From positions 1 through 51,941 of the forward strand of contig JAGRGB010000199.1 in assembly GCA_020445745.1 (NCBI GenBank): DNA of 51,941 nucleotides. Reading direction: 5' to 3'. Shown piece by piece: positions 1 to 51,941 of the stretch. This stretch comes from Rhodocyclaceae bacterium. Its GTDB lineage: Bacteria > Pseudomonadota > Gammaproteobacteria > Burkholderiales > Rhodocyclaceae. Every line of letters starts with the position of its first letter. Positions within the stretch are counted from its first letter, which is position 1. The notes beneath the pieces are model-generated. The model made no database searches. It was not told the origin of the DNA and was given only the letters and a program-made list of their open reading frames with translations. The position numbers were made by a program, and so were the translations under genes.

Positions 1-204
1 CTGAAGGCAGGCACCGCGCCGAGCCAGCGCGGATTGGCCGCGAGTTCGCTGAGGGTCGCCGCGGCACAATCGAACAGGGCGTTGTAGAGCCAGCGCGGAT
101 GGCGGCCGGCGAGCGCGTTCAAGGCATCCGGTCCTCCGCTGCTCGTAATACTCGGTGGTGGCAAGGAATTCTGCCAGGGCCTCCGGGTGAAATTCGACCC
201 TCAT
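1..204 (-). pseudogene. RelE/ParE-type toxin, 5' end only, frame broken
   Basis: The gene starts at ATG 204-202, overlapping the antitoxin stop by four bases (ATGA), the usual layout of these pairs. The first residues, [20 protein letters not shown], match the N-terminus of RelE/ParE-superfamily ribonuclease or gyrase toxins. After about codon 25 (near position 130) this frame becomes Arg/Pro-rich and no longer resembles the family. A different frame then reads plausibly to the window edge, with the paired segments HPRWLY and NPRWLG. This suggests a deletion, frameshift or recombination that joined the toxin start to another coding sequence. No stop occurs before base 1, so the true end is unknown. 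Probably an inactive remnant. Confidence 0.55.
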
Positions 205-434
205 CGGGCGATGGCTTGCCGGACCTTCGCAAATGTCTCTTCGGCGGGAACGGTCTCTACCTCTCCACGCCGTACTTCATCAACGCGCTGCTTCGCTTCT
301 CGCATCCAAAGCTGTCGGATATAGCCGTCCTCGGCCGGATCAAGGCTTTCGACTAGTTTGTCGGCCAGCAACGCACGCGCCTCGCTGGGCAGCGCAAGTG
401 CCTCGGAAGCGATCTGTTCGACGGTCATAGGCAT
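201..434 (-). CDS. Addiction-module antitoxin (TIGR02574-like), 77 aa
   Basis: A small acidic, helical protein starting [20 protein letters not shown] and containing the phrase [10 protein letters not shown], typical of the short putative addiction module component proteins paired with RelE/ParE toxins. Such proteins bind and neutralise the toxin and usually repress their own operon. The ATG at 434 is chosen because a GGAG lies five bases upstream; a second in-frame ATG follows two codons later. An upstream extension of the frame is low-complexity and unlikely to be coding. The downstream toxin overlaps by four bases but appears truncated, so the antitoxin may be an orphan. Confidence 0.7.
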
Positions 435-933
435 GGCGTCTCCGATGTTCTTGAGCACGGCCTTATTGTAGTGCTGACGAACTGCGAAGAACAAAAGCCG
501 GCACCGCTGTGATGGCGAGCAAGGCTCCCGCGAGCCGTCTGGCACCTGTTGCCCTGAAGATGCGCTGTGCCTGGACTGCTCCCGCTGCCCCCGAGGCATT
601 CGTCATGCCTCGGGGGGCTACGGTGAGTTCCCAAGATCTGGGATCTTGCGCTTTTCCAGGCCGAGCGTCGTACGGCAGGTGACGGTCCGATTGCCGCCGC
701 TCAATCTGAGCAAGCCAAACGGCCCCTCAGGTCGAACACCAGCTGTTCGCCCACGCAAGGACGCGTCTTGGCTACCACGCCAGCGCGATGCGGCGGGCAC
801 TGTCACCGGCGCGCTCGCCGCCGGCGACTCCCCGACGTGGCGCCCCAGCTCGCCAGGATCGGCCGTCGTGGCGGCAGGTGTCGGGTGCCGATCACGGCCG
901 CGAGGACCTGTCAGCGTCGTGCGAATGTAGAAC
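435..933. other. Non-coding gap with one small hairpin
   Basis: I see no convincing gene. A perfect 7-bp inverted repeat (CAAGATC, loop TGG, GATCTTG) occupies 632-648 and is followed on the + strand by TTTT at 652-655. It could be a weak terminator, but no + strand gene ends just before it. The rest shows no clear codon pattern. Confidence 0.4.
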
Positions 934-3063
934 TCACTTGGCCGCGGGCTGCACTGCGATCGACCACCTTCTCAGCTTGCCGACGTCGAGTGCCGAGAGG
1001 TCGGCCACCTGCAATGTCCATTGGCCGGCGATCTTCGCGCCGAGAAGCGGCGCGAGCGCCGAGTCGAAGGACGATTCCCACTCGCGACTCAGATCGTCGC
1101 CGCTGGCGCCAGAGCGGTCGTACAGAACCGCACGGCGCCCGTCCGGGGCGGTCAGGACCACTTGCAGGTCGCCGACGTACGTGTGGTCGATATCGATGGC
1201 GACCTTGATGCTGCCGGCTTCGCCATCACCCTTGAGTTCGATCGCGTCGGCGATGCCAGCCGGGCTGTTGTCGGGAATCGCGATGTCCGGGCTCGATTGT
1301 GCGCTTGCCGCGGAATCCGCCTCGCGCGCGGGAACTGCAGCCGCTTCCAGCGCCGCCTCCAGATTGATCACCGGTCTGGCGCCCTCGCCGGCCGGTTTCG
1401 CGGAATCCTTCAGCAGCGCAACCACGCGTTCGGGTCGCATGCCGGGATGCTCGGCGACGAGCCGCGCAGCGATGCCTGCGGCCAGCGCCGCCGAGTAGGT
1501 CGTCCCTTCGCGGGTATCGATGCGGTCGCCCGGGCGCACCGGGATCATCTCGCCCGGCGCCCACAGGACGCTGCTTCCCTGCTGGGTGAAGGCCGACGGC
1601 CTGCCCTTGCGATCCACCGAGGCGACGACCAGGATTCGCGACGCGAGAGCGCTGCGATCGAAAGGTGGCGGCTCGCCGCGCTCGTTGCCCGCCGGCAGAA
1701 CGACGAGGATCTTCTCGGACGCCAGTTTCCCTAGCACGTTCTGGTAGATGCCTCCCCGCAGCGGGCCGACCGTGATCAACAGGATGTCCGGCCTCGCCGC
1801 CGCGAGGGCGTTGAGTTCGGCCAGCAGGTGGGAGTCGGAATAGAGCCCGTCGCTGGTGGCCGACGGCGCGAAGATGTACCGGGCCTGGGGGGCGACGAGA
1901 TCCACCGCCTGCACGACCGTGCGCACGTACTCGGCCATCATCGGATCGGCCGCCTTCGCCCTGCCGTCACCCGCGACCTCGTAGCGGGCCTCGTCGAGTG
2001 TGCCGCTGCTCGGCAGGCCCCCGAGAACGCCGACTCGAACGGTGCCGGGCATTTCGAGACCGGCGACGCCCAGCGCCGCGAGCAGCCAGTCGCTCCTCGG
2101 CGGCGCGGCAGGCCTGGTCGGGGCACCGGATGGCTGCGGCCCCGGCGCCGTTGCGAGCAGGCGATCCGACAGGTACGCGATCCGCTTTTCGATGTCTGGA
2201 CGCAACGCGGAACCGGGTTCCAGCAGGTCGAGCGCCTCGCGATACCGCGTCAACGCCCGCTCCGTCTTGCCGCCTCGATCGCCGAGCCGTGCGGCAAACT
2301 GCACGAGCTCCTTCCAGCGGGGCGCACGGACGACGAGCTTGTCGATGCGTTCGAAAAGCTCGGCGAACTCCGCTTCCGCCGCGCGACCCCAGACGACCTG
2401 GCGATTGAGTTCGGCCGCCTGCGCGAAGGTCGCCAGCAGGTCCTCGAACTCGTGCACGGTCAGGGCGTCGACCTCGGGCACGCGGCTCGCGACCTGCTGC
2501 TGTGTCAGCGCGTGGGCGGCGGCCGATGCGATCCGCTCGGTGGGGATCGGCCTAGTCGCATCGCCGGTGATCTCGATCCACAGCGTGTCCTTTCCCTCGT
2601 TCCAGGAACCCGAAACCACCGCCCGGCCGTTCGCGTTCTCGACGGTCAGCCGCAGCGCGTTTTCGCCAGCCAGGGTGCGATGAAGCCAGGTGAGCAGGCC
2701 GCCCACCTCGACGCCGCCGACCTTCATCTCGATGTTCAGCGGCTCGAACAGCGCGGTGGGAAGTTCGACCGCACCCGCCTCGCCGATGTCCTGCGGGCGG
2801 GGCGCGTCGCTCAGGGGGGCGCGCAGCTGCTCCAGCGTCGTCGCCATCTCCTTGCGAATCCTGCCGAGCCTGCCGAGGAGCATGCCCGCCAGGGCCTGTC
2901 CGGCCTTGGCGTCCTCCACGCCCGCCAGATGCACCGGAGCGATCGTGTCGGGCAACTCGCGGACCGAGAACGACGAGATCGCCAGGCGGACGAACCAGAC
3001 GTTGACCGCCACCAGCAGGGACGCCCCGGCGAGGAAGGCGGCGATCTTCACCAGCAGTTCCAT
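934..3063 (-). CDS. Membrane-anchored subtilisin-fold pseudoprotease with C-terminal P-domain, 709 aa
   Basis: Residues 1-30 form a hydrophobic membrane anchor. Residues about 60-330 are a helical region of unknown family. About 340-575 have the S8 subtilisin layout, including VRVGVLGG, the oxyanion motif PAGN (457-460) and GTTYSAALAAG (520-530). About 590-709 are a proprotein-convertase P-domain (DNSPAG, DHTYVGDLQV, GQWTLQVAD). Against family consensus the catalytic positions look lost: Asp in the VAVLDTG strand is Gly, no HGTxVAG histidine is visible where expected, and the GTS serine is Thr. It is therefore probably a non-catalytic scaffold or binding protein. The start at 3063 is supported by AAAGGAGG about ten bases upstream; an earlier in-frame ATG at 3093 lacks this. 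No operon partner is evident. Confidence 0.8.
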   Translation of the reverse strand: MELLVKIAAFLAGASLLVAVNVWFVRLAISSFSVRELPDTIAPVHLAGVEDAKAGQALAGMLLGRLGRIRKEMATTLEQLRAPLSDAPRPQDIGEAGAVELPTALFEPLNIEMKVGGVEVGGLLTWLHRTLAGENALRLTVENANGRAVVSGSWNEGKDTLWIEITGDATRPIPTERIASAAAHALTQQQVASRVPEVDALTVHEFEDLLATFAQAAELNRQVVWGRAAEAEFAELFERIDKLVVRAPRWKELVQFAARLGDRGGKTERALTRYREALDLLEPGSALRPDIEKRIAYLSDRLLATAPGPQPSGAPTRPAAPPRSDWLLAALGVAGLEMPGTVRVGVLGGLPSSGTLDEARYEVAGDGRAKAADPMMAEYVRTVVQAVDLVAPQARYIFAPSATSDGLYSDSHLLAELNALAAARPDILLITVGPLRGGIYQNVLGKLASEKILVVLPAGNERGEPPPFDRSALASRILVVASVDRKGRPSAFTQQGSSVLWAPGEMIPVRPGDRIDTREGTTYSAALAAGIAARLVAEHPGMRPERVVALLKDSAKPAGEGARPVINLEAALEAAAVPAREADSAASAQSSPDIAIPDNSPAGIADAIELKGDGEAGSIKVAIDIDHTYVGDLQVVLTAPDGRRAVLYDRSGASGDDLSREWESSFDSALAPLLGAKIAGQWTLQVADLSALDVGKLRRWSIAVQPAAK

Positions 3064-3319
3064 GGTCGCAGCCCCTCCTTTCGACGCCATCACTGTGAAC
3101 GGGCGCGGCCGACAAGCTCAATGTCTTGGCGGCCCGATGCAGCTCGCGATCGTCCGCATAGTGCACTTCGACGACCACGTCGAGGACCGAACGCGTCGGC
3201 ACGCGGGGCGCGAAACCGCGTCCCGCGCACGGGCAGCATCAAGGACCGCCCGCCGAGCACGCCCAGAATGGTCGATGGAAGTTTTCGCACCGGGTCTCAT
3301 GAAGGAAGGATACGGACAA

Positions 3320-3362
3320 GAGACCCAATGCCATGTCCGAAGGATAGGAGATCCAATGCCAT
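3320..3362. repeat. Pair of 15-bp direct repeats
   Basis: GAGACCCAATGCCAT (3320-3334) recurs as GAGATCCAATGCCAT (3348-3362) with one mismatch. The two units are 28 bp apart, and the words GAAGGATA precede both copies. The function is unknown. Confidence 0.6.
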
Positions 3363-3467
3363 TAGCGCAATTTTCCCGGGCTCCGACAGGCCCTCCCGGC
3401 TGTCGTGATTCGGGAAAGACCCACCGATGGCGCTCGCAAACCCCGCCACAATCCTGGCGCGAGGATG

Positions 3468-3516
3468 GCCATGGGTCGCCGCGGCCGCCGACGAGGCCGC
3501 CGCGGCGACCCATGGC
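3468..3516. repeat. 49-bp inverted repeat with 18-bp perfect arms
   Basis: GCCATGGGTCGCCGCGGC (3468-3485) is followed by a 13-bp spacer and its exact reverse complement (3499-3516). After one mismatch the pairing continues for three more bases. It has no T-run, so it is not a classical intrinsic terminator. It could be a REP-like element, a protein-binding palindrome or the relic of a transposon end. Confidence 0.75.
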
Positions 3517-3652
3517 ACGAGCGGTCACCGACGAATCAGTTCGGACCGCCTCCGCGCTGCCGCTGGAAGGCGTTGCGCTGGTCCGTCACGTCGCCAGGCG
3601 CAGGCTGGAATCGGGGCATCGAGCTCACCCTGTCCGGCGTCGGCCCGTCCAC

Positions 3653-3753
3653 GGCAAATCAAGACCTGACCTGCGCAACACGCGACCCCCGCAACACACG
3701 TGCAAGTGTGGCAAATCAAGACCTGACCCCTGCAACACTCCAAGACCTGACCC
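3653..3753. repeat. Interspersed CAAGACCTGACC repeats
   Basis: The 19-mer GGCAAATCAAGACCTGACC occurs at 3653-3671 and 3710-3728, and a shorter copy CAAGACCTGACCC at 3741-3753. Each is followed or separated by GCAACAC words. The 12-mer AGACCTGACCCC (3719-3730) recurs once about 39 kb away at 42816-42827. From memory, similar sequences occur beside REP-associated (Y1/RAYT) transposases, but no transposase is present here. Confidence 0.6.
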
Positions 3754-3813
3754 TTACACTTCCGCTGCAACTCCGCAACAATGCGGCGTCGTGCAGTCGG
3801 GCCGGGATTGCGG

Positions 3814-4725
3814 TCAGACGATGCCGGCGAAATGGACCGCGGTGACAAGGGCCGCGAGAGCCAGGCTGATCATGACGGTTCGTTGCTTGCCGGCGATCTC
3901 GGCCCTGTGGGCGGCTTCCCCGCCCTTGATCAAGCGCAGAGGTTCGAGGGTGCTGTTCGGCCCGGGGCCGATTCCGTTCTTGTCCGCGCAATAAATGCCG
4001 GACATCAGGAAGGTTTCGCCCTCTGCGATGACCATTTCGAGCAGCATGTTGTCCTGGGTGACGGAATCCCTGTCTTTCGCGCAGGTGTCTTTGCGAAAGT
4101 GGCCTGGTTCGACGTACGTCTCCTTGGTCCTCGCTTCACTGCCGGCATTCATCCGGTCGTTGAACTCAGCACCGAAATCGATCTTCGCGAGGTACTGGCG
4201 GAGGCGTTCCTTGGCCGCGTCGCCCTCGATCCTGTCGCCATCCACGGTGGCGAGGTGAGGTTTCAGGATCAGGAATTCGATGTCGTCGGTTTCGGCAAGA
4301 ATGAATGCTGTCTTCGTCGTCCCTCTGATCACCGAAGGCGTCATCGCGTAGCCGCGAAAGTCGGTGATCCACCCGGAACGCGCCTTGCGGACCACCTTGT
4401 AGCGGTAGGCCGCGCACCGCGTTCCGGTGCACGGTGATTCCAGTGGCGTCTCCTTGGCCTTTATCCGGCCGGAAACGACGGCCCGCTTGCCGTCTTCGAA
4501 TTTCATCTGGCGGGCGATGGCGAGTTCGGCTCTCATGCGACGGATGACAAGCCATTTGTTGAGCGCCAGCCATGTGAACGAACCCGCGACGAATGCAGCC
4601 CCCATGGCCTCGGTTGTCCCGAACACGAAGGTCGGGAGTGGTTCGCGCAGCGAGAATACGGAATAGAAAAAGACGAAGGAGCCCAACGGAAAGACGAGCA
4701 ACCTCAGGACCAGACTTGTCGCCAT
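3814..4725 (-). CDS. GIDE-like membrane protein, 303 aa
   Basis: Two hydrophobic segments near the N-terminus (about residues 3-25 and 35-55) and one at the extreme C-terminus (about 280-300) predict a membrane protein with a large soluble domain between them. The central stretch VVSGRIKAKETPLESPCTG, followed by AAYRYKVVRK, resembles the GIDE/BAM domain of mitochondrial MUL1-type ligases and their bacterial relatives. No RING or other catalytic domain is visible. The ATG at 4725 has AGGTGA seven bases upstream; the frame stays open upstream but the extension is Arg/Pro-rich and unlikely to be translated. The gene stands alone, and its function in bacteria is not established. Confidence 0.65.
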   Translation of the reverse strand: MATSLVLRLLVFPLGSFVFFYSVFSLREPLPTFVFGTTEAMGAAFVAGSFTWLALNKWLVIRRMRAELAIARQMKFEDGKRAVVSGRIKAKETPLESPCTGTRCAAYRYKVVRKARSGWITDFRGYAMTPSVIRGTTKTAFILAETDDIEFLILKPHLATVDGDRIEGDAAKERLRQYLAKIDFGAEFNDRMNAGSEARTKETYVEPGHFRKDTCAKDRDSVTQDNMLLEMVIAEGETFLMSGIYCADKNGIGPGPNSTLEPLRLIKGGEAAHRAEIAGKQRTVMISLALAALVTAVHFAGIV

Positions 4726-5249
4726 GGGGATCACCTGCGTGGGGTTCGATGAAGGCTCGGTGCTTCCGCGAACGATCATGATCCGGCCCCGGCCAAGCTG
4801 GCTGGGGCCGAGACGGGCGCGGGACAAGGCTAAACACTGGCCGGCCGTTCGTGCAAGCCCGGTTCGGCTGTGAACGATCAGCCGGCAAGCCGCCGAACAT
4901 GGGCGGCGACGGAAAGCACGGGCAGCCCGGCGGCCGCCGCCGTCGTCGCCAGTCAGATACGGCGAAGGCGCAGGCGGAAAGCCTGGGCTTCGCAACGATC
5001 GACGCCGGCGGGCTGCAGGACGCGCGCTGCCGGGAGCCGCTCGGCGGGCCGAACATCTGCCTGGACAACGGCGCCGGACCGGGAACCGCCTCGCGCCGGC
5101 CCGCATCGCCCGCGCCGAATCGTGTCGCTGCTGCAGCAGCACGTCCGCCGTCGCCGTTGGCAGTGTCGGTGCCGGTTGCGTCATCATGCTCGATTCCGGC
5201 GGCAGGCCGATGCCTTCGCTGCCGCGCATTCCGCAGGGGGAAAGGTTTC
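4726..5249. other. Gap without recognisable genes
   Basis: About 520 bp separates the divergently transcribed GIDE-like protein and the esterase. Both strands carry long stop-free frames, as expected at this GC content, but their translations are Arg/Pro/Ala-rich without any family resemblance. The promoters of both genes must lie here; I could not pick out convincing -35/-10 elements. Confidence 0.5.
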
Positions 5250-6407
5250 ATGAGCACCAAATCATTCGCGCCGCCCGACGGTTCGCCGTTCGGCCTCGCT
5301 TTCCGTGCGCGGGAAGCTGCCTTCGCCCCGCCCACGGCGCTGCTGGTCCTGCTGCACGGCGTGGGCGGCAACGAGTCCAACCTGGCGGAGCTGGCGGCAG
5401 GTGTCGAGCCCGGTACGCTGGTCGTCATGCCGCGCGGTCCGCTGGAACTCGGCCGCGGACAGTACGCGTGGTTCAACGTCGCGTTCACGCCGAGCGGGCC
5501 GAAGATCGCGGCGGACGAAGCGGAGGCAAGCCGCGTGGCCCTGATACGCTTCGTCGAGGACCTGCAGGCCGCGCACGGCATCGCTCCCGAGCGCACGGTC
5601 GTCGCGGGCTTCAGCCAGGGTGGCATCCTCAGCGCCAGCGTCGCGCTGAGCGCGCCGCAGCGGGTTCGGGGCTTCGCTGTGCTGTGCGGGCGCATCCTCC
5701 CCGAACTGGAAGCGGCCCTCGCACCGCCCGGGCGCCTCGGGAGACTGCACGGCTGGATTGCCCATGGCCGCGAGGACACCACGCTGCCCGTCGCCTGGGC
5801 GCATCGCGCCGACGATTGGCTCGAGCGGCTGGGCATTCCGCACCAGCTTCGCCTGTATCCGGGCGGCCATGGCCTGTCGGCGCCGATGGCCGACGACTTT
5901 CTCGCATGGCATCGTTCGCTGGTGGCGCCACGCCCGCCGGCGCGACTGACCACCGGCGGCGAACATGCGTTGCTGCTTGACGCCGCCGCCAGCGACGGCC
6001 CGTTGCGGATCGCACCCGGTACGGATCGCCTGCTCCGCGAACACTTCACGACACGCGTGCCGCTGGGCGTGGCGATGGAGGCCGCGATCATGGCCATCGA
6101 GGACGAACTCGCTCTGGTGCCAGCGAGCGTTCGTGGCATCGATATCGTCAGTGACTCTGCGTGGTCGCGCGTCATCGCGGAAACGGCGGGCATCCACGCC
6201 GAGGCGGCGTCGATCAGCCGCGACGCGGTCGAGCACGTGTTCTCGCGACAGGCTGCCGTGGCCGAGGGGCGGCCCATTGCCGCCGAAGGCCTGCCGGACG
6301 ATCCCCGCTTCGTCGCCGAGTTGCTGGTGCTGCGCGAGATCATGCACCACCTCGACATACCGTTCATTCAACTCGGCGAGCGCGGCAATTCGGCTCCCGC
6401 CGGCTGA
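5250..6407 (+). CDS. Alpha/beta-hydrolase (carboxylesterase/phospholipase family) with unknown C-terminal domain, 385 aa
   Basis: Residues about 25-225 match the small carboxylesterase/phospholipase family (YpfH or acyl-protein-thioesterase type). The oxyanion region is LLVLLHGVGGNESN, the nucleophile serine lies in GFSQGG, the acidic residue in HGREDTTLP and the histidine in YPGGHGLS. It should hydrolyse small carboxylic or phospholipid esters, probably in the cytoplasm since no signal peptide is seen. The family usually ends near residue 225; here about 155 further residues follow, which I cannot assign. The start is the ATG after AGGGGGAAAGG. It converges with the thioesterase gene downstream. 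Confidence 0.8.
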   Translation: MSTKSFAPPDGSPFGLAFRAREAAFAPPTALLVLLHGVGGNESNLAELAAGVEPGTLVVMPRGPLELGRGQYAWFNVAFTPSGPKIAADEAEASRVALIRFVEDLQAAHGIAPERTVVAGFSQGGILSASVALSAPQRVRGFAVLCGRILPELEAALAPPGRLGRLHGWIAHGREDTTLPVAWAHRADDWLERLGIPHQLRLYPGGHGLSAPMADDFLAWHRSLVAPRPPARLTTGGEHALLLDAAASDGPLRIAPGTDRLLREHFTTRVPLGVAMEAAIMAIEDELALVPASVRGIDIVSDSAWSRVIAETAGIHAEAASISRDAVEHVFSRQAAVAEGRPIAAEGLPDDPRFVAELLVLREIMHHLDIPFIQLGERGNSAPAG

Positions 6408-6448
6408 ACTCGCCGCACCGCGCGGCAGCCCGCGCCGTCACTGCCGCT

Positions 6449-6874
6449 CTACGGACCGGTCGACCGGCCGGACTGGGGCGGAATCGAATAGGTGCCGACG
6501 ACATGCGCGACGACGTCGTCGTGGCCCTCGCTGTACAGGCTGACCTCGCCGACCGCCAGCGACCGGCCCAGCTTCAGCAAGCGGCATTCGCCGACGATCG
6601 CCGCGCTGCCGGACGGCTTGCGCAGGAAGTTGATCGTCAGACCGGTGGTTACCGTCAGCGGCACGATGCCGATCTCGGCGAGGATGGCGACATACAGCGC
6701 GACGTCGGCCACCGCCATCAGGACCGGGCCGGAGACGGTGCCGCCCGGGCGCAGTTCGGCGGCACCGACCTCGTGGCGGACGGTGGCGGCGCGATTGCCG
6801 GCCGCGAGCACGGTGCATTTGGTCTGCGGGAACTCCCGCGCGAGGAAGGCGGCGATTTCGCTGGCAGTGGGCAT
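6449..6874 (-). CDS. PaaI-family hotdog thioesterase, 141 aa
   Basis: Length and pattern fit the PaaI/YdiI hotdog acyl-CoA thioesterases: a central helix region around GGTVSGPVLMAVADVALYVAI, then strands LTVTTGLTINFLRKP and GECRLLKLGRSLAVGEVSLY. These cytoplasmic enzymes hydrolyse acyl-CoA thioesters, often aryl or medium-chain. The gene lies 47 bp downstream of the acyl-CoA synthetase on the same strand, so the two are probably co-transcribed and act on related CoA esters, one making and one removing them. The start at 6874 begins MPTASEIAAFLAREFP, the usual family start. Confidence 0.85.
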   Translation of the reverse strand: MPTASEIAAFLAREFPQTKCTVLAAGNRAATVRHEVGAAELRPGGTVSGPVLMAVADVALYVAILAEIGIVPLTVTTGLTINFLRKPSGSAAIVGECRLLKLGRSLAVGEVSLYSEGHDDVVAHVVGTYSIPPQSGRSTGP

Positions 6875-6921
6875 GGCTGGGGCCGGGATCGTCGAGGGGC
6901 AAAAGGCCGGCAGCGCGCCAG

Positions 6922-8511
6922 CTAGGGCCGGGCGCCGGACGGCGGCTCGGCAGGCGGGCGCTGCAGGCGTTCGCGCAGCACGTTCTTCTGGACCTTGCCG
7001 GTGGCGGTCTTCGGCAGCGCGCCGAAGACGACCTTCTTCGGTGCCTTGAAGCGCGCCAGGCGGGCGCGCACTTGGTCGATCAGCTCGTCCGCGGAGACGC
7101 TCGCGCCATCGTGGAGGTGGACGAAGGCGACCGGGATCTCGCCCCACTTGTCGTCGGGCGCCGCGACCACCGCGGCCTCCAGCACGGCGGCGTGGCTGGC
7201 CAGCACCTGCTCGACCTCGACCGACGAGATGTTCTCGCCGCCAGAGATGATGATGTCCTTGGCGCGGTCGCGCAGCTCAATGTAGCCGTCCAGATGCATC
7301 ACGCCGAGGTCGCCGGTCCGGAACCAGCCGTCGGGGCAGGCCTTTTCGGTCGCCGCGTCGTCCCGGTAGTAGCCGAGCATCAGGTTGTTGCCGCGGATCG
7401 CGATCTCGCCCAGGGTGCTGGCGTCCGCCGCGACGTCGCCGCCGTGCTCGTCGACGACCCGGACCTGCTGCGAGACGATGTTGCCGACCCCCTGGCGGGC
7501 CTTGAGCCGGGCCTGTTCGGGAATCGGCAGCCGGCGCCAGTCGCTGCGCCACTCGCACAGCACGGACGGGCCGTAGGTCTCAGTGAGGCCGTAGAGGTGG
7601 CTGATCTCCATGCCGAGCTCGGCCAGGCGCTCGAGCAGCGCCGGCGTCGGTGGCGCCCCGCCGGTGGCGATCTGCACCGGCCGCGCCGGCCTGCCGCGGG
7701 CGGATTCCGGATCCCAGATGGTCATAGTCAGCACCGTTGGGGCGGCGCAGAAGTGGGTCACGCCGGAATCGCGCATGTGCTGCCAGATCAGCCCCGGCTC
7801 CAGCCGCGGCAGGCACAGGTGCAGGCCGCCGGCGGCGGTCACCGCCCACGGGAAGCACCAGCCGTTGCAGTGGAACATCGGCAAGGTCCACAGATACACC
7901 GAGTCGCTGTCGAGCCGCATGTGGTGGGCCATCGCCAGCGACTGCAGATAGGCGCCGCGGTGGTGGTACATGACCCCCTTGGGCCGGGCCGTGGTGCCGC
8001 TGGTGTAGTTGATCGCCAGCAGCCCGCGTTCGTCGTCGACCGCCACCGAATAGGGCTCGGCCTGCTCGATCAGCGCCTCGAGCCGGTCGTCGTCGCCGCC
8101 GGCGCAGACCAGCCGGGGCCGGCCCGCGGCCTGTGCCGCCGCCTGCTGCGCGACGCTGGCCAGCGTGTCGTCATGGAGCAGGACCGCGGATCCCGAGTGA
8201 TCGAGGATGTAGGCCACGTCGCCGGCCGTGATGCGTGTATTCAGGGCCACCAGCACCGCACCGGCGAACGGCGCGGCGTAGTGGGCGGCCAGCATCACGT
8301 GGGTGTTTCCGGCCAGCACGGCGACCCGGTCGCCGGGTGCGACGCCCATCGCCTGCAGCGCACCGGCGAACTTCAGGCAGCGTTGCAGGAATTGGGCGTA
8401 GCTGAATCGCCGTTCGCCGTCCGCCACGCCGATCCGGTCGCCATGGACCACCGCGGCCCGGCGCAGGAAGGCCGTCGGGGTGAGGGCCTCGAAGTTGAAC
8501 GAGCTGTCCAT
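6922..8511 (-). CDS. AMP-dependent acyl-CoA synthetase (fatty-acid CoA ligase), 529 aa
   Basis: A complete ANL-superfamily adenylating enzyme that activates a carboxylic acid with ATP and CoA. The P-loop-like motif is INYTSGTTARPKGVMYHH, followed by the A5 region SHLYGLTETYGP, the hinge ELRDRAKDIIISGGENISS and the C-terminal lysine motif PKTATGKVQK. Overall similarity is to medium/long-chain fatty-acid CoA ligases of the AlkK type; the substrate cannot be fixed from sequence alone. The start ATG at 8511 is preceded by GGAGGAGGAG. A long upstream in-frame extension lacks family similarity. The PaaI thioesterase follows on the same strand. Confidence 0.9.
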   Translation of the reverse strand: MDSSFNFEALTPTAFLRRAAVVHGDRIGVADGERRFSYAQFLQRCLKFAGALQAMGVAPGDRVAVLAGNTHVMLAAHYAAPFAGAVLVALNTRITAGDVAYILDHSGSAVLLHDDTLASVAQQAAAQAAGRPRLVCAGGDDDRLEALIEQAEPYSVAVDDERGLLAINYTSGTTARPKGVMYHHRGAYLQSLAMAHHMRLDSDSVYLWTLPMFHCNGWCFPWAVTAAGGLHLCLPRLEPGLIWQHMRDSGVTHFCAAPTVLTMTIWDPESARGRPARPVQIATGGAPPTPALLERLAELGMEISHLYGLTETYGPSVLCEWRSDWRRLPIPEQARLKARQGVGNIVSQQVRVVDEHGGDVAADASTLGEIAIRGNNLMLGYYRDDAATEKACPDGWFRTGDLGVMHLDGYIELRDRAKDIIISGGENISSVEVEQVLASHAAVLEAAVVAAPDDKWGEIPVAFVHLHDGASVSADELIDQVRARLARFKAPKKVVFGALPKTATGKVQKNVLRERLQRPPAEPPSGARP

Positions 8512-8875
8512 GGTCGATTCTCCTCCTCCGCGCCGCGGCGCCGGCCTCGTCACGACCGCCGCCGGGGCTTCGCCGGAAGCGGCCGGCGGAATCTTCGGAG
8601 CGGCTTCCCCGGCCTGGTCGGCCAGTAGCGCGCCGCGCTGCGGCCTCCCCTTCAATCTTGTGCCTGGTCGAGCCCCTGTCAAGCCGGCGGCTGCCCGCAC
8701 CTTGCACAGACGGGCAGGGGCAGAGGCTCACCGCCCGCCACGATGCCCGCACGTGCCGGGCGCGCCGCCGGCGGCGTGCGAATCGGTCGCCGCTCGGATG
8801 CGGCGGCCAATCGTCGCGCCGGCCGTTGCGACGGCCAGCCGAGATCAGGAAATGTTCTGCCCCCGGGGCGGTAGC
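8512..8875. other. Intergenic gap, no gene seen
   Basis: About 360 bp between the TIR gene's end and the acyl-CoA synthetase start. It contains the synthetase ribosome-binding site next to 8512. No other ORF with family resemblance or plausible ribosome-binding site was seen. Confidence 0.5.
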
Positions 8876-9823
8876 TCAGCGGGCGCCGGTGATCGAATAC
8901 AGTTCCGTGTAGGGCTCGGCTTCGCTCATCCGGTAACCCACCTGGCGCGTGTGCAGGTCGAGCTGGATATCCACGCCCCGGCCTTCGTCGAACAGATACA
9001 CCGACCATTCGTCGCGGCCGACTTCACGGAAAGTGAAGCTGCGCTGGTTGCCGGCATCGAACTCGGCCCACTCGCCCGGTGCGACCTGGGTGAAATAGCC
9101 GCTCGGCTCGCCGGCCAGGCCGACGTAGTCGACTTGGTGCACATTGGCGCCATCGACCCCGGCGCGAACGCCGACGTCGCCCTGGGCCGGCGCGACTGGT
9201 TCGTCGACCGGTGGCGGGGCCTCGTCGGGACCGCCGAGCAGCGCCAGGGCACCGATGCCCACCGCGACCACCGCCAGCACGGCCAGCACCTTCTTGATGC
9301 CGCCACCGCGACGGCCAGTGCTCGCGGCCGGCGCCCCGGTGGCGCCGTCACCGGTCTCCAGCGGCGTGACGTAGCGGGCGAGCGCGGTGGCCATCACGCC
9401 GAGATCCGACTCCCAGCGGGCGTGGGTGAGCTCGACCGCGTTGCGGAACGCGAGATCGGAAAGGTCGTCCGGCAGCTGCTCGGCCGGCGGCATGCGTGCC
9501 CCCTGCACCAGTACCGGGATCACAGGGATGCCACGCTTCAGCGCCGCGGCGATCTCGAGCCGGACGAAATCGTGGGCCTGGTCGATCCGCCGGGCCCCGT
9601 CGTCGCCGGCGGCGGAGAGCCATTGCCGGCCGATCAGCGCCAGCAGCACGTCGCACTTGGTGATCTTGGCATCGATCACCTGCCGGAAATCGACCCCGGG
9701 CTCGATCGCGACGACGTCCATGAACACCGAGTCCTCGCCGAAGCGCGCCCGCAGCCCTTCGAACAGACGTCCGGCGTGACCCTCGGTGTCTTCGCGCCGA
9801 TAACTGATGAAGATCGCACTCAT
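8876..9823 (-). CDS. TIR-domain protein with transmembrane anchor, 315 aa
   Basis: Residues 1-150 are a bacterial TIR domain: start AIFISYRREDTEGHAGRLFE, VFMDV at 33-37, and DFVRLEIAAAL with the putative catalytic glutamate E90. TIR domains of this type often cleave NAD or serve as signalling modules. A Gly-rich linker leads to one transmembrane helix (about 177-197), a Pro-rich spacer, then about 100 residues of unknown fold (GEWAEFDAG, SFTFREVGRDEWSVYLFD). By topology rules the TIR domain should be cytoplasmic and the C-terminal domain periplasmic, as in a sensor. It lies 210 bp downstream of the TIR/methyltransferase operon on the same strand and may belong to it. Confidence 0.85.
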   Translation of the reverse strand: MSAIFISYRREDTEGHAGRLFEGLRARFGEDSVFMDVVAIEPGVDFRQVIDAKITKCDVLLALIGRQWLSAAGDDGARRIDQAHDFVRLEIAAALKRGIPVIPVLVQGARMPPAEQLPDDLSDLAFRNAVELTHARWESDLGVMATALARYVTPLETGDGATGAPAASTGRRGGGIKKVLAVLAVVAVGIGALALLGGPDEAPPPVDEPVAPAQGDVGVRAGVDGANVHQVDYVGLAGEPSGYFTQVAPGEWAEFDAGNQRSFTFREVGRDEWSVYLFDEGRGVDIQLDLHTRQVGYRMSEAEPYTELYSITGAR

Positions 9824-10033
9824 CGACAGCCTCCCCAGAGCGTGCGGTTCCCTGCCACCTTAGCGGTATTTGTCGCGTTCGGGGGGCCGGCATGCAAGCC
9901 GGGCATCGGCTCGCCGTGCGGGTTGACGGAGGCTCGACCGGAATTGCCGCCGAGCCCCGGCGCAGGGATTGGCGCGGCTGGTGGGCGCCGCTGCCGCAAG
10001 CGCCTCCCCGAAGCAGCGCCCTTGCCGGGCGCG

Positions 10034-11008
10034 CTAGCCGCCGGCACCGCGCCGTTGGGCCAGCAGCAGGACCTGGCCACCGGCCTGCCCTCCGAATTGG
10101 TGCCGGATACGAAAGCCGGCCGACTCGAGGAAGAGCGCGAACGCATGGCCCTGAAATTTCCCGGAGCTGCTCATCCTGATCGAGTCCCCTCGCCGGAAGG
10201 CGAACCTGGCGCCGCCGACGCTCACGGTCGATGTCTCGACGAACTCGAAACATTTCTCGACCAGGGCCAGACCCGGCACGGTCGCGGATGTGCCGAGGCG
10301 GAAATGAACATCTCCCGCGCTGTCGTCCAGGCCGAGCGCACGGAGGGGGGCCAGCGCGAAGCGTCGGTTGGTCGGATTGTCGTACTGCGGCAAGGTATCG
10401 CGTTCCGAGAACTGGTGGGCGTCGATCAGCAGATAGTCCTGGTCTTCGGTCAGGCGGCGAAGCAGGCGCAGGGTGTCGCCGGGGTCCCAGGCGCCGATGT
10501 TGCCGCCCAGCAGCAGGCACAGGCGCGCACGCTGTCGGTCGAGCATGCGGCCCGCTTCCCGACAATGGGCGTCCCGGAGCAGGTCGGCGCGGATGCCCCG
10601 TGCCGGGTAGCCCGATTCGATCGCCGCGGCGCAGGCTCCGGCGAGCAGCGGGTAGCTGGCGTCGATGGCCGTGTAGCGCGGCCGCCGCCCGGTGCTTGCC
10701 AGGGCGCGCAGAAGCCGCAGGTCCTTGGCGCCGTCCCCGGCGCCGAGGCTGACCACCTCGATCGGACGATCGGGCAGGGCGGATGCAATCGTCTGCGCGT
10801 GGGCGTCGACGAGCGCGAAACTCCGGGCGTAGCCGCGATAGGCGCTGCTCGAACACAGCTCGGTCCACGCCCTCACTGACGGCCCCGACTGATAGAAGTG
10901 CAGCTCGGGCAGGCGCCTTTCGCGCAGGGCGGCCAGCAAGGCCTGATCACAGTCGTGCCGCGACAGCAGTTCCGTGAGCGTGGCCGGCGGCCGCTCGGCC
11001 CGGTTCAC
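10034..11008 (-). CDS. EgtD-like SAM-dependent methyltransferase (Methyltransf_33), 324 aa
   Basis: The protein matches the EgtD-like family (PF10017), whose best-known member trimethylates histidine for ergothioneine. Visible features are the SAM loop VVSLGAGDGAKD, YTAIDASYPLL, the family signature LLLGGNIGAWDPGDTL, and YDNPTNRRFALAPL. No EgtB, EgtC or EgtE gene is nearby, so ergothioneine synthesis is not supported. The GTG start at 11008 overlaps the stop of the TIR gene (GTGA), implying translational coupling. No other start lies at this junction; the frame extends upstream only in the shadow of the TIR gene. The methyl acceptor is unknown: it could be an amino acid, a nucleotide-derived signal or a protein. 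Confidence 0.8.
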   Translation of the reverse strand: MNRAERPPATLTELLSRHDCDQALLAALRERRLPELHFYQSGPSVRAWTELCSSSAYRGYARSFALVDAHAQTIASALPDRPIEVVSLGAGDGAKDLRLLRALASTGRRPRYTAIDASYPLLAGACAAAIESGYPARGIRADLLRDAHCREAGRMLDRQRARLCLLLGGNIGAWDPGDTLRLLRRLTEDQDYLLIDAHQFSERDTLPQYDNPTNRRFALAPLRALGLDDSAGDVHFRLGTSATVPGLALVEKCFEFVETSTVSVGGARFAFRRGDSIRMSSSGKFQGHAFALFLESAGFRIRHQFGGQAGGQVLLLAQRRGAGG

Positions 11009-12024
11009 GGTGCGGGCTGCGGAACGGAAATGCGGATTCCGTCGTCGGTGAGGGCCGAATCGAACGGAATGAACAGGAACTCGAACTGGCGGCAGCGACG
11101 AGACGGCACCTTCCTGACCCATTGCAGCATCGGCGCATAGATCCCGCCGCGCGCCGCGCGCATGATCTTCCAGGCGTTGGTCGGGAACTGGCCGGCGTCG
11201 GCCTCGGCCATCTGCCGGCCCATCGACCCGAGCCATGCCTCGTCGGCGCCCGAAGCGAGTCGTCGCCAGATCTTGACGAGCGTCGCGAACTTCTCCTCCG
11301 GCGGCACATCGGCCATGCCGAACAGGCTTGCGGCGACCCAGTCGATCTGGCGCACGGTGCATTCCGCGAGCACCGGCAGCCAGTCCGTCGACGGGTCGTC
11401 ACTGTCGGGCATGGGGGCCTCGATCGGCAGCTCGAGGCGGAGGTAGGGCAGCGCCGGCCAGTCGTCGGTGCCCTGCCATTCGTAATCGGGAATGACTTCC
11501 TTCAGCCCGGCGCGGAGCTGCTCGGTCGCCAGCTCGATCTCCTTGCATTCCGGAGGAAGATTGGGTGCGATCGGGCCGTGCCCGGGGAAGAAGTTGCTGC
11601 GTGTCAGGAAGTCGATGACGAAGCCCTGCAGGCTCTTGCTGTTGGAGAGGTCGACGCGGACGGTGTCCTGGAACGGGGCCGGAACGTCACGCGCGCATTG
11701 CAGCACGACGATGCGGGTCTCGTCGTTCATCGATACGCCGCACTCCCACATGCAATAGGACCAGTCCTGGTCGGCGGTCGTATAGATCAGGACGATCGCG
11801 CGTGATTGCTGCAGCCTGGTGCGCAGCTCCTCGTTGAGGTTCTCGCCGATCAGGGGCCCCGAACCGGCCGCCGAGGACTGGAAGACCTCGACATCCCGCC
11901 GCGTCACCCGCTCCACCCATTCCTTCAGGACCGTCGCGATGCGTTCATCCGCATGTCGATGACTGATGAACAGCTTCGGCCGGGAACGCTGGCCGCGGTC
12001 GCCGGTATCTCGTTCGGATGACAT
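11005..12024 (-). CDS. TIR-domain protein with unknown C-terminal region, 339 aa
   Basis: After a short charged leader, residues 16-140 form a TIR-like domain: PKLFISHRHADERIA, VEVFQSS, AIVLIYTTADQDWSYCMWECG. Glu94 sits where TIR NADases have their catalytic glutamate (pattern W-S-x-C-x-x-E). Residues about 150-339 are a soluble domain with no family I recognise; a hydrophobic patch FEFLFIPFDSAL lies near the end. No signal peptide or membrane helix is seen. It is the first gene of a coupled operon with the EgtD-like methyltransferase and is read in the same direction as the TIR-TM gene further on. A role in stress or phage-triggered signalling is inference. Confidence 0.8.
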   Translation of the reverse strand: MSSERDTGDRGQRSRPKLFISHRHADERIATVLKEWVERVTRRDVEVFQSSAAGSGPLIGENLNEELRTRLQQSRAIVLIYTTADQDWSYCMWECGVSMNDETRIVVLQCARDVPAPFQDTVRVDLSNSKSLQGFVIDFLTRSNFFPGHGPIAPNLPPECKEIELATEQLRAGLKEVIPDYEWQGTDDWPALPYLRLELPIEAPMPDSDDPSTDWLPVLAECTVRQIDWVAASLFGMADVPPEEKFATLVKIWRRLASGADEAWLGSMGRQMAEADAGQFPTNAWKIMRAARGGIYAPMLQWVRKVPSRRCRQFEFLFIPFDSALTDDGIRISVPQPAP

Positions 12025-12399
12025 GCCTTTCGAATTCCCCCTGGCTCGCAGCGGCGTTGCCCGATCGCGGATTCACTAGCATTGCAGCAGGCCGCCAGGG
12101 AAACCGCAACTGCGGCGGCCGCCGAGGCGACGCGGCAATCATCGAGGTGCGGGCAGTCCGCCGGCGCGACATCGGAGCGGGGGGGGGCTGGCCGTGACGA
12201 TCTCCGACGGCCCTCGTCGTGCGGGCGATCCGCATCAATGGCGAGACGAGCCGCGGCCTGCAGAGAGGCCGCGTGATTCCTGGTCCGGGCGGAGGACGGA
12301 CGCCCGGGTCGGCCGGCGGCGGTTTCCCGATCACTTTCGATTCCGGATGGCGCTTGCGATTCCCCATGCCGCTTGCGCCATCGGCGATGCAATGGGCGA
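12025..12399. other. Intergenic gap with a G-run
   Basis: About 375 bp between the start of the TIR operon and the end of the SnoaL-like gene. It should hold the TIR operon promoter. A run of G residues lies near 12180. No coding region recognised. Confidence 0.5.
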
Positions 12400-12810
12400 C
12401 TACGCCGACAGGCCCAGTTGTCGCGCGATGCCGGCCTCGTCGACGACACCCCAGTGCTCGGCGATGCGCCCGTCCCGCATCCGCACGATGTCGATCGCCT
12501 CGACGGAGAAGGTCCTGCCGCTGGGCGCCGCCCCCATGAATTCGCCGAGATGCGTGCCGCTCATGGTGCAGTGACCGACGACCAGGTCGCCCTCGACAAC
12601 GGTACGCTCCAGCACCATGCGCAGGTCCGGAAAGCTGCTGCGCAGCTCTGCCAGGCCGGCCTTGAAGCCTGCGACCGTCGCCGGCTGATCGGGCCACGGG
12701 GCGTGGTCGACCAGGGACGGCTCGAAATAGCCGTCGGCCGCTTCGGTGTCGCCACGGTTGAAGACGACCTCGATGAAATCCGACAAGGCGTCATGATTGG
12801 TTCCTGCCAT
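12400..12810 (-). CDS. SnoaL-like ester cyclase-fold protein, 136 aa
   Basis: A small alpha+beta-barrel protein of the SnoaL/NTF2 fold. Typical family phrases are DFIEVVFNRGDTEAADGYFEP, LVDHAP, GLAELRSSFPDLRMVLE and VRMRDGRIAEHWGVVDE. Members act as polyketide cyclases, isomerases or simple ligand-binding proteins, so the substrate cannot be told. The start at 12810 is preceded by AAGGAGAG. The LysR regulator is transcribed divergently 147 bp away, the classic arrangement for a regulator and its target. Confidence 0.85.
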   Translation of the reverse strand: MAGTNHDALSDFIEVVFNRGDTEAADGYFEPSLVDHAPWPDQPATVAGFKAGLAELRSSFPDLRMVLERTVVEGDLVVGHCTMSGTHLGEFMGAAPSGRTFSVEAIDIVRMRDGRIAEHWGVVDEAGIARQLGLSA

Positions 12811-12957
12811 CGCAGCTCTCCTTGGGTTGGCGCCACCGCCGGGGTGGCCGGTGTTGGCATTGGTGCCACTGTCGCCGATCGACGGGACCACTCTACGTCC
12901 GCAGATCAGTGCAAAAAAAGAGGTATAGACGCAGCCCGATCCTGCAAGAATGCAGGT

Positions 12958-13839
12958 ATGAACTGGGACGATCTGCGCTATGTGCTCGCCGTGGCCAGGC
13001 AAAGGACCCTGGCCGGGGCGGGTCGGGAACTCGGCGTCGATCCGACCACGGTCGGCCGTCGTCTGCTGGCCATCGAAGGCCAGCTCGGGGCGCGCTTGTT
13101 CGAACGCACCGGCGAGGGCTTCACGGCGAACGCCGCCGGGCAGATCGCCGTGGCTCGCGCGGCCGAGGTCGAGCTGCAGACCTCGGCACTCGAGCGCGAA
13201 CTCCAGGGCAACGACAGCAGGGTGGCGGGGCCGGTGCGCATCACGGCGCTCGATGTCCTGCTCGACAACTTCGTCATTCCCCGCCTGCCGCGACTGTGGC
13301 AGCGGCACCGTGGGCTGGAGCTGACCCTGGTCTCGGGACTGCGGGTGCTGGATCTGTCCCGTCACGAGGCAGACATCGCCATCCGCGCCATCAAGCCGAC
13401 CCACCCCGACGCGATCGCGCGCCGACTGGGCTCCGTCGCCACGGCTGCCTATGTGTCCCGCGCCGTCGAACTCGGCGATGCGCCGCCACTGGTCGGCTTT
13501 CCGCGGGATCTCGACGATACGGCGATCGACCGGGCCCTGCGCGAGCATTTTCCGAGCGGCCGCCTGGTCGCCCGCGCCAACACCGAGGGCCACGTGCTGG
13601 AACTCGTGCGGGCCGGCGTCGGGGTTGGGCTGGTCGATTGTTTCGCCGGCGATGCCGACCCGGGCCTGCGACGCGCGCGACTTCAGCCGGTGCTGCAATC
13701 CGAGATGTGGGCCGTCGTGCACGCTGACATGCGTGGTACTGCACGCGTGCGTGCGGTGATGGACTTTCTCACCGAGATCATCGCCGAGGAGGCCGACCTG
13801 CTGGAAGGGCGGCGGCCGACCGACCACGGCCGTCCTTGA
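12958..13839 (+). CDS. LysR-family transcriptional regulator, 293 aa
   Basis: The N-terminal winged helix-turn-helix runs from about residue 3 to 60 (WDDLRYVLAVARQRTLAGAG, VDPTTVGRRLLAIEGQLGARLF). About 90-285 is a LysR substrate-binding domain with the signature LSRHEADIAIRAIKPTHPDA. Length is normal for the family. The ATG at 12958 fits the conserved MNWDDLRYVL start. It is divergent from the SnoaL-like gene and probably controls it in response to a small effector; the effector is unknown. Confidence 0.9.
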   Translation: MNWDDLRYVLAVARQRTLAGAGRELGVDPTTVGRRLLAIEGQLGARLFERTGEGFTANAAGQIAVARAAEVELQTSALERELQGNDSRVAGPVRITALDVLLDNFVIPRLPRLWQRHRGLELTLVSGLRVLDLSRHEADIAIRAIKPTHPDAIARRLGSVATAAYVSRAVELGDAPPLVGFPRDLDDTAIDRALREHFPSGRLVARANTEGHVLELVRAGVGVGLVDCFAGDADPGLRRARLQPVLQSEMWAVVHADMRGTARVRAVMDFLTEIIAEEADLLEGRRPTDHGRP

Positions 13840-14178
13840 GCCGATTGCTCGGCATCTGCAACCACGTTGCGGACGCCGCCATGGGCCGAGGGTCGCAGTT
13901 CCACGGGCGCAGTCGTGCGACGAAGATGTCGCCGGCGCGGACCGAGGCGGTCGCGACGGGGCCGAGTGCTCACTGCAATAGGTCACCGAGCTACCCGCGT
14001 TGCGACACCGTGCGATCCACGGAGCTGATCGAGGGCTCCGGCCGGTGGACCCGCCAAGGAATCCAGCGTATCGTCCAAAAAATCAGTTGGCATCGCACCG
14101 CGTCGCGAATGATTAACAAACCGTGCCATAAATTTAATTGATCCGAATTGCACGAGGTTTCCAGATCTGGGAGTCTGA
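13840..14178. other. Intergenic gap, AT-richer at its right end
   Basis: About 340 bp between the LysR gene and the two-gene unit at 14179. Base composition drops towards AT around 14100-14150, consistent with a promoter for the downstream pair and possibly acquired DNA. No gene recognised. Confidence 0.45.
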
Positions 14179-14613
14179 ATGATCGAACGGGTCGCCGTGG
14201 CAGGGGGGCGAATCAACGCGCACGTCGGTGAGCGCAATATCGGGAGCATCGCGATCGGCGATGTCGCCCGATTGGTCGTCACCCGATTTGCGTCGGGGCT
14301 CTATCATGGCGAGGAGCCGTTTGTGGTTCTCGAAGACGAGCAGCAGGCGCTGGTCGTCCCATACGGCGTGGCCGGCATGCGCCAGCTGAGTGACGCGCTG
14401 GTGGCCACGTATGGCGGATCGAAGATGCTGTGGCTGGCCGAGTGCGAGGGCCTGCCGATGGCGTGGCGCAAGAGATTCCTGGGCCTCTTTCCTTTGTTTC
14501 CAATACCCAGGCTCGCAGTGCATCCGCGCGCGTCAGTGCCGCACTGGAATGAGCAGGGGCCGTTGCCGATGTCCGCCTTGCCGACGTCTATTGGAGAACA
14601 TTCCAATGTCTGA
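14179..14613 (+). CDS. Unrecognised protein, candidate partner of the toxin-like gene, 144 aa
   Basis: I do not recognise a family. The sequence opens MIERVAVAGGRINAHVGERN, is mixed alpha/beta in character and has one weakly hydrophobic Pro-rich stretch (FLGLFPLFPIPRLAVHP) near residue 100. A GGGAG ribosome-binding site precedes the ATG. The end overlaps the next gene by eight bases, so the two are co-translated. Because the second protein looks like a membrane-active effector, this one could be its chaperone, adaptor or immunity protein; that is inference. Confidence 0.6.
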   Translation: MIERVAVAGGRINAHVGERNIGSIAIGDVARLVVTRFASGLYHGEEPFVVLEDEQQALVVPYGVAGMRQLSDALVATYGGSKMLWLAECEGLPMAWRKRFLGLFPLFPIPRLAVHPRASVPHWNEQGPLPMSALPTSIGEHSNV

Positions 14614-15520
14614 ATACTGCGGGGAAGTCTCGTTCGCCGATCCGGCGCCGCTGACCTGTACTGAACCGAGTGACGGATTCCTGTGTTCGCTGCCGGCCGC
14701 GGATCCTGGCGAGGCCGTCGAATTTCTGGAGATCGTCGGCAGCGGTGGTGCCCTGGGCACAGGGGCACGCATGACCCGCATGGGAATCAGCATGCCGGTA
14801 ATCCGCGAGGAATACGAGGCCGCGGTCAGGAAGCTGGTGGCAGAAGTGGCGCGGCGCAAGCGATCGGGGCAGTCATTGGAGGCCATCGCCCGTTTTGCGG
14901 TGGAGGAAAGGACGCGGATCGCCAATCGCATGCGATGGCGTAGCGGGGCGGGCACCCGGATCCTGTTCGAAGTCCGGGACTGGTCGGAGTTCGGCCCCGG
15001 GGGCCGTACCTATCGGAACGTGGAAGCCCGCTACGTCGGTCGCGGCTATCAAGGCAGTGCGCTCCATCAAAAGATGATCGCCGGCGCGACCCATCCCAAC
15101 GCCGGTATCTCGAATACCGCGCTTCGCGGCGCGCGATACCTGCGCAATGGCGGTCGCGTGATCGTCGTGCTGTCATTTGCATCGACCGCATACGTCTTGT
15201 TAACGACGCCCGAAGAGCAGTTGCCCAGGGTGCTCTCCCAGGAGGCCGGCTCCTTTCTCGGGGGTGCCGCCGGCAGCGGCGCCGCCGTCGGGGCCTGCCT
15301 GGTATTCGGAATCGCCACCGGAGGTTGGGGCCTGCTGGCGTGCGGAATCGTCGGCGGCATTGCCGGGGGCGCGGTCGGCGACTGGGCCGGTGATCGCGTC
15401 TATTCTTCGCTATCTCCGAACGTCGAAGAGAGCGTACGGGCCACGGGCATGCTCGATGTCAATGAACTCATCATCGATGGGCCCGATGCGCCCATGTGCG
15501 TCGCCCCGCTGACGCGATGA
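14606..15520 (+). CDS. Candidate membrane-active effector with glycine-zipper helices, 304 aa
   Basis: Residues 1-60 are soluble and Cys-containing; 60-180 are charged and helical (REEYEAAVRKLVAEVARRK, AIARFAVEERTRIANRM). About 184-200 and 216-256 are hydrophobic and rich in Gly/Ala (SFLGGAAGSGAAVGACLV, GIVGGIAGGAVGDWAGD). This glycine-zipper pattern is common in pore-forming or membrane-inserting bacterial toxins, including some type VI effectors, but I recognise no named family. No signal peptide is visible and no secretion genes are nearby. The ATG at 14606 lies inside the end of the preceding gene (8-bp overlap). Other possibilities include a prophage or colicin-like lysis protein. Confidence 0.55.
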   Translation: MSEYCGEVSFADPAPLTCTEPSDGFLCSLPAADPGEAVEFLEIVGSGGALGTGARMTRMGISMPVIREEYEAAVRKLVAEVARRKRSGQSLEAIARFAVEERTRIANRMRWRSGAGTRILFEVRDWSEFGPGGRTYRNVEARYVGRGYQGSALHQKMIAGATHPNAGISNTALRGARYLRNGGRVIVVLSFASTAYVLLTTPEEQLPRVLSQEAGSFLGGAAGSGAAVGACLVFGIATGGWGLLACGIVGGIAGGAVGDWAGDRVYSSLSPNVEESVRATGMLDVNELIIDGPDAPMCVAPLTR

Positions 15521-15845
15521 CCCGTGCCGGCGCGGGAAGCAGCCTTGCTCGACGGTTCTCGCGATCGCGATGAACATCACGCCGCTGCGCGCATGTCGGC
15601 GACGCAAGGTCGACTCTTCAGCGCGCCCCTGATGGTCCCAGGGCATCTTCGCCAACATCATCCATATCGACGACATGCTGGATGCGTGAGCGGTCGCAGT
15701 CGCCATGTCCCGCAACTGCCGGAGGCACCGCGCGGCCTGACGCGGCAAGCGCAGCGGCAGGCGGGCACCGCCGTCGCCCGGAGGGAAGACATCCGAGCTC
15801 GATCCTCCCCTCGAGGGCAGGTGCCCGCCGAGTCACGCGACGCCG
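15521..15845. other. Intergenic gap between converging genes
   Basis: About 325 bp. A short + strand stretch ending near 15690 reads WSQGIFANIIHIDDMLDA before a stop and may be the tail of a decayed gene, but a stop lies directly in front of it. No intact gene or clear terminator was seen. Confidence 0.4.
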
Positions 15846-16679
15846 TCAAGGGCAATGACGCCGCGTCCTGCGCAATGCAAGCAGTCCGATCGCGATCAAG
15901 CCGATCGTCACCGGTTCCGGCGCCCGCTGCACCTCTGCCGCCGTGTAAAAGACGTCTGAAAACGCTTGCCCGATAAGAAGCATGAGGTCGCCATCGGAAA
16001 GCACCGCACTCAGCGATATCGTGCCGCTGTCGGAATCCGAGTCACTGCCGCCTAAGGGTAGCCTTGCGGAGCTGGTCAAGGTGGAAACCGCTGCCGCTTC
16101 ATCAACCAGATCCGGATCGAGGAGGATGCCGTTTGCATTGGACAGGTTGTTGAGCGTCAGGACCGATGAGGCAAATGCCGTTCCTTGGTCGCCTCCGGTG
16201 TTTGACGCAGCCGTGTTCCGCGTAAAATCGACCGAAATCGTGATGCTGCCACTGCCGGACACTTGAAAGGTGAAGTCTCTCTGTGAGCCACCTTGGGCGC
16301 GAAGCCCTTCGGAAAATGTTCCGGTCATCGACGCGGCGCCGGTCATCGAATCGCCCACGATTTGACTGGATCCCGAGAGGTCGAGACCGCCGGCGACAAA
16401 CGATGAACTCGAGCTGAGGTCGGTCGCCCAGTCCGCAGCAAATTGCGAATCCGAGTCGGTGATTCCGATCGAATCACGGCGCGTGGATGACGTCGCGTGA
16501 CTTACCCTGCTGACCGGGATGAGTGACATGCCGGGGTCGAGGTCGAACCTCAGTGTGCTCCAGTCGAACGTGCTGGTCGCACCGAGCACGACACTGCCGA
16601 ATACGCTTCCTGATTCGATCATCAGAATCCACAGGACGATGAAGCCGAACAGTCTTGGACCGCCTCCCTTCGCTTTCAT
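15846..16679 (-). CDS. PEP-CTERM sorting-signal protein, 277 aa
   Basis: The protein has an N-terminal hydrophobic signal (FGFIVLWILMIESGSVFG), a Ser/Thr/Gly-rich low-complexity body, and a C-terminal PEP-CTERM tag: APEPVTIGLIAIGLLALRR followed by basic residues. Such proteins are exported, cleaved at the tag by an exosortase (EpsH/XrtA family) and delivered to the surface or matrix. No exosortase is encoded in this window. The start at 16679 is preceded by AAGGAG. An FNR/Dnr-type palindrome lies about 205 bp upstream of the start (see 16876-16893). Confidence 0.85.
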   Translation of the reverse strand: MKAKGGGPRLFGFIVLWILMIESGSVFGSVVLGATSTFDWSTLRFDLDPGMSLIPVSRVSHATSSTRRDSIGITDSDSQFAADWATDLSSSSSFVAGGLDLSGSSQIVGDSMTGAASMTGTFSEGLRAQGGSQRDFTFQVSGSGSITISVDFTRNTAASNTGGDQGTAFASSVLTLNNLSNANGILLDPDLVDEAAAVSTLTSSARLPLGGSDSDSDSGTISLSAVLSDGDLMLLIGQAFSDVFYTAAEVQRAPEPVTIGLIAIGLLALRRTRRHCP

Positions 16680-17285
16680 TGATCTTCTCCTTGTCGCACG
16701 TCGGGACCGAGTCGGGCGCCCCGGATGGGCCTTCGGACATGTCGGGAATGACAATCGTCACGAGCGCCATCGGAAATCACGCATTTGGCGTGCCAGGGTC
16801 GAAACCGCCGAAATCACGCGCAGATTCTTCGCCTCGGGAGCCGAATGTAAATAAATCCGACGCAGATCGGGTGAAAATTGACTGAAGTCAATTCCCGGTG
16901 TAAAGAATTTCGACGCTTGGCGGCCGGCAAGATTTCTTCCCCACAAACACCTTGAAATGCAAGAAATATCGAGAGAGGTTGTGCCGTGATTTATTCAAAT
17001 CACTTCGAGGGGCCAGGGATTCCGACGGTCGCAGGCCGTGCCCACGGACCAGCGTCGCGTTCGCGTCGGTTCTTGCCACAAGGCTTCGTGCAGGGCTTCC
17101 GATCGTCGGTCGACGGCGACGGACGGTGGATCCGGGGCGGCGTCGAATGCGCGGTGTCGGCCAGTTCGGGACCTTCCGTCACCATTGCGTTCGCATTGTT
17201 CGCTCGGCTCGGCGGCGGATGGACTAATGTAGGGAGGCAGCCCCGCTCCTGACAACGACCTACTCTCTCCAATGGAGGCGACATC
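16680..17285. other. Divergent intergenic region between PEP-CTERM gene and cytochrome P460
   Basis: A 606-bp region that must drive both genes. It is AT-richer around 16840-16990 and includes the AATTGAC-TGAA-GTCAATT palindrome. No gene with family resemblance found. Confidence 0.5.
16876..16893. promoter_or_regulatory. FNR/Dnr-type binding site
   Basis: AATTGACTGAAGTCAATT is a perfect palindrome with 7-bp arms. Its core TTGAC-N4-GTCAA has the same form as the site in front of nirS in this window. It lies about 205 bp upstream of the PEP-CTERM gene (minus strand) and about 400 bp upstream of cytochrome P460, so the PEP-CTERM gene is the likelier target. Confidence 0.5.
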
Positions 17286-17795
17286 GTGAAAGCAAATGCA
17301 TTGCTCGCCGCGATTGCGGCGGGCCTGGTGGCCTCGAACAGCCATGCCGGCCCCGACAAGGTCGCGGCGCCCGGCGACTACCGGAAGACCTTCAGCGAAT
17401 ACTACAGCGGTGACCGAACGGCCAACGACAAGCAGGCGATCCGCATCTATGCCAACGCGACCGCGATCCAGGGCAAGCAGGCGGATGGCAAGCTGCCCTA
17501 CGGATCGGTGATCGTCGGCGAGATCTACAGCGTCAAGACGGATGAAGGCGGCAAGGTCATGACCAGCGGCCTGGGCCGGCGCATCAATGACAAGCTGGCG
17601 GCGATCGTCGTGATGGAGCGCGGCGAGGGCTTCGACGAGGGCTATCCGGATGCGCTGAAGACCGGCGACTGGGAGTTCGCGGTCTTCAGTCCGGCCGGGC
17701 AGCGGCTCGACAAGGACATCGCCCCCTGCCGCGCCTGCCATCATCCGCTGGCTGACCAGGAGTTCGTGTTTTCCTACGCTCATCTCGGGCAGTAG
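17286..17795 (+). CDS. Cytochrome P460 family protein, 169 aa
   Basis: An N-terminal signal peptide (to about residue 21, ending SHAG) is followed by the P460 domain DYRKTFSEYYSGDRTANDKQ, IRIYANATAI and LPYGSVIVGEIYSVK. The c-type haem motif CRACH is at residues 148-152, close to the C-terminus as in the family. P460 cytochromes are periplasmic, carry a lysine-crosslinked haem and oxidise hydroxylamine or bind NO; cytochrome c'-beta proteins share the fold. The start is GTG at 17286, preceded by GGAGG. The gene stands alone, but the window also holds nirS, so a role in nitrogen-oxide chemistry is reasonable inference. Confidence 0.88.
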   Translation: MKANALLAAIAAGLVASNSHAGPDKVAAPGDYRKTFSEYYSGDRTANDKQAIRIYANATAIQGKQADGKLPYGSVIVGEIYSVKTDEGGKVMTSGLGRRINDKLAAIVVMERGEGFDEGYPDALKTGDWEFAVFSPAGQRLDKDIAPCRACHHPLADQEFVFSYAHLGQ

Positions 17796-17975
17796 CGATC
17801 GCACGCGCGGCGATCCCGTGGGGGCACGGCGGCCGCGCGTGGCGCACGGGGCTGCAGCAGGTGGCTGCCCGGCAGGTCCCGAAGTGCGTTCTCGCAGGCA
17901 GCGCCGGCCTTCCGGTCCGTTCTGGCTCCGGCCGAGTGGATGCGCGGTCGCCCATCGGCCAGGCCCTGCGGATGC

Positions 17976-18272
17976 TCAGTTGAACACCGCCTCCAGGAAC
18001 AGCCCGTCCTGGTCTTCCGCCACGGGCACCAGGAACAGCTCCAGCGAACCGAGTTGCGGGTTCTCGAGGTGCACGATGCCCTGCGACAGGCCGCAGCCGG
18101 CCTGGGCACGGAACAGCAGCGAGAATCCCTCGCTGCGGGGGGCGCCGGCGCGCACCGGGAGGGCCTTGACCTGCGTCAGCTCGAGCTGTTCGCGCTTGTC
18201 GCCATTCACTTCGAGGCGGAAGGTCTGTCCGACGAGGGCGGTAAAGCTTGCTAGGTCGGGAGTCGTGCTCAT
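17976..18272 (-). CDS. DUF6916 family protein, 98 aa
   Basis: A small all-beta protein with no signal peptide: SFTALVGQTFRLEV, LELTQVKAL, GFSLLFRAQ, GIVHLENPQLGSLELFLVP. This layout matches the DUF6916 domain, seen again in the Tat-exported protein at 20965-21378. DUF6916 proteins frequently occur beside phage tail-collar (microcystin-dependent protein type) genes, as here; their function is unknown. The ATG at 18272 gives the expected family start MSTTPDLASF. Confidence 0.7.
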   Translation of the reverse strand: MSTTPDLASFTALVGQTFRLEVNGDKREQLELTQVKALPVRAGAPRSEGFSLLFRAQAGCGLSQGIVHLENPQLGSLELFLVPVAEDQDGLFLEAVFN

Positions 18273-18608
18273 CGGCTGGGTCCGTCCGGGGCTGGGGCGT
18301 TCCGCCCGTCGCCCGGCAGCGGGTGGGGCGGGCCGTGATGCGATCTGCGGCCGCCACACGGGCCGCGATCGGATGCAGGTGCGCGCTCGGGAATATACGC
18401 CCGACGGGCGAGGCGCCTCAACACGAAGGCCGGGCAACTGGTAGATTGCACGGACGACCGCGTCCCGACGCCTCGCGTCGGGATTTTCGGGGCGCCGCTC
18501 GCTGCCCTCGACGCGCGATGGATGGCCTGGTCGCCCTCAGGGTCGTGCTGGCGCGGGCGCCCAGCCCAACACCATGCCGACCGGTTCTTGCACAGGAGAC
18601 TGCAGCCG
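18273..18608. other. Divergent intergenic gap upstream of the Nif11 operon
   Basis: About 335 bp containing the presumed promoters of the DUF6916 gene and the Nif11 operon. The ribosome-binding site AGGAG lies about ten bases before the TTG start at 18609. No gene recognised. Confidence 0.5.
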
Positions 18609-18824
18609 TTGAGTACTGACGGATTCGCGCGGTTCGAACGTTTCCGCGCCCACGTGGCGGCGGACGGCGCGCTGCAGGAACGGCTTCGGCACATTGCGGA
18701 CGAGGAGGCATTCATCGTCGCGGTCCTCGAGATGGCCGCTGGAGAGGGCTTTCGGCTCGAGCGCGAAGACGTCCTGGCGGCGCTCAATGCGGGCCGCCGG
18801 GCGTGGCTGGAGCGCTGGCTGTGA
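18609..18824 (+). CDS. Nif11-domain small protein, 71 aa
   Basis: The sequence starts LSTDGFARFERFRAHVAADG and continues with LQERLRHIADEEAFI and AAGEGFRLEREDVLAAL, the pattern of the Nif11 domain (PF07862). Nif11 domains occur in stand-alone proteins of nitrogen-fixing bacteria and as leader peptides of ribosomally made natural products. The usual leader ends in a Gly-Gly type cleavage site followed by a core; here the protein simply ends after the domain, so it is not an obvious precursor. The TTG start is chosen because AGGAG lies upstream; the stop overlaps the sulfotransferase start (GTGA). It heads a three-gene operon. Confidence 0.7.
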   Translation: MSTDGFARFERFRAHVAADGALQERLRHIADEEAFIVAVLEMAAGEGFRLEREDVLAALNAGRRAWLERWL

Positions 18825-19834
18825 CGAGCGGCGATGCGTCGCTCGATGGCTGGCTGCCGATCCGCCTGTACTGGCGCGAGAACACGCCCTGGATCGACTG
18901 GTGCCACGTAGGCGACCGGCCACTGGCCGAGCCGTTCTTCGATCACAGCATCGAGCAGTGCCTGCGCCTGCCGTTCAACCGGGCCTTTCGTCGGCAGACA
19001 CCGATCGAGGTCATGACCGAGCAGGCGCGGCTTCGGCCGGGCCTGCCGCCCGACGGCTTCGTGTTCCACACCTCCCGCTGCGGTTCCACGCTGATGGCGC
19101 AGCTGCTCACGGCGCTCGACGACTGCCTGGTCGTTTCCGAGGCCAGCGTCGTTCGCGCGCTGCTTTCGCCGCAAGTTCGCGAGCGGGGCGTTTCCGAGTC
19201 GCAGCAGGTCGCCTGGTTGCGGGCTCTGCTGGGCGTTCTCGGCGCGCCGCGGCGCGGCGAGCGACGCTACTTCGTCAAGTGGGAGCCCTGGCACAGCGTG
19301 GACCTGCCGCTGTTGCAGCACGCGTTTCCGGACGCCCGCTGGATCTTCATGTACCGCGATCCCCTCGAGGTGATGGTCTCCCTGGATCGGGAGTGCGGTG
19401 GCTGGCTGGTGCCGGGGGCCATCGATCCTGCGATGTTGCGGCTCGATGCGGTTGCGCCGTGGCAGCTTGCCCGCGAGGACTACCATGCGCGCGTGCTGGC
19501 CAGGATCTGCGACGCCGCGCTGGGCTGCGGCGACCACCCCCGGGCCCTATTCGTCGACTATGACGAATTGCCGGGCGCAGCCTGGGGCCGGGTGGCCCGG
19601 CACTTCGGCATCGCCTGCAGTGCCGTCGAGCTGCAGCGCCTGCGCGAGCGCGCGCAACGCGATGCCAAGGCCCCGCGGCAGGTGTTTCGCAGCGACCGGG
19701 CCGAGAAGGCTGCGCTGGCCAACGAGTCGCTGCGGGAGGCGACGGAGCGCTGGCTCGTGCCGCGCTTCCGGGCCCTGGCGAAACTGCGCGAGCGGCAGGA
19801 CGCGTGGGCGGCCACGGCCGGTGACTGCCCATGA
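18821..19834 (+). CDS. Sulfotransferase-family protein, 337 aa
   Basis: The PAPS 5'-phosphosulfate loop is FHTSRCGSTLMAQ (about 82-94) and the 3'-phosphate motif FMYRDPLEVMVSL (about 176-188), both as in the P-loop sulfotransferases that transfer sulfate from PAPS to an alcohol or amine. The acceptor is unknown. The GTG start at 18821 overlaps the Nif11 stop and the end overlaps the GNAT gene start (ATGA), so the three are translationally coupled. The N-terminal 75 residues (YWRENTPWIDWCHVGDRPL) form an extra conserved-looking module. Some such proteins are aspartyl-hydroxylase-associated and may modify proteins. Confidence 0.8.
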   Translation: MTSGDASLDGWLPIRLYWRENTPWIDWCHVGDRPLAEPFFDHSIEQCLRLPFNRAFRRQTPIEVMTEQARLRPGLPPDGFVFHTSRCGSTLMAQLLTALDDCLVVSEASVVRALLSPQVRERGVSESQQVAWLRALLGVLGAPRRGERRYFVKWEPWHSVDLPLLQHAFPDARWIFMYRDPLEVMVSLDRECGGWLVPGAIDPAMLRLDAVAPWQLAREDYHARVLARICDAALGCGDHPRALFVDYDELPGAAWGRVARHFGIACSAVELQRLRERAQRDAKAPRQVFRSDRAEKAALANESLREATERWLVPRFRALAKLRERQDAWAATAGDCP

Positions 19835-20316
19835 GCGGGGACAGTGGCGGCTTGTCGCTGCGCCCCATCGCCGGCGAGGACCGGGCTTTCGTGTTCGAAC
19901 TGTTCTCGGCGGTGCACGGCGAGGCCTTGCGCTTCGGCGGCGTGCCGGAAGCCATGGTCCGGCAGTTGCTCGAGCATCAGTTCAAGGGCCAGCAGGGGCA
20001 ATACCGCGCCCAGTATCCGGGGGCCGACTTCGACCTGGTGCTGCTCGACGGGATTCCGGTGGGCTACCTGTATGCCTCGCGTGCGCCGGAGTGCTTCGTC
20101 CTGATCGACGTCGCGCTGGTTCCCGAGGTGCGCGGCCGAGGCTACGCCACGCGTCTGGTGGTGGAATTGCTGGCTGAGGCCGGCACGCTGGGAGCCGCCG
20201 TCGAAGCCCACGTCGTCCGCGAGTCGCCGGCCTGGCGGCTGTGGCGCCGATTGGGCTTCGAGGTCTGCGGCGACGACGGTGTCTATCTGGCGATCCGGCG
20301 CCGGCCGGACGTTTGA
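19831..20316 (+). CDS. GNAT-family N-acetyltransferase, 161 aa
   Basis: A single GNAT domain with the acetyl-CoA motif VALVPEVRGRGYATRLVVELL (V/I-x-x-x-x-R-G-x-G), preceded by LLDGIPVGYLYASRAPECFV and ending in VVRESPAWRLWRRLGFE. It transfers an acetyl group to an amine of an unknown small molecule or protein. Start ATG at 19831 overlaps the sulfotransferase stop. It is the last gene of the Nif11 operon and converges on the tail-collar gene. Confidence 0.85.
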   Translation: MSGDSGGLSLRPIAGEDRAFVFELFSAVHGEALRFGGVPEAMVRQLLEHQFKGQQGQYRAQYPGADFDLVLLDGIPVGYLYASRAPECFVLIDVALVPEVRGRGYATRLVVELLAEAGTLGAAVEAHVVRESPAWRLWRRLGFEVCGDDGVYLAIRRRPDV

Positions 20317-20382
20317 AGCGGGCAAGCCCAGCCGACCCCTGTTGCGGTCCGCCACCGGGCAGACCGCCGAAGCAGGCCGGCG

Positions 20383-20919
20383 CTAGCTGCGCGACGGGAA
20401 GACGCCCACCAGTGCAATGATGTAGTTGATCACCAGGTAGGGTTGTACATTGGGGTGGGCCTGACTGCCGCCGGTATTGGCGGTCGTCACCGCGCCCGCG
20501 TTCATCGCGGCATTGGCGGGCCCTGCATGGTAGGTGGCCGAGGCACTGCCGGCATCGTCCGCCCAGAAGTTGCCGGCCGCGTCGTTGCTGTTGCCCCCCG
20601 GCGTGACGGCGTGGGCCGTCGCCGGATGGTTGTGGGAGGGCATCTGCGCGGTGGTCAGCGTTACCGTCTCTTCTCCGCCCTTCTGGCCCTGAATGTAATT
20701 GGACAGTCCCGGCCCGTTGCCCCTGTGGATGGCGACGCGACCGCGCAGATCCGGCAGCGCGAAGGTGGTCCGGCCGTCGCCCCCGTAGGTCGTCCCGAGC
20801 AGCGAGAAGAGGGCCGTATTCTGCGAGATCGCAAGCAGCGAGCCGTCGCAGAAGGCGTAGCCGCGGGGCGCGAAATTGCCGCCGAACATCTTGATTTCAC
20901 CAACGAATGGGGTCGACAT
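20383..20919 (-). CDS. Phage tail-collar domain protein (microcystin-dependent protein type), 178 aa
   Basis: Begins MSTPFVGEIKMFGGNFAPRG, then YAFCDGSLLAISQNTALFSL, LPDLRGRVAIHRGNGPG and LTTAQMPSHNHPA, ending with NVQPYLVINYIIALVGVFPS. This is the full tail-collar domain of the MdpB-like family found outside phage genomes; function is unknown but it probably forms a beta-rich fibre or adhesin-like particle. No other phage structural gene is nearby, so it is not prophage. It is likely co-transcribed with the Tat-exported DUF6916 gene 45 bp upstream. Confidence 0.9.
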   Translation of the reverse strand: MSTPFVGEIKMFGGNFAPRGYAFCDGSLLAISQNTALFSLLGTTYGGDGRTTFALPDLRGRVAIHRGNGPGLSNYIQGQKGGEETVTLTTAQMPSHNHPATAHAVTPGGNSNDAAGNFWADDAGSASATYHAGPANAAMNAGAVTTANTGGSQAHPNVQPYLVINYIIALVGVFPSRS

Positions 20920-20964
20920 GGGCTCTCCTTTGGGAATTCGGGCGATGCAATGGGAATGCGGTGC

Positions 20965-21378
20965 TCAGGCAAACACGCCGAAATGGGTCACATAGGCGTC
21001 GGGGTGGCTGTCGGAGGGCGTCAGATAGACCTCGACGGTGCCGGTGCGCCAGTGATGCAGCCGGTACAGACCTGCAGGCAGCGGGGCCGCGGCGGATCCG
21101 CCGTGGCTGCCGCCGAGCACCAATCCGAACTGCTCGATGCCGGGCGCCTTGGGCCCCGGCCACACTTCGGTCAGCTCCAGCCGGACGGCGCCATTCGCGG
21201 CACCGATGCAGCGGAATCCCTCGTTGACCAGCTCGCGAAAGGTCTGTTCGGAGACCCTGTTGCCGGTCGCCGGCCGCGCCGGCCGCCCGGCGAGGTCCGC
21301 GGCCAGTACCCCTGCCGGTGCCAGCAGCGCGGCGGTACCGGCGGCACAGGTGTTGATGAACGAGCGTCTGTCTGTCAT
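20965..21378 (-). CDS. Tat-signal DUF6916 protein, 137 aa
   Basis: The N-terminus MTDRRSFINTCAAGTAALLA is a twin-arginine-like signal followed by a hydrophobic stretch ending near GVLAA. The remainder (residues about 43-137) is a DUF6916-type beta domain: SEQTFRELVNEGFRC, LELTEVWPG, FGLVLGG, LPAGLYRLHHWRTGTVEVYL. It is probably exported folded to the periplasm. A second DUF6916 protein without a signal lies at 17976-18272. The start at 21378 is preferred because it places the RR motif near the N-terminus; an ATG at 21402 is possible. Located directly upstream of the tail-collar gene. Confidence 0.75.
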   Translation of the reverse strand: MTDRRSFINTCAAGTAALLAPAGVLAADLAGRPARPATGNRVSEQTFRELVNEGFRCIGAANGAVRLELTEVWPGPKAPGIEQFGLVLGGSHGGSAAAPLPAGLYRLHHWRTGTVEVYLTPSDSHPDAYVTHFGVFA

Positions 21379-21465
21379 GGAGCGTCTCCGGTCTTCGATC
21401 ACATCGATGGGGGCGATTGGCGACCTCGCGCGGCCAGCTGCCAGGGCTCGCAGCCAAGGGGGGTG

Positions 21466-22179
21466 TCAGGCACGGCGGGTGCTTCGATGCCGCGCTGCCA
21501 GTGCGGCCAATCCGGCGCCGAGCAATGCCAGCGAACCGGGTTCGGGAACCGTCGGCGGCGGTGGCGGTGGTGTCACCTCCTGCGTTTCGATCACCAGGCT
21601 GGAAAACAGCAGGCTGGCACCGTTGTTCGAGGTTTCCGTGATGGCGTTTTGAAACAGATCGAAGACCAGCCCGGGCCCCTGCAGCGCCAGCGCGATGGTG
21701 ACCGAACCGTCGGCCAGATTGGCAAAGTCCGCTGCGCCCAGGGTCACCGTGTACTCGTTGTATTCGCCTTCGCCGGAACCGCCGCCGGCCTCGAACAGCG
21801 TGTCGAGTTCGGTCGTGAACGACACGCCGTCGATCGTGAAATTGGCGAGCTGGCTGCCGGACGCCGCGGAATCATGGTCGTAGATGCCGATCGTCAGGGT
21901 CGCCGACACGATCGTGTCGACGATCGCCGCGAAGCTGTGGGTCCAGGTCTGGGAGAAATCGCCGATGAATCCCAGGATGTCCGAACCATAGCTGGTATCG
22001 AAGGGCGACGGCTGGCCGCCCTGCGCGGCGCCGACCGTCGGCGCGGCGGGCGTCGATCCCGATGGGAAGCCGGGGTTGGTGTTGCCGAGGGAGATGGTCT
22101 GGACTGCGGCGGCGCCGGCGGCGGTCGACAGACTCGCGGTGGCGAGCACGACTGCAATACGGCCGATGTGGTGTTTCAT
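21466..22179 (-). CDS. PEP-CTERM sorting-signal protein, 237 aa
   Basis: A Sec signal peptide (MKHHIGRIAVVLATASLSTA through about residue 25) leads a beta-rich body (TWTHSFAAIVDTIVSATLTI, FTIDGVSFTTELDTLFE), a Pro-rich linker (TPPPPPPT) and a C-terminal VPEPGSLALLGAGLAALAAR tag with basic end, a canonical PEP-CTERM signal. Processing by an exosortase encoded elsewhere is expected. The start at 22179 follows AGGGG. A textbook FNR-box lies about 130 bp upstream of the start. It is the second PEP-CTERM gene in the window with such a site. Confidence 0.9.
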   Translation of the reverse strand: MKHHIGRIAVVLATASLSTAAGAAAVQTISLGNTNPGFPSGSTPAAPTVGAAQGGQPSPFDTSYGSDILGFIGDFSQTWTHSFAAIVDTIVSATLTIGIYDHDSAASGSQLANFTIDGVSFTTELDTLFEAGGGSGEGEYNEYTVTLGAADFANLADGSVTIALALQGPGLVFDLFQNAITETSNNGASLLFSSLVIETQEVTPPPPPPTVPEPGSLALLGAGLAALAARHRSTRRA

Positions 22180-22481
22180 GGTGGATCCCCTTGCATTGAC
22201 GTCAGGAGCGGTGTCAATCGAGAGTGCTTGGAAGACTCGGCCCTTCCGTGGGAAATGCCCGGGAGTCCTGTCAGAACTGCTCGCCCGCGCCGATCCACGC
22301 AAATATTGATCCAGATCAAACTATCGCCACCAATTCAGCGCATTGTAGCCGATGCCGGATGGGAAATAATAACGAATGTAAATTTTTTCGACGCATCGCC
22401 GGTGTCGGCGTCGAGGCTTCGCCGGGCGGGTCTTTGCGGCGGTGAGCCCGCCGCGGCGCCCGTCGCCATCTGGAAGTGCAC
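22180..22481. other. Upstream region of the PEP-CTERM gene with FNR-box
   Basis: A 302-bp gap between the HEAT-like gene's end and the PEP-CTERM start, AT-richer in the middle (22296-22400). It contains the FNR-type palindrome at 22306-22319 and a short TGACGTCA palindrome at 22197-22204. Confidence 0.5.
22306..22319. promoter_or_regulatory. Canonical FNR/Dnr box
   Basis: TTGATCCAGATCAA matches the FNR/Dnr consensus TTGAT-N4-ATCAA exactly. It lies about 130 bp upstream of the PEP-CTERM gene start (21466-22179, minus strand), a distance compatible with activation from near -41 and a leader of about 90 bases. Confidence 0.65.
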
Positions 22482-23246
22482 TCACCTGGGGTTGTCGACG
22501 GGCTGCCCGTTCTGCCCGCGCAGGCCTCTCAACAGCGTGCGAGCCAGTTCGCCCCGGCTTGCCGCGAGCACGCCTTCGGCCTCGGCGCGCAACTGCGAGT
22601 CATCGCCGCCGATCGCCGTTTGCGCCACGACCCGGATCGCCTCGTCGGTTCCGATCAGACCCAGCGAGTGCAGCGCCTCGATGCGCACCGCGCTGCTGTC
22701 GTCCCCGAGGGCCGCGGTCAGCTCGCCAATGCTGTCGTCGGTCGAGATTCGGCCGAGGCGGACGATGTTCGCGATTCGGGCCTGCTCGTGGTAGGTCAGG
22801 TCGCTGCGCCTGCCTGGGCGTGCCGGCGGCTCGCCGTGGCTCGCCCGCGGAGGCTCGACGACCAGTGCATCGTCGGCGGCATTGCCGAACACATAGATCA
22901 CCCGCACCGCCTGCTCCCCTGCGCCACCATCACGGCCGAGCACGACGGCGGTGTTCCACGGGTGGGCGATCTTCGCGACGGCCCGGTCGATCGGCATCCG
23001 GTCCAGGCGCCAGGAGACCCGCTCGGCACTGAGGCTGGCGCCTATCGAGAGCCGTGCCCGGCTCAGCTCGGCGATCCGGCGCAGCGCCTCGGCAGGCGAC
23101 ATCGCCTCGGCCACCAGGGTCAGTCTGCCCCCGGCGATGCCCAGCCGCGTGGTCGCCGGTTCGCCCTGGGCGTGGCCGACGCCGCACGGCGACAGCCAGG
23201 CACACAGTGCCGCAACGCATGCGAAGCTTCGGGCAGCCGGTGTCAT
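22482..23246 (-). CDS. Exported HEAT-repeat-like protein, 254 aa
   Basis: A signal peptide (AARSFACVAALCAWLSPC, cleavage about GHAQ) is followed by a small mixed domain (AEALRRIAELSRARLSIG, SAERVSWRLDRMPIDRAVAKI) resembling the secretin/TonB short N-terminal (STN) fold. The C-terminal half has helical pairs of HEAT type: GELTAALGDDSSAVRIEALH, SLGLIGTDEAIRVVAQTAI, LRAEAEGVLAASRGELARTL. It is probably a periplasmic protein-interaction adaptor. The 245 bp between it and the ATPase operon end shows no gene. Confidence 0.7.
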   Translation of the reverse strand: MTPAARSFACVAALCAWLSPCGVGHAQGEPATTRLGIAGGRLTLVAEAMSPAEALRRIAELSRARLSIGASLSAERVSWRLDRMPIDRAVAKIAHPWNTAVVLGRDGGAGEQAVRVIYVFGNAADDALVVEPPRASHGEPPARPGRRSDLTYHEQARIANIVRLGRISTDDSIGELTAALGDDSSAVRIEALHSLGLIGTDEAIRVVAQTAIGGDDSQLRAEAEGVLAASRGELARTLLRGLRGQNGQPVDNPR

Positions 23247-23491
23247 CGGGCCAGGGGATCACGGCGACCGGTGTGCGGGACGGGCGTCGGATGCCCAGCG
23301 GGCGGCAATCGACGCCGTCGGTCGGGATCGAGGATATGCAGGCATGGGATCCAGTATGTCGGAACCGCCGGCGCGGCCAAGCGAATTCCGCTGCCGTTGC
23401 GGGCATACGTCTCGAAGCTGGCCACCCGTTGCGCCCGGCAGGGGGCCGCGGACGATCGGCGACCGGCCGGGTACGCAATGGGCCTCGTGCG

Positions 23492-24109
23492 CTAACCCGA
23501 CGGCGGGGTGAATGCCTGGCCCCTGGCCCGGTGCAGGGCCTCTTCCCGTTCCTGTTCGGCGAGCTGATCGTCGATCGCCTTGAGTTCGGCCTGCGTCTCC
23601 GGCACCACGATGTCGCGCAACGATGAAGCACGGCGGACCGTTCGCCGGTACTCGTGCTCGAGGCGGGCGAGGTTGCCTTCGCAGGCCGCCAGCGGTGCCG
23701 CCGCCGCGCACAGGGAGAGGTAGGCCTCGCGGCAGGCGTCGGCCGCGGCGGACGGGAACACCGGTGGCGGCAGCGCCGCGTCCGGACCGTCGAGGGCGAG
23801 CTGATGAAGGTCGACGCCGATCACCGAGCGCCGGCTGCGCACCAGCCGCATCTGCGCGCAGTCGTAAGACGGAAAGGTCGATAGTTCGAGGGTCCCGTGC
23901 ACGGCCAGCGCTGCCCGCGCCGCCTCCCTGGCCGCCTGCCGGCGCGTGCGCAACTCGTCGAGCAGGCGCGCGTGGCGGTCCAGCTCGCGCAGCATCTCGG
24001 CGGCCAGCAGCAGGCACTTTTCGTCGAGAAAGCGGTAGCCCTCCTGCATCGCGCGCAGTTCCTCCTTCAGCGCCAGCAGTTCGCTGCGGCTGGCGGAGCC
24101 CCCGCTCAT
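23492..24109 (-). CDS. A/V-type ATPase subunit D, 205 aa
   Basis: A long coiled-coil central-stalk protein: LALKEELRAMQEGYRFLDEK and LLLAAEMLRELDRHARLLDE at the N-terminus and EHEYRRTVRRASSLRDIVVP near the C-terminus, the paired helices of the rotor shaft. It couples rotation of the c-ring to the A3B3 head. The ATG overlaps the subunit B stop (ATGA). It is the last gene of the operon. Confidence 0.9.
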   Translation of the reverse strand: MSGGSASRSELLALKEELRAMQEGYRFLDEKCLLLAAEMLRELDRHARLLDELRTRRQAAREAARAALAVHGTLELSTFPSYDCAQMRLVRSRRSVIGVDLHQLALDGPDAALPPPVFPSAAADACREAYLSLCAAAAPLAACEGNLARLEHEYRRTVRRASSLRDIVVPETQAELKAIDDQLAEQEREEALHRARGQAFTPPSG

Positions 24110-25512
24110 CGCGCCACGCCCCCGGCCCGTGGCGCGATGTGGCGCGCGATCTGCTCGTCCGACAGCCGCGTCAGTTCGCCGCCCGGCAGGCCCGCCAGCA
24201 GTTCCCAGGCGCAGCGCATGCTCTGCTCGAGGCTGCGCGGCTGCTGCTGGGCGATCAATTCCGCCTCGAAACGCATGCCGAAGCGGATGTAGCGCCGGTC
24301 CGCGTCCGATAGGCCGTCCTCGCCGACCACCCTGGCCAGCAGTCGGGCCTGGGCCGCGCGTGCGTAGGCGGCGTAGAGCTGGCTCGCCAGCGCCGGGTGG
24401 TCCGCATCGGTGAAGCCCTCGCCGGTGCCGTCCTTCATCAGCCGCGACAGGCTGGGCAGCACGTCCACCGGTGGCCACACGCCGGCACGATCGAGGCTGC
24501 GGGAGAGCACGATCTGGCCTTCGGTGATGTAGCCCGAGAGATCCGGAACCGGGTGTCCGATGTCGTCCGAGGGCATCGTCAGGATCGGCAGCTGGGTCAG
24601 CGTGCCCGGGCGGCCACGAATGCAGCCGGCCCGCTCGTAGATGCTCGCCAGGTCCGAATACAGGTAGCCCGGAAAGCCCTTGCGCGCGGGCACCTCGCCC
24701 CGCGCGCCGGCCACTTCGCGCAGCGCTTCGCAGTAGGCGGTCATGTCGGTCATGATCACCAGCACGTGGCGCCCTTCGACGAAGGCCAGGTACTCGGCCG
24801 CGGTCAGCGCGTAGCGCGGCGTCAGCAGCCGCTGGGTGCTGGCGTCGCCGGCGAGGTTCAGGAACAGCACAGAGCGCTGCAGCGCGCCGCTGTCCTGCAG
24901 GCTGGTGCGGAAGTACTCGGCGGTGTCGTGGGCGATGCCGACGCCGGCGAAGACGATCGCGAACTGGTCGTCGCGGGCGCTGCGCAGCCGGGCGTGGCCC
25001 GCGATCGCCACCGCGATGCGGTCGTGGGGCAGCCCGCCGGCCGAGAACAGCGGCAGCTTCTGGCCCCGCACCAGGCTGTTCATCAGGTCGATCGCGGTGA
25101 CGCCGGTCTCGATGAAGTCCTGCGGCGTATCGCGCGCGACCGGGTTCAGCGGCAGGCCGTCGATGCGCAGGCGACACGACACCGGCAACGGCGGACCGCC
25201 GTCGAGGGGCCGCCCGACGCCGTCCAGCACACGCCCGAGCACGCCGGAGCCGAGTCCGAAGTGCAACGCTTCGCCCGGGAAGCGCACGACCGTGCGCGGC
25301 AGGTCGAGGCCCGCCGCGCCCTCGAGCAGTTCCACGATCAAGCGCTCCCGATCCACGGCGGCGACCCGGCCGAGCCGGACCACGCCGTCGTCGCCGACGA
25401 CTTCGACCGCCTCGTTGTAGCCGACCTCGACCTTGCGCTGCAGGAACAGCAGCGGGCCCTCGAGGCGGCGCGCGCCGCCGGCGAGTTCAAGAAGCGGACG
25501 CATCGGGGGCAT
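24106..25512 (-). CDS. A/V-type ATPase subunit B, 468 aa
   Basis: The non-catalytic nucleotide-fold subunit of the V1/A1 head. Visible signatures are ETGVTAIDLMNSLVRGQKLP, LFSAGGLPHDRIA, IVFAGVGIAHDTAEYFR, VIMTDMTAYCEALREV and RKGFPGYLYSDLASIYERAG. The P-loop is degenerate (SAGGLPHDR), as normal for B subunits. It begins 26 bases inside the end of the A subunit gene; MRPLL at 25503 is an alternative start. With A, it forms the alternating hexamer. Confidence 0.95.
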   Translation of the reverse strand: MPPMRPLLELAGGARRLEGPLLFLQRKVEVGYNEAVEVVGDDGVVRLGRVAAVDRERLIVELLEGAAGLDLPRTVVRFPGEALHFGLGSGVLGRVLDGVGRPLDGGPPLPVSCRLRIDGLPLNPVARDTPQDFIETGVTAIDLMNSLVRGQKLPLFSAGGLPHDRIAVAIAGHARLRSARDDQFAIVFAGVGIAHDTAEYFRTSLQDSGALQRSVLFLNLAGDASTQRLLTPRYALTAAEYLAFVEGRHVLVIMTDMTAYCEALREVAGARGEVPARKGFPGYLYSDLASIYERAGCIRGRPGTLTQLPILTMPSDDIGHPVPDLSGYITEGQIVLSRSLDRAGVWPPVDVLPSLSRLMKDGTGEGFTDADHPALASQLYAAYARAAQARLLARVVGEDGLSDADRRYIRFGMRFEAELIAQQQPRSLEQSMRCAWELLAGLPGGELTRLSDEQIARHIAPRAGGVAR

Positions 25513-27301
25513 CGCTCCGTGCCTCCTCGCTCGACCCGCTGCGCCCCTCCAGCGCCGCGAAGCTTTGCCGCATCTCGCGCTCGAGGTCGGCGAACGCCTG
25601 TCGGTCTCCGTCGGCGATCTCCTCGCCGACGCGCTGCAGCCGGCGCAGCACCGGCAGCCCGGCGATCGCTTCGGGATTCGCGCCGGTGGTCAGCGCCTGA
25701 TGGCCGAGATCGAGGAAGATGCCGAGGATCCGCAACATCTGTGCCTGGCGCTCGGCGCCGCAGGCCCGGTCGTTGGGCGAGAACGCGGATTGGCGCAGGA
25801 AGCCCTCGCCGAGCACCTCCGCACACAGCAGCGTCAGGCGCTGGGGTGCCTGCAGCGCGTCCTTGCCGACGATGCGCGCCATGCGCCCCAGCCGGGCCTG
25901 GTCATCGAGCAGCGTCAGCACGCGGCGGCGCAACACCACCCACTCGTTGCCTTCGCCGCCCCCGCCGGGCAGGGCCGCGAAGATCCTTTGCCACCATTCG
26001 GCCACCGCAGCGGCGTCCTCGGAGTAGGACTGCAGCGGATCGATCGCCGGGTAGAACCTGGCCTGGGCGCGCCGCGCGTCGAGGGCCCAGAAGCTGCGCA
26101 CGTAGCGCGTCGTGTGGCTGGTCACCGGTTCGGAGAAATCCCCGGCCTGGGGACTGACCGAGCCGAGCAGCGTGACCGAGCCGTGGCCCCCGGCGAGCGT
26201 CGTCACCCGCGCCGCGCGTTCGTAGAACTCCGCCAGTCGGCTGCCGAGATAGGCCGGGTAACCACCTTCGCCGGGCATTTCGCCGAGCCGGCCCGACACC
26301 TCGCGCAGCGCCTCGGCCCAGCGGCTGGTCGAATCCGCCAGCAGCGCCACGTCGAGGCCCTGGTCGCGGAAGTACTCGGCGATCGTCACGCCGCAGTAGA
26401 TGCTGGCCTCGCGGGCGGCGACCGGCATGTTGGAGGTGTTGGCGACGAGTACGGTGCGTTCCGACAGCGGGCGCCCGCTGCGCGGATCGACCAGTGCGCA
26501 GAGCTCCGCCAGCGTGCCGGCGATCTCGTTGCCGCGCTCGCCGCAGCCGACATAGACGATGACGTCGGCGCTGCACGACTTGGCCAGCGCCTCCAGCAGC
26601 ACCGTCTTGCCGGTGCCGAAGCCGCCCGGAATCGCCGCCTTGCCGCCCAGCGCGACCGGGAACAGCGTGTCGAGGACGCGCTGCCCGGTCAGCAGCGGCG
26701 CCTCGGTCGGCAGGCGGTGGCGCACCGGGCGCGGCCTCCTGACCGGCCATTCGTGCCCCATCGCCAGTACCCGTTCGGTGCCGGCGGGGGTGCGCAGCCG
26801 GGCCAGCGGCTCGTCGTCGCGGTACGTGCCGGCGGCGACGATGTGCACGATCTCGCCCGCCAGCTCGGGCGGCACCAGGCATCGCAGGTCGAGGGCGCCG
26901 CCGTCGATGCGGCCGAAGGGCTGGCCGGGTGCGACCGGTGAGCCGACCGCCAGCAGCGGCTCGAAGGAAAAGCGCCGGACCGGGCGCCGGCGCTCGCCCG
27001 GTGCGATGAACGGCGAGTCGAGCCCGTCGAGGGGGCGCAGCAGGCCGTCGTAGATGCCGCCCAGCAGCGACGGCCCGAGCCACACCATCAGCGGCCGGCC
27101 GAGGCCCTCGACCTGGTCGCCGGGCTTGACGCCGGTGGTGTCCTCGTAGAGCTGGGCGACCAGCTCGTCGCCGGCGAGGCGTACCACTTCGCCGAGCAGG
27201 CCGGCGCGCCCGACCCGCAGGGCCTCGCCCATCGCGAACGGCCCGTCGCAGCGGGCGCGCAGCACCGGGCCGGCGATCGATTCGGTGGTGGCGCGGCTCA
27301 T
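25487..27301 (-). CDS. A/V-type ATPase catalytic subunit A, 604 aa
   Basis: The catalytic subunit of the V1/A1 head. The Walker A motif is GGFGTGKT (226-233). VGCGERGNEIAGTLAEL, VLVANTSNMPVAAREASIY, DVALLADSTSRWAEALREV and MPGEGGYPAYLGSRLAEFYE are family signatures, and the extra A-subunit 'non-homologous region' (about 120-195) is present. It hydrolyses or makes ATP coupled to ion flow. The ATG at 27301 overlaps the E subunit stop (ATGA). Length is normal for the family. Confidence 0.95.
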   Translation of the reverse strand: MSRATTESIAGPVLRARCDGPFAMGEALRVGRAGLLGEVVRLAGDELVAQLYEDTTGVKPGDQVEGLGRPLMVWLGPSLLGGIYDGLLRPLDGLDSPFIAPGERRRPVRRFSFEPLLAVGSPVAPGQPFGRIDGGALDLRCLVPPELAGEIVHIVAAGTYRDDEPLARLRTPAGTERVLAMGHEWPVRRPRPVRHRLPTEAPLLTGQRVLDTLFPVALGGKAAIPGGFGTGKTVLLEALAKSCSADVIVYVGCGERGNEIAGTLAELCALVDPRSGRPLSERTVLVANTSNMPVAAREASIYCGVTIAEYFRDQGLDVALLADSTSRWAEALREVSGRLGEMPGEGGYPAYLGSRLAEFYERAARVTTLAGGHGSVTLLGSVSPQAGDFSEPVTSHTTRYVRSFWALDARRAQARFYPAIDPLQSYSEDAAAVAEWWQRIFAALPGGGGEGNEWVVLRRRVLTLLDDQARLGRMARIVGKDALQAPQRLTLLCAEVLGEGFLRQSAFSPNDRACGAERQAQMLRILGIFLDLGHQALTTGANPEAIAGLPVLRRLQRVGEEIADGDRQAFADLEREMRQSFAALEGRSGSSEEARSDAPDASAS

Positions 27302-27912
27302 GCCGAGGTCCACAGGTGGATCAGCCGGCCGACGATCGCCTGGCGGTCGCTCGTCAGTCCATCGACGGTGGCGTCGAGGCGGGTCTCGCCGGCGCGGATC
27401 TCGATGCCGGCGCCGATTTCTTCCGCGCTGTCGCAGCGCACCTCGGTGATGCCCCGCTTTGCCAGGTCGGCGACCATCGCGACGCGTTCCCGCTCCGGCA
27501 GATCGGGCGGGTGGCGGACGATCCAGCCCCGCGCCGGCAGACGCGCGAGCGCGGCGTTGGTGGCCGAGGCGATCCAGCGCCGGCGTGCCGGCGGCTTGCG
27601 CCACCGATCCGTCAGCGCGCTCGCCAGCAGCGGCCAGGCCTCGTCGGCGATCATCGCGACGCGACGCAGCTGTCGCGCGTGCTCGGCCGTCGCGACCCGG
27701 GCCCGGGCCTTCGCCAGGCGTGCCTCGTGCTCGGCGCGCTGCCGTGACAGCGCCTCGCGATGCTCGCGGCGCAGGGCATGGGCTGCGCGCCGGAAAGTGC
27801 TCCGCGCCTCAGCCTCGGCCGGCGCCAGGGCCTGCGCGCAGCGTCGTTCACGATCTGTCGCCACCAGCGCCAGCAGCGCCTGCAGCGCGGTGGACGTGGC
27901 ATCGCCGTTCAT
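27298..27912 (-). CDS. A/V-type ATPase subunit E, 204 aa
   Basis: Peripheral-stalk subunit. The N-terminal half is a charged coiled coil (HREALSRQRAEHEARLAKAR) and the C-terminal half a small alpha/beta head (EVRCDSAEEIGAGIEI, LDATVDGL). It pairs with the G/H subunit encoded first in the operon. The identification rests on position between F and A and on this layout; sequence conservation in this family is low. It overlaps F by four bases. Confidence 0.8.
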   Translation of the reverse strand: MNGDATSTALQALLALVATDRERRCAQALAPAEAEARSTFRRAAHALRREHREALSRQRAEHEARLAKARARVATAEHARQLRRVAMIADEAWPLLASALTDRWRKPPARRRWIASATNAALARLPARGWIVRHPPDLPERERVAMVADLAKRGITEVRCDSAEEIGAGIEIRAGETRLDATVDGLTSDRQAIVGRLIHLWTSA

Positions 27913-28202
27913 GGCAGCAGGCCCAGCAGGCGGCGCACCGCGGCAGCCGGGCTGGCCGTGGACGCCGCACCATCGACATCCGGCAGCACCACTACCGGCG
28001 GTCGCGACTCGATCAGCGCCGCCTGCAGCAGGGCCTGCGGCAGCGCGGCGGCCACCGCCGTATCGACGATCAGCAGCGCGGCTTCGCGACGCGCCGCTGC
28101 GAAGGCCTGCAACACGTCCTCGTTCGCGCCGCGGGGCTCGACGCCGGCCAGCCGGAAGCCCGCGCCATCGGCTTCGTTGCCGAGGAAGATGATCGTCTTC
28201 AT
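27909..28202 (-). CDS. A/V-type ATPase subunit F, 97 aa
   Basis: A small Rossmann-like protein starting MKTIIFLGNEADGAGFRLAG, typical of subunit F, with a middle LLIVDTAVAAALP. It binds the central stalk and can regulate rotation. The start overlaps the K subunit stop (ATGA) and its stop overlaps the E start. Confidence 0.85.
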   Translation of the reverse strand: MKTIIFLGNEADGAGFRLAGVEPRGANEDVLQAFAAARREAALLIVDTAVAAALPQALLQAALIESRPPVVVLPDVDGAASTASPAAAVRRLLGLLP

Positions 28203-28555
28203 GCCAGTCGGTTGAGAATCAGGATCGACACGATCAGGCCGTAGATCGCTATGCCCTCGGCGAGGCCGACGAAGATCAGCAGGCGGCCGAACAGCTCCGG
28301 CCGTTCGGCGAGCGTGGCGACGGCTGCCGCGCCGAGCTTGCCGACCGCCAGCCCGGCCCCGAGGGCGGACAGTCCGGTGGCCAGCGCGGCACCGACCAGA
28401 CCCCAGGCGAGGGCCTCCGAATCCGGGCCTCCGGTGGCGCCCGGCGATGCCGCCGAGGCCTCCGGCAGCAGCCACGCGGTGGCGCCGGCCGCCAGCAGCG
28501 CCGCGACGGCCGCCAGCACGGCAACCAGGATCAGGGCTTGCGGCTCACGTTTCAT
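28199..28555 (-). CDS. A/V-type ATPase proteolipid subunit K (c-ring), 118 aa
   Basis: The last 70 residues are the usual c-subunit hairpin: LSALGAGLAVGKLGAAAVAT, loop ERPELFG, then FVGLAEGIAIYGLIVSILIL with the ion-carrying Glu at about residue 100. An additional hydrophobic helix (LILVAVLAAVAALLAAGATA) precedes it, perhaps a cleaved signal or a third transmembrane helix. The residue after the Glu is Gly rather than Thr or Ser, which is not the classical Na+-type pattern, so proton coupling is inferred. It overlaps subunit I by 11 bases. Confidence 0.85.
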   Translation of the reverse strand: MKREPQALILVAVLAAVAALLAAGATAWLLPEASAASPGATGGPDSEALAWGLVGAALATGLSALGAGLAVGKLGAAAVATLAERPELFGRLLIFVGLAEGIAIYGLIVSILILNRLA

Positions 28556-30353
28556 GATGGTTCTCCCGGAAGGCATGCGTCGGTGGCAGGGCCGGCCGGA
28601 AGGCGCGGCCGCTGGCAAGGAAGAAGCGGGTGAAGAACTCGAACAGCACCAGGCGTGTGGTCTGGATCGACACCACCAGCAGTTCGAGGCCGACGATCAG
28701 CAGGTTGCCGACCACGATCACCACCACGCCAGTGGCGCCGTCGCCGGCCGCCGCCGCCAGCAGCAGCATCGCCGACGACAGGCCGGCATGGGCGATCGCG
28801 AAGGCACCGACGCGGACGAAGGAGATCGTGTTGATCGCCAATTGGAACGCCCGCTCGAGGCTGCCGCCGATGCGGCGCAGCACCTCGCTGCCGTTCCCCG
28901 CCCGGCGCACGGCCAGCAGCAGCGCCAGCGCCACCGCGGCAAGCAGCGCGGCGGCCGGTGCGACACCCGGCAGCAGGCATGCCAGCCCACCCAGATACAG
29001 CACCAGCGCGGGCCCGTCGTCGTTGAGCCAGGCGCCCATCTCGCCCCGCCAGCGCGCCTCGAACCCGGCCAGCACGAGGCCGGCGCAGAGCAGCGCGGCA
29101 CCCAGCCCGAGGGGAAGCAGCAGCACCGGCATCGGATCATGGAGGGGCTCGACCCACAGCGCGGTGACCACGCCGTGCAGGCTGAACACGCTGCCGAATA
29201 CCCAGCCGAAGAATGCCGCGCTGAGGCCGGCGGGCACCAGCAGGTTGGCGAGGGTCCAGCGACGGCCCAGCAGCAGGCCGAGCGCGGCGATCAGCAGGCC
29301 CTGGCCGAGGTCGCCGAACATGTAGCCGAACAGCAGCGGGAAGACCAGCGCGACGAGGGCGCTCGGATCCGCCGCATCGTGCGCCGGCATGCCGAGCAGC
29401 CCGCAGAATGCCTCGTACGGCCTCGCCCACCAGGGATTGCGCAGTATCAGCGGCACCTGCATGTCGCGCGGCGGCGGCGCAAAGCGCAGCAGGGTCGGGA
29501 CCGCCACCTCGGCAAGGCGACGCTGCAGCGTCGCCGGCTCGCAGGTCCAGCCGGTCAGGCGGCACAGCGCCCGGCGCGCCTCCACGGCGCGGGCGTTGTC
29601 CACGCACCAGCACACGCGATGGGCCGACACCACCGCTTCGGCGAGCCCATGCTCGGCCGCCAGCGCGTCGAGGCGCTGCCGGCCGGCGCCGACCGCTGCC
29701 GCGCATGTGGATCGTCGGGCTGCGAGGGCCGTCGTGGCGTCTCCGGCGGCGATGCCGTCGGGCACCGCCAGCGCCTGGCCACCGAGGCTGCGTATCCGCT
29801 CGCCGAGCTCCGCCAGCGGGGCCGCCGGGCCGATCGCCAGGATCAGCGGCGGGCTGCTGCCCGGCACCGGCTTCAGCAGCACGTCGGCCGGCACGCGCAC
29901 GGCTTCGGGCTGCGGGCACCGGTGGATCGCGGCGGCGACGATACCGCCGGCGAGGGCCCGCCGTTCGGCTTCGTCGAGGGCCGACGTCTCGAGCAGCGTC
30001 AGCCAGGTGTCGAGCAGGGCGTGCTCCGACGCCGCGTGCTCGATCGAAGCCAGCACCGGCCGGGCTTCCCGCGCCCAGGCCTCGATGTGCTCCAGCGCGG
30101 TCGGCAGCATTTCGTTCGGGAAGGCCCGCAAGGGCTCGGAGACCAACGCCTGCCAGAGGTGGCCGAACTCGCGCTCGAGGTCGCGAAAGCGCTGGATCAG
30201 CGGACCGCACTCGGCGTGCATGCCATTCTCGCCACCGTCCGCGGGCGATTCGAACTCGGCCAGTCCGGCGCTCGCGATCGCCTCGGCGATGCCCAACGCA
30301 TCCTCCCTGGGGGCCAGGATCTCGAACCACAGCGCAGGCTGGGGACGCATCAT
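28545..30353 (-). CDS. A/V-type ATPase subunit I (a subunit), 602 aa
   Basis: The membrane stator subunit. The N-terminal about 300 residues form the cytoplasmic peripheral domain; the C-terminal half has about seven transmembrane helices. These include ALVALVFPLLFGYMFGDLGQ and the family signature AINTISFVRVGAFAIAHAGL, which contains the essential arginine region. It forms the ion half-channels with the c-ring. The start MMRPQPALWFEI overlaps the C subunit stop; a longer upstream frame lacks similarity. At 602 residues it is within the range of bacterial subunit I. Confidence 0.9.
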   Translation of the reverse strand: MMRPQPALWFEILAPREDALGIAEAIASAGLAEFESPADGGENGMHAECGPLIQRFRDLEREFGHLWQALVSEPLRAFPNEMLPTALEHIEAWAREARPVLASIEHAASEHALLDTWLTLLETSALDEAERRALAGGIVAAAIHRCPQPEAVRVPADVLLKPVPGSSPPLILAIGPAAPLAELGERIRSLGGQALAVPDGIAAGDATTALAARRSTCAAAVGAGRQRLDALAAEHGLAEAVVSAHRVCWCVDNARAVEARRALCRLTGWTCEPATLQRRLAEVAVPTLLRFAPPPRDMQVPLILRNPWWARPYEAFCGLLGMPAHDAADPSALVALVFPLLFGYMFGDLGQGLLIAALGLLLGRRWTLANLLVPAGLSAAFFGWVFGSVFSLHGVVTALWVEPLHDPMPVLLLPLGLGAALLCAGLVLAGFEARWRGEMGAWLNDDGPALVLYLGGLACLLPGVAPAAALLAAVALALLLAVRRAGNGSEVLRRIGGSLERAFQLAINTISFVRVGAFAIAHAGLSSAMLLLAAAAGDGATGVVVIVVGNLLIVGLELLVVSIQTTRLVLFEFFTRFFLASGRAFRPALPPTHAFRENHHET

Positions 30354-31036
30354 GGCGACGACTCCAGGGCCAGCGTCCGCAGCACCAGGCAGGCCTGCAG
30401 GCGGCGCAGGTCGATGGCGACCAGGCACAGATAAGGGAAGGCGGCGGCGGGCTGGCCGGACAGCCGCCGGAAGCACTGCAGCGAAAACCGTTCGACCGGC
30501 CGGCTGCGGGCCTGCAGCCCGTCCGCCGGGCGCGACAAGGCTGCACCCAGGCACGCTCCCAGCCGTTGGGCGAAGCGGGCCAGCGCTTCCGCATCGTCGT
30601 CGCCTGGCGGCCAGCAGGCCCGCCAACGCGCGTCCCAGGCGTGGACCGTGGTGAGCGGTGCAGCGGCATCGCTGTTGGCGCCGCGTTCCAGCGCCGGATC
30701 GTCGTGCATCCACGGCTGGGCGGGGCGGCCGGCGGCGAGCCAGGACCATGCCGGCAGGTCGATCAAAGCCGCGGTGGCCGACACCGCGGCACGCCAAGGC
30801 GCCGGCATCCAGCGCGCCGTGCGCGCCACTTCGCGGCGCCAGTTGGCCCGCATCGCCAGTTCGAAAGTATGCACCGTGCCGCCCTCGTTCACCCCGTCGA
30901 GCCACGCCGCCAGCCCGCCGTCCCGCGCCGTCGCGAGCACGCCTGCCAGCGAACGCGTGGCCGACAGCCGACGCCACAGCGCGTCCCCGGGCCGGCGTCC
31001 GAGTCGGGCCTGCATCCTTGCCTGGGCGTATTCCAT
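30350..31036 (-). CDS. A/V-type ATPase subunit C-like, 228 aa
   Basis: A helical protein starting MEYAQARMQARLGRRPGDAL and ending EFSL-like FSLQCFRRLSGQPAAAFPYL and VAIDLRRLQACLVLR. Placement between G/H and I, helical character and the C-terminal pattern fit the d/C (socket) subunit that connects the central stalk to the c-ring. It is shorter than typical archaeal C subunits, and conservation is low, so the assignment leans on operon position. Confidence 0.7.
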   Translation of the reverse strand: MEYAQARMQARLGRRPGDALWRRLSATRSLAGVLATARDGGLAAWLDGVNEGGTVHTFELAMRANWRREVARTARWMPAPWRAAVSATAALIDLPAWSWLAAGRPAQPWMHDDPALERGANSDAAAPLTTVHAWDARWRACWPPGDDDAEALARFAQRLGACLGAALSRPADGLQARSRPVERFSLQCFRRLSGQPAAAFPYLCLVAIDLRRLQACLVLRTLALESSP

Positions 31037-31053
31037 CGCGGAGCGCGGCGCGG

Positions 31054-31416
31054 TCAGCCGTCGTCGCCGCACAACTCGCCGGCGAGCATCGCCACCGCCC
31101 GCATCAGGCGGGAGCGGTCGTCGGCGTCCAGCTGGACGGGCTGCTCGGCCTCGGCCCGCGCCTGTTCGAAGCGGCCCAGCGCGGCCGCCTCGACCGCCGC
31201 GTCGGCCGCTGTCCGGCGGGCACGACGCGCCGCCGAGCGCTCGGCGAGCCGGCACAGCGCCTCCTCCACCTGTCCGTGCAGCGCCTCGGCTCGCATCTGG
31301 CAGTCGCGCACCGCCCGTTCGGCGTCTTCCTCGGCCGCCAGTACCCGGGCAAACGCGATCTCGACATCCTCGTCGGCGTTTGCCGCGATCTGTCCCGTCG
31401 GTCGGCCAGATTCCAT
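31054..31416 (-). CDS. A/V-type ATPase peripheral-stalk subunit G/H-like, 120 aa
   Basis: An Ala/Glu/Arg-rich coiled coil throughout (FARVLAAEEDAERAVRDCQM, AADAAVEAAALGRFEQARAE). It is the first gene of the operon, 18 bp before subunit C. This composition and position match the G/H subunit that pairs with E in the peripheral stalk. Low-complexity composition prevents firmer assignment. Confidence 0.65.
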   Translation of the reverse strand: MESGRPTGQIAANADEDVEIAFARVLAAEEDAERAVRDCQMRAEALHGQVEEALCRLAERSAARRARRTAADAAVEAAALGRFEQARAEAEQPVQLDADDRSRLMRAVAMLAGELCGDDG

Positions 31417-31745
31417 CGCAATTCCTCCCCCTCAATGCGCCCCCGGAACCCCGGTCTCCGGATGTCGGCGTCGGCTCCCGCGGCCGCTTTGCCTCCACCG
31501 CGTGGGTCCGGACCCGGCGAGCGAATTTCTTCCGTTCGTTCAAGTTCTAGACCGATGACCGGTACGCGTCAGCAGCGAATGCGCGGGTGTTGATGTAGCT
31601 CAGCGAAGCGCCCCGGCTTGGCCGTCCCCGGTGCCGGCAGGCTGCCGCCGTGATCCTCCGCGGGCAATGCCGCTGCCGGCCGCGATGGCCGGCGGATCGG
31701 CGCCACGGTGTATGCTGCCGCCGTTTCGGATTCCGGGCGCAGGCC
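31417..31745. other. Divergent promoter region between ATPase operon and GNAT gene
   Basis: About 330 bp. It should contain the promoter of the nine-gene ATPase operon. The ribosome-binding site GGGGGAGGAATT lies just before the first start. No gene and no recognised operator. Confidence 0.5.
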
Positions 31746-32429
31746 GTGCCGACTTCGTCACCCCTCGACAACATCGCCTGGCATGCGCTGACCGGTGCGC
31801 AGGCGCGATTCGCCACGGGCCGCGGCGCGGCCCGCCGGTTCGCGCCGGGTTTCTCGCCGATCCTCGGTTTCGAGGATCGGCTGAAGCCCGACTTCGCCGC
31901 GCTGGACATGTTCAGCGCGGCCGGCGAGGCCTTTTATTGCCTGCACTGGACCGGCCCGATGGCGGCGGGCTGGCGCCTGGAGGATGAAGGCGCGGTGCGC
32001 CAGATGGTGCGCGCGCCGGCGCCGCCGGTGGCGGTCGACCCGCGCGGCCTGCGGATGCTCGACGTCGGCGACGTGGCCCAGGCGATGGCTCTGGCGCGCT
32101 TGACCCGGCCGGGTCCGTTCGGGCCGCGCACGATCGAGTTGGGCGAATACTTCGGCGTGTTCGACGGCCCGAGGCTGGTGGCGATGGCCGGCGAACGGAT
32201 GGCGGCCGGCCCGTACCGCGAGATCAGCGGCGTGTGCACCGATCCCGACGCCCGCGGTCGCGGCCTGGCGCGACAGCTGGTCGGCCATCTCGCCGCCCGC
32301 CAGCATGCCCGGGGGCAGCTGTCCTTCCTGCACGTGATGGACGACAATCCGGGGGCGATTCGTCTTTACGAATCCCTGGGCTTCGCAACCCGCGGCGTCC
32401 ATCCGGTGCGTGTCGTCATGCGCCGCTGA
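31746..32429 (+). CDS. GNAT-family N-acetyltransferase, 227 aa
   Basis: An FR47-like GNAT domain in the C-terminal half: YREISGVCTDPDARGRGLAR with R-G-R-G-L-A acetyl-CoA loop, LSFLHVMDDNPGAIRLYESL and GFATRGVHPVRVVM. The N-terminal half (PILGFEDRLKPDFAALDMFS) is a poorly conserved partner domain common in this group. The start is uncertain; GTG 31746 follows the pattern of family starts. Substrate unknown. Not part of the ATPase operon (opposite strand). Confidence 0.8.
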   Translation: MPTSSPLDNIAWHALTGAQARFATGRGAARRFAPGFSPILGFEDRLKPDFAALDMFSAAGEAFYCLHWTGPMAAGWRLEDEGAVRQMVRAPAPPVAVDPRGLRMLDVGDVAQAMALARLTRPGPFGPRTIELGEYFGVFDGPRLVAMAGERMAAGPYREISGVCTDPDARGRGLARQLVGHLAARQHARGQLSFLHVMDDNPGAIRLYESLGFATRGVHPVRVVMRR

Positions 32430-32577
32430 CGTCGGCGGGCGTTGCACGCCGCCGGGCAGCGCGATCGCTCGCGTCGAGCCGACGTCGCCGTGGTGTGCAC
32501 CTTCTTGCGCGGTCGGCCGGCGCGCGCCATATTGCACGTTGCGGGGTGCCCGGCACCTCTCGTTGCGGAGCGCGACC

Positions 32578-33510
32578 ATGGGATTGCTCGAAATGCAGGA
32601 GGCGGTGAAACGTCATGGCGACCTGAAGGAGGACTGGCTGTATCCGACGCAGCGGAACAAGGCCGGCATCTGCGAGGCGCTGTGTCTGGACTGGCTGACC
32701 AAGAACCTGCCGCTGCTCGGTCGGCACGAAGCGCCGTCGGAACTGACCCAGGTCGCCCTCGACCGGTTCCAGAGCGACCTCGAGGACAAGCCGGCACTGG
32801 CCGCGGTGCGGGCGAACGAGAAAGTCACCCAGGGGCAACAGGCGCTCGACCAGCAGAAGCGTGCGCTGGTGCAGAAGGCCGACGACATGCTGCGTGACAT
32901 CGAGGCCCATTACCTGAAGTTCGGGGTCGAGACACAACGGGTCAGGAGCGGCATCTTCCAGACCATCAGCCACAGCTTCGCGGTCGGCTCCCAGGCGCAG
33001 ATCGACGGCGTCGTGGCCGGCGACCAGATGCGCGGACAATACGACGAGCTGATCGGGCGAGTGTCCGTCCAGATGCAGGAGAAGCTCGACCAGGTCAACG
33101 CGCCGGTCGACAAGTTCAGCGCCTTGAGCAGCGCCGAGAAGGCGCGCAAGGGGTACAAGCCGGCCCTGGCACGCATGGCCGCGCAGCATCCCCGGTTCGG
33201 CAACCTGAAGGCGGTGTGTTCGGTCAACGGCACCTACGCATCCGGCGATCAGTTCGCGCAGGAGCTGGGCCGCCGGGATTTTGCCACCGGCACCGCCTGG
33301 CTGGTCGCCCTCGACGCGCCCGGCATCCGCCATGCCATGGTGTGCTGCCGCAAGGCCGATGCGGATTTCCTGCTGCTGGAACCCAACCTCGGCGTGTACA
33401 AGATGCACGGCTCCGGCTCCTGGACCGACGCGGTGTCTGCGCTGGTCAAGGCCTACGAGTGCAAGCGCCACGAGCACCGCGCGGTATCGTTCAACCGCGT
33501 CGCGTCCTAG
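32578..33510 (+). CDS. YopT-like (peptidase C58) cysteine protease candidate, 310 aa
   Basis: RNKAGICEALCLDWLTKN (26-43) gives the C58 pattern G-x-C with conserved following Trp; the nucleophile would be Cys32. His252 sits in GIRHAMVCC and the acidic/amide residue in LLLEPNLGVYKM (Glu268-Pro-Asn), close to the C58 His and Asp positions, although the expected Asp is not exact. Between them (70-180) lies a helical insert with long amphipathic segments (KVTQGQQALDQQKRALVQKA). YopT-type enzymes cleave near prenylated cysteines of host GTPases or process toxins. No signal peptide or secretion gene is near. ATG 32578 follows CGGAG. Confidence 0.6.
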   Translation: MGLLEMQEAVKRHGDLKEDWLYPTQRNKAGICEALCLDWLTKNLPLLGRHEAPSELTQVALDRFQSDLEDKPALAAVRANEKVTQGQQALDQQKRALVQKADDMLRDIEAHYLKFGVETQRVRSGIFQTISHSFAVGSQAQIDGVVAGDQMRGQYDELIGRVSVQMQEKLDQVNAPVDKFSALSSAEKARKGYKPALARMAAQHPRFGNLKAVCSVNGTYASGDQFAQELGRRDFATGTAWLVALDAPGIRHAMVCCRKADADFLLLEPNLGVYKMHGSGSWTDAVSALVKAYECKRHEHRAVSFNRVAS

Positions 33511-33529
33511 CGCCGATCGGCCGCGCGGA

Positions 33530-33547
33530 GCGGCGGCTCGCCGCCGC
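33530..33547. terminator. Candidate bidirectional hairpin terminator
   Basis: GCGGCGG-CTCG-CCGCCGC forms a 7-bp GC stem with a 4-base loop between two converging genes (C58-like protease and HupE). No T-run follows, so evidence is limited to position and stem strength. Confidence 0.3.
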
Positions 33548-33553
33548 AGCGGG

Positions 33554-34699
33554 CTACGAGATGATCGCCAGATCGAAGACGCGCTCGACCGCCCAGATGC
33601 CGCCGATCGCGATGGCGGCGAAGGACGCGGTCGGCATCAGCACCCGGGCGACGTGCCGCCGGCCGCCGAGCGTCAGCAGCACCAGCGTGGCGGTGGCGAC
33701 CACCAGCAGCTGGCCGGCCTCGACGCCGAGGTTGAAGCCCAGCAGGGCGAGCGCGAAACCGCTGGGCGGCAGCGACAGTCCGGCGAGCACGTTGGCGAAG
33801 CCGAACCCATGCACCAGGCCGAAGCCGAAGGCCAGCGCCGGTTCGGCGCCGGGCCAGCGCGGCCGCAGGTTGTGCACGGCGGCGAGCACGATGCTGACGG
33901 CGATCGCGGCCTCGACCCAGCGCGGCGGCAGTCGCACGATCTCCAGGCTGGCCAGCGCCAGCGTCACGGAATGGGCGATCGTAAACAGCGTCACGGTCTT
34001 TAGGAGCGGCAGCAGCGCGTCGCGGGGCGCATCCACCAGGCGCCAGCCGTCGCGGCCGCGGCGCAACACCGCCGGCAGCATCAGGCACAGCAGGAACAGC
34101 AGGTGGTCGTAGCCGATCAGGATGTGGTCGAGGCCGTCGGCGAAGAACGCCGCCAGGCCTGAGCCGCCCGCCGTCGGCAACCGCTGCTCGCCGCCGTTGG
34201 GGTCGAGCGACAGCGCCGCCGTCGTGCCGTCGCCACGGTCGATGCGCAACAGGCCGCGGTGGGTGGGGTCGAGGTCGCCGAGGAGGCGGTAGCCGACGCT
34301 GGTCGGGCCGCCCGCCGGGCAGCGCAGGGGGGCGCCCATCGCCAGGTAGTTGCCGTCGCTGCGGGTCTCGATGCCGAGAGTGTGAAACGCGACGGGACAT
34401 TCGCCCTGGTCGAAGGCCAGCGCTGCCGCGGCGTGGGCCATGATCTCCGGCAGTCGTGCGCGCAGCTCGCCCCAGCGCAGCCGACGGTCGCCATCGGCGT
34501 CGAGGTCCAGTGCCAGGTCGAGGTCGCGCAGCGCGATGTCCCAGCGCAGCTCGGCCTCGCCGTCGCGCACCGGCCCGATCGTCAGGTAGCTGTCACTGAC
34601 CTTGTGGGCCAGCGCGATCGCCGGCAGCAGCAGCACCAGCACCAGGATCGTCGCGGCCGCGTCGCGGCATCGTCTAGTACAAGGCATCGACGCGAACAT
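33554..34699 (-). CDS. HupE/UreJ-family membrane protein, 381 aa
   Basis: A signal peptide (AATILVLVLLLPAIALAH) leads an N-terminal periplasmic domain of about 170 residues with an EF-hand-like loop (DLDADGDRRLRWGEL). Then come six or so transmembrane helices with the HupE/UreJ_2 hallmarks GLDHILIGYDHLLFLLCLML, TLFTIAHSVTLALASLEI and FGFGLVHGFGFANVLAGLSL. Relatives include nickel/cobalt transport-linked membrane proteins, but this long form is uncharacterised. Last gene of a minus-strand operon with TPR, lipoprotein and DUF4331; overlaps TPR by 26 bases. Confidence 0.85.
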   Translation of the reverse strand: MFASMPCTRRCRDAAATILVLVLLLPAIALAHKVSDSYLTIGPVRDGEAELRWDIALRDLDLALDLDADGDRRLRWGELRARLPEIMAHAAAALAFDQGECPVAFHTLGIETRSDGNYLAMGAPLRCPAGGPTSVGYRLLGDLDPTHRGLLRIDRGDGTTAALSLDPNGGEQRLPTAGGSGLAAFFADGLDHILIGYDHLLFLLCLMLPAVLRRGRDGWRLVDAPRDALLPLLKTVTLFTIAHSVTLALASLEIVRLPPRWVEAAIAVSIVLAAVHNLRPRWPGAEPALAFGFGLVHGFGFANVLAGLSLPPSGFALALLGFNLGVEAGQLLVVATATLVLLTLGGRRHVARVLMPTASFAAIAIGGIWAVERVFDLAIIS

Positions 34700-35801
34700 C
34701 GCGCACCCCCATGTCGGTCATCGTCGCGACCAGCCGTCGCTGTCCGTCGTGGTCGCCGAGGGCGGCGTTGGCCCGGGCGAGGATCAGCCAGTCGGCCGGT
34801 TCGCGCTGTCGTTCGAAGTTGCGTCGGGCGAGCCGTCGGGCGGCGTCGGCATCGCCGCGCAGCTCGAGGGCGTGGCGCGCCTGCTCGCGCAGATGGCTGC
34901 CGCCGTCGCCGCGCGCCGCGGCGGCGTCGAAGCGCTCGCCGATCTGCCTCGCCAGCTCGGCCGCGTCGTCGCCCCCGAGGGCCCGCGCCGCGATCGCCCG
35001 GCGCAGCAGCACGGCGTCGTTGGCCGGCATGCCGCGGAGCACGCTCTCCGCCTCGACCGGCCGGCGAGCGTCGAGCAGCAGGTCGGCCAGCGCGAGGCGG
35101 GCGAACGGGGTCGGCGCCAGTGCCAGGGCGTGCCGGTAGTGGGCCTCGGCCGCGGACGTTTCGCCGGCGAGCTCGCAGGCCTGCGCGAGGCCGACCCGCA
35201 ACCACGCGCTCAGGGCCGCATCGTGGCTGCCGGCGAGCAGGCGCTGGAAGGCGGCGCGGGCAGCGCCGGTGTCGCCCCGCAACGCGCGGTTGTCGGCCAG
35301 GCAGGCAGTGCCGTACGCCGGCTGACCGGCGGCCGCGAGGCGCGCGCAGGCGGTGTCGGACGCGTCGAGCCGGCCCTGCACCCGCCGCACGGTGGCCAGC
35401 GTCAGCCATGCCTGGGCGTCGCCGGGATCGCGGGCCACCGCCACCTGCAGCAGGTCCGCCGCCCGCTCGAAGTCGTGCATGTGCTGGGCAACCGTCGCCT
35501 GCATCACGACCACGCCGAGCGGGTCGCGCTGCGGCTGCCGCCAGGCCTGCAGCGCGCCCATCGCCAGGCCCGCGAATCGGGCATCGCCCTGGGCACGGGC
35601 GGCTTCCAGGTAGCCGCGGGCGATCCGCAGCGCGCGGCCCGGGTCGGCGAAGTCAGTGCGCCTGTCGGAGGGTGAAGCGACGCGGGCGGGCAACCGGGCG
35701 ACCACGGTGTCGTCGTCCGCCGGCAGCGTCGGCGCGGCCACCGCCAGGGCGTTGAGCCCGCCCCACAGCAGCGCCAGGGCGATCGTTCGCGTCGTCGTCA
35801 T
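34674..35801 (-). CDS. Exported TPR-repeat protein, 375 aa
   Basis: A signal peptide (TIALALLWGGLNALAVAAP) is followed by helical repeats of TPR type through most of the length, for example AADLLQVAVARDPGDAQAWL, AEAHYRHALALAPTPFARLA and EPADWLILARANAALGDHDG. It is probably periplasmic and serves as an interaction scaffold. The start overlaps the lipoprotein stop (ATGA). Confidence 0.85.
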   Translation of the reverse strand: MTTTRTIALALLWGGLNALAVAAPTLPADDDTVVARLPARVASPSDRRTDFADPGRALRIARGYLEAARAQGDARFAGLAMGALQAWRQPQRDPLGVVVMQATVAQHMHDFERAADLLQVAVARDPGDAQAWLTLATVRRVQGRLDASDTACARLAAAGQPAYGTACLADNRALRGDTGAARAAFQRLLAGSHDAALSAWLRVGLAQACELAGETSAAEAHYRHALALAPTPFARLALADLLLDARRPVEAESVLRGMPANDAVLLRRAIAARALGGDDAAELARQIGERFDAAAARGDGGSHLREQARHALELRGDADAARRLARRNFERQREPADWLILARANAALGDHDGQRRLVATMTDMGVRDVRVDALY

Positions 35802-36052
35802 AGTGCCGCCGGCTCGTCGGTGTCACTGGTCGGCGCGGTGAAGGCGCTGACATCCACCGGCGTCGCGGTCTCGCTCCGGTCCGCGGTGATCCCCTGCAGG
35901 TAGCCGATGAAGCCATTCACCGAGGCGGCCGCCGAGGCCGGCGGCTGGTCGGCGCCGGGCCGGTCGGTGTCCTTGTCGCCACCACCACCCCCGCACGCGC
36001 CCAGGGCGAGCGCGGCGAGGGTGGCAACGAACGTGCAATTGCTGGTTCGCAT
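35798..36052 (-). CDS. Small lipoprotein, 84 aa
   Basis: The lipobox LALGACGGGG (acylated Cys at residue 20) follows a short hydrophobic signal. The mature protein is small and disordered-looking with the phrase SVNGFIGYLQGITADRSETA. The cluster context (DUF4331, TPR, HupE) is the only functional clue. The start at 36052 is fixed by the signal. Confidence 0.75.
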   Translation of the reverse strand: MRTSNCTFVATLAALALGACGGGGGDKDTDRPGADQPPASAAASVNGFIGYLQGITADRSETATPVDVSAFTAPTSDTDEPAAL

Positions 36053-36065
36053 GCCGTCGTCCTCC

Positions 36066-37556
36066 TCAGTCGGAACCCGGGATCGGGGTCTGGAGATAGG
36101 GGAAGCCGGTCGTGAACTGGCCGACATGCTGGGCGACGCCGTCGTTGAGCGGTGCGCCACCGACCGGCGCATCCACCGGCCGGCAGCCGACCTGCAGGCT
36201 GTCGGTGTCGCCGGTGGCGACGCACAGCGCACCCATCACCGCCCGCAGCGCCACGTCGACCACGTCGTCGCCCGGCCGGCGGCCGTTCGGAAAGCCCGCC
36301 AGGTCACCGCCGAGCACGCCCAGGCTGTGCTGGGCAGTGGGCGGGGTCGGGGCGACCGCGGTGTTCAGGCGCAGCATCTCGGATGGCGTGACAACGGTCG
36401 GCTGGTTGACGCCCTGCACGCCGGTCAGGAAGGCAGCGACCAGATCGGTGCGCGGGAAGTTGGTCGGCGCCGGTACCGAGAACAGCAACTCGAGCAGCGC
36501 CGGCAGCGTCGGGTTGGTGACGTAGTCGGCGAACTGACCGTCGTCGACCGGCCGAGACCCGTTGAAGGTGTCCTTGTCGCCGAGGCCGATCACCACTTCA
36601 TTCACCAGCGGCATGCCGAGCCGCGACACCTGGACCCAGGCGCCGCCGTTGCGTTCGTTCTTCTTGTGGCCGCGGCCCGGACGGGGCGCCAGCAGCCGGC
36701 CCTGGCGCAGGCTGGAAGTGGTCCACGCGCCGATCACCGGGTCGCTCGCCCGCAGACAGGCGATCGGCATCTCCAGCGCCAGCGTCGTCACGTTCTTGTC
36801 GTCGATGGTGCTGGGCGCGGCGTCGGGCGGGCCCAGCGGGTCGAGATTGACGAGGTCGAAGATTCTGCCGAGATTGACCGCGAACGGATCCTTGCGCTGG
36901 CCGACGAAGAGCCGTGCCGGCATGCCGCAGCCCGGCACCGTGACCTCGTAGACGTGCTGCATCGCGTAGTCGGCATAGGCGCCGGCACCGCCGAAGGTCT
37001 TGTCGCCGATGTTGTCCACCGGCTTGTCGAAGCGTGTCGCACCGTCCAGGCTGGCCAGTGGCTCGCGTCGTCCCGAGCGGCGGCCGCCGTACACGACGTC
37101 GACGGTATAGGTCTCGCGCAGGTTCGACGCCGCCGGATTGACCCCGGACAGCGTGCCGGCCTGTACCAGCGGGATCGCCACCGGCTTGCCGCCGATGTCC
37201 AGCGCGATATCCTGCAGGTCGTTCCTGAAGCGGAACTGGAAGCTGATGTCCTCGCGGGCGTCGCCGTCCTGGTCGACGTGGATCTCGTAGAGGGCGTCCG
37301 GATCCATCGAGAAATAGTTGGGGCCGCCGTAGGCGTCCTGCAGCGGCTGGTAGTTGGCGATCAGGGTCACGAAATCGCCGCGTCCGGGCTCGTAGCTGCG
37401 GAACATGTAGAAGTCGGTGCCGTCCACCTTGGGGGCGGTGGTGATGAACGGCGCCTCGCGGTGGCTCGACGCGTACACTGCGGTTGCAGCCAGTGCAGTG
37501 GACAGGGCGAACAGTGCCCGGCGGCGCCAGCGGGTGGGGGTGGGTGTCGGGTTCAT
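36066..37556 (-). CDS. DUF4331 family exported protein, 496 aa
   Basis: Signal peptide (RRALFALSTALAATAVYA) then SSHREAPFITTAPKVDGTDF and YMFRSYEPGRGDFVTLIANY, the characteristic opening of DUF4331 proteins. Further family phrases are FQFRFRNDLQDIALDIGG, NEVVIGLGDKDTFNGSRPVD and FPNGRRPGDDVVDVALRAV. Some fungal and bacterial relatives are secreted with unknown function. It is the first gene of the operon and lies head-to-head with the sigma factor. The start has GGAG seven bases upstream. Confidence 0.9.
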   Translation of the reverse strand: MNPTPTPTRWRRRALFALSTALAATAVYASSHREAPFITTAPKVDGTDFYMFRSYEPGRGDFVTLIANYQPLQDAYGGPNYFSMDPDALYEIHVDQDGDAREDISFQFRFRNDLQDIALDIGGKPVAIPLVQAGTLSGVNPAASNLRETYTVDVVYGGRRSGRREPLASLDGATRFDKPVDNIGDKTFGGAGAYADYAMQHVYEVTVPGCGMPARLFVGQRKDPFAVNLGRIFDLVNLDPLGPPDAAPSTIDDKNVTTLALEMPIACLRASDPVIGAWTTSSLRQGRLLAPRPGRGHKKNERNGGAWVQVSRLGMPLVNEVVIGLGDKDTFNGSRPVDDGQFADYVTNPTLPALLELLFSVPAPTNFPRTDLVAAFLTGVQGVNQPTVVTPSEMLRLNTAVAPTPPTAQHSLGVLGGDLAGFPNGRRPGDDVVDVALRAVMGALCVATGDTDSLQVGCRPVDAPVGGAPLNDGVAQHVGQFTTGFPYLQTPIPGSD

Positions 37557-37766
37557 GGTCTCTCCATTTCGTTGGTCGGCATCGCGGGCGGCGACGGACA
37601 CGACCCGCGCTGCAGCAGCCCCGGATGTGGCGCTGCTTGTGCCTGATACGCAGCGCGGAGCAGACCGGATGCGGGCCGCAAGAAAACTCGACGAATCCGC
37701 CGTCCCTTGCATCCGGGGCGGCGATGCGTGCGTAGACCGGGAAAAGGAGTGGCGGAAGATACCGAC

Positions 37767-38366
37767 ATGAGCGAAGCCGCGGCGCGGGCCCAGGACCAGG
37801 CAAATCTCGAAGCCCTCATCGGGCGCATGGCGGCCGGTGACGAACAGGCGCTGGGCGAGTTCTACGATCTGACGGCGGCGCGGGTCCACGGTCTGGCGCT
37901 GCGCATCGTCGGCGAGGCGATGCTCGCCGAGGAGGTGGTCGAGGACGTGTTCTTCGCAGCCTGGCAGCAGGCTTCACGATTCGAGCCGACGCGCGGGCGG
38001 CCCCTCGGCTGGCTGATGGTGATGGCCCGCAGCCGAGCCCTCGATGCGCTGCGGCGCCGTGACAGCGCGGTCTGCCACCCAGAGCCATCGCAGATCGCCG
38101 GCGACGAGCCGCTCACCGAGGTCGGGGTGCCGGAACTGCTGGACGTGGCGCGGGATCACCAGCGCCTGCACGAGGCGCTGCTCGAACTCGGCGCCTTGCC
38201 GCGGCAACTGGTGGCGCTGGCCTTCTTCCGAGGGCTGTCGCACGAGGAGATCGCGCAGCAATCGTGCCTGCCGCTGGGAACCGTCAAGTCACACATCCGG
38301 CGCTCGCTGTCGACATTGAAGAGCGCGCTGCTGGCCGGAGCGCAGGGGAGTGCACCCGCATCATGA
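37767..38366 (+). CDS. ECF RNA polymerase sigma factor (ChrR-associated type), 199 aa
   Basis: Region sigma-2 runs from about residue 20 to 90 (FYDLTAARVHGLALRIVGEA, AEEVVEDVFFAAWQQASRFE) and sigma-4 from about 130 to 190 (LGALPRQLVALAFFRGLSHE, EIAQQSCLPLGTVKSHIRRS). It overlaps the cupin anti-sigma gene by four bases (ATGA), which places it with ECF factors paired with ChrR-like zinc anti-sigmas that sense singlet oxygen or peroxides. Likely targets include the divergent DUF4331 operon. ATG 37767 is preferred; GTG at 37749 is possible. Confidence 0.9.
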   Translation: MSEAAARAQDQANLEALIGRMAAGDEQALGEFYDLTAARVHGLALRIVGEAMLAEEVVEDVFFAAWQQASRFEPTRGRPLGWLMVMARSRALDALRRRDSAVCHPEPSQIAGDEPLTEVGVPELLDVARDHQRLHEALLELGALPRQLVALAFFRGLSHEEIAQQSCLPLGTVKSHIRRSLSTLKSALLAGAQGSAPAS

Positions 38367-39178
38367 ACAAATCGAGTCCCTTGGATCCCGATGACCGGGA
38401 AGAAACCGTGGAGCGGGCATTGTCCGAAGCACTGACACCGATTCCCCTCGAGCCATCGCGCAGGGCGCCGCTGCGAAGTCGCCTGCTGGCGCGGGTCGCC
38501 AAGGCGCGCGCGGCCGGCGAGGGCTTCATCCGCGTACCGCTGTCGCAGGCCGACTGGCAGCACATGCTGCCCGGCGTGCGGGTCCATCACCTCGATCCGG
38601 AGCGGCGGGCGGTGATGATCGAACTCGCCCCCGGCGCTTCGCTGCCCTTCCACCGCCATCACGAGGACGAGGAGTGCGTGGTGTTGCGCGGCGACGTGCG
38701 CCTCGGCGAGATCGTCGTCCATCCGGGTGACTACCATCTGGCACCGGCCGACAGTCGCCACGGCCGGGTCACCAGCCACGAGGGCGCGCTGTTCTACCTG
38801 CGGGGCACGCCGATCGGCCACCCGGTCGAAGCGCTGCGTGACCTGGTCACCGCGTTGGTGCCTGGCGATGGCGCGCCGGCGCGAACGATCCGCGCCGGCG
38901 ACGATGGCTGGCATTCCCACGGCGACGGCATCGATGGGCGGCTGCTGCATCGCGATGGCGCCGGCCGCTCGGAGATGCTGCGCATCGCGCCCGGCACCCG
39001 GGTCTCCGGCGGATTGCCGGCGCTTGGTGACGAATGTCTGCTGGTCGAGGGCGATCTCGGCATCGACGACTGGGCGATGCAGCCCGGCGACTACCAGCGC
39101 AGCGTCTCCGGCGACAGCGGCCACAGCGAACTCGCAAGCCGCGACGGCGCCCTGCTGTTCGTGCGCGCGGCGGCCTGA
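38363..39178 (+). CDS. ChrR-type cupin anti-sigma factor, 271 aa
   Basis: An N-terminal helical anti-sigma segment (REETVERALSEALTPIPLEP) is followed by two cupin domains. The first has SLPFHRHHEDEECVVLRGDV, whose histidine cluster binds metal in ChrR; the second repeats the fold (GRSEMLRIAPGTRVSGGLPA, DECLLVEGDLGIDDWAMQPG). Anti-sigmas of this family hold the sigma factor inactive until an oxidative signal. ATGA overlap with the sigma gene supports co-regulation. Note that a classical N-terminal HxxxCxxC zinc motif is not visible, so the zinc-binding site may differ. Confidence 0.8.
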   Translation: MNKSSPLDPDDREETVERALSEALTPIPLEPSRRAPLRSRLLARVAKARAAGEGFIRVPLSQADWQHMLPGVRVHHLDPERRAVMIELAPGASLPFHRHHEDEECVVLRGDVRLGEIVVHPGDYHLAPADSRHGRVTSHEGALFYLRGTPIGHPVEALRDLVTALVPGDGAPARTIRAGDDGWHSHGDGIDGRLLHRDGAGRSEMLRIAPGTRVSGGLPALGDECLLVEGDLGIDDWAMQPGDYQRSVSGDSGHSELASRDGALLFVRAAA

Positions 39179-39193
39179 GCGCCCCCGCCCGCC

Positions 39194-39211
39194 CCGGCTG
39201 CGCGAAGCCGG
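39194..39211. terminator. Candidate hairpin between converging genes
   Basis: CCGGCT-GCGCGA-AGCCGG (6-bp stem, 6-base loop) lies between the anti-sigma and the MBL gene ends. No T-run follows; evidence is positional. Confidence 0.3.
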
Positions 39212-39261
39212 CCCGCCGATGACGCGCGGCGACGGGACGGCCGTCGGCCAGGCCGGCCGCA

Positions 39262-40122
39262 CTACCAGGCCATCTCGCCGGTGGCGACCTTGGCGCCGAT
39301 GTCCAGCGCAATGCCGAGCCCCGCTTCGGGGTAGGCGCGTCGCATCGCGGCGATCAGCGCGCCACTGTCCTTCGCTTGCCTGGCCTCGACGTCGAAACGC
39401 CGCAGGTAGTCGCGGGTAAAGCCTACGGCCGACAGGTCGGTCGCGCTGCCCGCCGCCATGTGTCCCGGCACGACGGTGGTCGGATCCAGCGCGGCGATCT
39501 CGTCGAGCTGGGCCAGCCACGCCTGGCGCAGCGCCTCACCCGGGGTGTCGGCGGTCCACACGTGCAGCCCCGAAAACACCGCGACGTTGCCGACCACCGC
39601 CTGGTTGGACGGGATCCAGAGGTAGGGGCGGTCGGCCAGCGGACCCTGCAGACCACGAATCTCGAGGACCTCGCCGTCGATGCTGAGGGTGCTGCCTGAC
39701 AGCGGCTGCGGCAGCACCATGGCGCGCGGCGCGTTGTCGCCCATCTTCGGCCACCAGAACTCGCGCTTGCCCTCGGCCTTGGCGCGCATCCGGTCGAGCA
39801 CTGCGGGCGCCGCCACGATCGGCGCATCCGGAAAGATCGCGGCCAGGGTGGCGGCGCCAAAGTAGTAGTCGGGGTCGGCCTGGCTGACGTAGATCGCCTT
39901 CAGCCGCTTGCCGCTGTCGAGTACCCGGGCGGCGATGCGCAGGGCGTCGGCGCGGGTGAAGCCGGTGTCGACCAGGATCGCTTCGGTCGGTCCGCTGACC
40001 AGGACCGCATTGACGTGGAAGCTGGCGGCGTCGCCGTTGATGACGGTGAGCTCCAGCGCTTGTCCGGCGTGGGCGGTGGTGATGGCAGCGGCGAGCGCTG
40101 CGCCGGCGATGGTGTGCTTCAT
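39262..40122 (-). CDS. Vmh-like MBL-fold protein with altered metal motif, 286 aa
   Basis: Signal peptide (AGAALAAAITTAHA) then the metallo-beta-lactamase fold: VNAVLVSGPTEAILVDTGFT, and VVPGHMAAGS late. Where the family normally has HxHxDH, this protein reads SQADPDYYFGA (80-90), so two metal histidines and the final histidine are replaced. The same pattern occurs, from memory, in the Vmh-type MBL proteins. Metal binding may be mononuclear or absent. Likely periplasmic. It diverges from a LysR gene, and a palindrome (40220-40234) lies between. Confidence 0.8.
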   Translation of the reverse strand: MKHTIAGAALAAAITTAHAGQALELTVINGDAASFHVNAVLVSGPTEAILVDTGFTRADALRIAARVLDSGKRLKAIYVSQADPDYYFGAATLAAIFPDAPIVAAPAVLDRMRAKAEGKREFWWPKMGDNAPRAMVLPQPLSGSTLSIDGEVLEIRGLQGPLADRPYLWIPSNQAVVGNVAVFSGLHVWTADTPGEALRQAWLAQLDEIAALDPTTVVPGHMAAGSATDLSAVGFTRDYLRRFDVEARQAKDSGALIAAMRRAYPEAGLGIALDIGAKVATGEMAW

Positions 40123-40219
40123 GGTCGGAATCCTCATGTCGGTCGAGTCGGGGCTTGCAGTGCGACTGGGCTGACTTTATGTGCGATTGAATGCCGGATA
40201 AACGGCTAAAATCACGCTT

Positions 40220-40234
40220 ATTTGTTGCACAAAT
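40220..40234. promoter_or_regulatory. Candidate LysR binding palindrome
   Basis: ATTTGT-TGC-ACAAAT is a perfect 6-bp inverted repeat and contains a T-N11-A core. It sits 12 bases before the LysR start and 98 bp from the MBL start, the usual place for autoregulation and divergent activation. Confidence 0.5.
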
Positions 40235-40245
40235 CGGACTAATTG

Positions 40246-41136
40246 ATGGATCGACTGACTGCCATGCGGGTGTTCTCCGAGGTGGTCGAGCGCGGCAGCT
40301 TCAGTGCCGCGGCTGAACGCCTCGAGCTGTCGCGGGCGATGGTGACCCGCCATGTCGCTGCGCTGGAGCAGTGGCTCGACGTGCGCCTGATGCAGCGTAC
40401 GACCCGCCGCCTGTCCCTGACCGATGCCGGCGAGCAATGCCTGCGCCGCTGCCGCCAGGTGCTGGAACTGGCCGACGAACTCGAGGCCGATGTCGCACAG
40501 CAGGCAGGCGAGCTGCGCGGCGAGCTGCGCATCACCTGTGCGGCCTCTTTCGGTCAGGCGCACCTGGCGCCGGCGATCGCGGGTTTCCTGGCGTTGCACC
40601 CTCGGCTGACGGTGACCCTCGAGGTCGGTGACGCGGCGGTCGACCTGGTGCGCGAGCGCATCGATCTGGCGATCCGCATCACCGCCGAGGCCGATCCCGG
40701 CCTGGTCGCGCGGCCGCTGGCCCGCTGTCGCTCGCTGCTGGTCGCGGCGCCGGCCTATCTCGGCCGCAACGGCGTGCCGCGCCGGCCGGAAGATCTCGCC
40801 GGCCACCGCTGCCTCGGCCATGCCCGCTTCGGGCGCGGCCTGTGGCGGCTGGTGCGTGCCGGCGAAGTGCGCGAAGTGCAGGTGCCGGTGCGCTTCGGCA
40901 CCAACGAGACGATGATGATGACCAGCGCGGCCCGGGCCGGCGCGGGCATCGGCCTGCAGCCGCGCTACCTGGCCGAGCCGTTGATCGCCGACGGCTCGCT
41001 GGTGGCGGTGCTGCCCGACTGGCAACCGCCGGAACTGACGATCCAGGCACTGTATCCGTCGCGCCGCCGGCTGAGCCCGGCGGTGCGTGCGCTGCTCGAT
41101 TTCCTGGTGGCGCGCTTCGCCGAGGAGGCCTGGTGA
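40246..41136 (+). CDS. LysR-family transcriptional regulator, 296 aa
   Basis: N-terminal winged HTH (LTAMRVFSEVVERGSFSAAA, LSRAMVTRHVAALEQWLDVR) and a substrate-binding domain (LRITCAASFGQAHLAPAIAG, ERIDLAIRITAEADPGLVAR). It belongs to the large AaeR/DsdC-like subgroup that usually regulates a divergent neighbour. The ATG at 40246 is used; an in-frame TTG lies immediately before. The divergent Vmh-like gene is the probable target. Confidence 0.9.
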   Translation: MDRLTAMRVFSEVVERGSFSAAAERLELSRAMVTRHVAALEQWLDVRLMQRTTRRLSLTDAGEQCLRRCRQVLELADELEADVAQQAGELRGELRITCAASFGQAHLAPAIAGFLALHPRLTVTLEVGDAAVDLVRERIDLAIRITAEADPGLVARPLARCRSLLVAAPAYLGRNGVPRRPEDLAGHRCLGHARFGRGLWRLVRAGEVREVQVPVRFGTNETMMMTSAARAGAGIGLQPRYLAEPLIADGSLVAVLPDWQPPELTIQALYPSRRRLSPAVRALLDFLVARFAEEAW

Positions 41137-41215
41137 GCGTGCCGACCGGAAAGGCATGCCGCTGCCGCGCGTGGCACACTCGCGGGCTCCGCGAACAGAA
41201 GATCAAGGAACGGCG

Positions 41216-41977
41216 ATGTCGCAAGGCAGTGCCTGGGCGTGGGATCCCGGCCAGTACCGGTGCAATGCGGGCTTCGTGCCCGAACTCGGCGAGCCGCTGC
41301 TGCGGCTGCTGGCGCCGCAGCCCGGCGAACGCGTCCTCGACCTGGGCTGCGGCGATGGCGTGCTGACGCGGCGGCTGGCCGACGCCGGCTGCGTGGTGGT
41401 CGGCGTCGACGCCAGTGCCGAGATGGTCGCCGCTGCGCGCGCACTCGGGCTCGACGCTCGCGTCATGGACGGCCAGCGCCTGACCTTCCAGGCTTGCTTC
41501 GACGCAGTGTTCTCGAATGCCGCGCTGCACTGGATGACCGCGCCGGACGAGGTGCTCGCCGGCGTTTTCCGCGCACTGGTGCCGGGCGGGCGCGTGGTCG
41601 GCGAGTTCGGCGGCGACGGCAACGTCGCGCGCATCGTCGCGGCACTGCATCGTGCGCTCGCCGCCCGCGGCATTGGCGGCGATTGCCCGTGGTATTTCCC
41701 GACGCCGTCCGACTATCGCGCCCGCCTCGAGGCGAGCGGGCTGGAGGTGGACCACATCGAGTCGTTTGACCGGCCGACACCCCTTCCTGGGGACGTCGGT
41801 GGCTGGCTGCGCACCTTCGGCAGGCCTTACCTGTCGCGCTTGCCTGCCGGCCATCGTGAGTCCTGCATTGCGGAGATCGTCGAAGACCTGCGCGATGAAC
41901 TGTGCGACGAAGCCGGCCGCTGGCATGCCGACTACGTGCGCCTGCGCTTCGTCGCCCGTCGGCCGGCCGGTGGCTGA
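41216..41977 (+). CDS. Class I SAM-dependent methyltransferase, 253 aa
   Basis: The SAM loop is RVLDLGCGDGVLTRRLADAG, then VVVGVDASAEMVAAARALGL and FDAVFSNAALHWMTAPDEVL. The pattern is close to trans-aconitate 2-methyltransferase and Tam-like enzymes acting on small acids; the true substrate is unknown. An AAGGAA ribosome-binding site precedes the ATG. The TauE/SafE gene begins eight bases inside its end, so they are co-transcribed. Confidence 0.88.
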   Translation: MSQGSAWAWDPGQYRCNAGFVPELGEPLLRLLAPQPGERVLDLGCGDGVLTRRLADAGCVVVGVDASAEMVAAARALGLDARVMDGQRLTFQACFDAVFSNAALHWMTAPDEVLAGVFRALVPGGRVVGEFGGDGNVARIVAALHRALAARGIGGDCPWYFPTPSDYRARLEASGLEVDHIESFDRPTPLPGDVGGWLRTFGRPYLSRLPAGHRESCIAEIVEDLRDELCDEAGRWHADYVRLRFVARRPAGG

Positions 41978-42722
41978 AATCTCGCTGCTCGCCTTCGCCG
42001 GACTGGTGCTGGCCGCATTCACCGGCGGCTTCGTCAGCTCGATCGCCGGTGCCGGCGGCATGATCGTGTTGCCGTGCCTGCTGTGGGCCGGCCTGCCGCC
42101 GGTGCAGGCGCTGGCCACCAACAAATGCCAGAGCGTGTTCGGGACCTTGTCGTCCGCGATCAACTACTTTCGCAGCGGCCAATTGCAGCTCGCCCCGCTG
42201 CGCTCGACCCTGATGTGGGCCTTGGCCGGCGCGCTGGCCGGCACCTGGCTGGTGCAACAGCTCGACGCCGCGGTGCTCGACGCGCTGCTGCCGCCGATGC
42301 TGATCCTGCTCGCCGGCTACTTCGCGTTCTCGCCGAGGATCTCCGACGACGATGGCCCGCCGCGGCTGTCGACCCACCTGTTCGCGCCACTGGTCGGCGG
42401 TGGTCTCGGGATTTACGGCGGCTTCTTCGGACCCGGCATGGGCTCGATCTCGGCCGCCGCCTTCGCCGGCCTGCGCGGCTTCAACATGCGCCGCGCCACG
42501 GCCAGCACCAAGCCGGTGGTGCTGGCCACCAACTTCGCGTCGATGACCGTCTTCATCGTCGGCGGTCACGTGGTGTGGCCGCTGGTGGCGGCGATGGCCG
42601 TCGCCCAGATCATCGGCGCCCGCCTCGGCTCGGGCCTCGTCATCAACCGCGGCACCGCGCTGGTGCGGCCGGTGATCGTCGTGACGACGGCAGCCATCGC
42701 CCTGCGGTTGATGCTGCGCTAG
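41970..42722 (+). CDS. TauE/SafE-family sulfite/organic-anion exporter, 250 aa
   Basis: Eight or so transmembrane helices. Family signatures are GGFVSSIAGAGGMIVLPCLL (N-repeat) and APLVGGGLGIYGGFFGPGMG (C-repeat), with TNKCQSVFGTLSSAINYFRS and STKPVVLATNFASMTVFIV. Members move sulfite, sulfonates or similar anions. The GTG start at 41970 overlaps the methyltransferase gene. The pairing suggests the transported compound is methylated, but that is inference. Confidence 0.88.
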   Translation: MAEISLLAFAGLVLAAFTGGFVSSIAGAGGMIVLPCLLWAGLPPVQALATNKCQSVFGTLSSAINYFRSGQLQLAPLRSTLMWALAGALAGTWLVQQLDAAVLDALLPPMLILLAGYFAFSPRISDDDGPPRLSTHLFAPLVGGGLGIYGGFFGPGMGSISAAAFAGLRGFNMRRATASTKPVVLATNFASMTVFIVGGHVVWPLVAAMAVAQIIGARLGSGLVINRGTALVRPVIVVTTAAIALRLMLR

Positions 42723-42815
42723 GCGGGAGTGCGTTCCGGCGAGAGCAGATGCGGCCGATGGCGGGGCATCGCCCTTCGAGGTGGGGAGAAGCTCGAATCG
42801 AGGTGCAGCTTTGCT

Positions 42816-42827
42816 AGACCTGACCCC
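42816..42827. repeat. Distant copy of the AGACCTGACCCC repeat
   Basis: The 12-mer is identical to 3719-3730. The sequence to its right (42830-42900) reads on the minus strand as YYGRRGTGLSKTFGGLG and may be the tail of a lost gene. Confidence 0.5.
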
Positions 42828-42938
42828 AGCCCGCCGAAGGTCTTGCTCAACCCGGTCCCGCGTCGGCCGTAATAGTCACCGATGCGATCACGGCGCCAGC
42901 GTTGACGCCGGGCACGCACGGACTGACCGGAGGACACC

Positions 42939-43985
42939 ATGCCCCATCCCGATTCCCCTAGCCGCCGCCGCGTAGTCGCTGGCGGCGCGGCTGCGTTGTT
43001 CCTGGCTGCCGCGCCGGGGCTGCGCGCCGCCACCCGGCGTCCGTTGCGGATCTTCCATGTGATGAGCTTCGATTCGCCGTGGCGCTGGACCGACGGACAG
43101 CTCGCCGGCTTCCGCGACGGTCTTCAGGATGTCGATGTCGAACTGCGCGTCTTCCAGATGAACGTCAAGAAGAACAGCAGTGTCGAGGCCAAGCAGCGGG
43201 TCGCCGGCGAGGCCAGGGCAATCATCGACAGCTGGCAGCCCGATCTGCTCTATACCTCGGACGACGATGCACTGGCCTACGTCGCGGCCCGCTATGCCGG
43301 CACGTCGCTGCCGTGTGTTTTCAGCGGTGCCAACAAGACCCTTGCAGAGCACGGAATCGAAGGCGCTGCCAACATCACGGGGGTGCTCGAGCGGGAGCAC
43401 TTCGTCGAGTCGGTCGCACTGCTCAGGCAGATCGCGCCGCAGGTTCGCCGCCTGGCCGTGATCTCGGACACCGGTCTGCAGTGGCCTCCCGTCATCGCCC
43501 GGATCCGGGATGCGATGGCGCGCATTCACGGCGTCGAGTTGGTCGCCGTGGACCACTGCGAAGATTTCGCGAGCTTCCAGGGGCGCGTCCTGGCCTACCC
43601 AGGGGAGGCCGATGCGATGGTGCAGTTGGGCATCTTCGCCCTGCGTGGCGAGTCCGGGCAGAACGTTCCCTACCAGCAGGTCCAACGCTGGGTGTGCGAG
43701 CATTCGCGGCTGCCCGACATCAGCTTCTGGATCGATCGCATTGCGTTCGGCGTGCTGGCCTCGGTGACCGTGTCGGAGCGGGTTCAGGGACGGGCGGCGG
43801 GTGATCTGGCGCGTCGGATCCTGGTCGAGGGGGTGGCGCCCGCGCAGCTGCCGGTCGGTCCCTCCGTCAAGGGCCATCCCGCCATCAACCTGACGCGGGC
43901 CCAGCAGCTTGGACTCGCCGTCAGCTCCTCGCTGCTGCTCTCCGCAGAGGTCATCCAGGGATTCCAATGGCAAGAATCCGGGTGA
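42939..43985 (+). CDS. Periplasmic ABC-type substrate-binding protein with Tat-like signal, 348 aa
   Basis: The N-terminus SRRRVVAGGAAALFLAAAPG is a twin-arginine-like signal. The rest is a bilobed type I periplasmic binding fold: PLRIFHVMSFDSPWRWTDGQ, DVELRVFQMNVKKNSSVEAK, DLLYTSDDDALAYVAARYAG, VRRLAVISDTGLQWPPVI. It resembles the ABC_sub_bind family. No permease or ATPase is next to it; instead it overlaps the hybrid histidine kinase by 19 bases. This suggests a ligand-sensing role for the kinase rather than transport. Confidence 0.8.
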   Translation: MPHPDSPSRRRVVAGGAAALFLAAAPGLRAATRRPLRIFHVMSFDSPWRWTDGQLAGFRDGLQDVDVELRVFQMNVKKNSSVEAKQRVAGEARAIIDSWQPDLLYTSDDDALAYVAARYAGTSLPCVFSGANKTLAEHGIEGAANITGVLEREHFVESVALLRQIAPQVRRLAVISDTGLQWPPVIARIRDAMARIHGVELVAVDHCEDFASFQGRVLAYPGEADAMVQLGIFALRGESGQNVPYQQVQRWVCEHSRLPDISFWIDRIAFGVLASVTVSERVQGRAAGDLARRILVEGVAPAQLPVGPSVKGHPAINLTRAQQLGLAVSSSLLLSAEVIQGFQWQESG

Positions 43986-45892
43986 GGCCCGGTCAGCTCG
44001 CGGCCCGGATACTGGCCCTGGCCCTGGCGGCGATGCTGCTCGCCAGCGTCACTGCGGTGGGATCGAGCGGATACCTGTTTCTCGACCAGCTGAAGCAGAC
44101 CGAGCTGGCGCGTGCGGATGCCATCGCGGCCGGACTGCGGGTTCAACTCGAGCGGCTGCTGGCCCTGGGCATCGACCTGGAGCATCTGGTCGGATTCGAG
44201 GCCCAGTGCGCGGATGCCGTCAGCAACAACGAAGGCCTGTCCCATGCGATGGTGCTGTCGCCGGACGGGCGCATCCTGTTCCAGAACCCGCCGCAGCCCG
44301 ACGGCCGCAGCCTCGCCGGGACGTCCCTGTGGCGGGCCGTGGTGGAGGGCGCGCGCAACGGACACGATGGCGACACGGGCCTCTACTTCGCGGCCAGCGA
44401 GGTGGTGCGCAGCGGGATGGATCCAGCCTGGATCATCGTCGGCTTTCCGATCGAACGGATCACCGGCCAGCGGGACCGGCTGATCGCCATCGCCGTGGGC
44501 GGCTCCGCGATCGCGATCGGCGTCGGCCTGCTGCTGCTCGGGGTCGGCGTGTCGCGCTTCGTGACGACCCCGATGTCGCGGCTGCTGGCTTCGATCGAGT
44601 TGCTGCGCCAAGGCGACAACAAGCCCGGCCAGCGTTTGCCGCGGGAAGGCCTCAAGGAATTCGACCGGATCTCGACCAGCTTCAACCGCTTGCTCGATCG
44701 CGTCGAGATGCACGAGTCGGAGCTTCGCTCGGCCAAGGAGATGGCCCAGGCAGCCAGCCGCGCCAAGAGCGCGTTCCTTGCCAACATGAGCCATGAATTG
44801 CGGACTCCGCTCAATGCCGTTATCGGCCTGTCGGAGCTCGTGCGCCAGCGCAGCACGGACCCGGGCATCCTCGAGCACCTCGAGATGGTCGGCAGCGCCG
44901 GCATGCAGTTGCTGGGCATCGTCAACGACGTGCTCGACATATCCCGCATCGAGGCCCAGCGTCTCACGCTGCGGCCGCGGCCGACGGCCGTGGCCCGCCT
45001 GCTGCGCGAACAGGTCGCGCTCGTCGAGGGGCAGGCGCGCGACAAGGGGCTGCGCGTCGATGTCACGGTCGATGCAAGCGTCGAAGCCGCCTGGTTCGAG
45101 ATCGACGGGCTGCGTGTCGGCCAGGTCTTGCTCAACCTGCTCGGCAACGCCGTCAAGTTCACCCACCAGGGATGGATCGCCGCGCGCCTCGCTCCGGTCG
45201 AGCCCGCGAAGGGCCCGCAGCTCCTGCGCTTCGAGGTCCAGGATAGTGGTATCGGCGTCGATCGGAACCAGGTGAATCGTCTGTTCATGCCCTTCGAACA
45301 GGCGGACAACTCGAGCACGCGGCGTTACGGCGGCACCGGCCTTGGCCTTTCCATCTGCCGGCAGCTCGTCGAACTGATGGGGGGGCGGATCGGCGTCGAC
45401 AGCAGGCTCGGCGACGGCAGCCTGTTCTGGTTCGAGCTGCCGTGCCCGGCCGCCACCCCGGCCCCGGCTGCAGAACCGGCCGTCGCGCGGCCGCTGGTCG
45501 ACGGCGAGCGCGCGAGAATCCTGGTGGTCGAGGACGACGCCCTAAATCGCGCCTATACCCTCGGCCTGCTTGCCGAACTGGGCCTCGGCGCCGACGTGGC
45601 CGAGGACGCATCGGCTGCGATCAGTCGGATCGATCAGCAGGCCTACGACCTCATCCTGCTCGACATCCGCTTGCCGGTGATGGACGGCTACGAGGTCGCC
45701 CGCCGCGTGCGCGGCATGCCCAACGGCGCCGAGGTACCGATCGTGGCGCTGACTGCCAACGTGTTCGACGAGGACCGGGAGGCTTGCCTCGCGGTCGGGA
45801 TGAACGATTTTCTGCCCAAGCCGGTGGATTCGGCCATGTTCGAGCGCACCGTGCGGTTCTGGCTGGCGCGGGTGCCCAGCGGCGGCGCGTAG
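43967..45892 (+). CDS. Membrane hybrid histidine kinase with C-terminal receiver, 641 aa
   Basis: Two transmembrane helices (about 12-38 and 171-197) bound a periplasmic sensor of about 130 residues (CACHE-like: VQLERLLALGIDLEHLVGFE, AMVLSPDGRILFQNPP). Then come HAMP (about 197-250), HisKA with FLANMSHELRTPLNAVIGL (phospho-His276), HATPase (N-box LLGNAVKFTHQG, DSGIGVD, GGTGLGLSI) and a receiver domain (ILVVEDD, phospho-Asp566 in LILLDIRLPVMDGYE). No separate output regulator is adjacent. It starts inside the binding-protein gene, so the two likely form a sensor pair. Confidence 0.92.
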   Translation: MARIRVRPGQLAARILALALAAMLLASVTAVGSSGYLFLDQLKQTELARADAIAAGLRVQLERLLALGIDLEHLVGFEAQCADAVSNNEGLSHAMVLSPDGRILFQNPPQPDGRSLAGTSLWRAVVEGARNGHDGDTGLYFAASEVVRSGMDPAWIIVGFPIERITGQRDRLIAIAVGGSAIAIGVGLLLLGVGVSRFVTTPMSRLLASIELLRQGDNKPGQRLPREGLKEFDRISTSFNRLLDRVEMHESELRSAKEMAQAASRAKSAFLANMSHELRTPLNAVIGLSELVRQRSTDPGILEHLEMVGSAGMQLLGIVNDVLDISRIEAQRLTLRPRPTAVARLLREQVALVEGQARDKGLRVDVTVDASVEAAWFEIDGLRVGQVLLNLLGNAVKFTHQGWIAARLAPVEPAKGPQLLRFEVQDSGIGVDRNQVNRLFMPFEQADNSSTRRYGGTGLGLSICRQLVELMGGRIGVDSRLGDGSLFWFELPCPAATPAPAAEPAVARPLVDGERARILVVEDDALNRAYTLGLLAELGLGADVAEDASAAISRIDQQAYDLILLDIRLPVMDGYEVARRVRGMPNGAEVPIVALTANVFDEDREACLAVGMNDFLPKPVDSAMFERTVRFWLARVPSGGA

Positions 45893-45949
45893 CCGGGATC
45901 GACCGTCGCTCCGCCCGCCACGTCGATCGGCGCAACGAGCGACGGCATG

Positions 45950-47041
45950 TCACGCCTGCGTCGTCACCGGCGCACGGCCGGCACCCTTCTCGTACCACCC
46001 CTTGCTGTGATTGACCGCGCGCACCACCAACAGCATCACCGGCACCTCGATCAGTACGCCGACGACGGTGGCCAGCGCGGCGCCGGATTCGAAGCCGAAC
46101 AGGCTGATCGCGGCGGCGACGGCGAGCTCGAAGAAGTTCGACGCGCCGATCAGCGCCGACGGGCAGGCCACCGAGTGCTTCTCGCCGACCAGGCGGTTGA
46201 GGTAGTAGGCCAGCGACGAGTTGAACAGCACCTGGATCAGGATCGGCACCGCGAGCAGGGCGATCACCAGCGGCTGGGCGAGGATCGCCTCGCCCTGGAA
46301 GGCGAACAGCAGCACCAGAGTGGCGAGCAGGGCGACGATCGACCAGTGGCCGGCGCTGGCCATCGCCGCGTCGAAGGCGGCCTGGCCCCTCGCCAGCAGG
46401 GCGCGCCGCCACAGCTGGGCGAGGATCACCGGGATCAGGATGTAGAGCACCACCGAGGTCAGCAGGGTCTCCCAAGGCACGGTGATCGCCGAAATGCCTA
46501 GCAGCAGGCCGACCAGGGGCGCGAACGCGAACACCATGATGGTGTCGTTGACGGCGACCTGGGTCAGCGTGAACAGCGGGTCGCCGTTGGACAGCCGGCT
46601 CCACACGAAGACCATCGCCGTGCACGGCGCCGCGGCAAGCAGGATCAGTCCGGCGATGTAGCTGTCGAGCTCTGCGGCCGGCAGCCACGGCGCGAACAGG
46701 TGGCGGATGAACAGCCAGCCTAGCAGCGCCATCGAGAACGGCTTGACCAGCCAGTTCACGAACAGCGTGACGCCGATGCCGCGCACGTGCTGGCGGATCT
46801 CGCCGAGGGCGCCGAAATCGACCTTGGCGAGCATCGGGATGATCATCACCCAGATCAGCGCGCCGACCGGCAGATTGACCCTGGCGATCTCGAGGCGTCC
46901 GATGAACTGCACCGGAGCCGGCAGCCACTGGCCGAGGATGATGCCGGCAGCGATGCACAGCGCCACCCAGACGGTCAGGTAGCGTTCGAACAGGCTCATC
47001 GGCGCCGGGGCGCTCCCCGCGGCAGGCGAACAGGCGGTCAT
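45950..47041 (-). CDS. arsB: Arsenite efflux permease ACR3, 363 aa
   Basis: Ten transmembrane helices with ACR3 hallmarks: LFERYLTVWVALCIAAGIIL, ALIWVMIIPMLAKVDFGALG, AAPCTAMVFVWSRLSNGDPL (the conserved Cys), GASNFFELAVAAAISLFGF and GVLIEVPVMLLVVRAVNHSK. It exports arsenite using the proton gradient. The annotated start at 47041 adds 14 residues before the typical MSLFERY start at 46999; either is possible. It is the last gene of the arsenic operon, ten bases after ArsC. Note that ACR3 genes are often called arsB or acr3. Confidence 0.95.
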   Translation of the reverse strand: MTACSPAAGSAPAPMSLFERYLTVWVALCIAAGIILGQWLPAPVQFIGRLEIARVNLPVGALIWVMIIPMLAKVDFGALGEIRQHVRGIGVTLFVNWLVKPFSMALLGWLFIRHLFAPWLPAAELDSYIAGLILLAAAPCTAMVFVWSRLSNGDPLFTLTQVAVNDTIMVFAFAPLVGLLLGISAITVPWETLLTSVVLYILIPVILAQLWRRALLARGQAAFDAAMASAGHWSIVALLATLVLLFAFQGEAILAQPLVIALLAVPILIQVLFNSSLAYYLNRLVGEKHSVACPSALIGASNFFELAVAAAISLFGFESGAALATVVGVLIEVPVMLLVVRAVNHSKGWYEKGAGRAPVTTQA

Positions 47042-47051
47042 TCCGGATTTC

Positions 47052-47558
47052 TCAGGTGGTGCCGATGTGCTGCAGGGCGGCCTGCAGTTCGGGCGGTGTC
47101 AGATTGGCGAGCGGCAATGCCAGCAGTTGAAGCATGCGATAGCCGATCGCCTGGCGGGTCAGTTCGAAGGCGCGGCGGCGGACTTCCTCGTCACCTTCGG
47201 CCGCGGAAGGGTCGGGGTAGCCCCAATGGACGCGCACCGGCCGGCCGGCGGTGGCGGAAAACGCCGGGCAGACCTCGGCCGCGGCGTTGTCGCAGACGGT
47301 GATCACCGCGTCGAGGGGTGGTGCATCGGGGCCGCTGAAGGCGTCCCAGGACTTGCTGTGCAGATCCGCGCAATCGACGCCGGCGCCTTCGAGAACCTCG
47401 AGCGCCAGCGGATGGACGCGGCCGGATGGGGCACTGCCGGCGCTGTAGGCGCGGACGTCCAGGCCGAGCCGGTGTGCCCAGTGGGCGAGCATGCCTTCGG
47501 CCAGCACGCTGCGCGCCGAGTTGTGGGTGCACAGGATCAGGATGCCGGTGCCCGTCAT
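47052..47558 (-). CDS. arsC: Arsenate reductase, low-molecular-weight phosphatase family, 168 aa
   Basis: Starts ILILCTHNSARSVLAEGML, the CX5R loop of thioredoxin-coupled ArsC (Cys10). Further residues are AYSAGSAPSGRVHPLALEVL and ITVCDNAAAEVCPAFSATAG (Cys pair near 95 and 103) and VRVHWGYPDPSAAEGD. It reduces arsenate to arsenite in the cytoplasm for export by ACR3. Located between ArsI and ACR3 in the operon. The C-terminal 30 residues resemble the helical extension seen in this group. Confidence 0.93.
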   Translation of the reverse strand: MTGTGILILCTHNSARSVLAEGMLAHWAHRLGLDVRAYSAGSAPSGRVHPLALEVLEGAGVDCADLHSKSWDAFSGPDAPPLDAVITVCDNAAAEVCPAFSATAGRPVRVHWGYPDPSAAEGDEEVRRRAFELTRQAIGYRMLQLLALPLANLTPPELQAALQHIGTT

Positions 47559-47595
47559 GCGTCGGCCGAGCAACTTGTCGAGGGCATCGCCGTGC

Positions 47596-48111
47596 TCAGC
47601 AACACGAGGAATTGCCGCTCGGTCGGCAGCTGCCTGCGGCGACCGCCGGTGCCGGCGCGCGGCAGGCCGACTTCGCGCTTGCTGCCTCGGTCGGTGCCGT
47701 GGCGGCGCAGCAGGCGTTGTCGCTCGCCGACGTCCCGCTCGAGAATACCGGGATGTCGGCCAGCGTATGAAAATGCTCCCAGGCGAGCCCGTCCGGATCG
47801 ACGACCCAGTGCTTTTCGCTGCGCGCATAGCAGCAGGTGGTCTCGCCTTCGTCGAGGCCGACGGTACCGGCCGCGCGTGCGGCCTCCTTGATCGCTGCGA
47901 GTTCCGGTTCGGAGTCGACCTGGAAACCGAGGTGGTCGACGCCGGGCGTGCCGCCGCGGCACGAGATCGCGAAGTTGATCCGCGGCTCGTCGAGCATCCA
48001 TTTGGCGTAATCGCCCTCGATCCGCGTCGGTTCGGCGCCGAGCAGGCGCGAATAGAAGGCGATGCTCGCGTCGAGATCGGCGACCTTGAGATGGACGTGG
48101 AAACGTTTCAT
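47596..48111 (-). CDS. arsI: ArsI/CadI-family organoarsenical lyase, 171 aa
   Basis: A vicinal-oxygen-chelate dioxygenase: KRFHVHLKVADLDASIAFYS, GVDHLGFQVDSEPELAAIKE, ETTCCYARSEKHWVVDPDGL (the adjacent Cys pair that binds the arsenical) and WEHFHTLADI. ArsI cleaves the C-As bond of trivalent methylarsenicals and aromatic arsenicals using Fe(II) and O2; CadI relatives bind cadmium. The C-terminal tail is Cys-rich (NACCAATAPT, ending SCC), common in ArsI. Second gene of the operon after ArsR. Confidence 0.9.
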   Translation of the reverse strand: MKRFHVHLKVADLDASIAFYSRLLGAEPTRIEGDYAKWMLDEPRINFAISCRGGTPGVDHLGFQVDSEPELAAIKEAARAAGTVGLDEGETTCCYARSEKHWVVDPDGLAWEHFHTLADIPVFSSGTSASDNACCAATAPTEAASAKSACRAPAPAVAAGSCRPSGNSSCC

Positions 48112-48121
48112 CGGAACTCCT

Positions 48122-48445
48122 TCAGCACTGGCAGCGCAGCGTCGCCGGTTCGGCGCACGCCTCGCCCTGGCAGCAGTTGTCGGTCAGATAGGCCAGCAGC
48201 GCGCCCATCCGCGCGTAGTCGGCCCGGTAGATCAGGTTGCGCCCCCGGCGTTGCTGGCCGATCAATCCGGCGACGAGCAATTCCTTGAGATGGAAGGAAA
48301 GGGTTGCAGCCGGCAGGTCCAGGGCCTCGGCAAGCGCGCCCGGTGTCGCACCGGCGTCGCCGGCGACCACCAGCAGCCGGAACGCCCGCAGGCGACTGGC
48401 CTGGGCCAGCGCGGACAAGGCCTTGACGACCGCATCTTCTTCCAT
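48122..48445 (-). CDS. arsR: ArsR-family arsenic-responsive repressor, 107 aa
   Basis: Winged HTH protein: ALAQASRLRAFRLLVVAGDA, LAEALDLPAATLSFHLKELL, GLIGQQRRGRNLIYRADYAR. The C-terminus has vicinal and scattered Cys (DNCCQGEACAE, RCQC) typical of arsenite-sensing sites. It should repress the arsRIC-acr3 operon and release on arsenite. The predicted promoter overlaps the start codon region; see 48453-48480. Confidence 0.93.
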   Translation of the reverse strand: MEEDAVVKALSALAQASRLRAFRLLVVAGDAGATPGALAEALDLPAATLSFHLKELLVAGLIGQQRRGRNLIYRADYARMGALLAYLTDNCCQGEACAEPATLRCQC

Positions 48446-48452
48446 AATTCGA

Positions 48453-48480
48453 ATAATATGGAAATAATAGCGGCCGTCAA
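48453..48480 (-). promoter_or_regulatory. arsR promoter, apparently leaderless
   Basis: On the minus strand TTGACG (48480-48475) and TATTAT (48458-48453) are 16 bp apart. Transcription would start near 48446, right at the ATG (48445). The AT-rich stretch CCATAATTCGAATAATATGG (48442-48461) is a partial palindrome around the start and is a candidate ArsR operator. Confidence 0.5.
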
Positions 48481-48568
48481 GCAGGCTCGATCCGCCGCCG
48501 CACCGGGCAGGCCGCCGCGCTGCTTCGAGCGCGGCCCAGCCGCCGGCTCGCCCCCATCCGGCGGCGCC

Positions 48569-49297
48569 TCAATCCCTTATCTCGCGCAGCCCGGCGACGT
48601 CGGTCAAGGTGATGTCGCTGCCATGCACGTGGATCAGGCCGCGATCGGCGAGGTCGTGAAAGATGCGCGACAGCGTCTCCGGCACCAGATTGAGGCGGGA
48701 AGCCAGCACATGCTTGCTGACCGGCAGGGTGACCATCGGCGGATGACCCTGCACGCGGCTGCAGGGCAGGGAAGTCCCCGGCGCGTGCCCTTCGCCGAGC
48801 GAGATCAGGTACGAGACCACGCGCTGGGCGCCGGTGTTGAGCGAGTAGGCCTCGACGTCTCGCACCATGCCGTGCAGCCGGATCGCCATGCCGGCCAGCA
48901 GCGCGCGGGCGAAGTGGAAATCCGCCTCGATCAGCGCGAACACCACGCCCCGGTCGATCAGCAGCAACTGACTGTCGGCCAGGGCCTCGGCGAACACCGG
49001 ATAGTTGCGGTCCATGAACAGCACGGCCTCGCCGAAGCTCTGATTGGGCCCGAGCACCTCGACGACCTTCTCGTTGCCCTGGCGGGAGGCGAACGCGAGC
49101 TTTATCTGGCCGCCGATCACGTAGTAGAAGCCCTTCGGCGGATCACCCTGCTGGAACAGGATCTCGCCGCGGGCGAGGTCGCGCTCGTGGGTGGCGGTGG
49201 CCAGCATGGCGAGCTGTTCGTCGGTGATTTCGCTGAACAGCGGCAAGCGCCGCAGGGTCTGCGCTATGTTGATGCGGGGAGCGGCGGGATTGTTCAT
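48569..49297 (-). CDS. dnr: Dnr/Fnr-family NO- or oxygen-responsive regulator, 242 aa
   Basis: CRP/FNR superfamily: cyclic-nucleotide-like sensor domain (LRRLPLFSEITDEQLAMLAT, KGFYYVIGGQIKLAFASRQG, GPNQSFGEAVLFMDRNYPVF) and a C-terminal HTH (LPVSKHVLASRLNLVPETLS, HDLADRGLIHVHGSDITL). No N-terminal Cys cluster for an iron-sulfur site, so it is a DNR-like haem/NO sensor rather than FNR proper. It sits beside cobA/nirE and nirS, and its probable target sites (TTGAC-N4-GTCAA) lie between them and in front of two PEP-CTERM genes. Confidence 0.88.
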   Translation of the reverse strand: MNNPAAPRINIAQTLRRLPLFSEITDEQLAMLATATHERDLARGEILFQQGDPPKGFYYVIGGQIKLAFASRQGNEKVVEVLGPNQSFGEAVLFMDRNYPVFAEALADSQLLLIDRGVVFALIEADFHFARALLAGMAIRLHGMVRDVEAYSLNTGAQRVVSYLISLGEGHAPGTSLPCSRVQGHPPMVTLPVSKHVLASRLNLVPETLSRIFHDLADRGLIHVHGSDITLTDVAGLREIRD

Positions 49298-49340
49298 GGT
49301 CGTTCTCCGGTGCCCCTGACCGGCAGGGTCAAATGGCGGT

Positions 49341-50243
49341 TCATGCCGCCTCGCAGTCGGTCGCGCGCCGCTCGTACCAGGCGATCGTTTCGCCCAGCGA
49401 CACCACGGTGCCGACGATCAGCAGTGCCGGCGGCCTGACCCCGGCGGCACGGGCCAGCGCCGGCAGGTTCCACAGCGTGCCGGCGATCGTGCGCTGGTTC
49501 GGCAGCGTGCCGTTCTCGACCAGCGCCGCGGGATGTCCGGCCGGCAGGCCGTGGGTCCGTAGATTGCTGCAGATCTGTTCGAGGGCGCCCACGCCCATGT
49601 AGAACACCACGGTCTGGCGTGGCCGGGCCAGGCTCGGCCAGTCCAGATCCAGGCTGCCTTCCTTGAGGTGACCGGTGACCAGCACGCAGGACTGGGCGTG
49701 GTCGCGATGGGTCAGCGGGATGCCGGCGTAGGCGGCGACGCCGCTGGCGGCGGTGATGCCTGGCACCACTTCGAAATCGATGCCGGCCGCAGCCATTTCC
49801 TCGAGTTCCTCGCCGCCGCGCCCGAACACGAACGGATCGCCACCCTTGAGCCGGACCACGCAGGCGCCGGTGCCGGCGAGTTCGGCCAGCAACTGGTTGA
49901 TATGCTCCTGGGGCATGGTGTGGCGACCGGCGCGCTTGCCCACATAGATGCGCCGGGTGCCGGCCGGGATCAGGGCGAGGACCTCGCGGCCGACCAGGTG
50001 ATCGAACACCACCACGTCGGCTTCGCCGAGGCGCTGGATCGCGCGCAGGGTCAGCAGGTCCGGGTCGCCCGGCCCGGCACCGACGAGGATCACGCGCCCG
50101 GTTCCGGCCGTCGGTCGGCGCCGTTCGCGCCGACCGTCACAATCGTGCTGTCCGCGGTAGCTGCCGCCACGGCCGCGGGCCGGTATTCCGTCGCCCGCCG
50201 CCGCCGGCGTGTCGAGCCGCTCCGATGCCGCCGATCTGCTCAT
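49341..50243 (-). CDS. cobA: Uroporphyrinogen-III C-methyltransferase (SUMT; CobA/NirE), 300 aa
   Basis: SUMT signatures in order: VGAGPGDPDLLTLRAIQRLG, VRLKGGDPFVFGRGGEELEE, PGITAASGVAAYAGIPLTHR, FYMGVGALEQICSNLRTHGL. It makes precorrin-2 from uroporphyrinogen III using SAM, the first step to sirohaem and haem d1. Because it lies back-to-back with nirS and next to dnr, it is likely the NirE-type enzyme dedicated to haem d1. A long, low-complexity N-terminal extension (residues 1-45) is unusual. Start at 50243 lacks a clear Shine-Dalgarno, so the N-terminus is uncertain. Confidence 0.9.
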   Translation of the reverse strand: MSRSAASERLDTPAAAGDGIPARGRGGSYRGQHDCDGRRERRRPTAGTGRVILVGAGPGDPDLLTLRAIQRLGEADVVVFDHLVGREVLALIPAGTRRIYVGKRAGRHTMPQEHINQLLAELAGTGACVVRLKGGDPFVFGRGGEELEEMAAAGIDFEVVPGITAASGVAAYAGIPLTHRDHAQSCVLVTGHLKEGSLDLDWPSLARPRQTVVFYMGVGALEQICSNLRTHGLPAGHPAALVENGTLPNQRTIAGTLWNLPALARAAGVRPPALLIVGTVVSLGETIAWYERRATDCEAA

Positions 50244-50312
50244 GTCCTCGCTCCCGGCAAATGTCATTTCAGGTCTCAAACAGACTCTAGCGAACTGTCC
50301 CGGCCTTGCGGA

Positions 50313-50326
50313 TTGACCCGCGTCAA
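50313..50326. promoter_or_regulatory. Dnr/FNR-type box between cobA/nirE and nirS
   Basis: TTGAC-CCGC-GTCAA is centred about 87 bp before the nirS ATG and 76 bp before the cobA start. Either promoter, or both, could be activated from here. The regulator at 48569-49297 is the obvious candidate. Confidence 0.75.
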
Positions 50327-50384
50327 GGAAGGGGGAACGCCGGCTCGGCATCCTGCGACCCAGCGGAAATGGCCGCTGTCCTGA

Positions 50385-51941
<1,557 letters not shown>

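What the first reader, a model, noticed from the sequence alone, without database searches (positions are those of the whole stretch)
10034..12024. TIR protein translationally coupled to an EgtD-like methyltransferase
A TIR-domain protein with a preserved catalytic-type glutamate (Glu94) and an unassigned 190-residue C-terminal domain overlaps by four bases (GTGA) an EgtD-family methyltransferase. No ergothioneine genes (EgtB, C or E) are present, so the methyltransferase probably has another acceptor. TIR domains act in bacterial immunity by making or destroying NAD-derived signals; a dedicated methyltransferase could modify a signal, a target or the TIR protein. I know of no characterised two-gene system of this kind.
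Basis: partly seen in the sequence, partly recalled or inferred. Interest (0 to 1): 0.75.

Follow-up and report, generated by a model that had tools for sequence, protein, structure and literature searches.

The report
TIR gene coupled to retuned methyltransferase
In one bacterial genome an immune-type TIR gene overlaps a gene for a methyltransferase of the ergothioneine family that lacks two substrate-binding residues kept by its relatives; the TIR protein has distant relatives with other partners, but the pairing itself was found only here.

Summary
A TIR protein (TIR1, 339 aa) and a PF10017 methyltransferase (MT, 324 aa) share a four-base overlap (GTGA) on the minus strand. The MT is not EgtD: 62.9 bits against a 290.9 cut-off. 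In 46 of 46 homologues examined, Asn (EgtD Asn166) and Glu (EgtD Glu282) are present; here they are Ala173 and Ser280. The carboxylate-site Tyr, Tyr and Ser and the SAM motif are kept. It is the genome's only PF10017 match, and none of 10 FGE-domain proteins scanned there is an EgtB; one is OvoA. So 'another acceptor' is supported. A conserved two-gene system is not: 0 of 5 genus-mates have either gene, 0 of 46 MT-homologue loci hold a TIR1 relative, and 0 of 11 TIR1-relative loci hold an MT. TIR1 with its unassigned C-terminal domain does recur in Nitrosomonadales, Chitinophagaceae, Methanophagales and Actinobacteria; two of those loci have conflict-type neighbours (SLATT two-TM; TPR-S, TIR-PASTA, caspase). 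Most likely TIR1 is an SpbK/ThsB-like NADase-type conflict protein and MT a lineage-specific, co-translated accessory enzyme acting on a small molecule. Its function is inferred, not shown.

The parts
11005..12024 (-). TIR1, 339 aa TIR-domain protein (ATG start)
   Evidence: TIR_2 30.8 bits; PADLOC spbK 1.4e-6, ThsB 2.7e-4
11602..11976 (-). TIR domain, about residues 17-141; catalytic-type Glu94 codon at 11743-11745
   Evidence: Glu94 invariant in 10 of 10 aligned sequences; codon place; AlphaFold2 model
11008..11577 (-). TIR1 C-terminal domain, about residues 150-339, family-specific, no Pfam or usable solved relative found
   Evidence: conserved in L049-L053 (Leu199, Phe235, Trp264 invariant in the 9-sequence set); no C-terminal match and none usable in 87
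10034..11008 (-). MT, 324 aa PF10017 methyltransferase, GTG start overlapping the TIR1 stop by 4 bases
   Evidence: 7.5e-23; EgtD fold, TM 0.76
10490..10492 (-). Ala173 of MT, where 46 of 46 homologues have Asn (EgtD Asn166)
10253..10255 (-). Lys252 of MT, where 40 of 46 homologues have Met (EgtD Met252)
10169..10171 (-). Ser280 of MT, where 46 of 46 homologues have Glu (EgtD Glu282)
8876..9823 (-). TIR2, 315 aa TIR protein with a predicted membrane segment (my reading); a genus gene that also occurs without TIR1 and MT, so probably not part of the pair

Best explanation
TIR1 is a conflict/defence-type TIR enzyme of the SpbK/ThsB sort: an NAD-cleaving TIR domain followed by a C-terminal domain that probably senses a trigger or drives assembly. 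The MT is an EgtD-fold, SAM-dependent small-molecule methyltransferase whose acceptor pocket has been changed: it keeps the carboxylate-binding side but lacks the Asn that holds histidine's amine and the Glu at a specificity position. It is made by translational coupling with TIR1 and most likely works as an accessory enzyme of the TIR reaction, methylating a TIR product or a released metabolite so as to tune or end the response. Shown by computation: the genes, the overlap, the predicted fold, the residue replacements, and the absence of the pair from what was searched. Inferred: NAD cleavage, role in immunity, functional coupling, the acceptor.
For: GTGA overlap. TIR1 is nearest to SpbK and ThsB models, as are its relatives L049-L053, and a profile of the family finds SpbK in the PDB (1.3e-5). 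Two TIR1-relative loci have conflict-type neighbours: a SLATT_1 two-TM protein in the Methanophagales contig L051, and TPR-S, TIR-PASTA and caspase genes in the Nitrosomonadales contig L049. MT keeps Tyr39, Tyr57, Tyr209, Ser282 and Gly89/Gly91, as do 46 of 46 homologues, so it is probably active, but has Ala173 and Ser280 where 46 of 46 have Asn and Glu. In EgtD, Tyr56, Tyr206 and Ser284 bind the carboxylate and Asn166 the amine (PMC8593015, passages), and the engineered M252V,E282A form was solved with tryptophan (4pip title). MT and TIR1 are both without a match in the 5 genus-mates, so they may have come and gone together.
Against: The pair was found in one genome only, so the overlap may be an accident of one lineage. 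None of 11 TIR1-relative loci has an MT, and other relatives stand alone among housekeeping-looking genes (L045, L046, my reading). The neighbourhood is not a defence island. Nothing identifies the acceptor, and no NADase activity is shown. TIR1's Pfam score is only just over the cut-off.
Confidence: 0.38

Rival explanations
1. Chance neighbours: MT is a retuned amino-acid N-methyltransferase (a betaine maker or similar) that landed behind TIR1 in a variable region; the overlap gives co-expression but no joint function.
For: The pair was seen in one genome only. Window 12100-17200 has only three matches of 102-146 bases in 2 of 5 genus-mates, and the TIR2-side conserved block ends at 9871-9875, so the two genes sit in a rearranged or inserted region. 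The replaced positions include both of those changed in the EgtD variant solved with tryptophan.
Against: A four-base overlap is typical of co-translated partners (general knowledge), and the MT has kept its other conserved residues.
Confidence: 0.3
2. MT modifies the TIR1 protein (or its trigger) and keeps it off, like an immunity or antitoxin partner.
For: Order TIR1-MT with translational coupling fits an effector and its regulator.
Against: MT keeps the small-molecule carboxylate-binding residues of EgtD and an EgtD-like model over its whole length; I see no added peptide-binding segment. Relatives of TIR1 do without an MT nearby.
Confidence: 0.1
3. A three-gene TIR1-MT-TIR2 operon is the unit.
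For: All three are on the minus strand within 3.2 kb; in the Nitrosomonadales contig L049 a TIR1 homologue (40%) is followed by a TIR2 homologue 138 bp later, and L054 also has a TIR2-like ORF next to a weak TIR1 match.
Against: TIR2 orthologues (81, 76 and 59% identity) occur in 3 of 5 genus-mates, which have no TIR1 or MT match; in two of them the shared block runs about 50 bp upstream of the TIR2 start, and the MT-TIR2 gap is 210 bp.
Confidence: 0.12

Closest known systems
SpbK (TIR NADase of Bacillus subtilis phage defence)
   Same: The TIR domain of TIR1 is nearest to the spbK model and SpbK is the best PDB match of the family profile; catalytic-type Glu kept.
   Different: Only the TIR part of SpbK is matched; TIR1 has its TIR domain at the N-terminus and its own C-terminal domain, and carries an MT partner.
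Thoeris (ThsB TIR with a ThsA effector)
   Same: Weak ThsB matches; a Thoeris system makes histidine-ADPR (told in PMC11204291, passages), which makes a histidine-type methyltransferase partner suggestive. The SLATT-like neighbour of the L051 relative has a weak ThsA match (8.7e-4).
   Different: No ThsA match beside TIR1; MT is not a Thoeris component.
EgtD, histidine N-alpha-methyltransferase (TIGR03438)
   Same: Predicted fold over the whole length (TM 0.76 to 4uy7), SAM motif, carboxylate-binding Tyr/Tyr/Ser.
   Different: 62.9 bits against a cut-off of 290.9; Asn166 and Glu282 equivalents are Ala and Ser; no EgtB found.

Membership tests
EgtD (ergothioneine pathway) | score over the TIGR03438 cut-off | tested here: not met
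   62.9 bits, cut-off 290.9. Of three homologues scanned for comparison two pass (416.0, 345.4) and one 234-residue stretch scores 196.7
EgtD (ergothioneine pathway) | Asn166 and Glu282 equivalents | tested here: not met
   Ala173 and Ser280; 46 of 46 homologues have Asn and Glu
EgtD (ergothioneine pathway) | EgtB in the same genome | tested here: not met
   14 FGE-domain matches; 10 proteins scanned, EgtB model 48.9-175.7 bits against a cut-off of 360, the highest being OvoA. The match on C45 (with an inside stop) was not scanned; the other three short matches lie in or next to scanned proteins
PF10017 methyltransferases | over the Pfam cut-off with SAM motif | tested here: met
   81.5 bits, cut-off 23; Gly89 and Gly91 kept
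TIR domain (PF13676) | over the Pfam cut-off | tested here: met
   30.8 bits, cut-off 28
TIR NADase | catalytic-type Glu | tested here: met
   Glu94 invariant in 10 of 10 aligned sequences
TIR NADase | cleaves NAD | not testable with these tools
   needs an assay
Thoeris | ThsB next to a ThsA effector | tested here: not met
   no ThsA match for TIR1, MT, TIR2 or the 9 neighbours scanned
SpbK | full-length match to the spbK model | tested here: not met
   only model positions 140-229 of 308 matched

The most novel reading that the evidence does not exclude
MT methylates a TIR1-made or TIR1-released molecule: an amino-acid-ADP-ribose conjugate such as the histidine-ADPR of a Thoeris system (a pocket without Glu282 and Met252 might admit the ADP-ribose), or the freed nicotinamide (whose carboxamide could sit in the kept Tyr/Tyr/Ser site), blocking NAD salvage. 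I know of no methylation step in TIR signalling, so either would be new.
Probability: 0.12. Interest if true: 0.85.

Novelty: new variant of a known kind. Interest (0 to 1): 0.4.

Why it matters
If the coupling is functional, it adds a methylation step to TIR-based immunity, which is known for making and destroying NAD-derived signals. Apart from that, the MT is a natural PF10017 enzyme altered at positions that set EgtD's substrate choice, so its acceptor is worth finding. The TIR1 family, with one conserved unassigned C-terminal domain in bacteria and an archaeon and with differing neighbours, is a candidate conflict-system component.

Tried and rejected
Tried without result: MT or TIR1 relatives in viral contigs, MT in plasmids, TIR1 in phages (MT was not sought in phages); TIR1 in plasmids gave one record, Acaryochloris; the genome-contig scan with MT alone (47 pattern matches, none a relative). 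Single-protein scans need an exact 8-residue stretch, so they say little about distant relatives. MT was sought in overlapping sets, each counting the own genome: 21 of 101 relatives match at 1e-3, 24 of 399 of the order at 1e-8, 1 of 398 of the phylum at 1e-13, 9 of 369 of the class at 1e-10; no foreign match exceeds 35% identity. TIR1: 3 of 101 relatives (1e-3), 1 of 274 class genomes (1e-6), 3 of 150 family genomes (1e-4).

Rejected: MT as true EgtD; TIR1-MT-TIR2 as the conserved unit; a defence island. The C-terminal domain of TIR1 gave no usable fold match: hits in PDB and the viral library are weak or have large rmsd (model pTM 0.51). Rfam and tRNA scans of the window were empty; no promoter-like site in 8700-12500. 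Paper searches (listings) showed me no TIR/EgtD-like pair; most subscription papers are not held.

The 46 homologues are the loci handed back by the searches; matches without a locus (one, four) and the partial match L067 were not included. L030 was left out of alignment A1 (its stated range held a stop) but is. The 'TIR near MT' tests used a TIR1-family profile and TIR2 within about 1.5 kb, less where contigs end (seven loci are under 2.8 kb), so another sort of TIR could be missed. Two of the 5 genus-mates are only 80-89% complete.

Full report
What is there. The window is a whole 51,941-base contig of a 4.88 Mb genome. On the minus strand lie TIR1 (11005-12024, 339 aa) and MT (10034-11008, 324 aa, GTG start), sharing the four bases GTGA. 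The MT frame is open further upstream, with ATGs at 11122, 11236 and 11362, but homologues align only from about residue 20-30, so the GTG is the likeliest start. TIR1 matches TIR_2 at 30.8 bits (cut-off 28) and MT matches PF10017 at 81.5 bits (cut-off 23). Nine neighbouring proteins were scanned: seven have a Pfam name (PF09720 addiction-module component, subtilase, thioesterase, AMP-binding ligase, SnoaL, LysR, cytochrome P460); none matched PADLOC.

The methyltransferase. It is the only PF10017 match in the genome. It is far from EgtD by score: 62.9 bits against a cut-off of 290.9. Of three homologues scanned for comparison, two pass (416.0 and 345.4 bits) and one 234-residue stretch scores 196.7. 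The AlphaFold2 model (mean pLDDT 72.9; only 11 sequences in the alignment) is EgtD-like over its whole length (TM 0.76 with 4uy7, 22% identity). Against 46 homologues from other genomes, MT has best identity 29.5% on that alignment (35% over the best local stretch), while each of the others has a neighbour at 41% or more. It keeps Tyr39, Tyr57, Gly89, Gly91, Asp116, Tyr209, Ser282 and Lys284. It has Ala173 where 46 of 46 have Asn, Ser280 where 46 of 46 have Glu, and Lys252 where 40 of 46 have Met. By motif these are EgtD Asn166, Glu282 and Met252 (EgtD chains aligned). In M. tuberculosis EgtD, Tyr56, Tyr206 and Ser284 bind the carboxylate and Asn166 the alpha-amine (PMC8593015, passages); the PDB title of 4pip names an engineered M252V,E282A variant in complex with tryptophan. 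So the enzyme probably binds SAM and a carboxylate- or carboxamide-bearing acceptor, but not histidine in the EgtD way. No EgtB was recognised: of 10 FGE-domain proteins scanned in this genome none reaches the EgtB cut-off of 360 (48.9 to 175.7 bits), and the best of them is a 715 aa OvoA (TIGR04344 686.1 bits). One interrupted match (C45) was not scanned.

The TIR protein. Its nearest models are SpbK and ThsB. A scan of the genome-contig collection with a two-sequence TIR1 alignment gave 56 pattern matches and 6 relatives, 5 of them matching both halves at 29-40% identity: Nitrosomonadales (L049), Chitinophagaceae (L050), Methanophagales (L051), Acidimicrobiia (L052), Ilumatobacter (L053). 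Glu94 is invariant in the 10 aligned sequences. The C-terminal domain is conserved but unassigned (model mean pLDDT 77.0, pTM 0.51). Three of the five have extra C-terminal residues: L049 about 200, and L052 and L053 a segment that they share; the L053 copy also matches a Thauera plasmid protein. Neighbours of relatives: in L051 a SLATT_1 two-TM protein; in L049 a TPR-S protein before, a TIR-PASTA protein and a caspase after; in Acaryochloris an FGE-domain gene. L045 and L046 show no such partner (my reading), and for L050 the contig ends soon after the gene.

Is the pair conserved? Not in what I could search. Of 5 genus-mates none has a match to MT or TIR1 (two of them are 80-89% complete). 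Of 46 MT-homologue loci none has a TIR1-family or TIR2-like ORF within about 1.5 kb. Of 11 TIR1-relative loci (L025, L045-L054) none holds an MT-like ORF. The genomes of L049-L053 hold at most weak MT matches (3 of 5 at E 0.1 or better, best 1.7e-4); the two that gave usable loci keep Asn and Glu.

Origin of the locus. TIR2 has full-length orthologues in 3 of 5 genus-mates (81, 76, 59%), genomes without TIR1 or MT matches. The block shared with two of them ends at window 9871-9875, just upstream of TIR2, and window 12100-17200 has only three matches of 102-146 bases in 2 of 5 genus-mates. TIR1-MT therefore lies in a species-specific, rearranged or inserted stretch. TIR1's third-position GC (0.85) is like that of its neighbours.

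How it most likely works. Inference: TIR1 is an NAD-cleaving conflict protein; MT, made by coupled translation, methylates a small molecule linked to that reaction. The histidine link is suggestive because a Thoeris system is reported to make histidine-ADPR (PMC11204291, passages, citing a preprint), but MT lacks EgtD's amine-binding Asn, which argues against a simple histidine substrate. Rivals are chance adjacency with an unrelated metabolic role, modification of TIR1 itself, and a three-gene unit. The evidence does not decide between the coupled accessory enzyme (0.38) and chance adjacency (0.3).

Novelty. TIR NADases and PF10017 enzymes are known kinds; I saw neither the combination nor the altered pocket in the listings of seven paper searches. 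I rate it a new variant of a known kind with moderate interest, held down by occurrence in a single genome.

Noticed in passing
G000:C152 (locus L095) 362-511, 4026-4175, 8242-8391, 8528-8677, 10643-10792; ORF 9147-10538: A likely diversity-generating retroelement in the same genome: one Asn-rich template copy (8528-8677) and four variable copies at the ends of FGE-domain proteins, among them a TIR-FGE, a SEFIR/TIR-nSTAND1-FGE and a DUF4062-FGE protein; mismatches fall on 17-21 of 30 template A's but on 10-12 of the other 120 bases, and the ORF beside it matches reverse transcriptase RVT_1.
   Followed up: partly
G000:C177 (locus L083) 1011-3158, minus: A full OvoA (5-histidylcysteine sulfoxide synthase with C-terminal methyltransferase domain): the genome looks ovothiol- rather than ergothioneine-making.
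   Followed up: yes
8876-9823: TIR2 belongs to a large TIR set in this genus: 25 matches over 6 genomes; two of those in this genome are TIR-FGE fusions (L075, L077).
   Followed up: partly
L051 3029-4553: In a Methanophagales archaeon a TIR1 relative is followed by a SLATT_1 two-TM gene: a possible TIR-plus-pore two-gene defence unit.
   Followed up: partly
L049 1121-7550: Nitrosomonadales contig with TPR-S, TIR1-relative, TIR-PASTA and caspase genes in a row on one strand.
   Followed up: partly
201-599: Short protein matching PF09720 (putative addiction module component, 50.1 bits).
   Followed up: no
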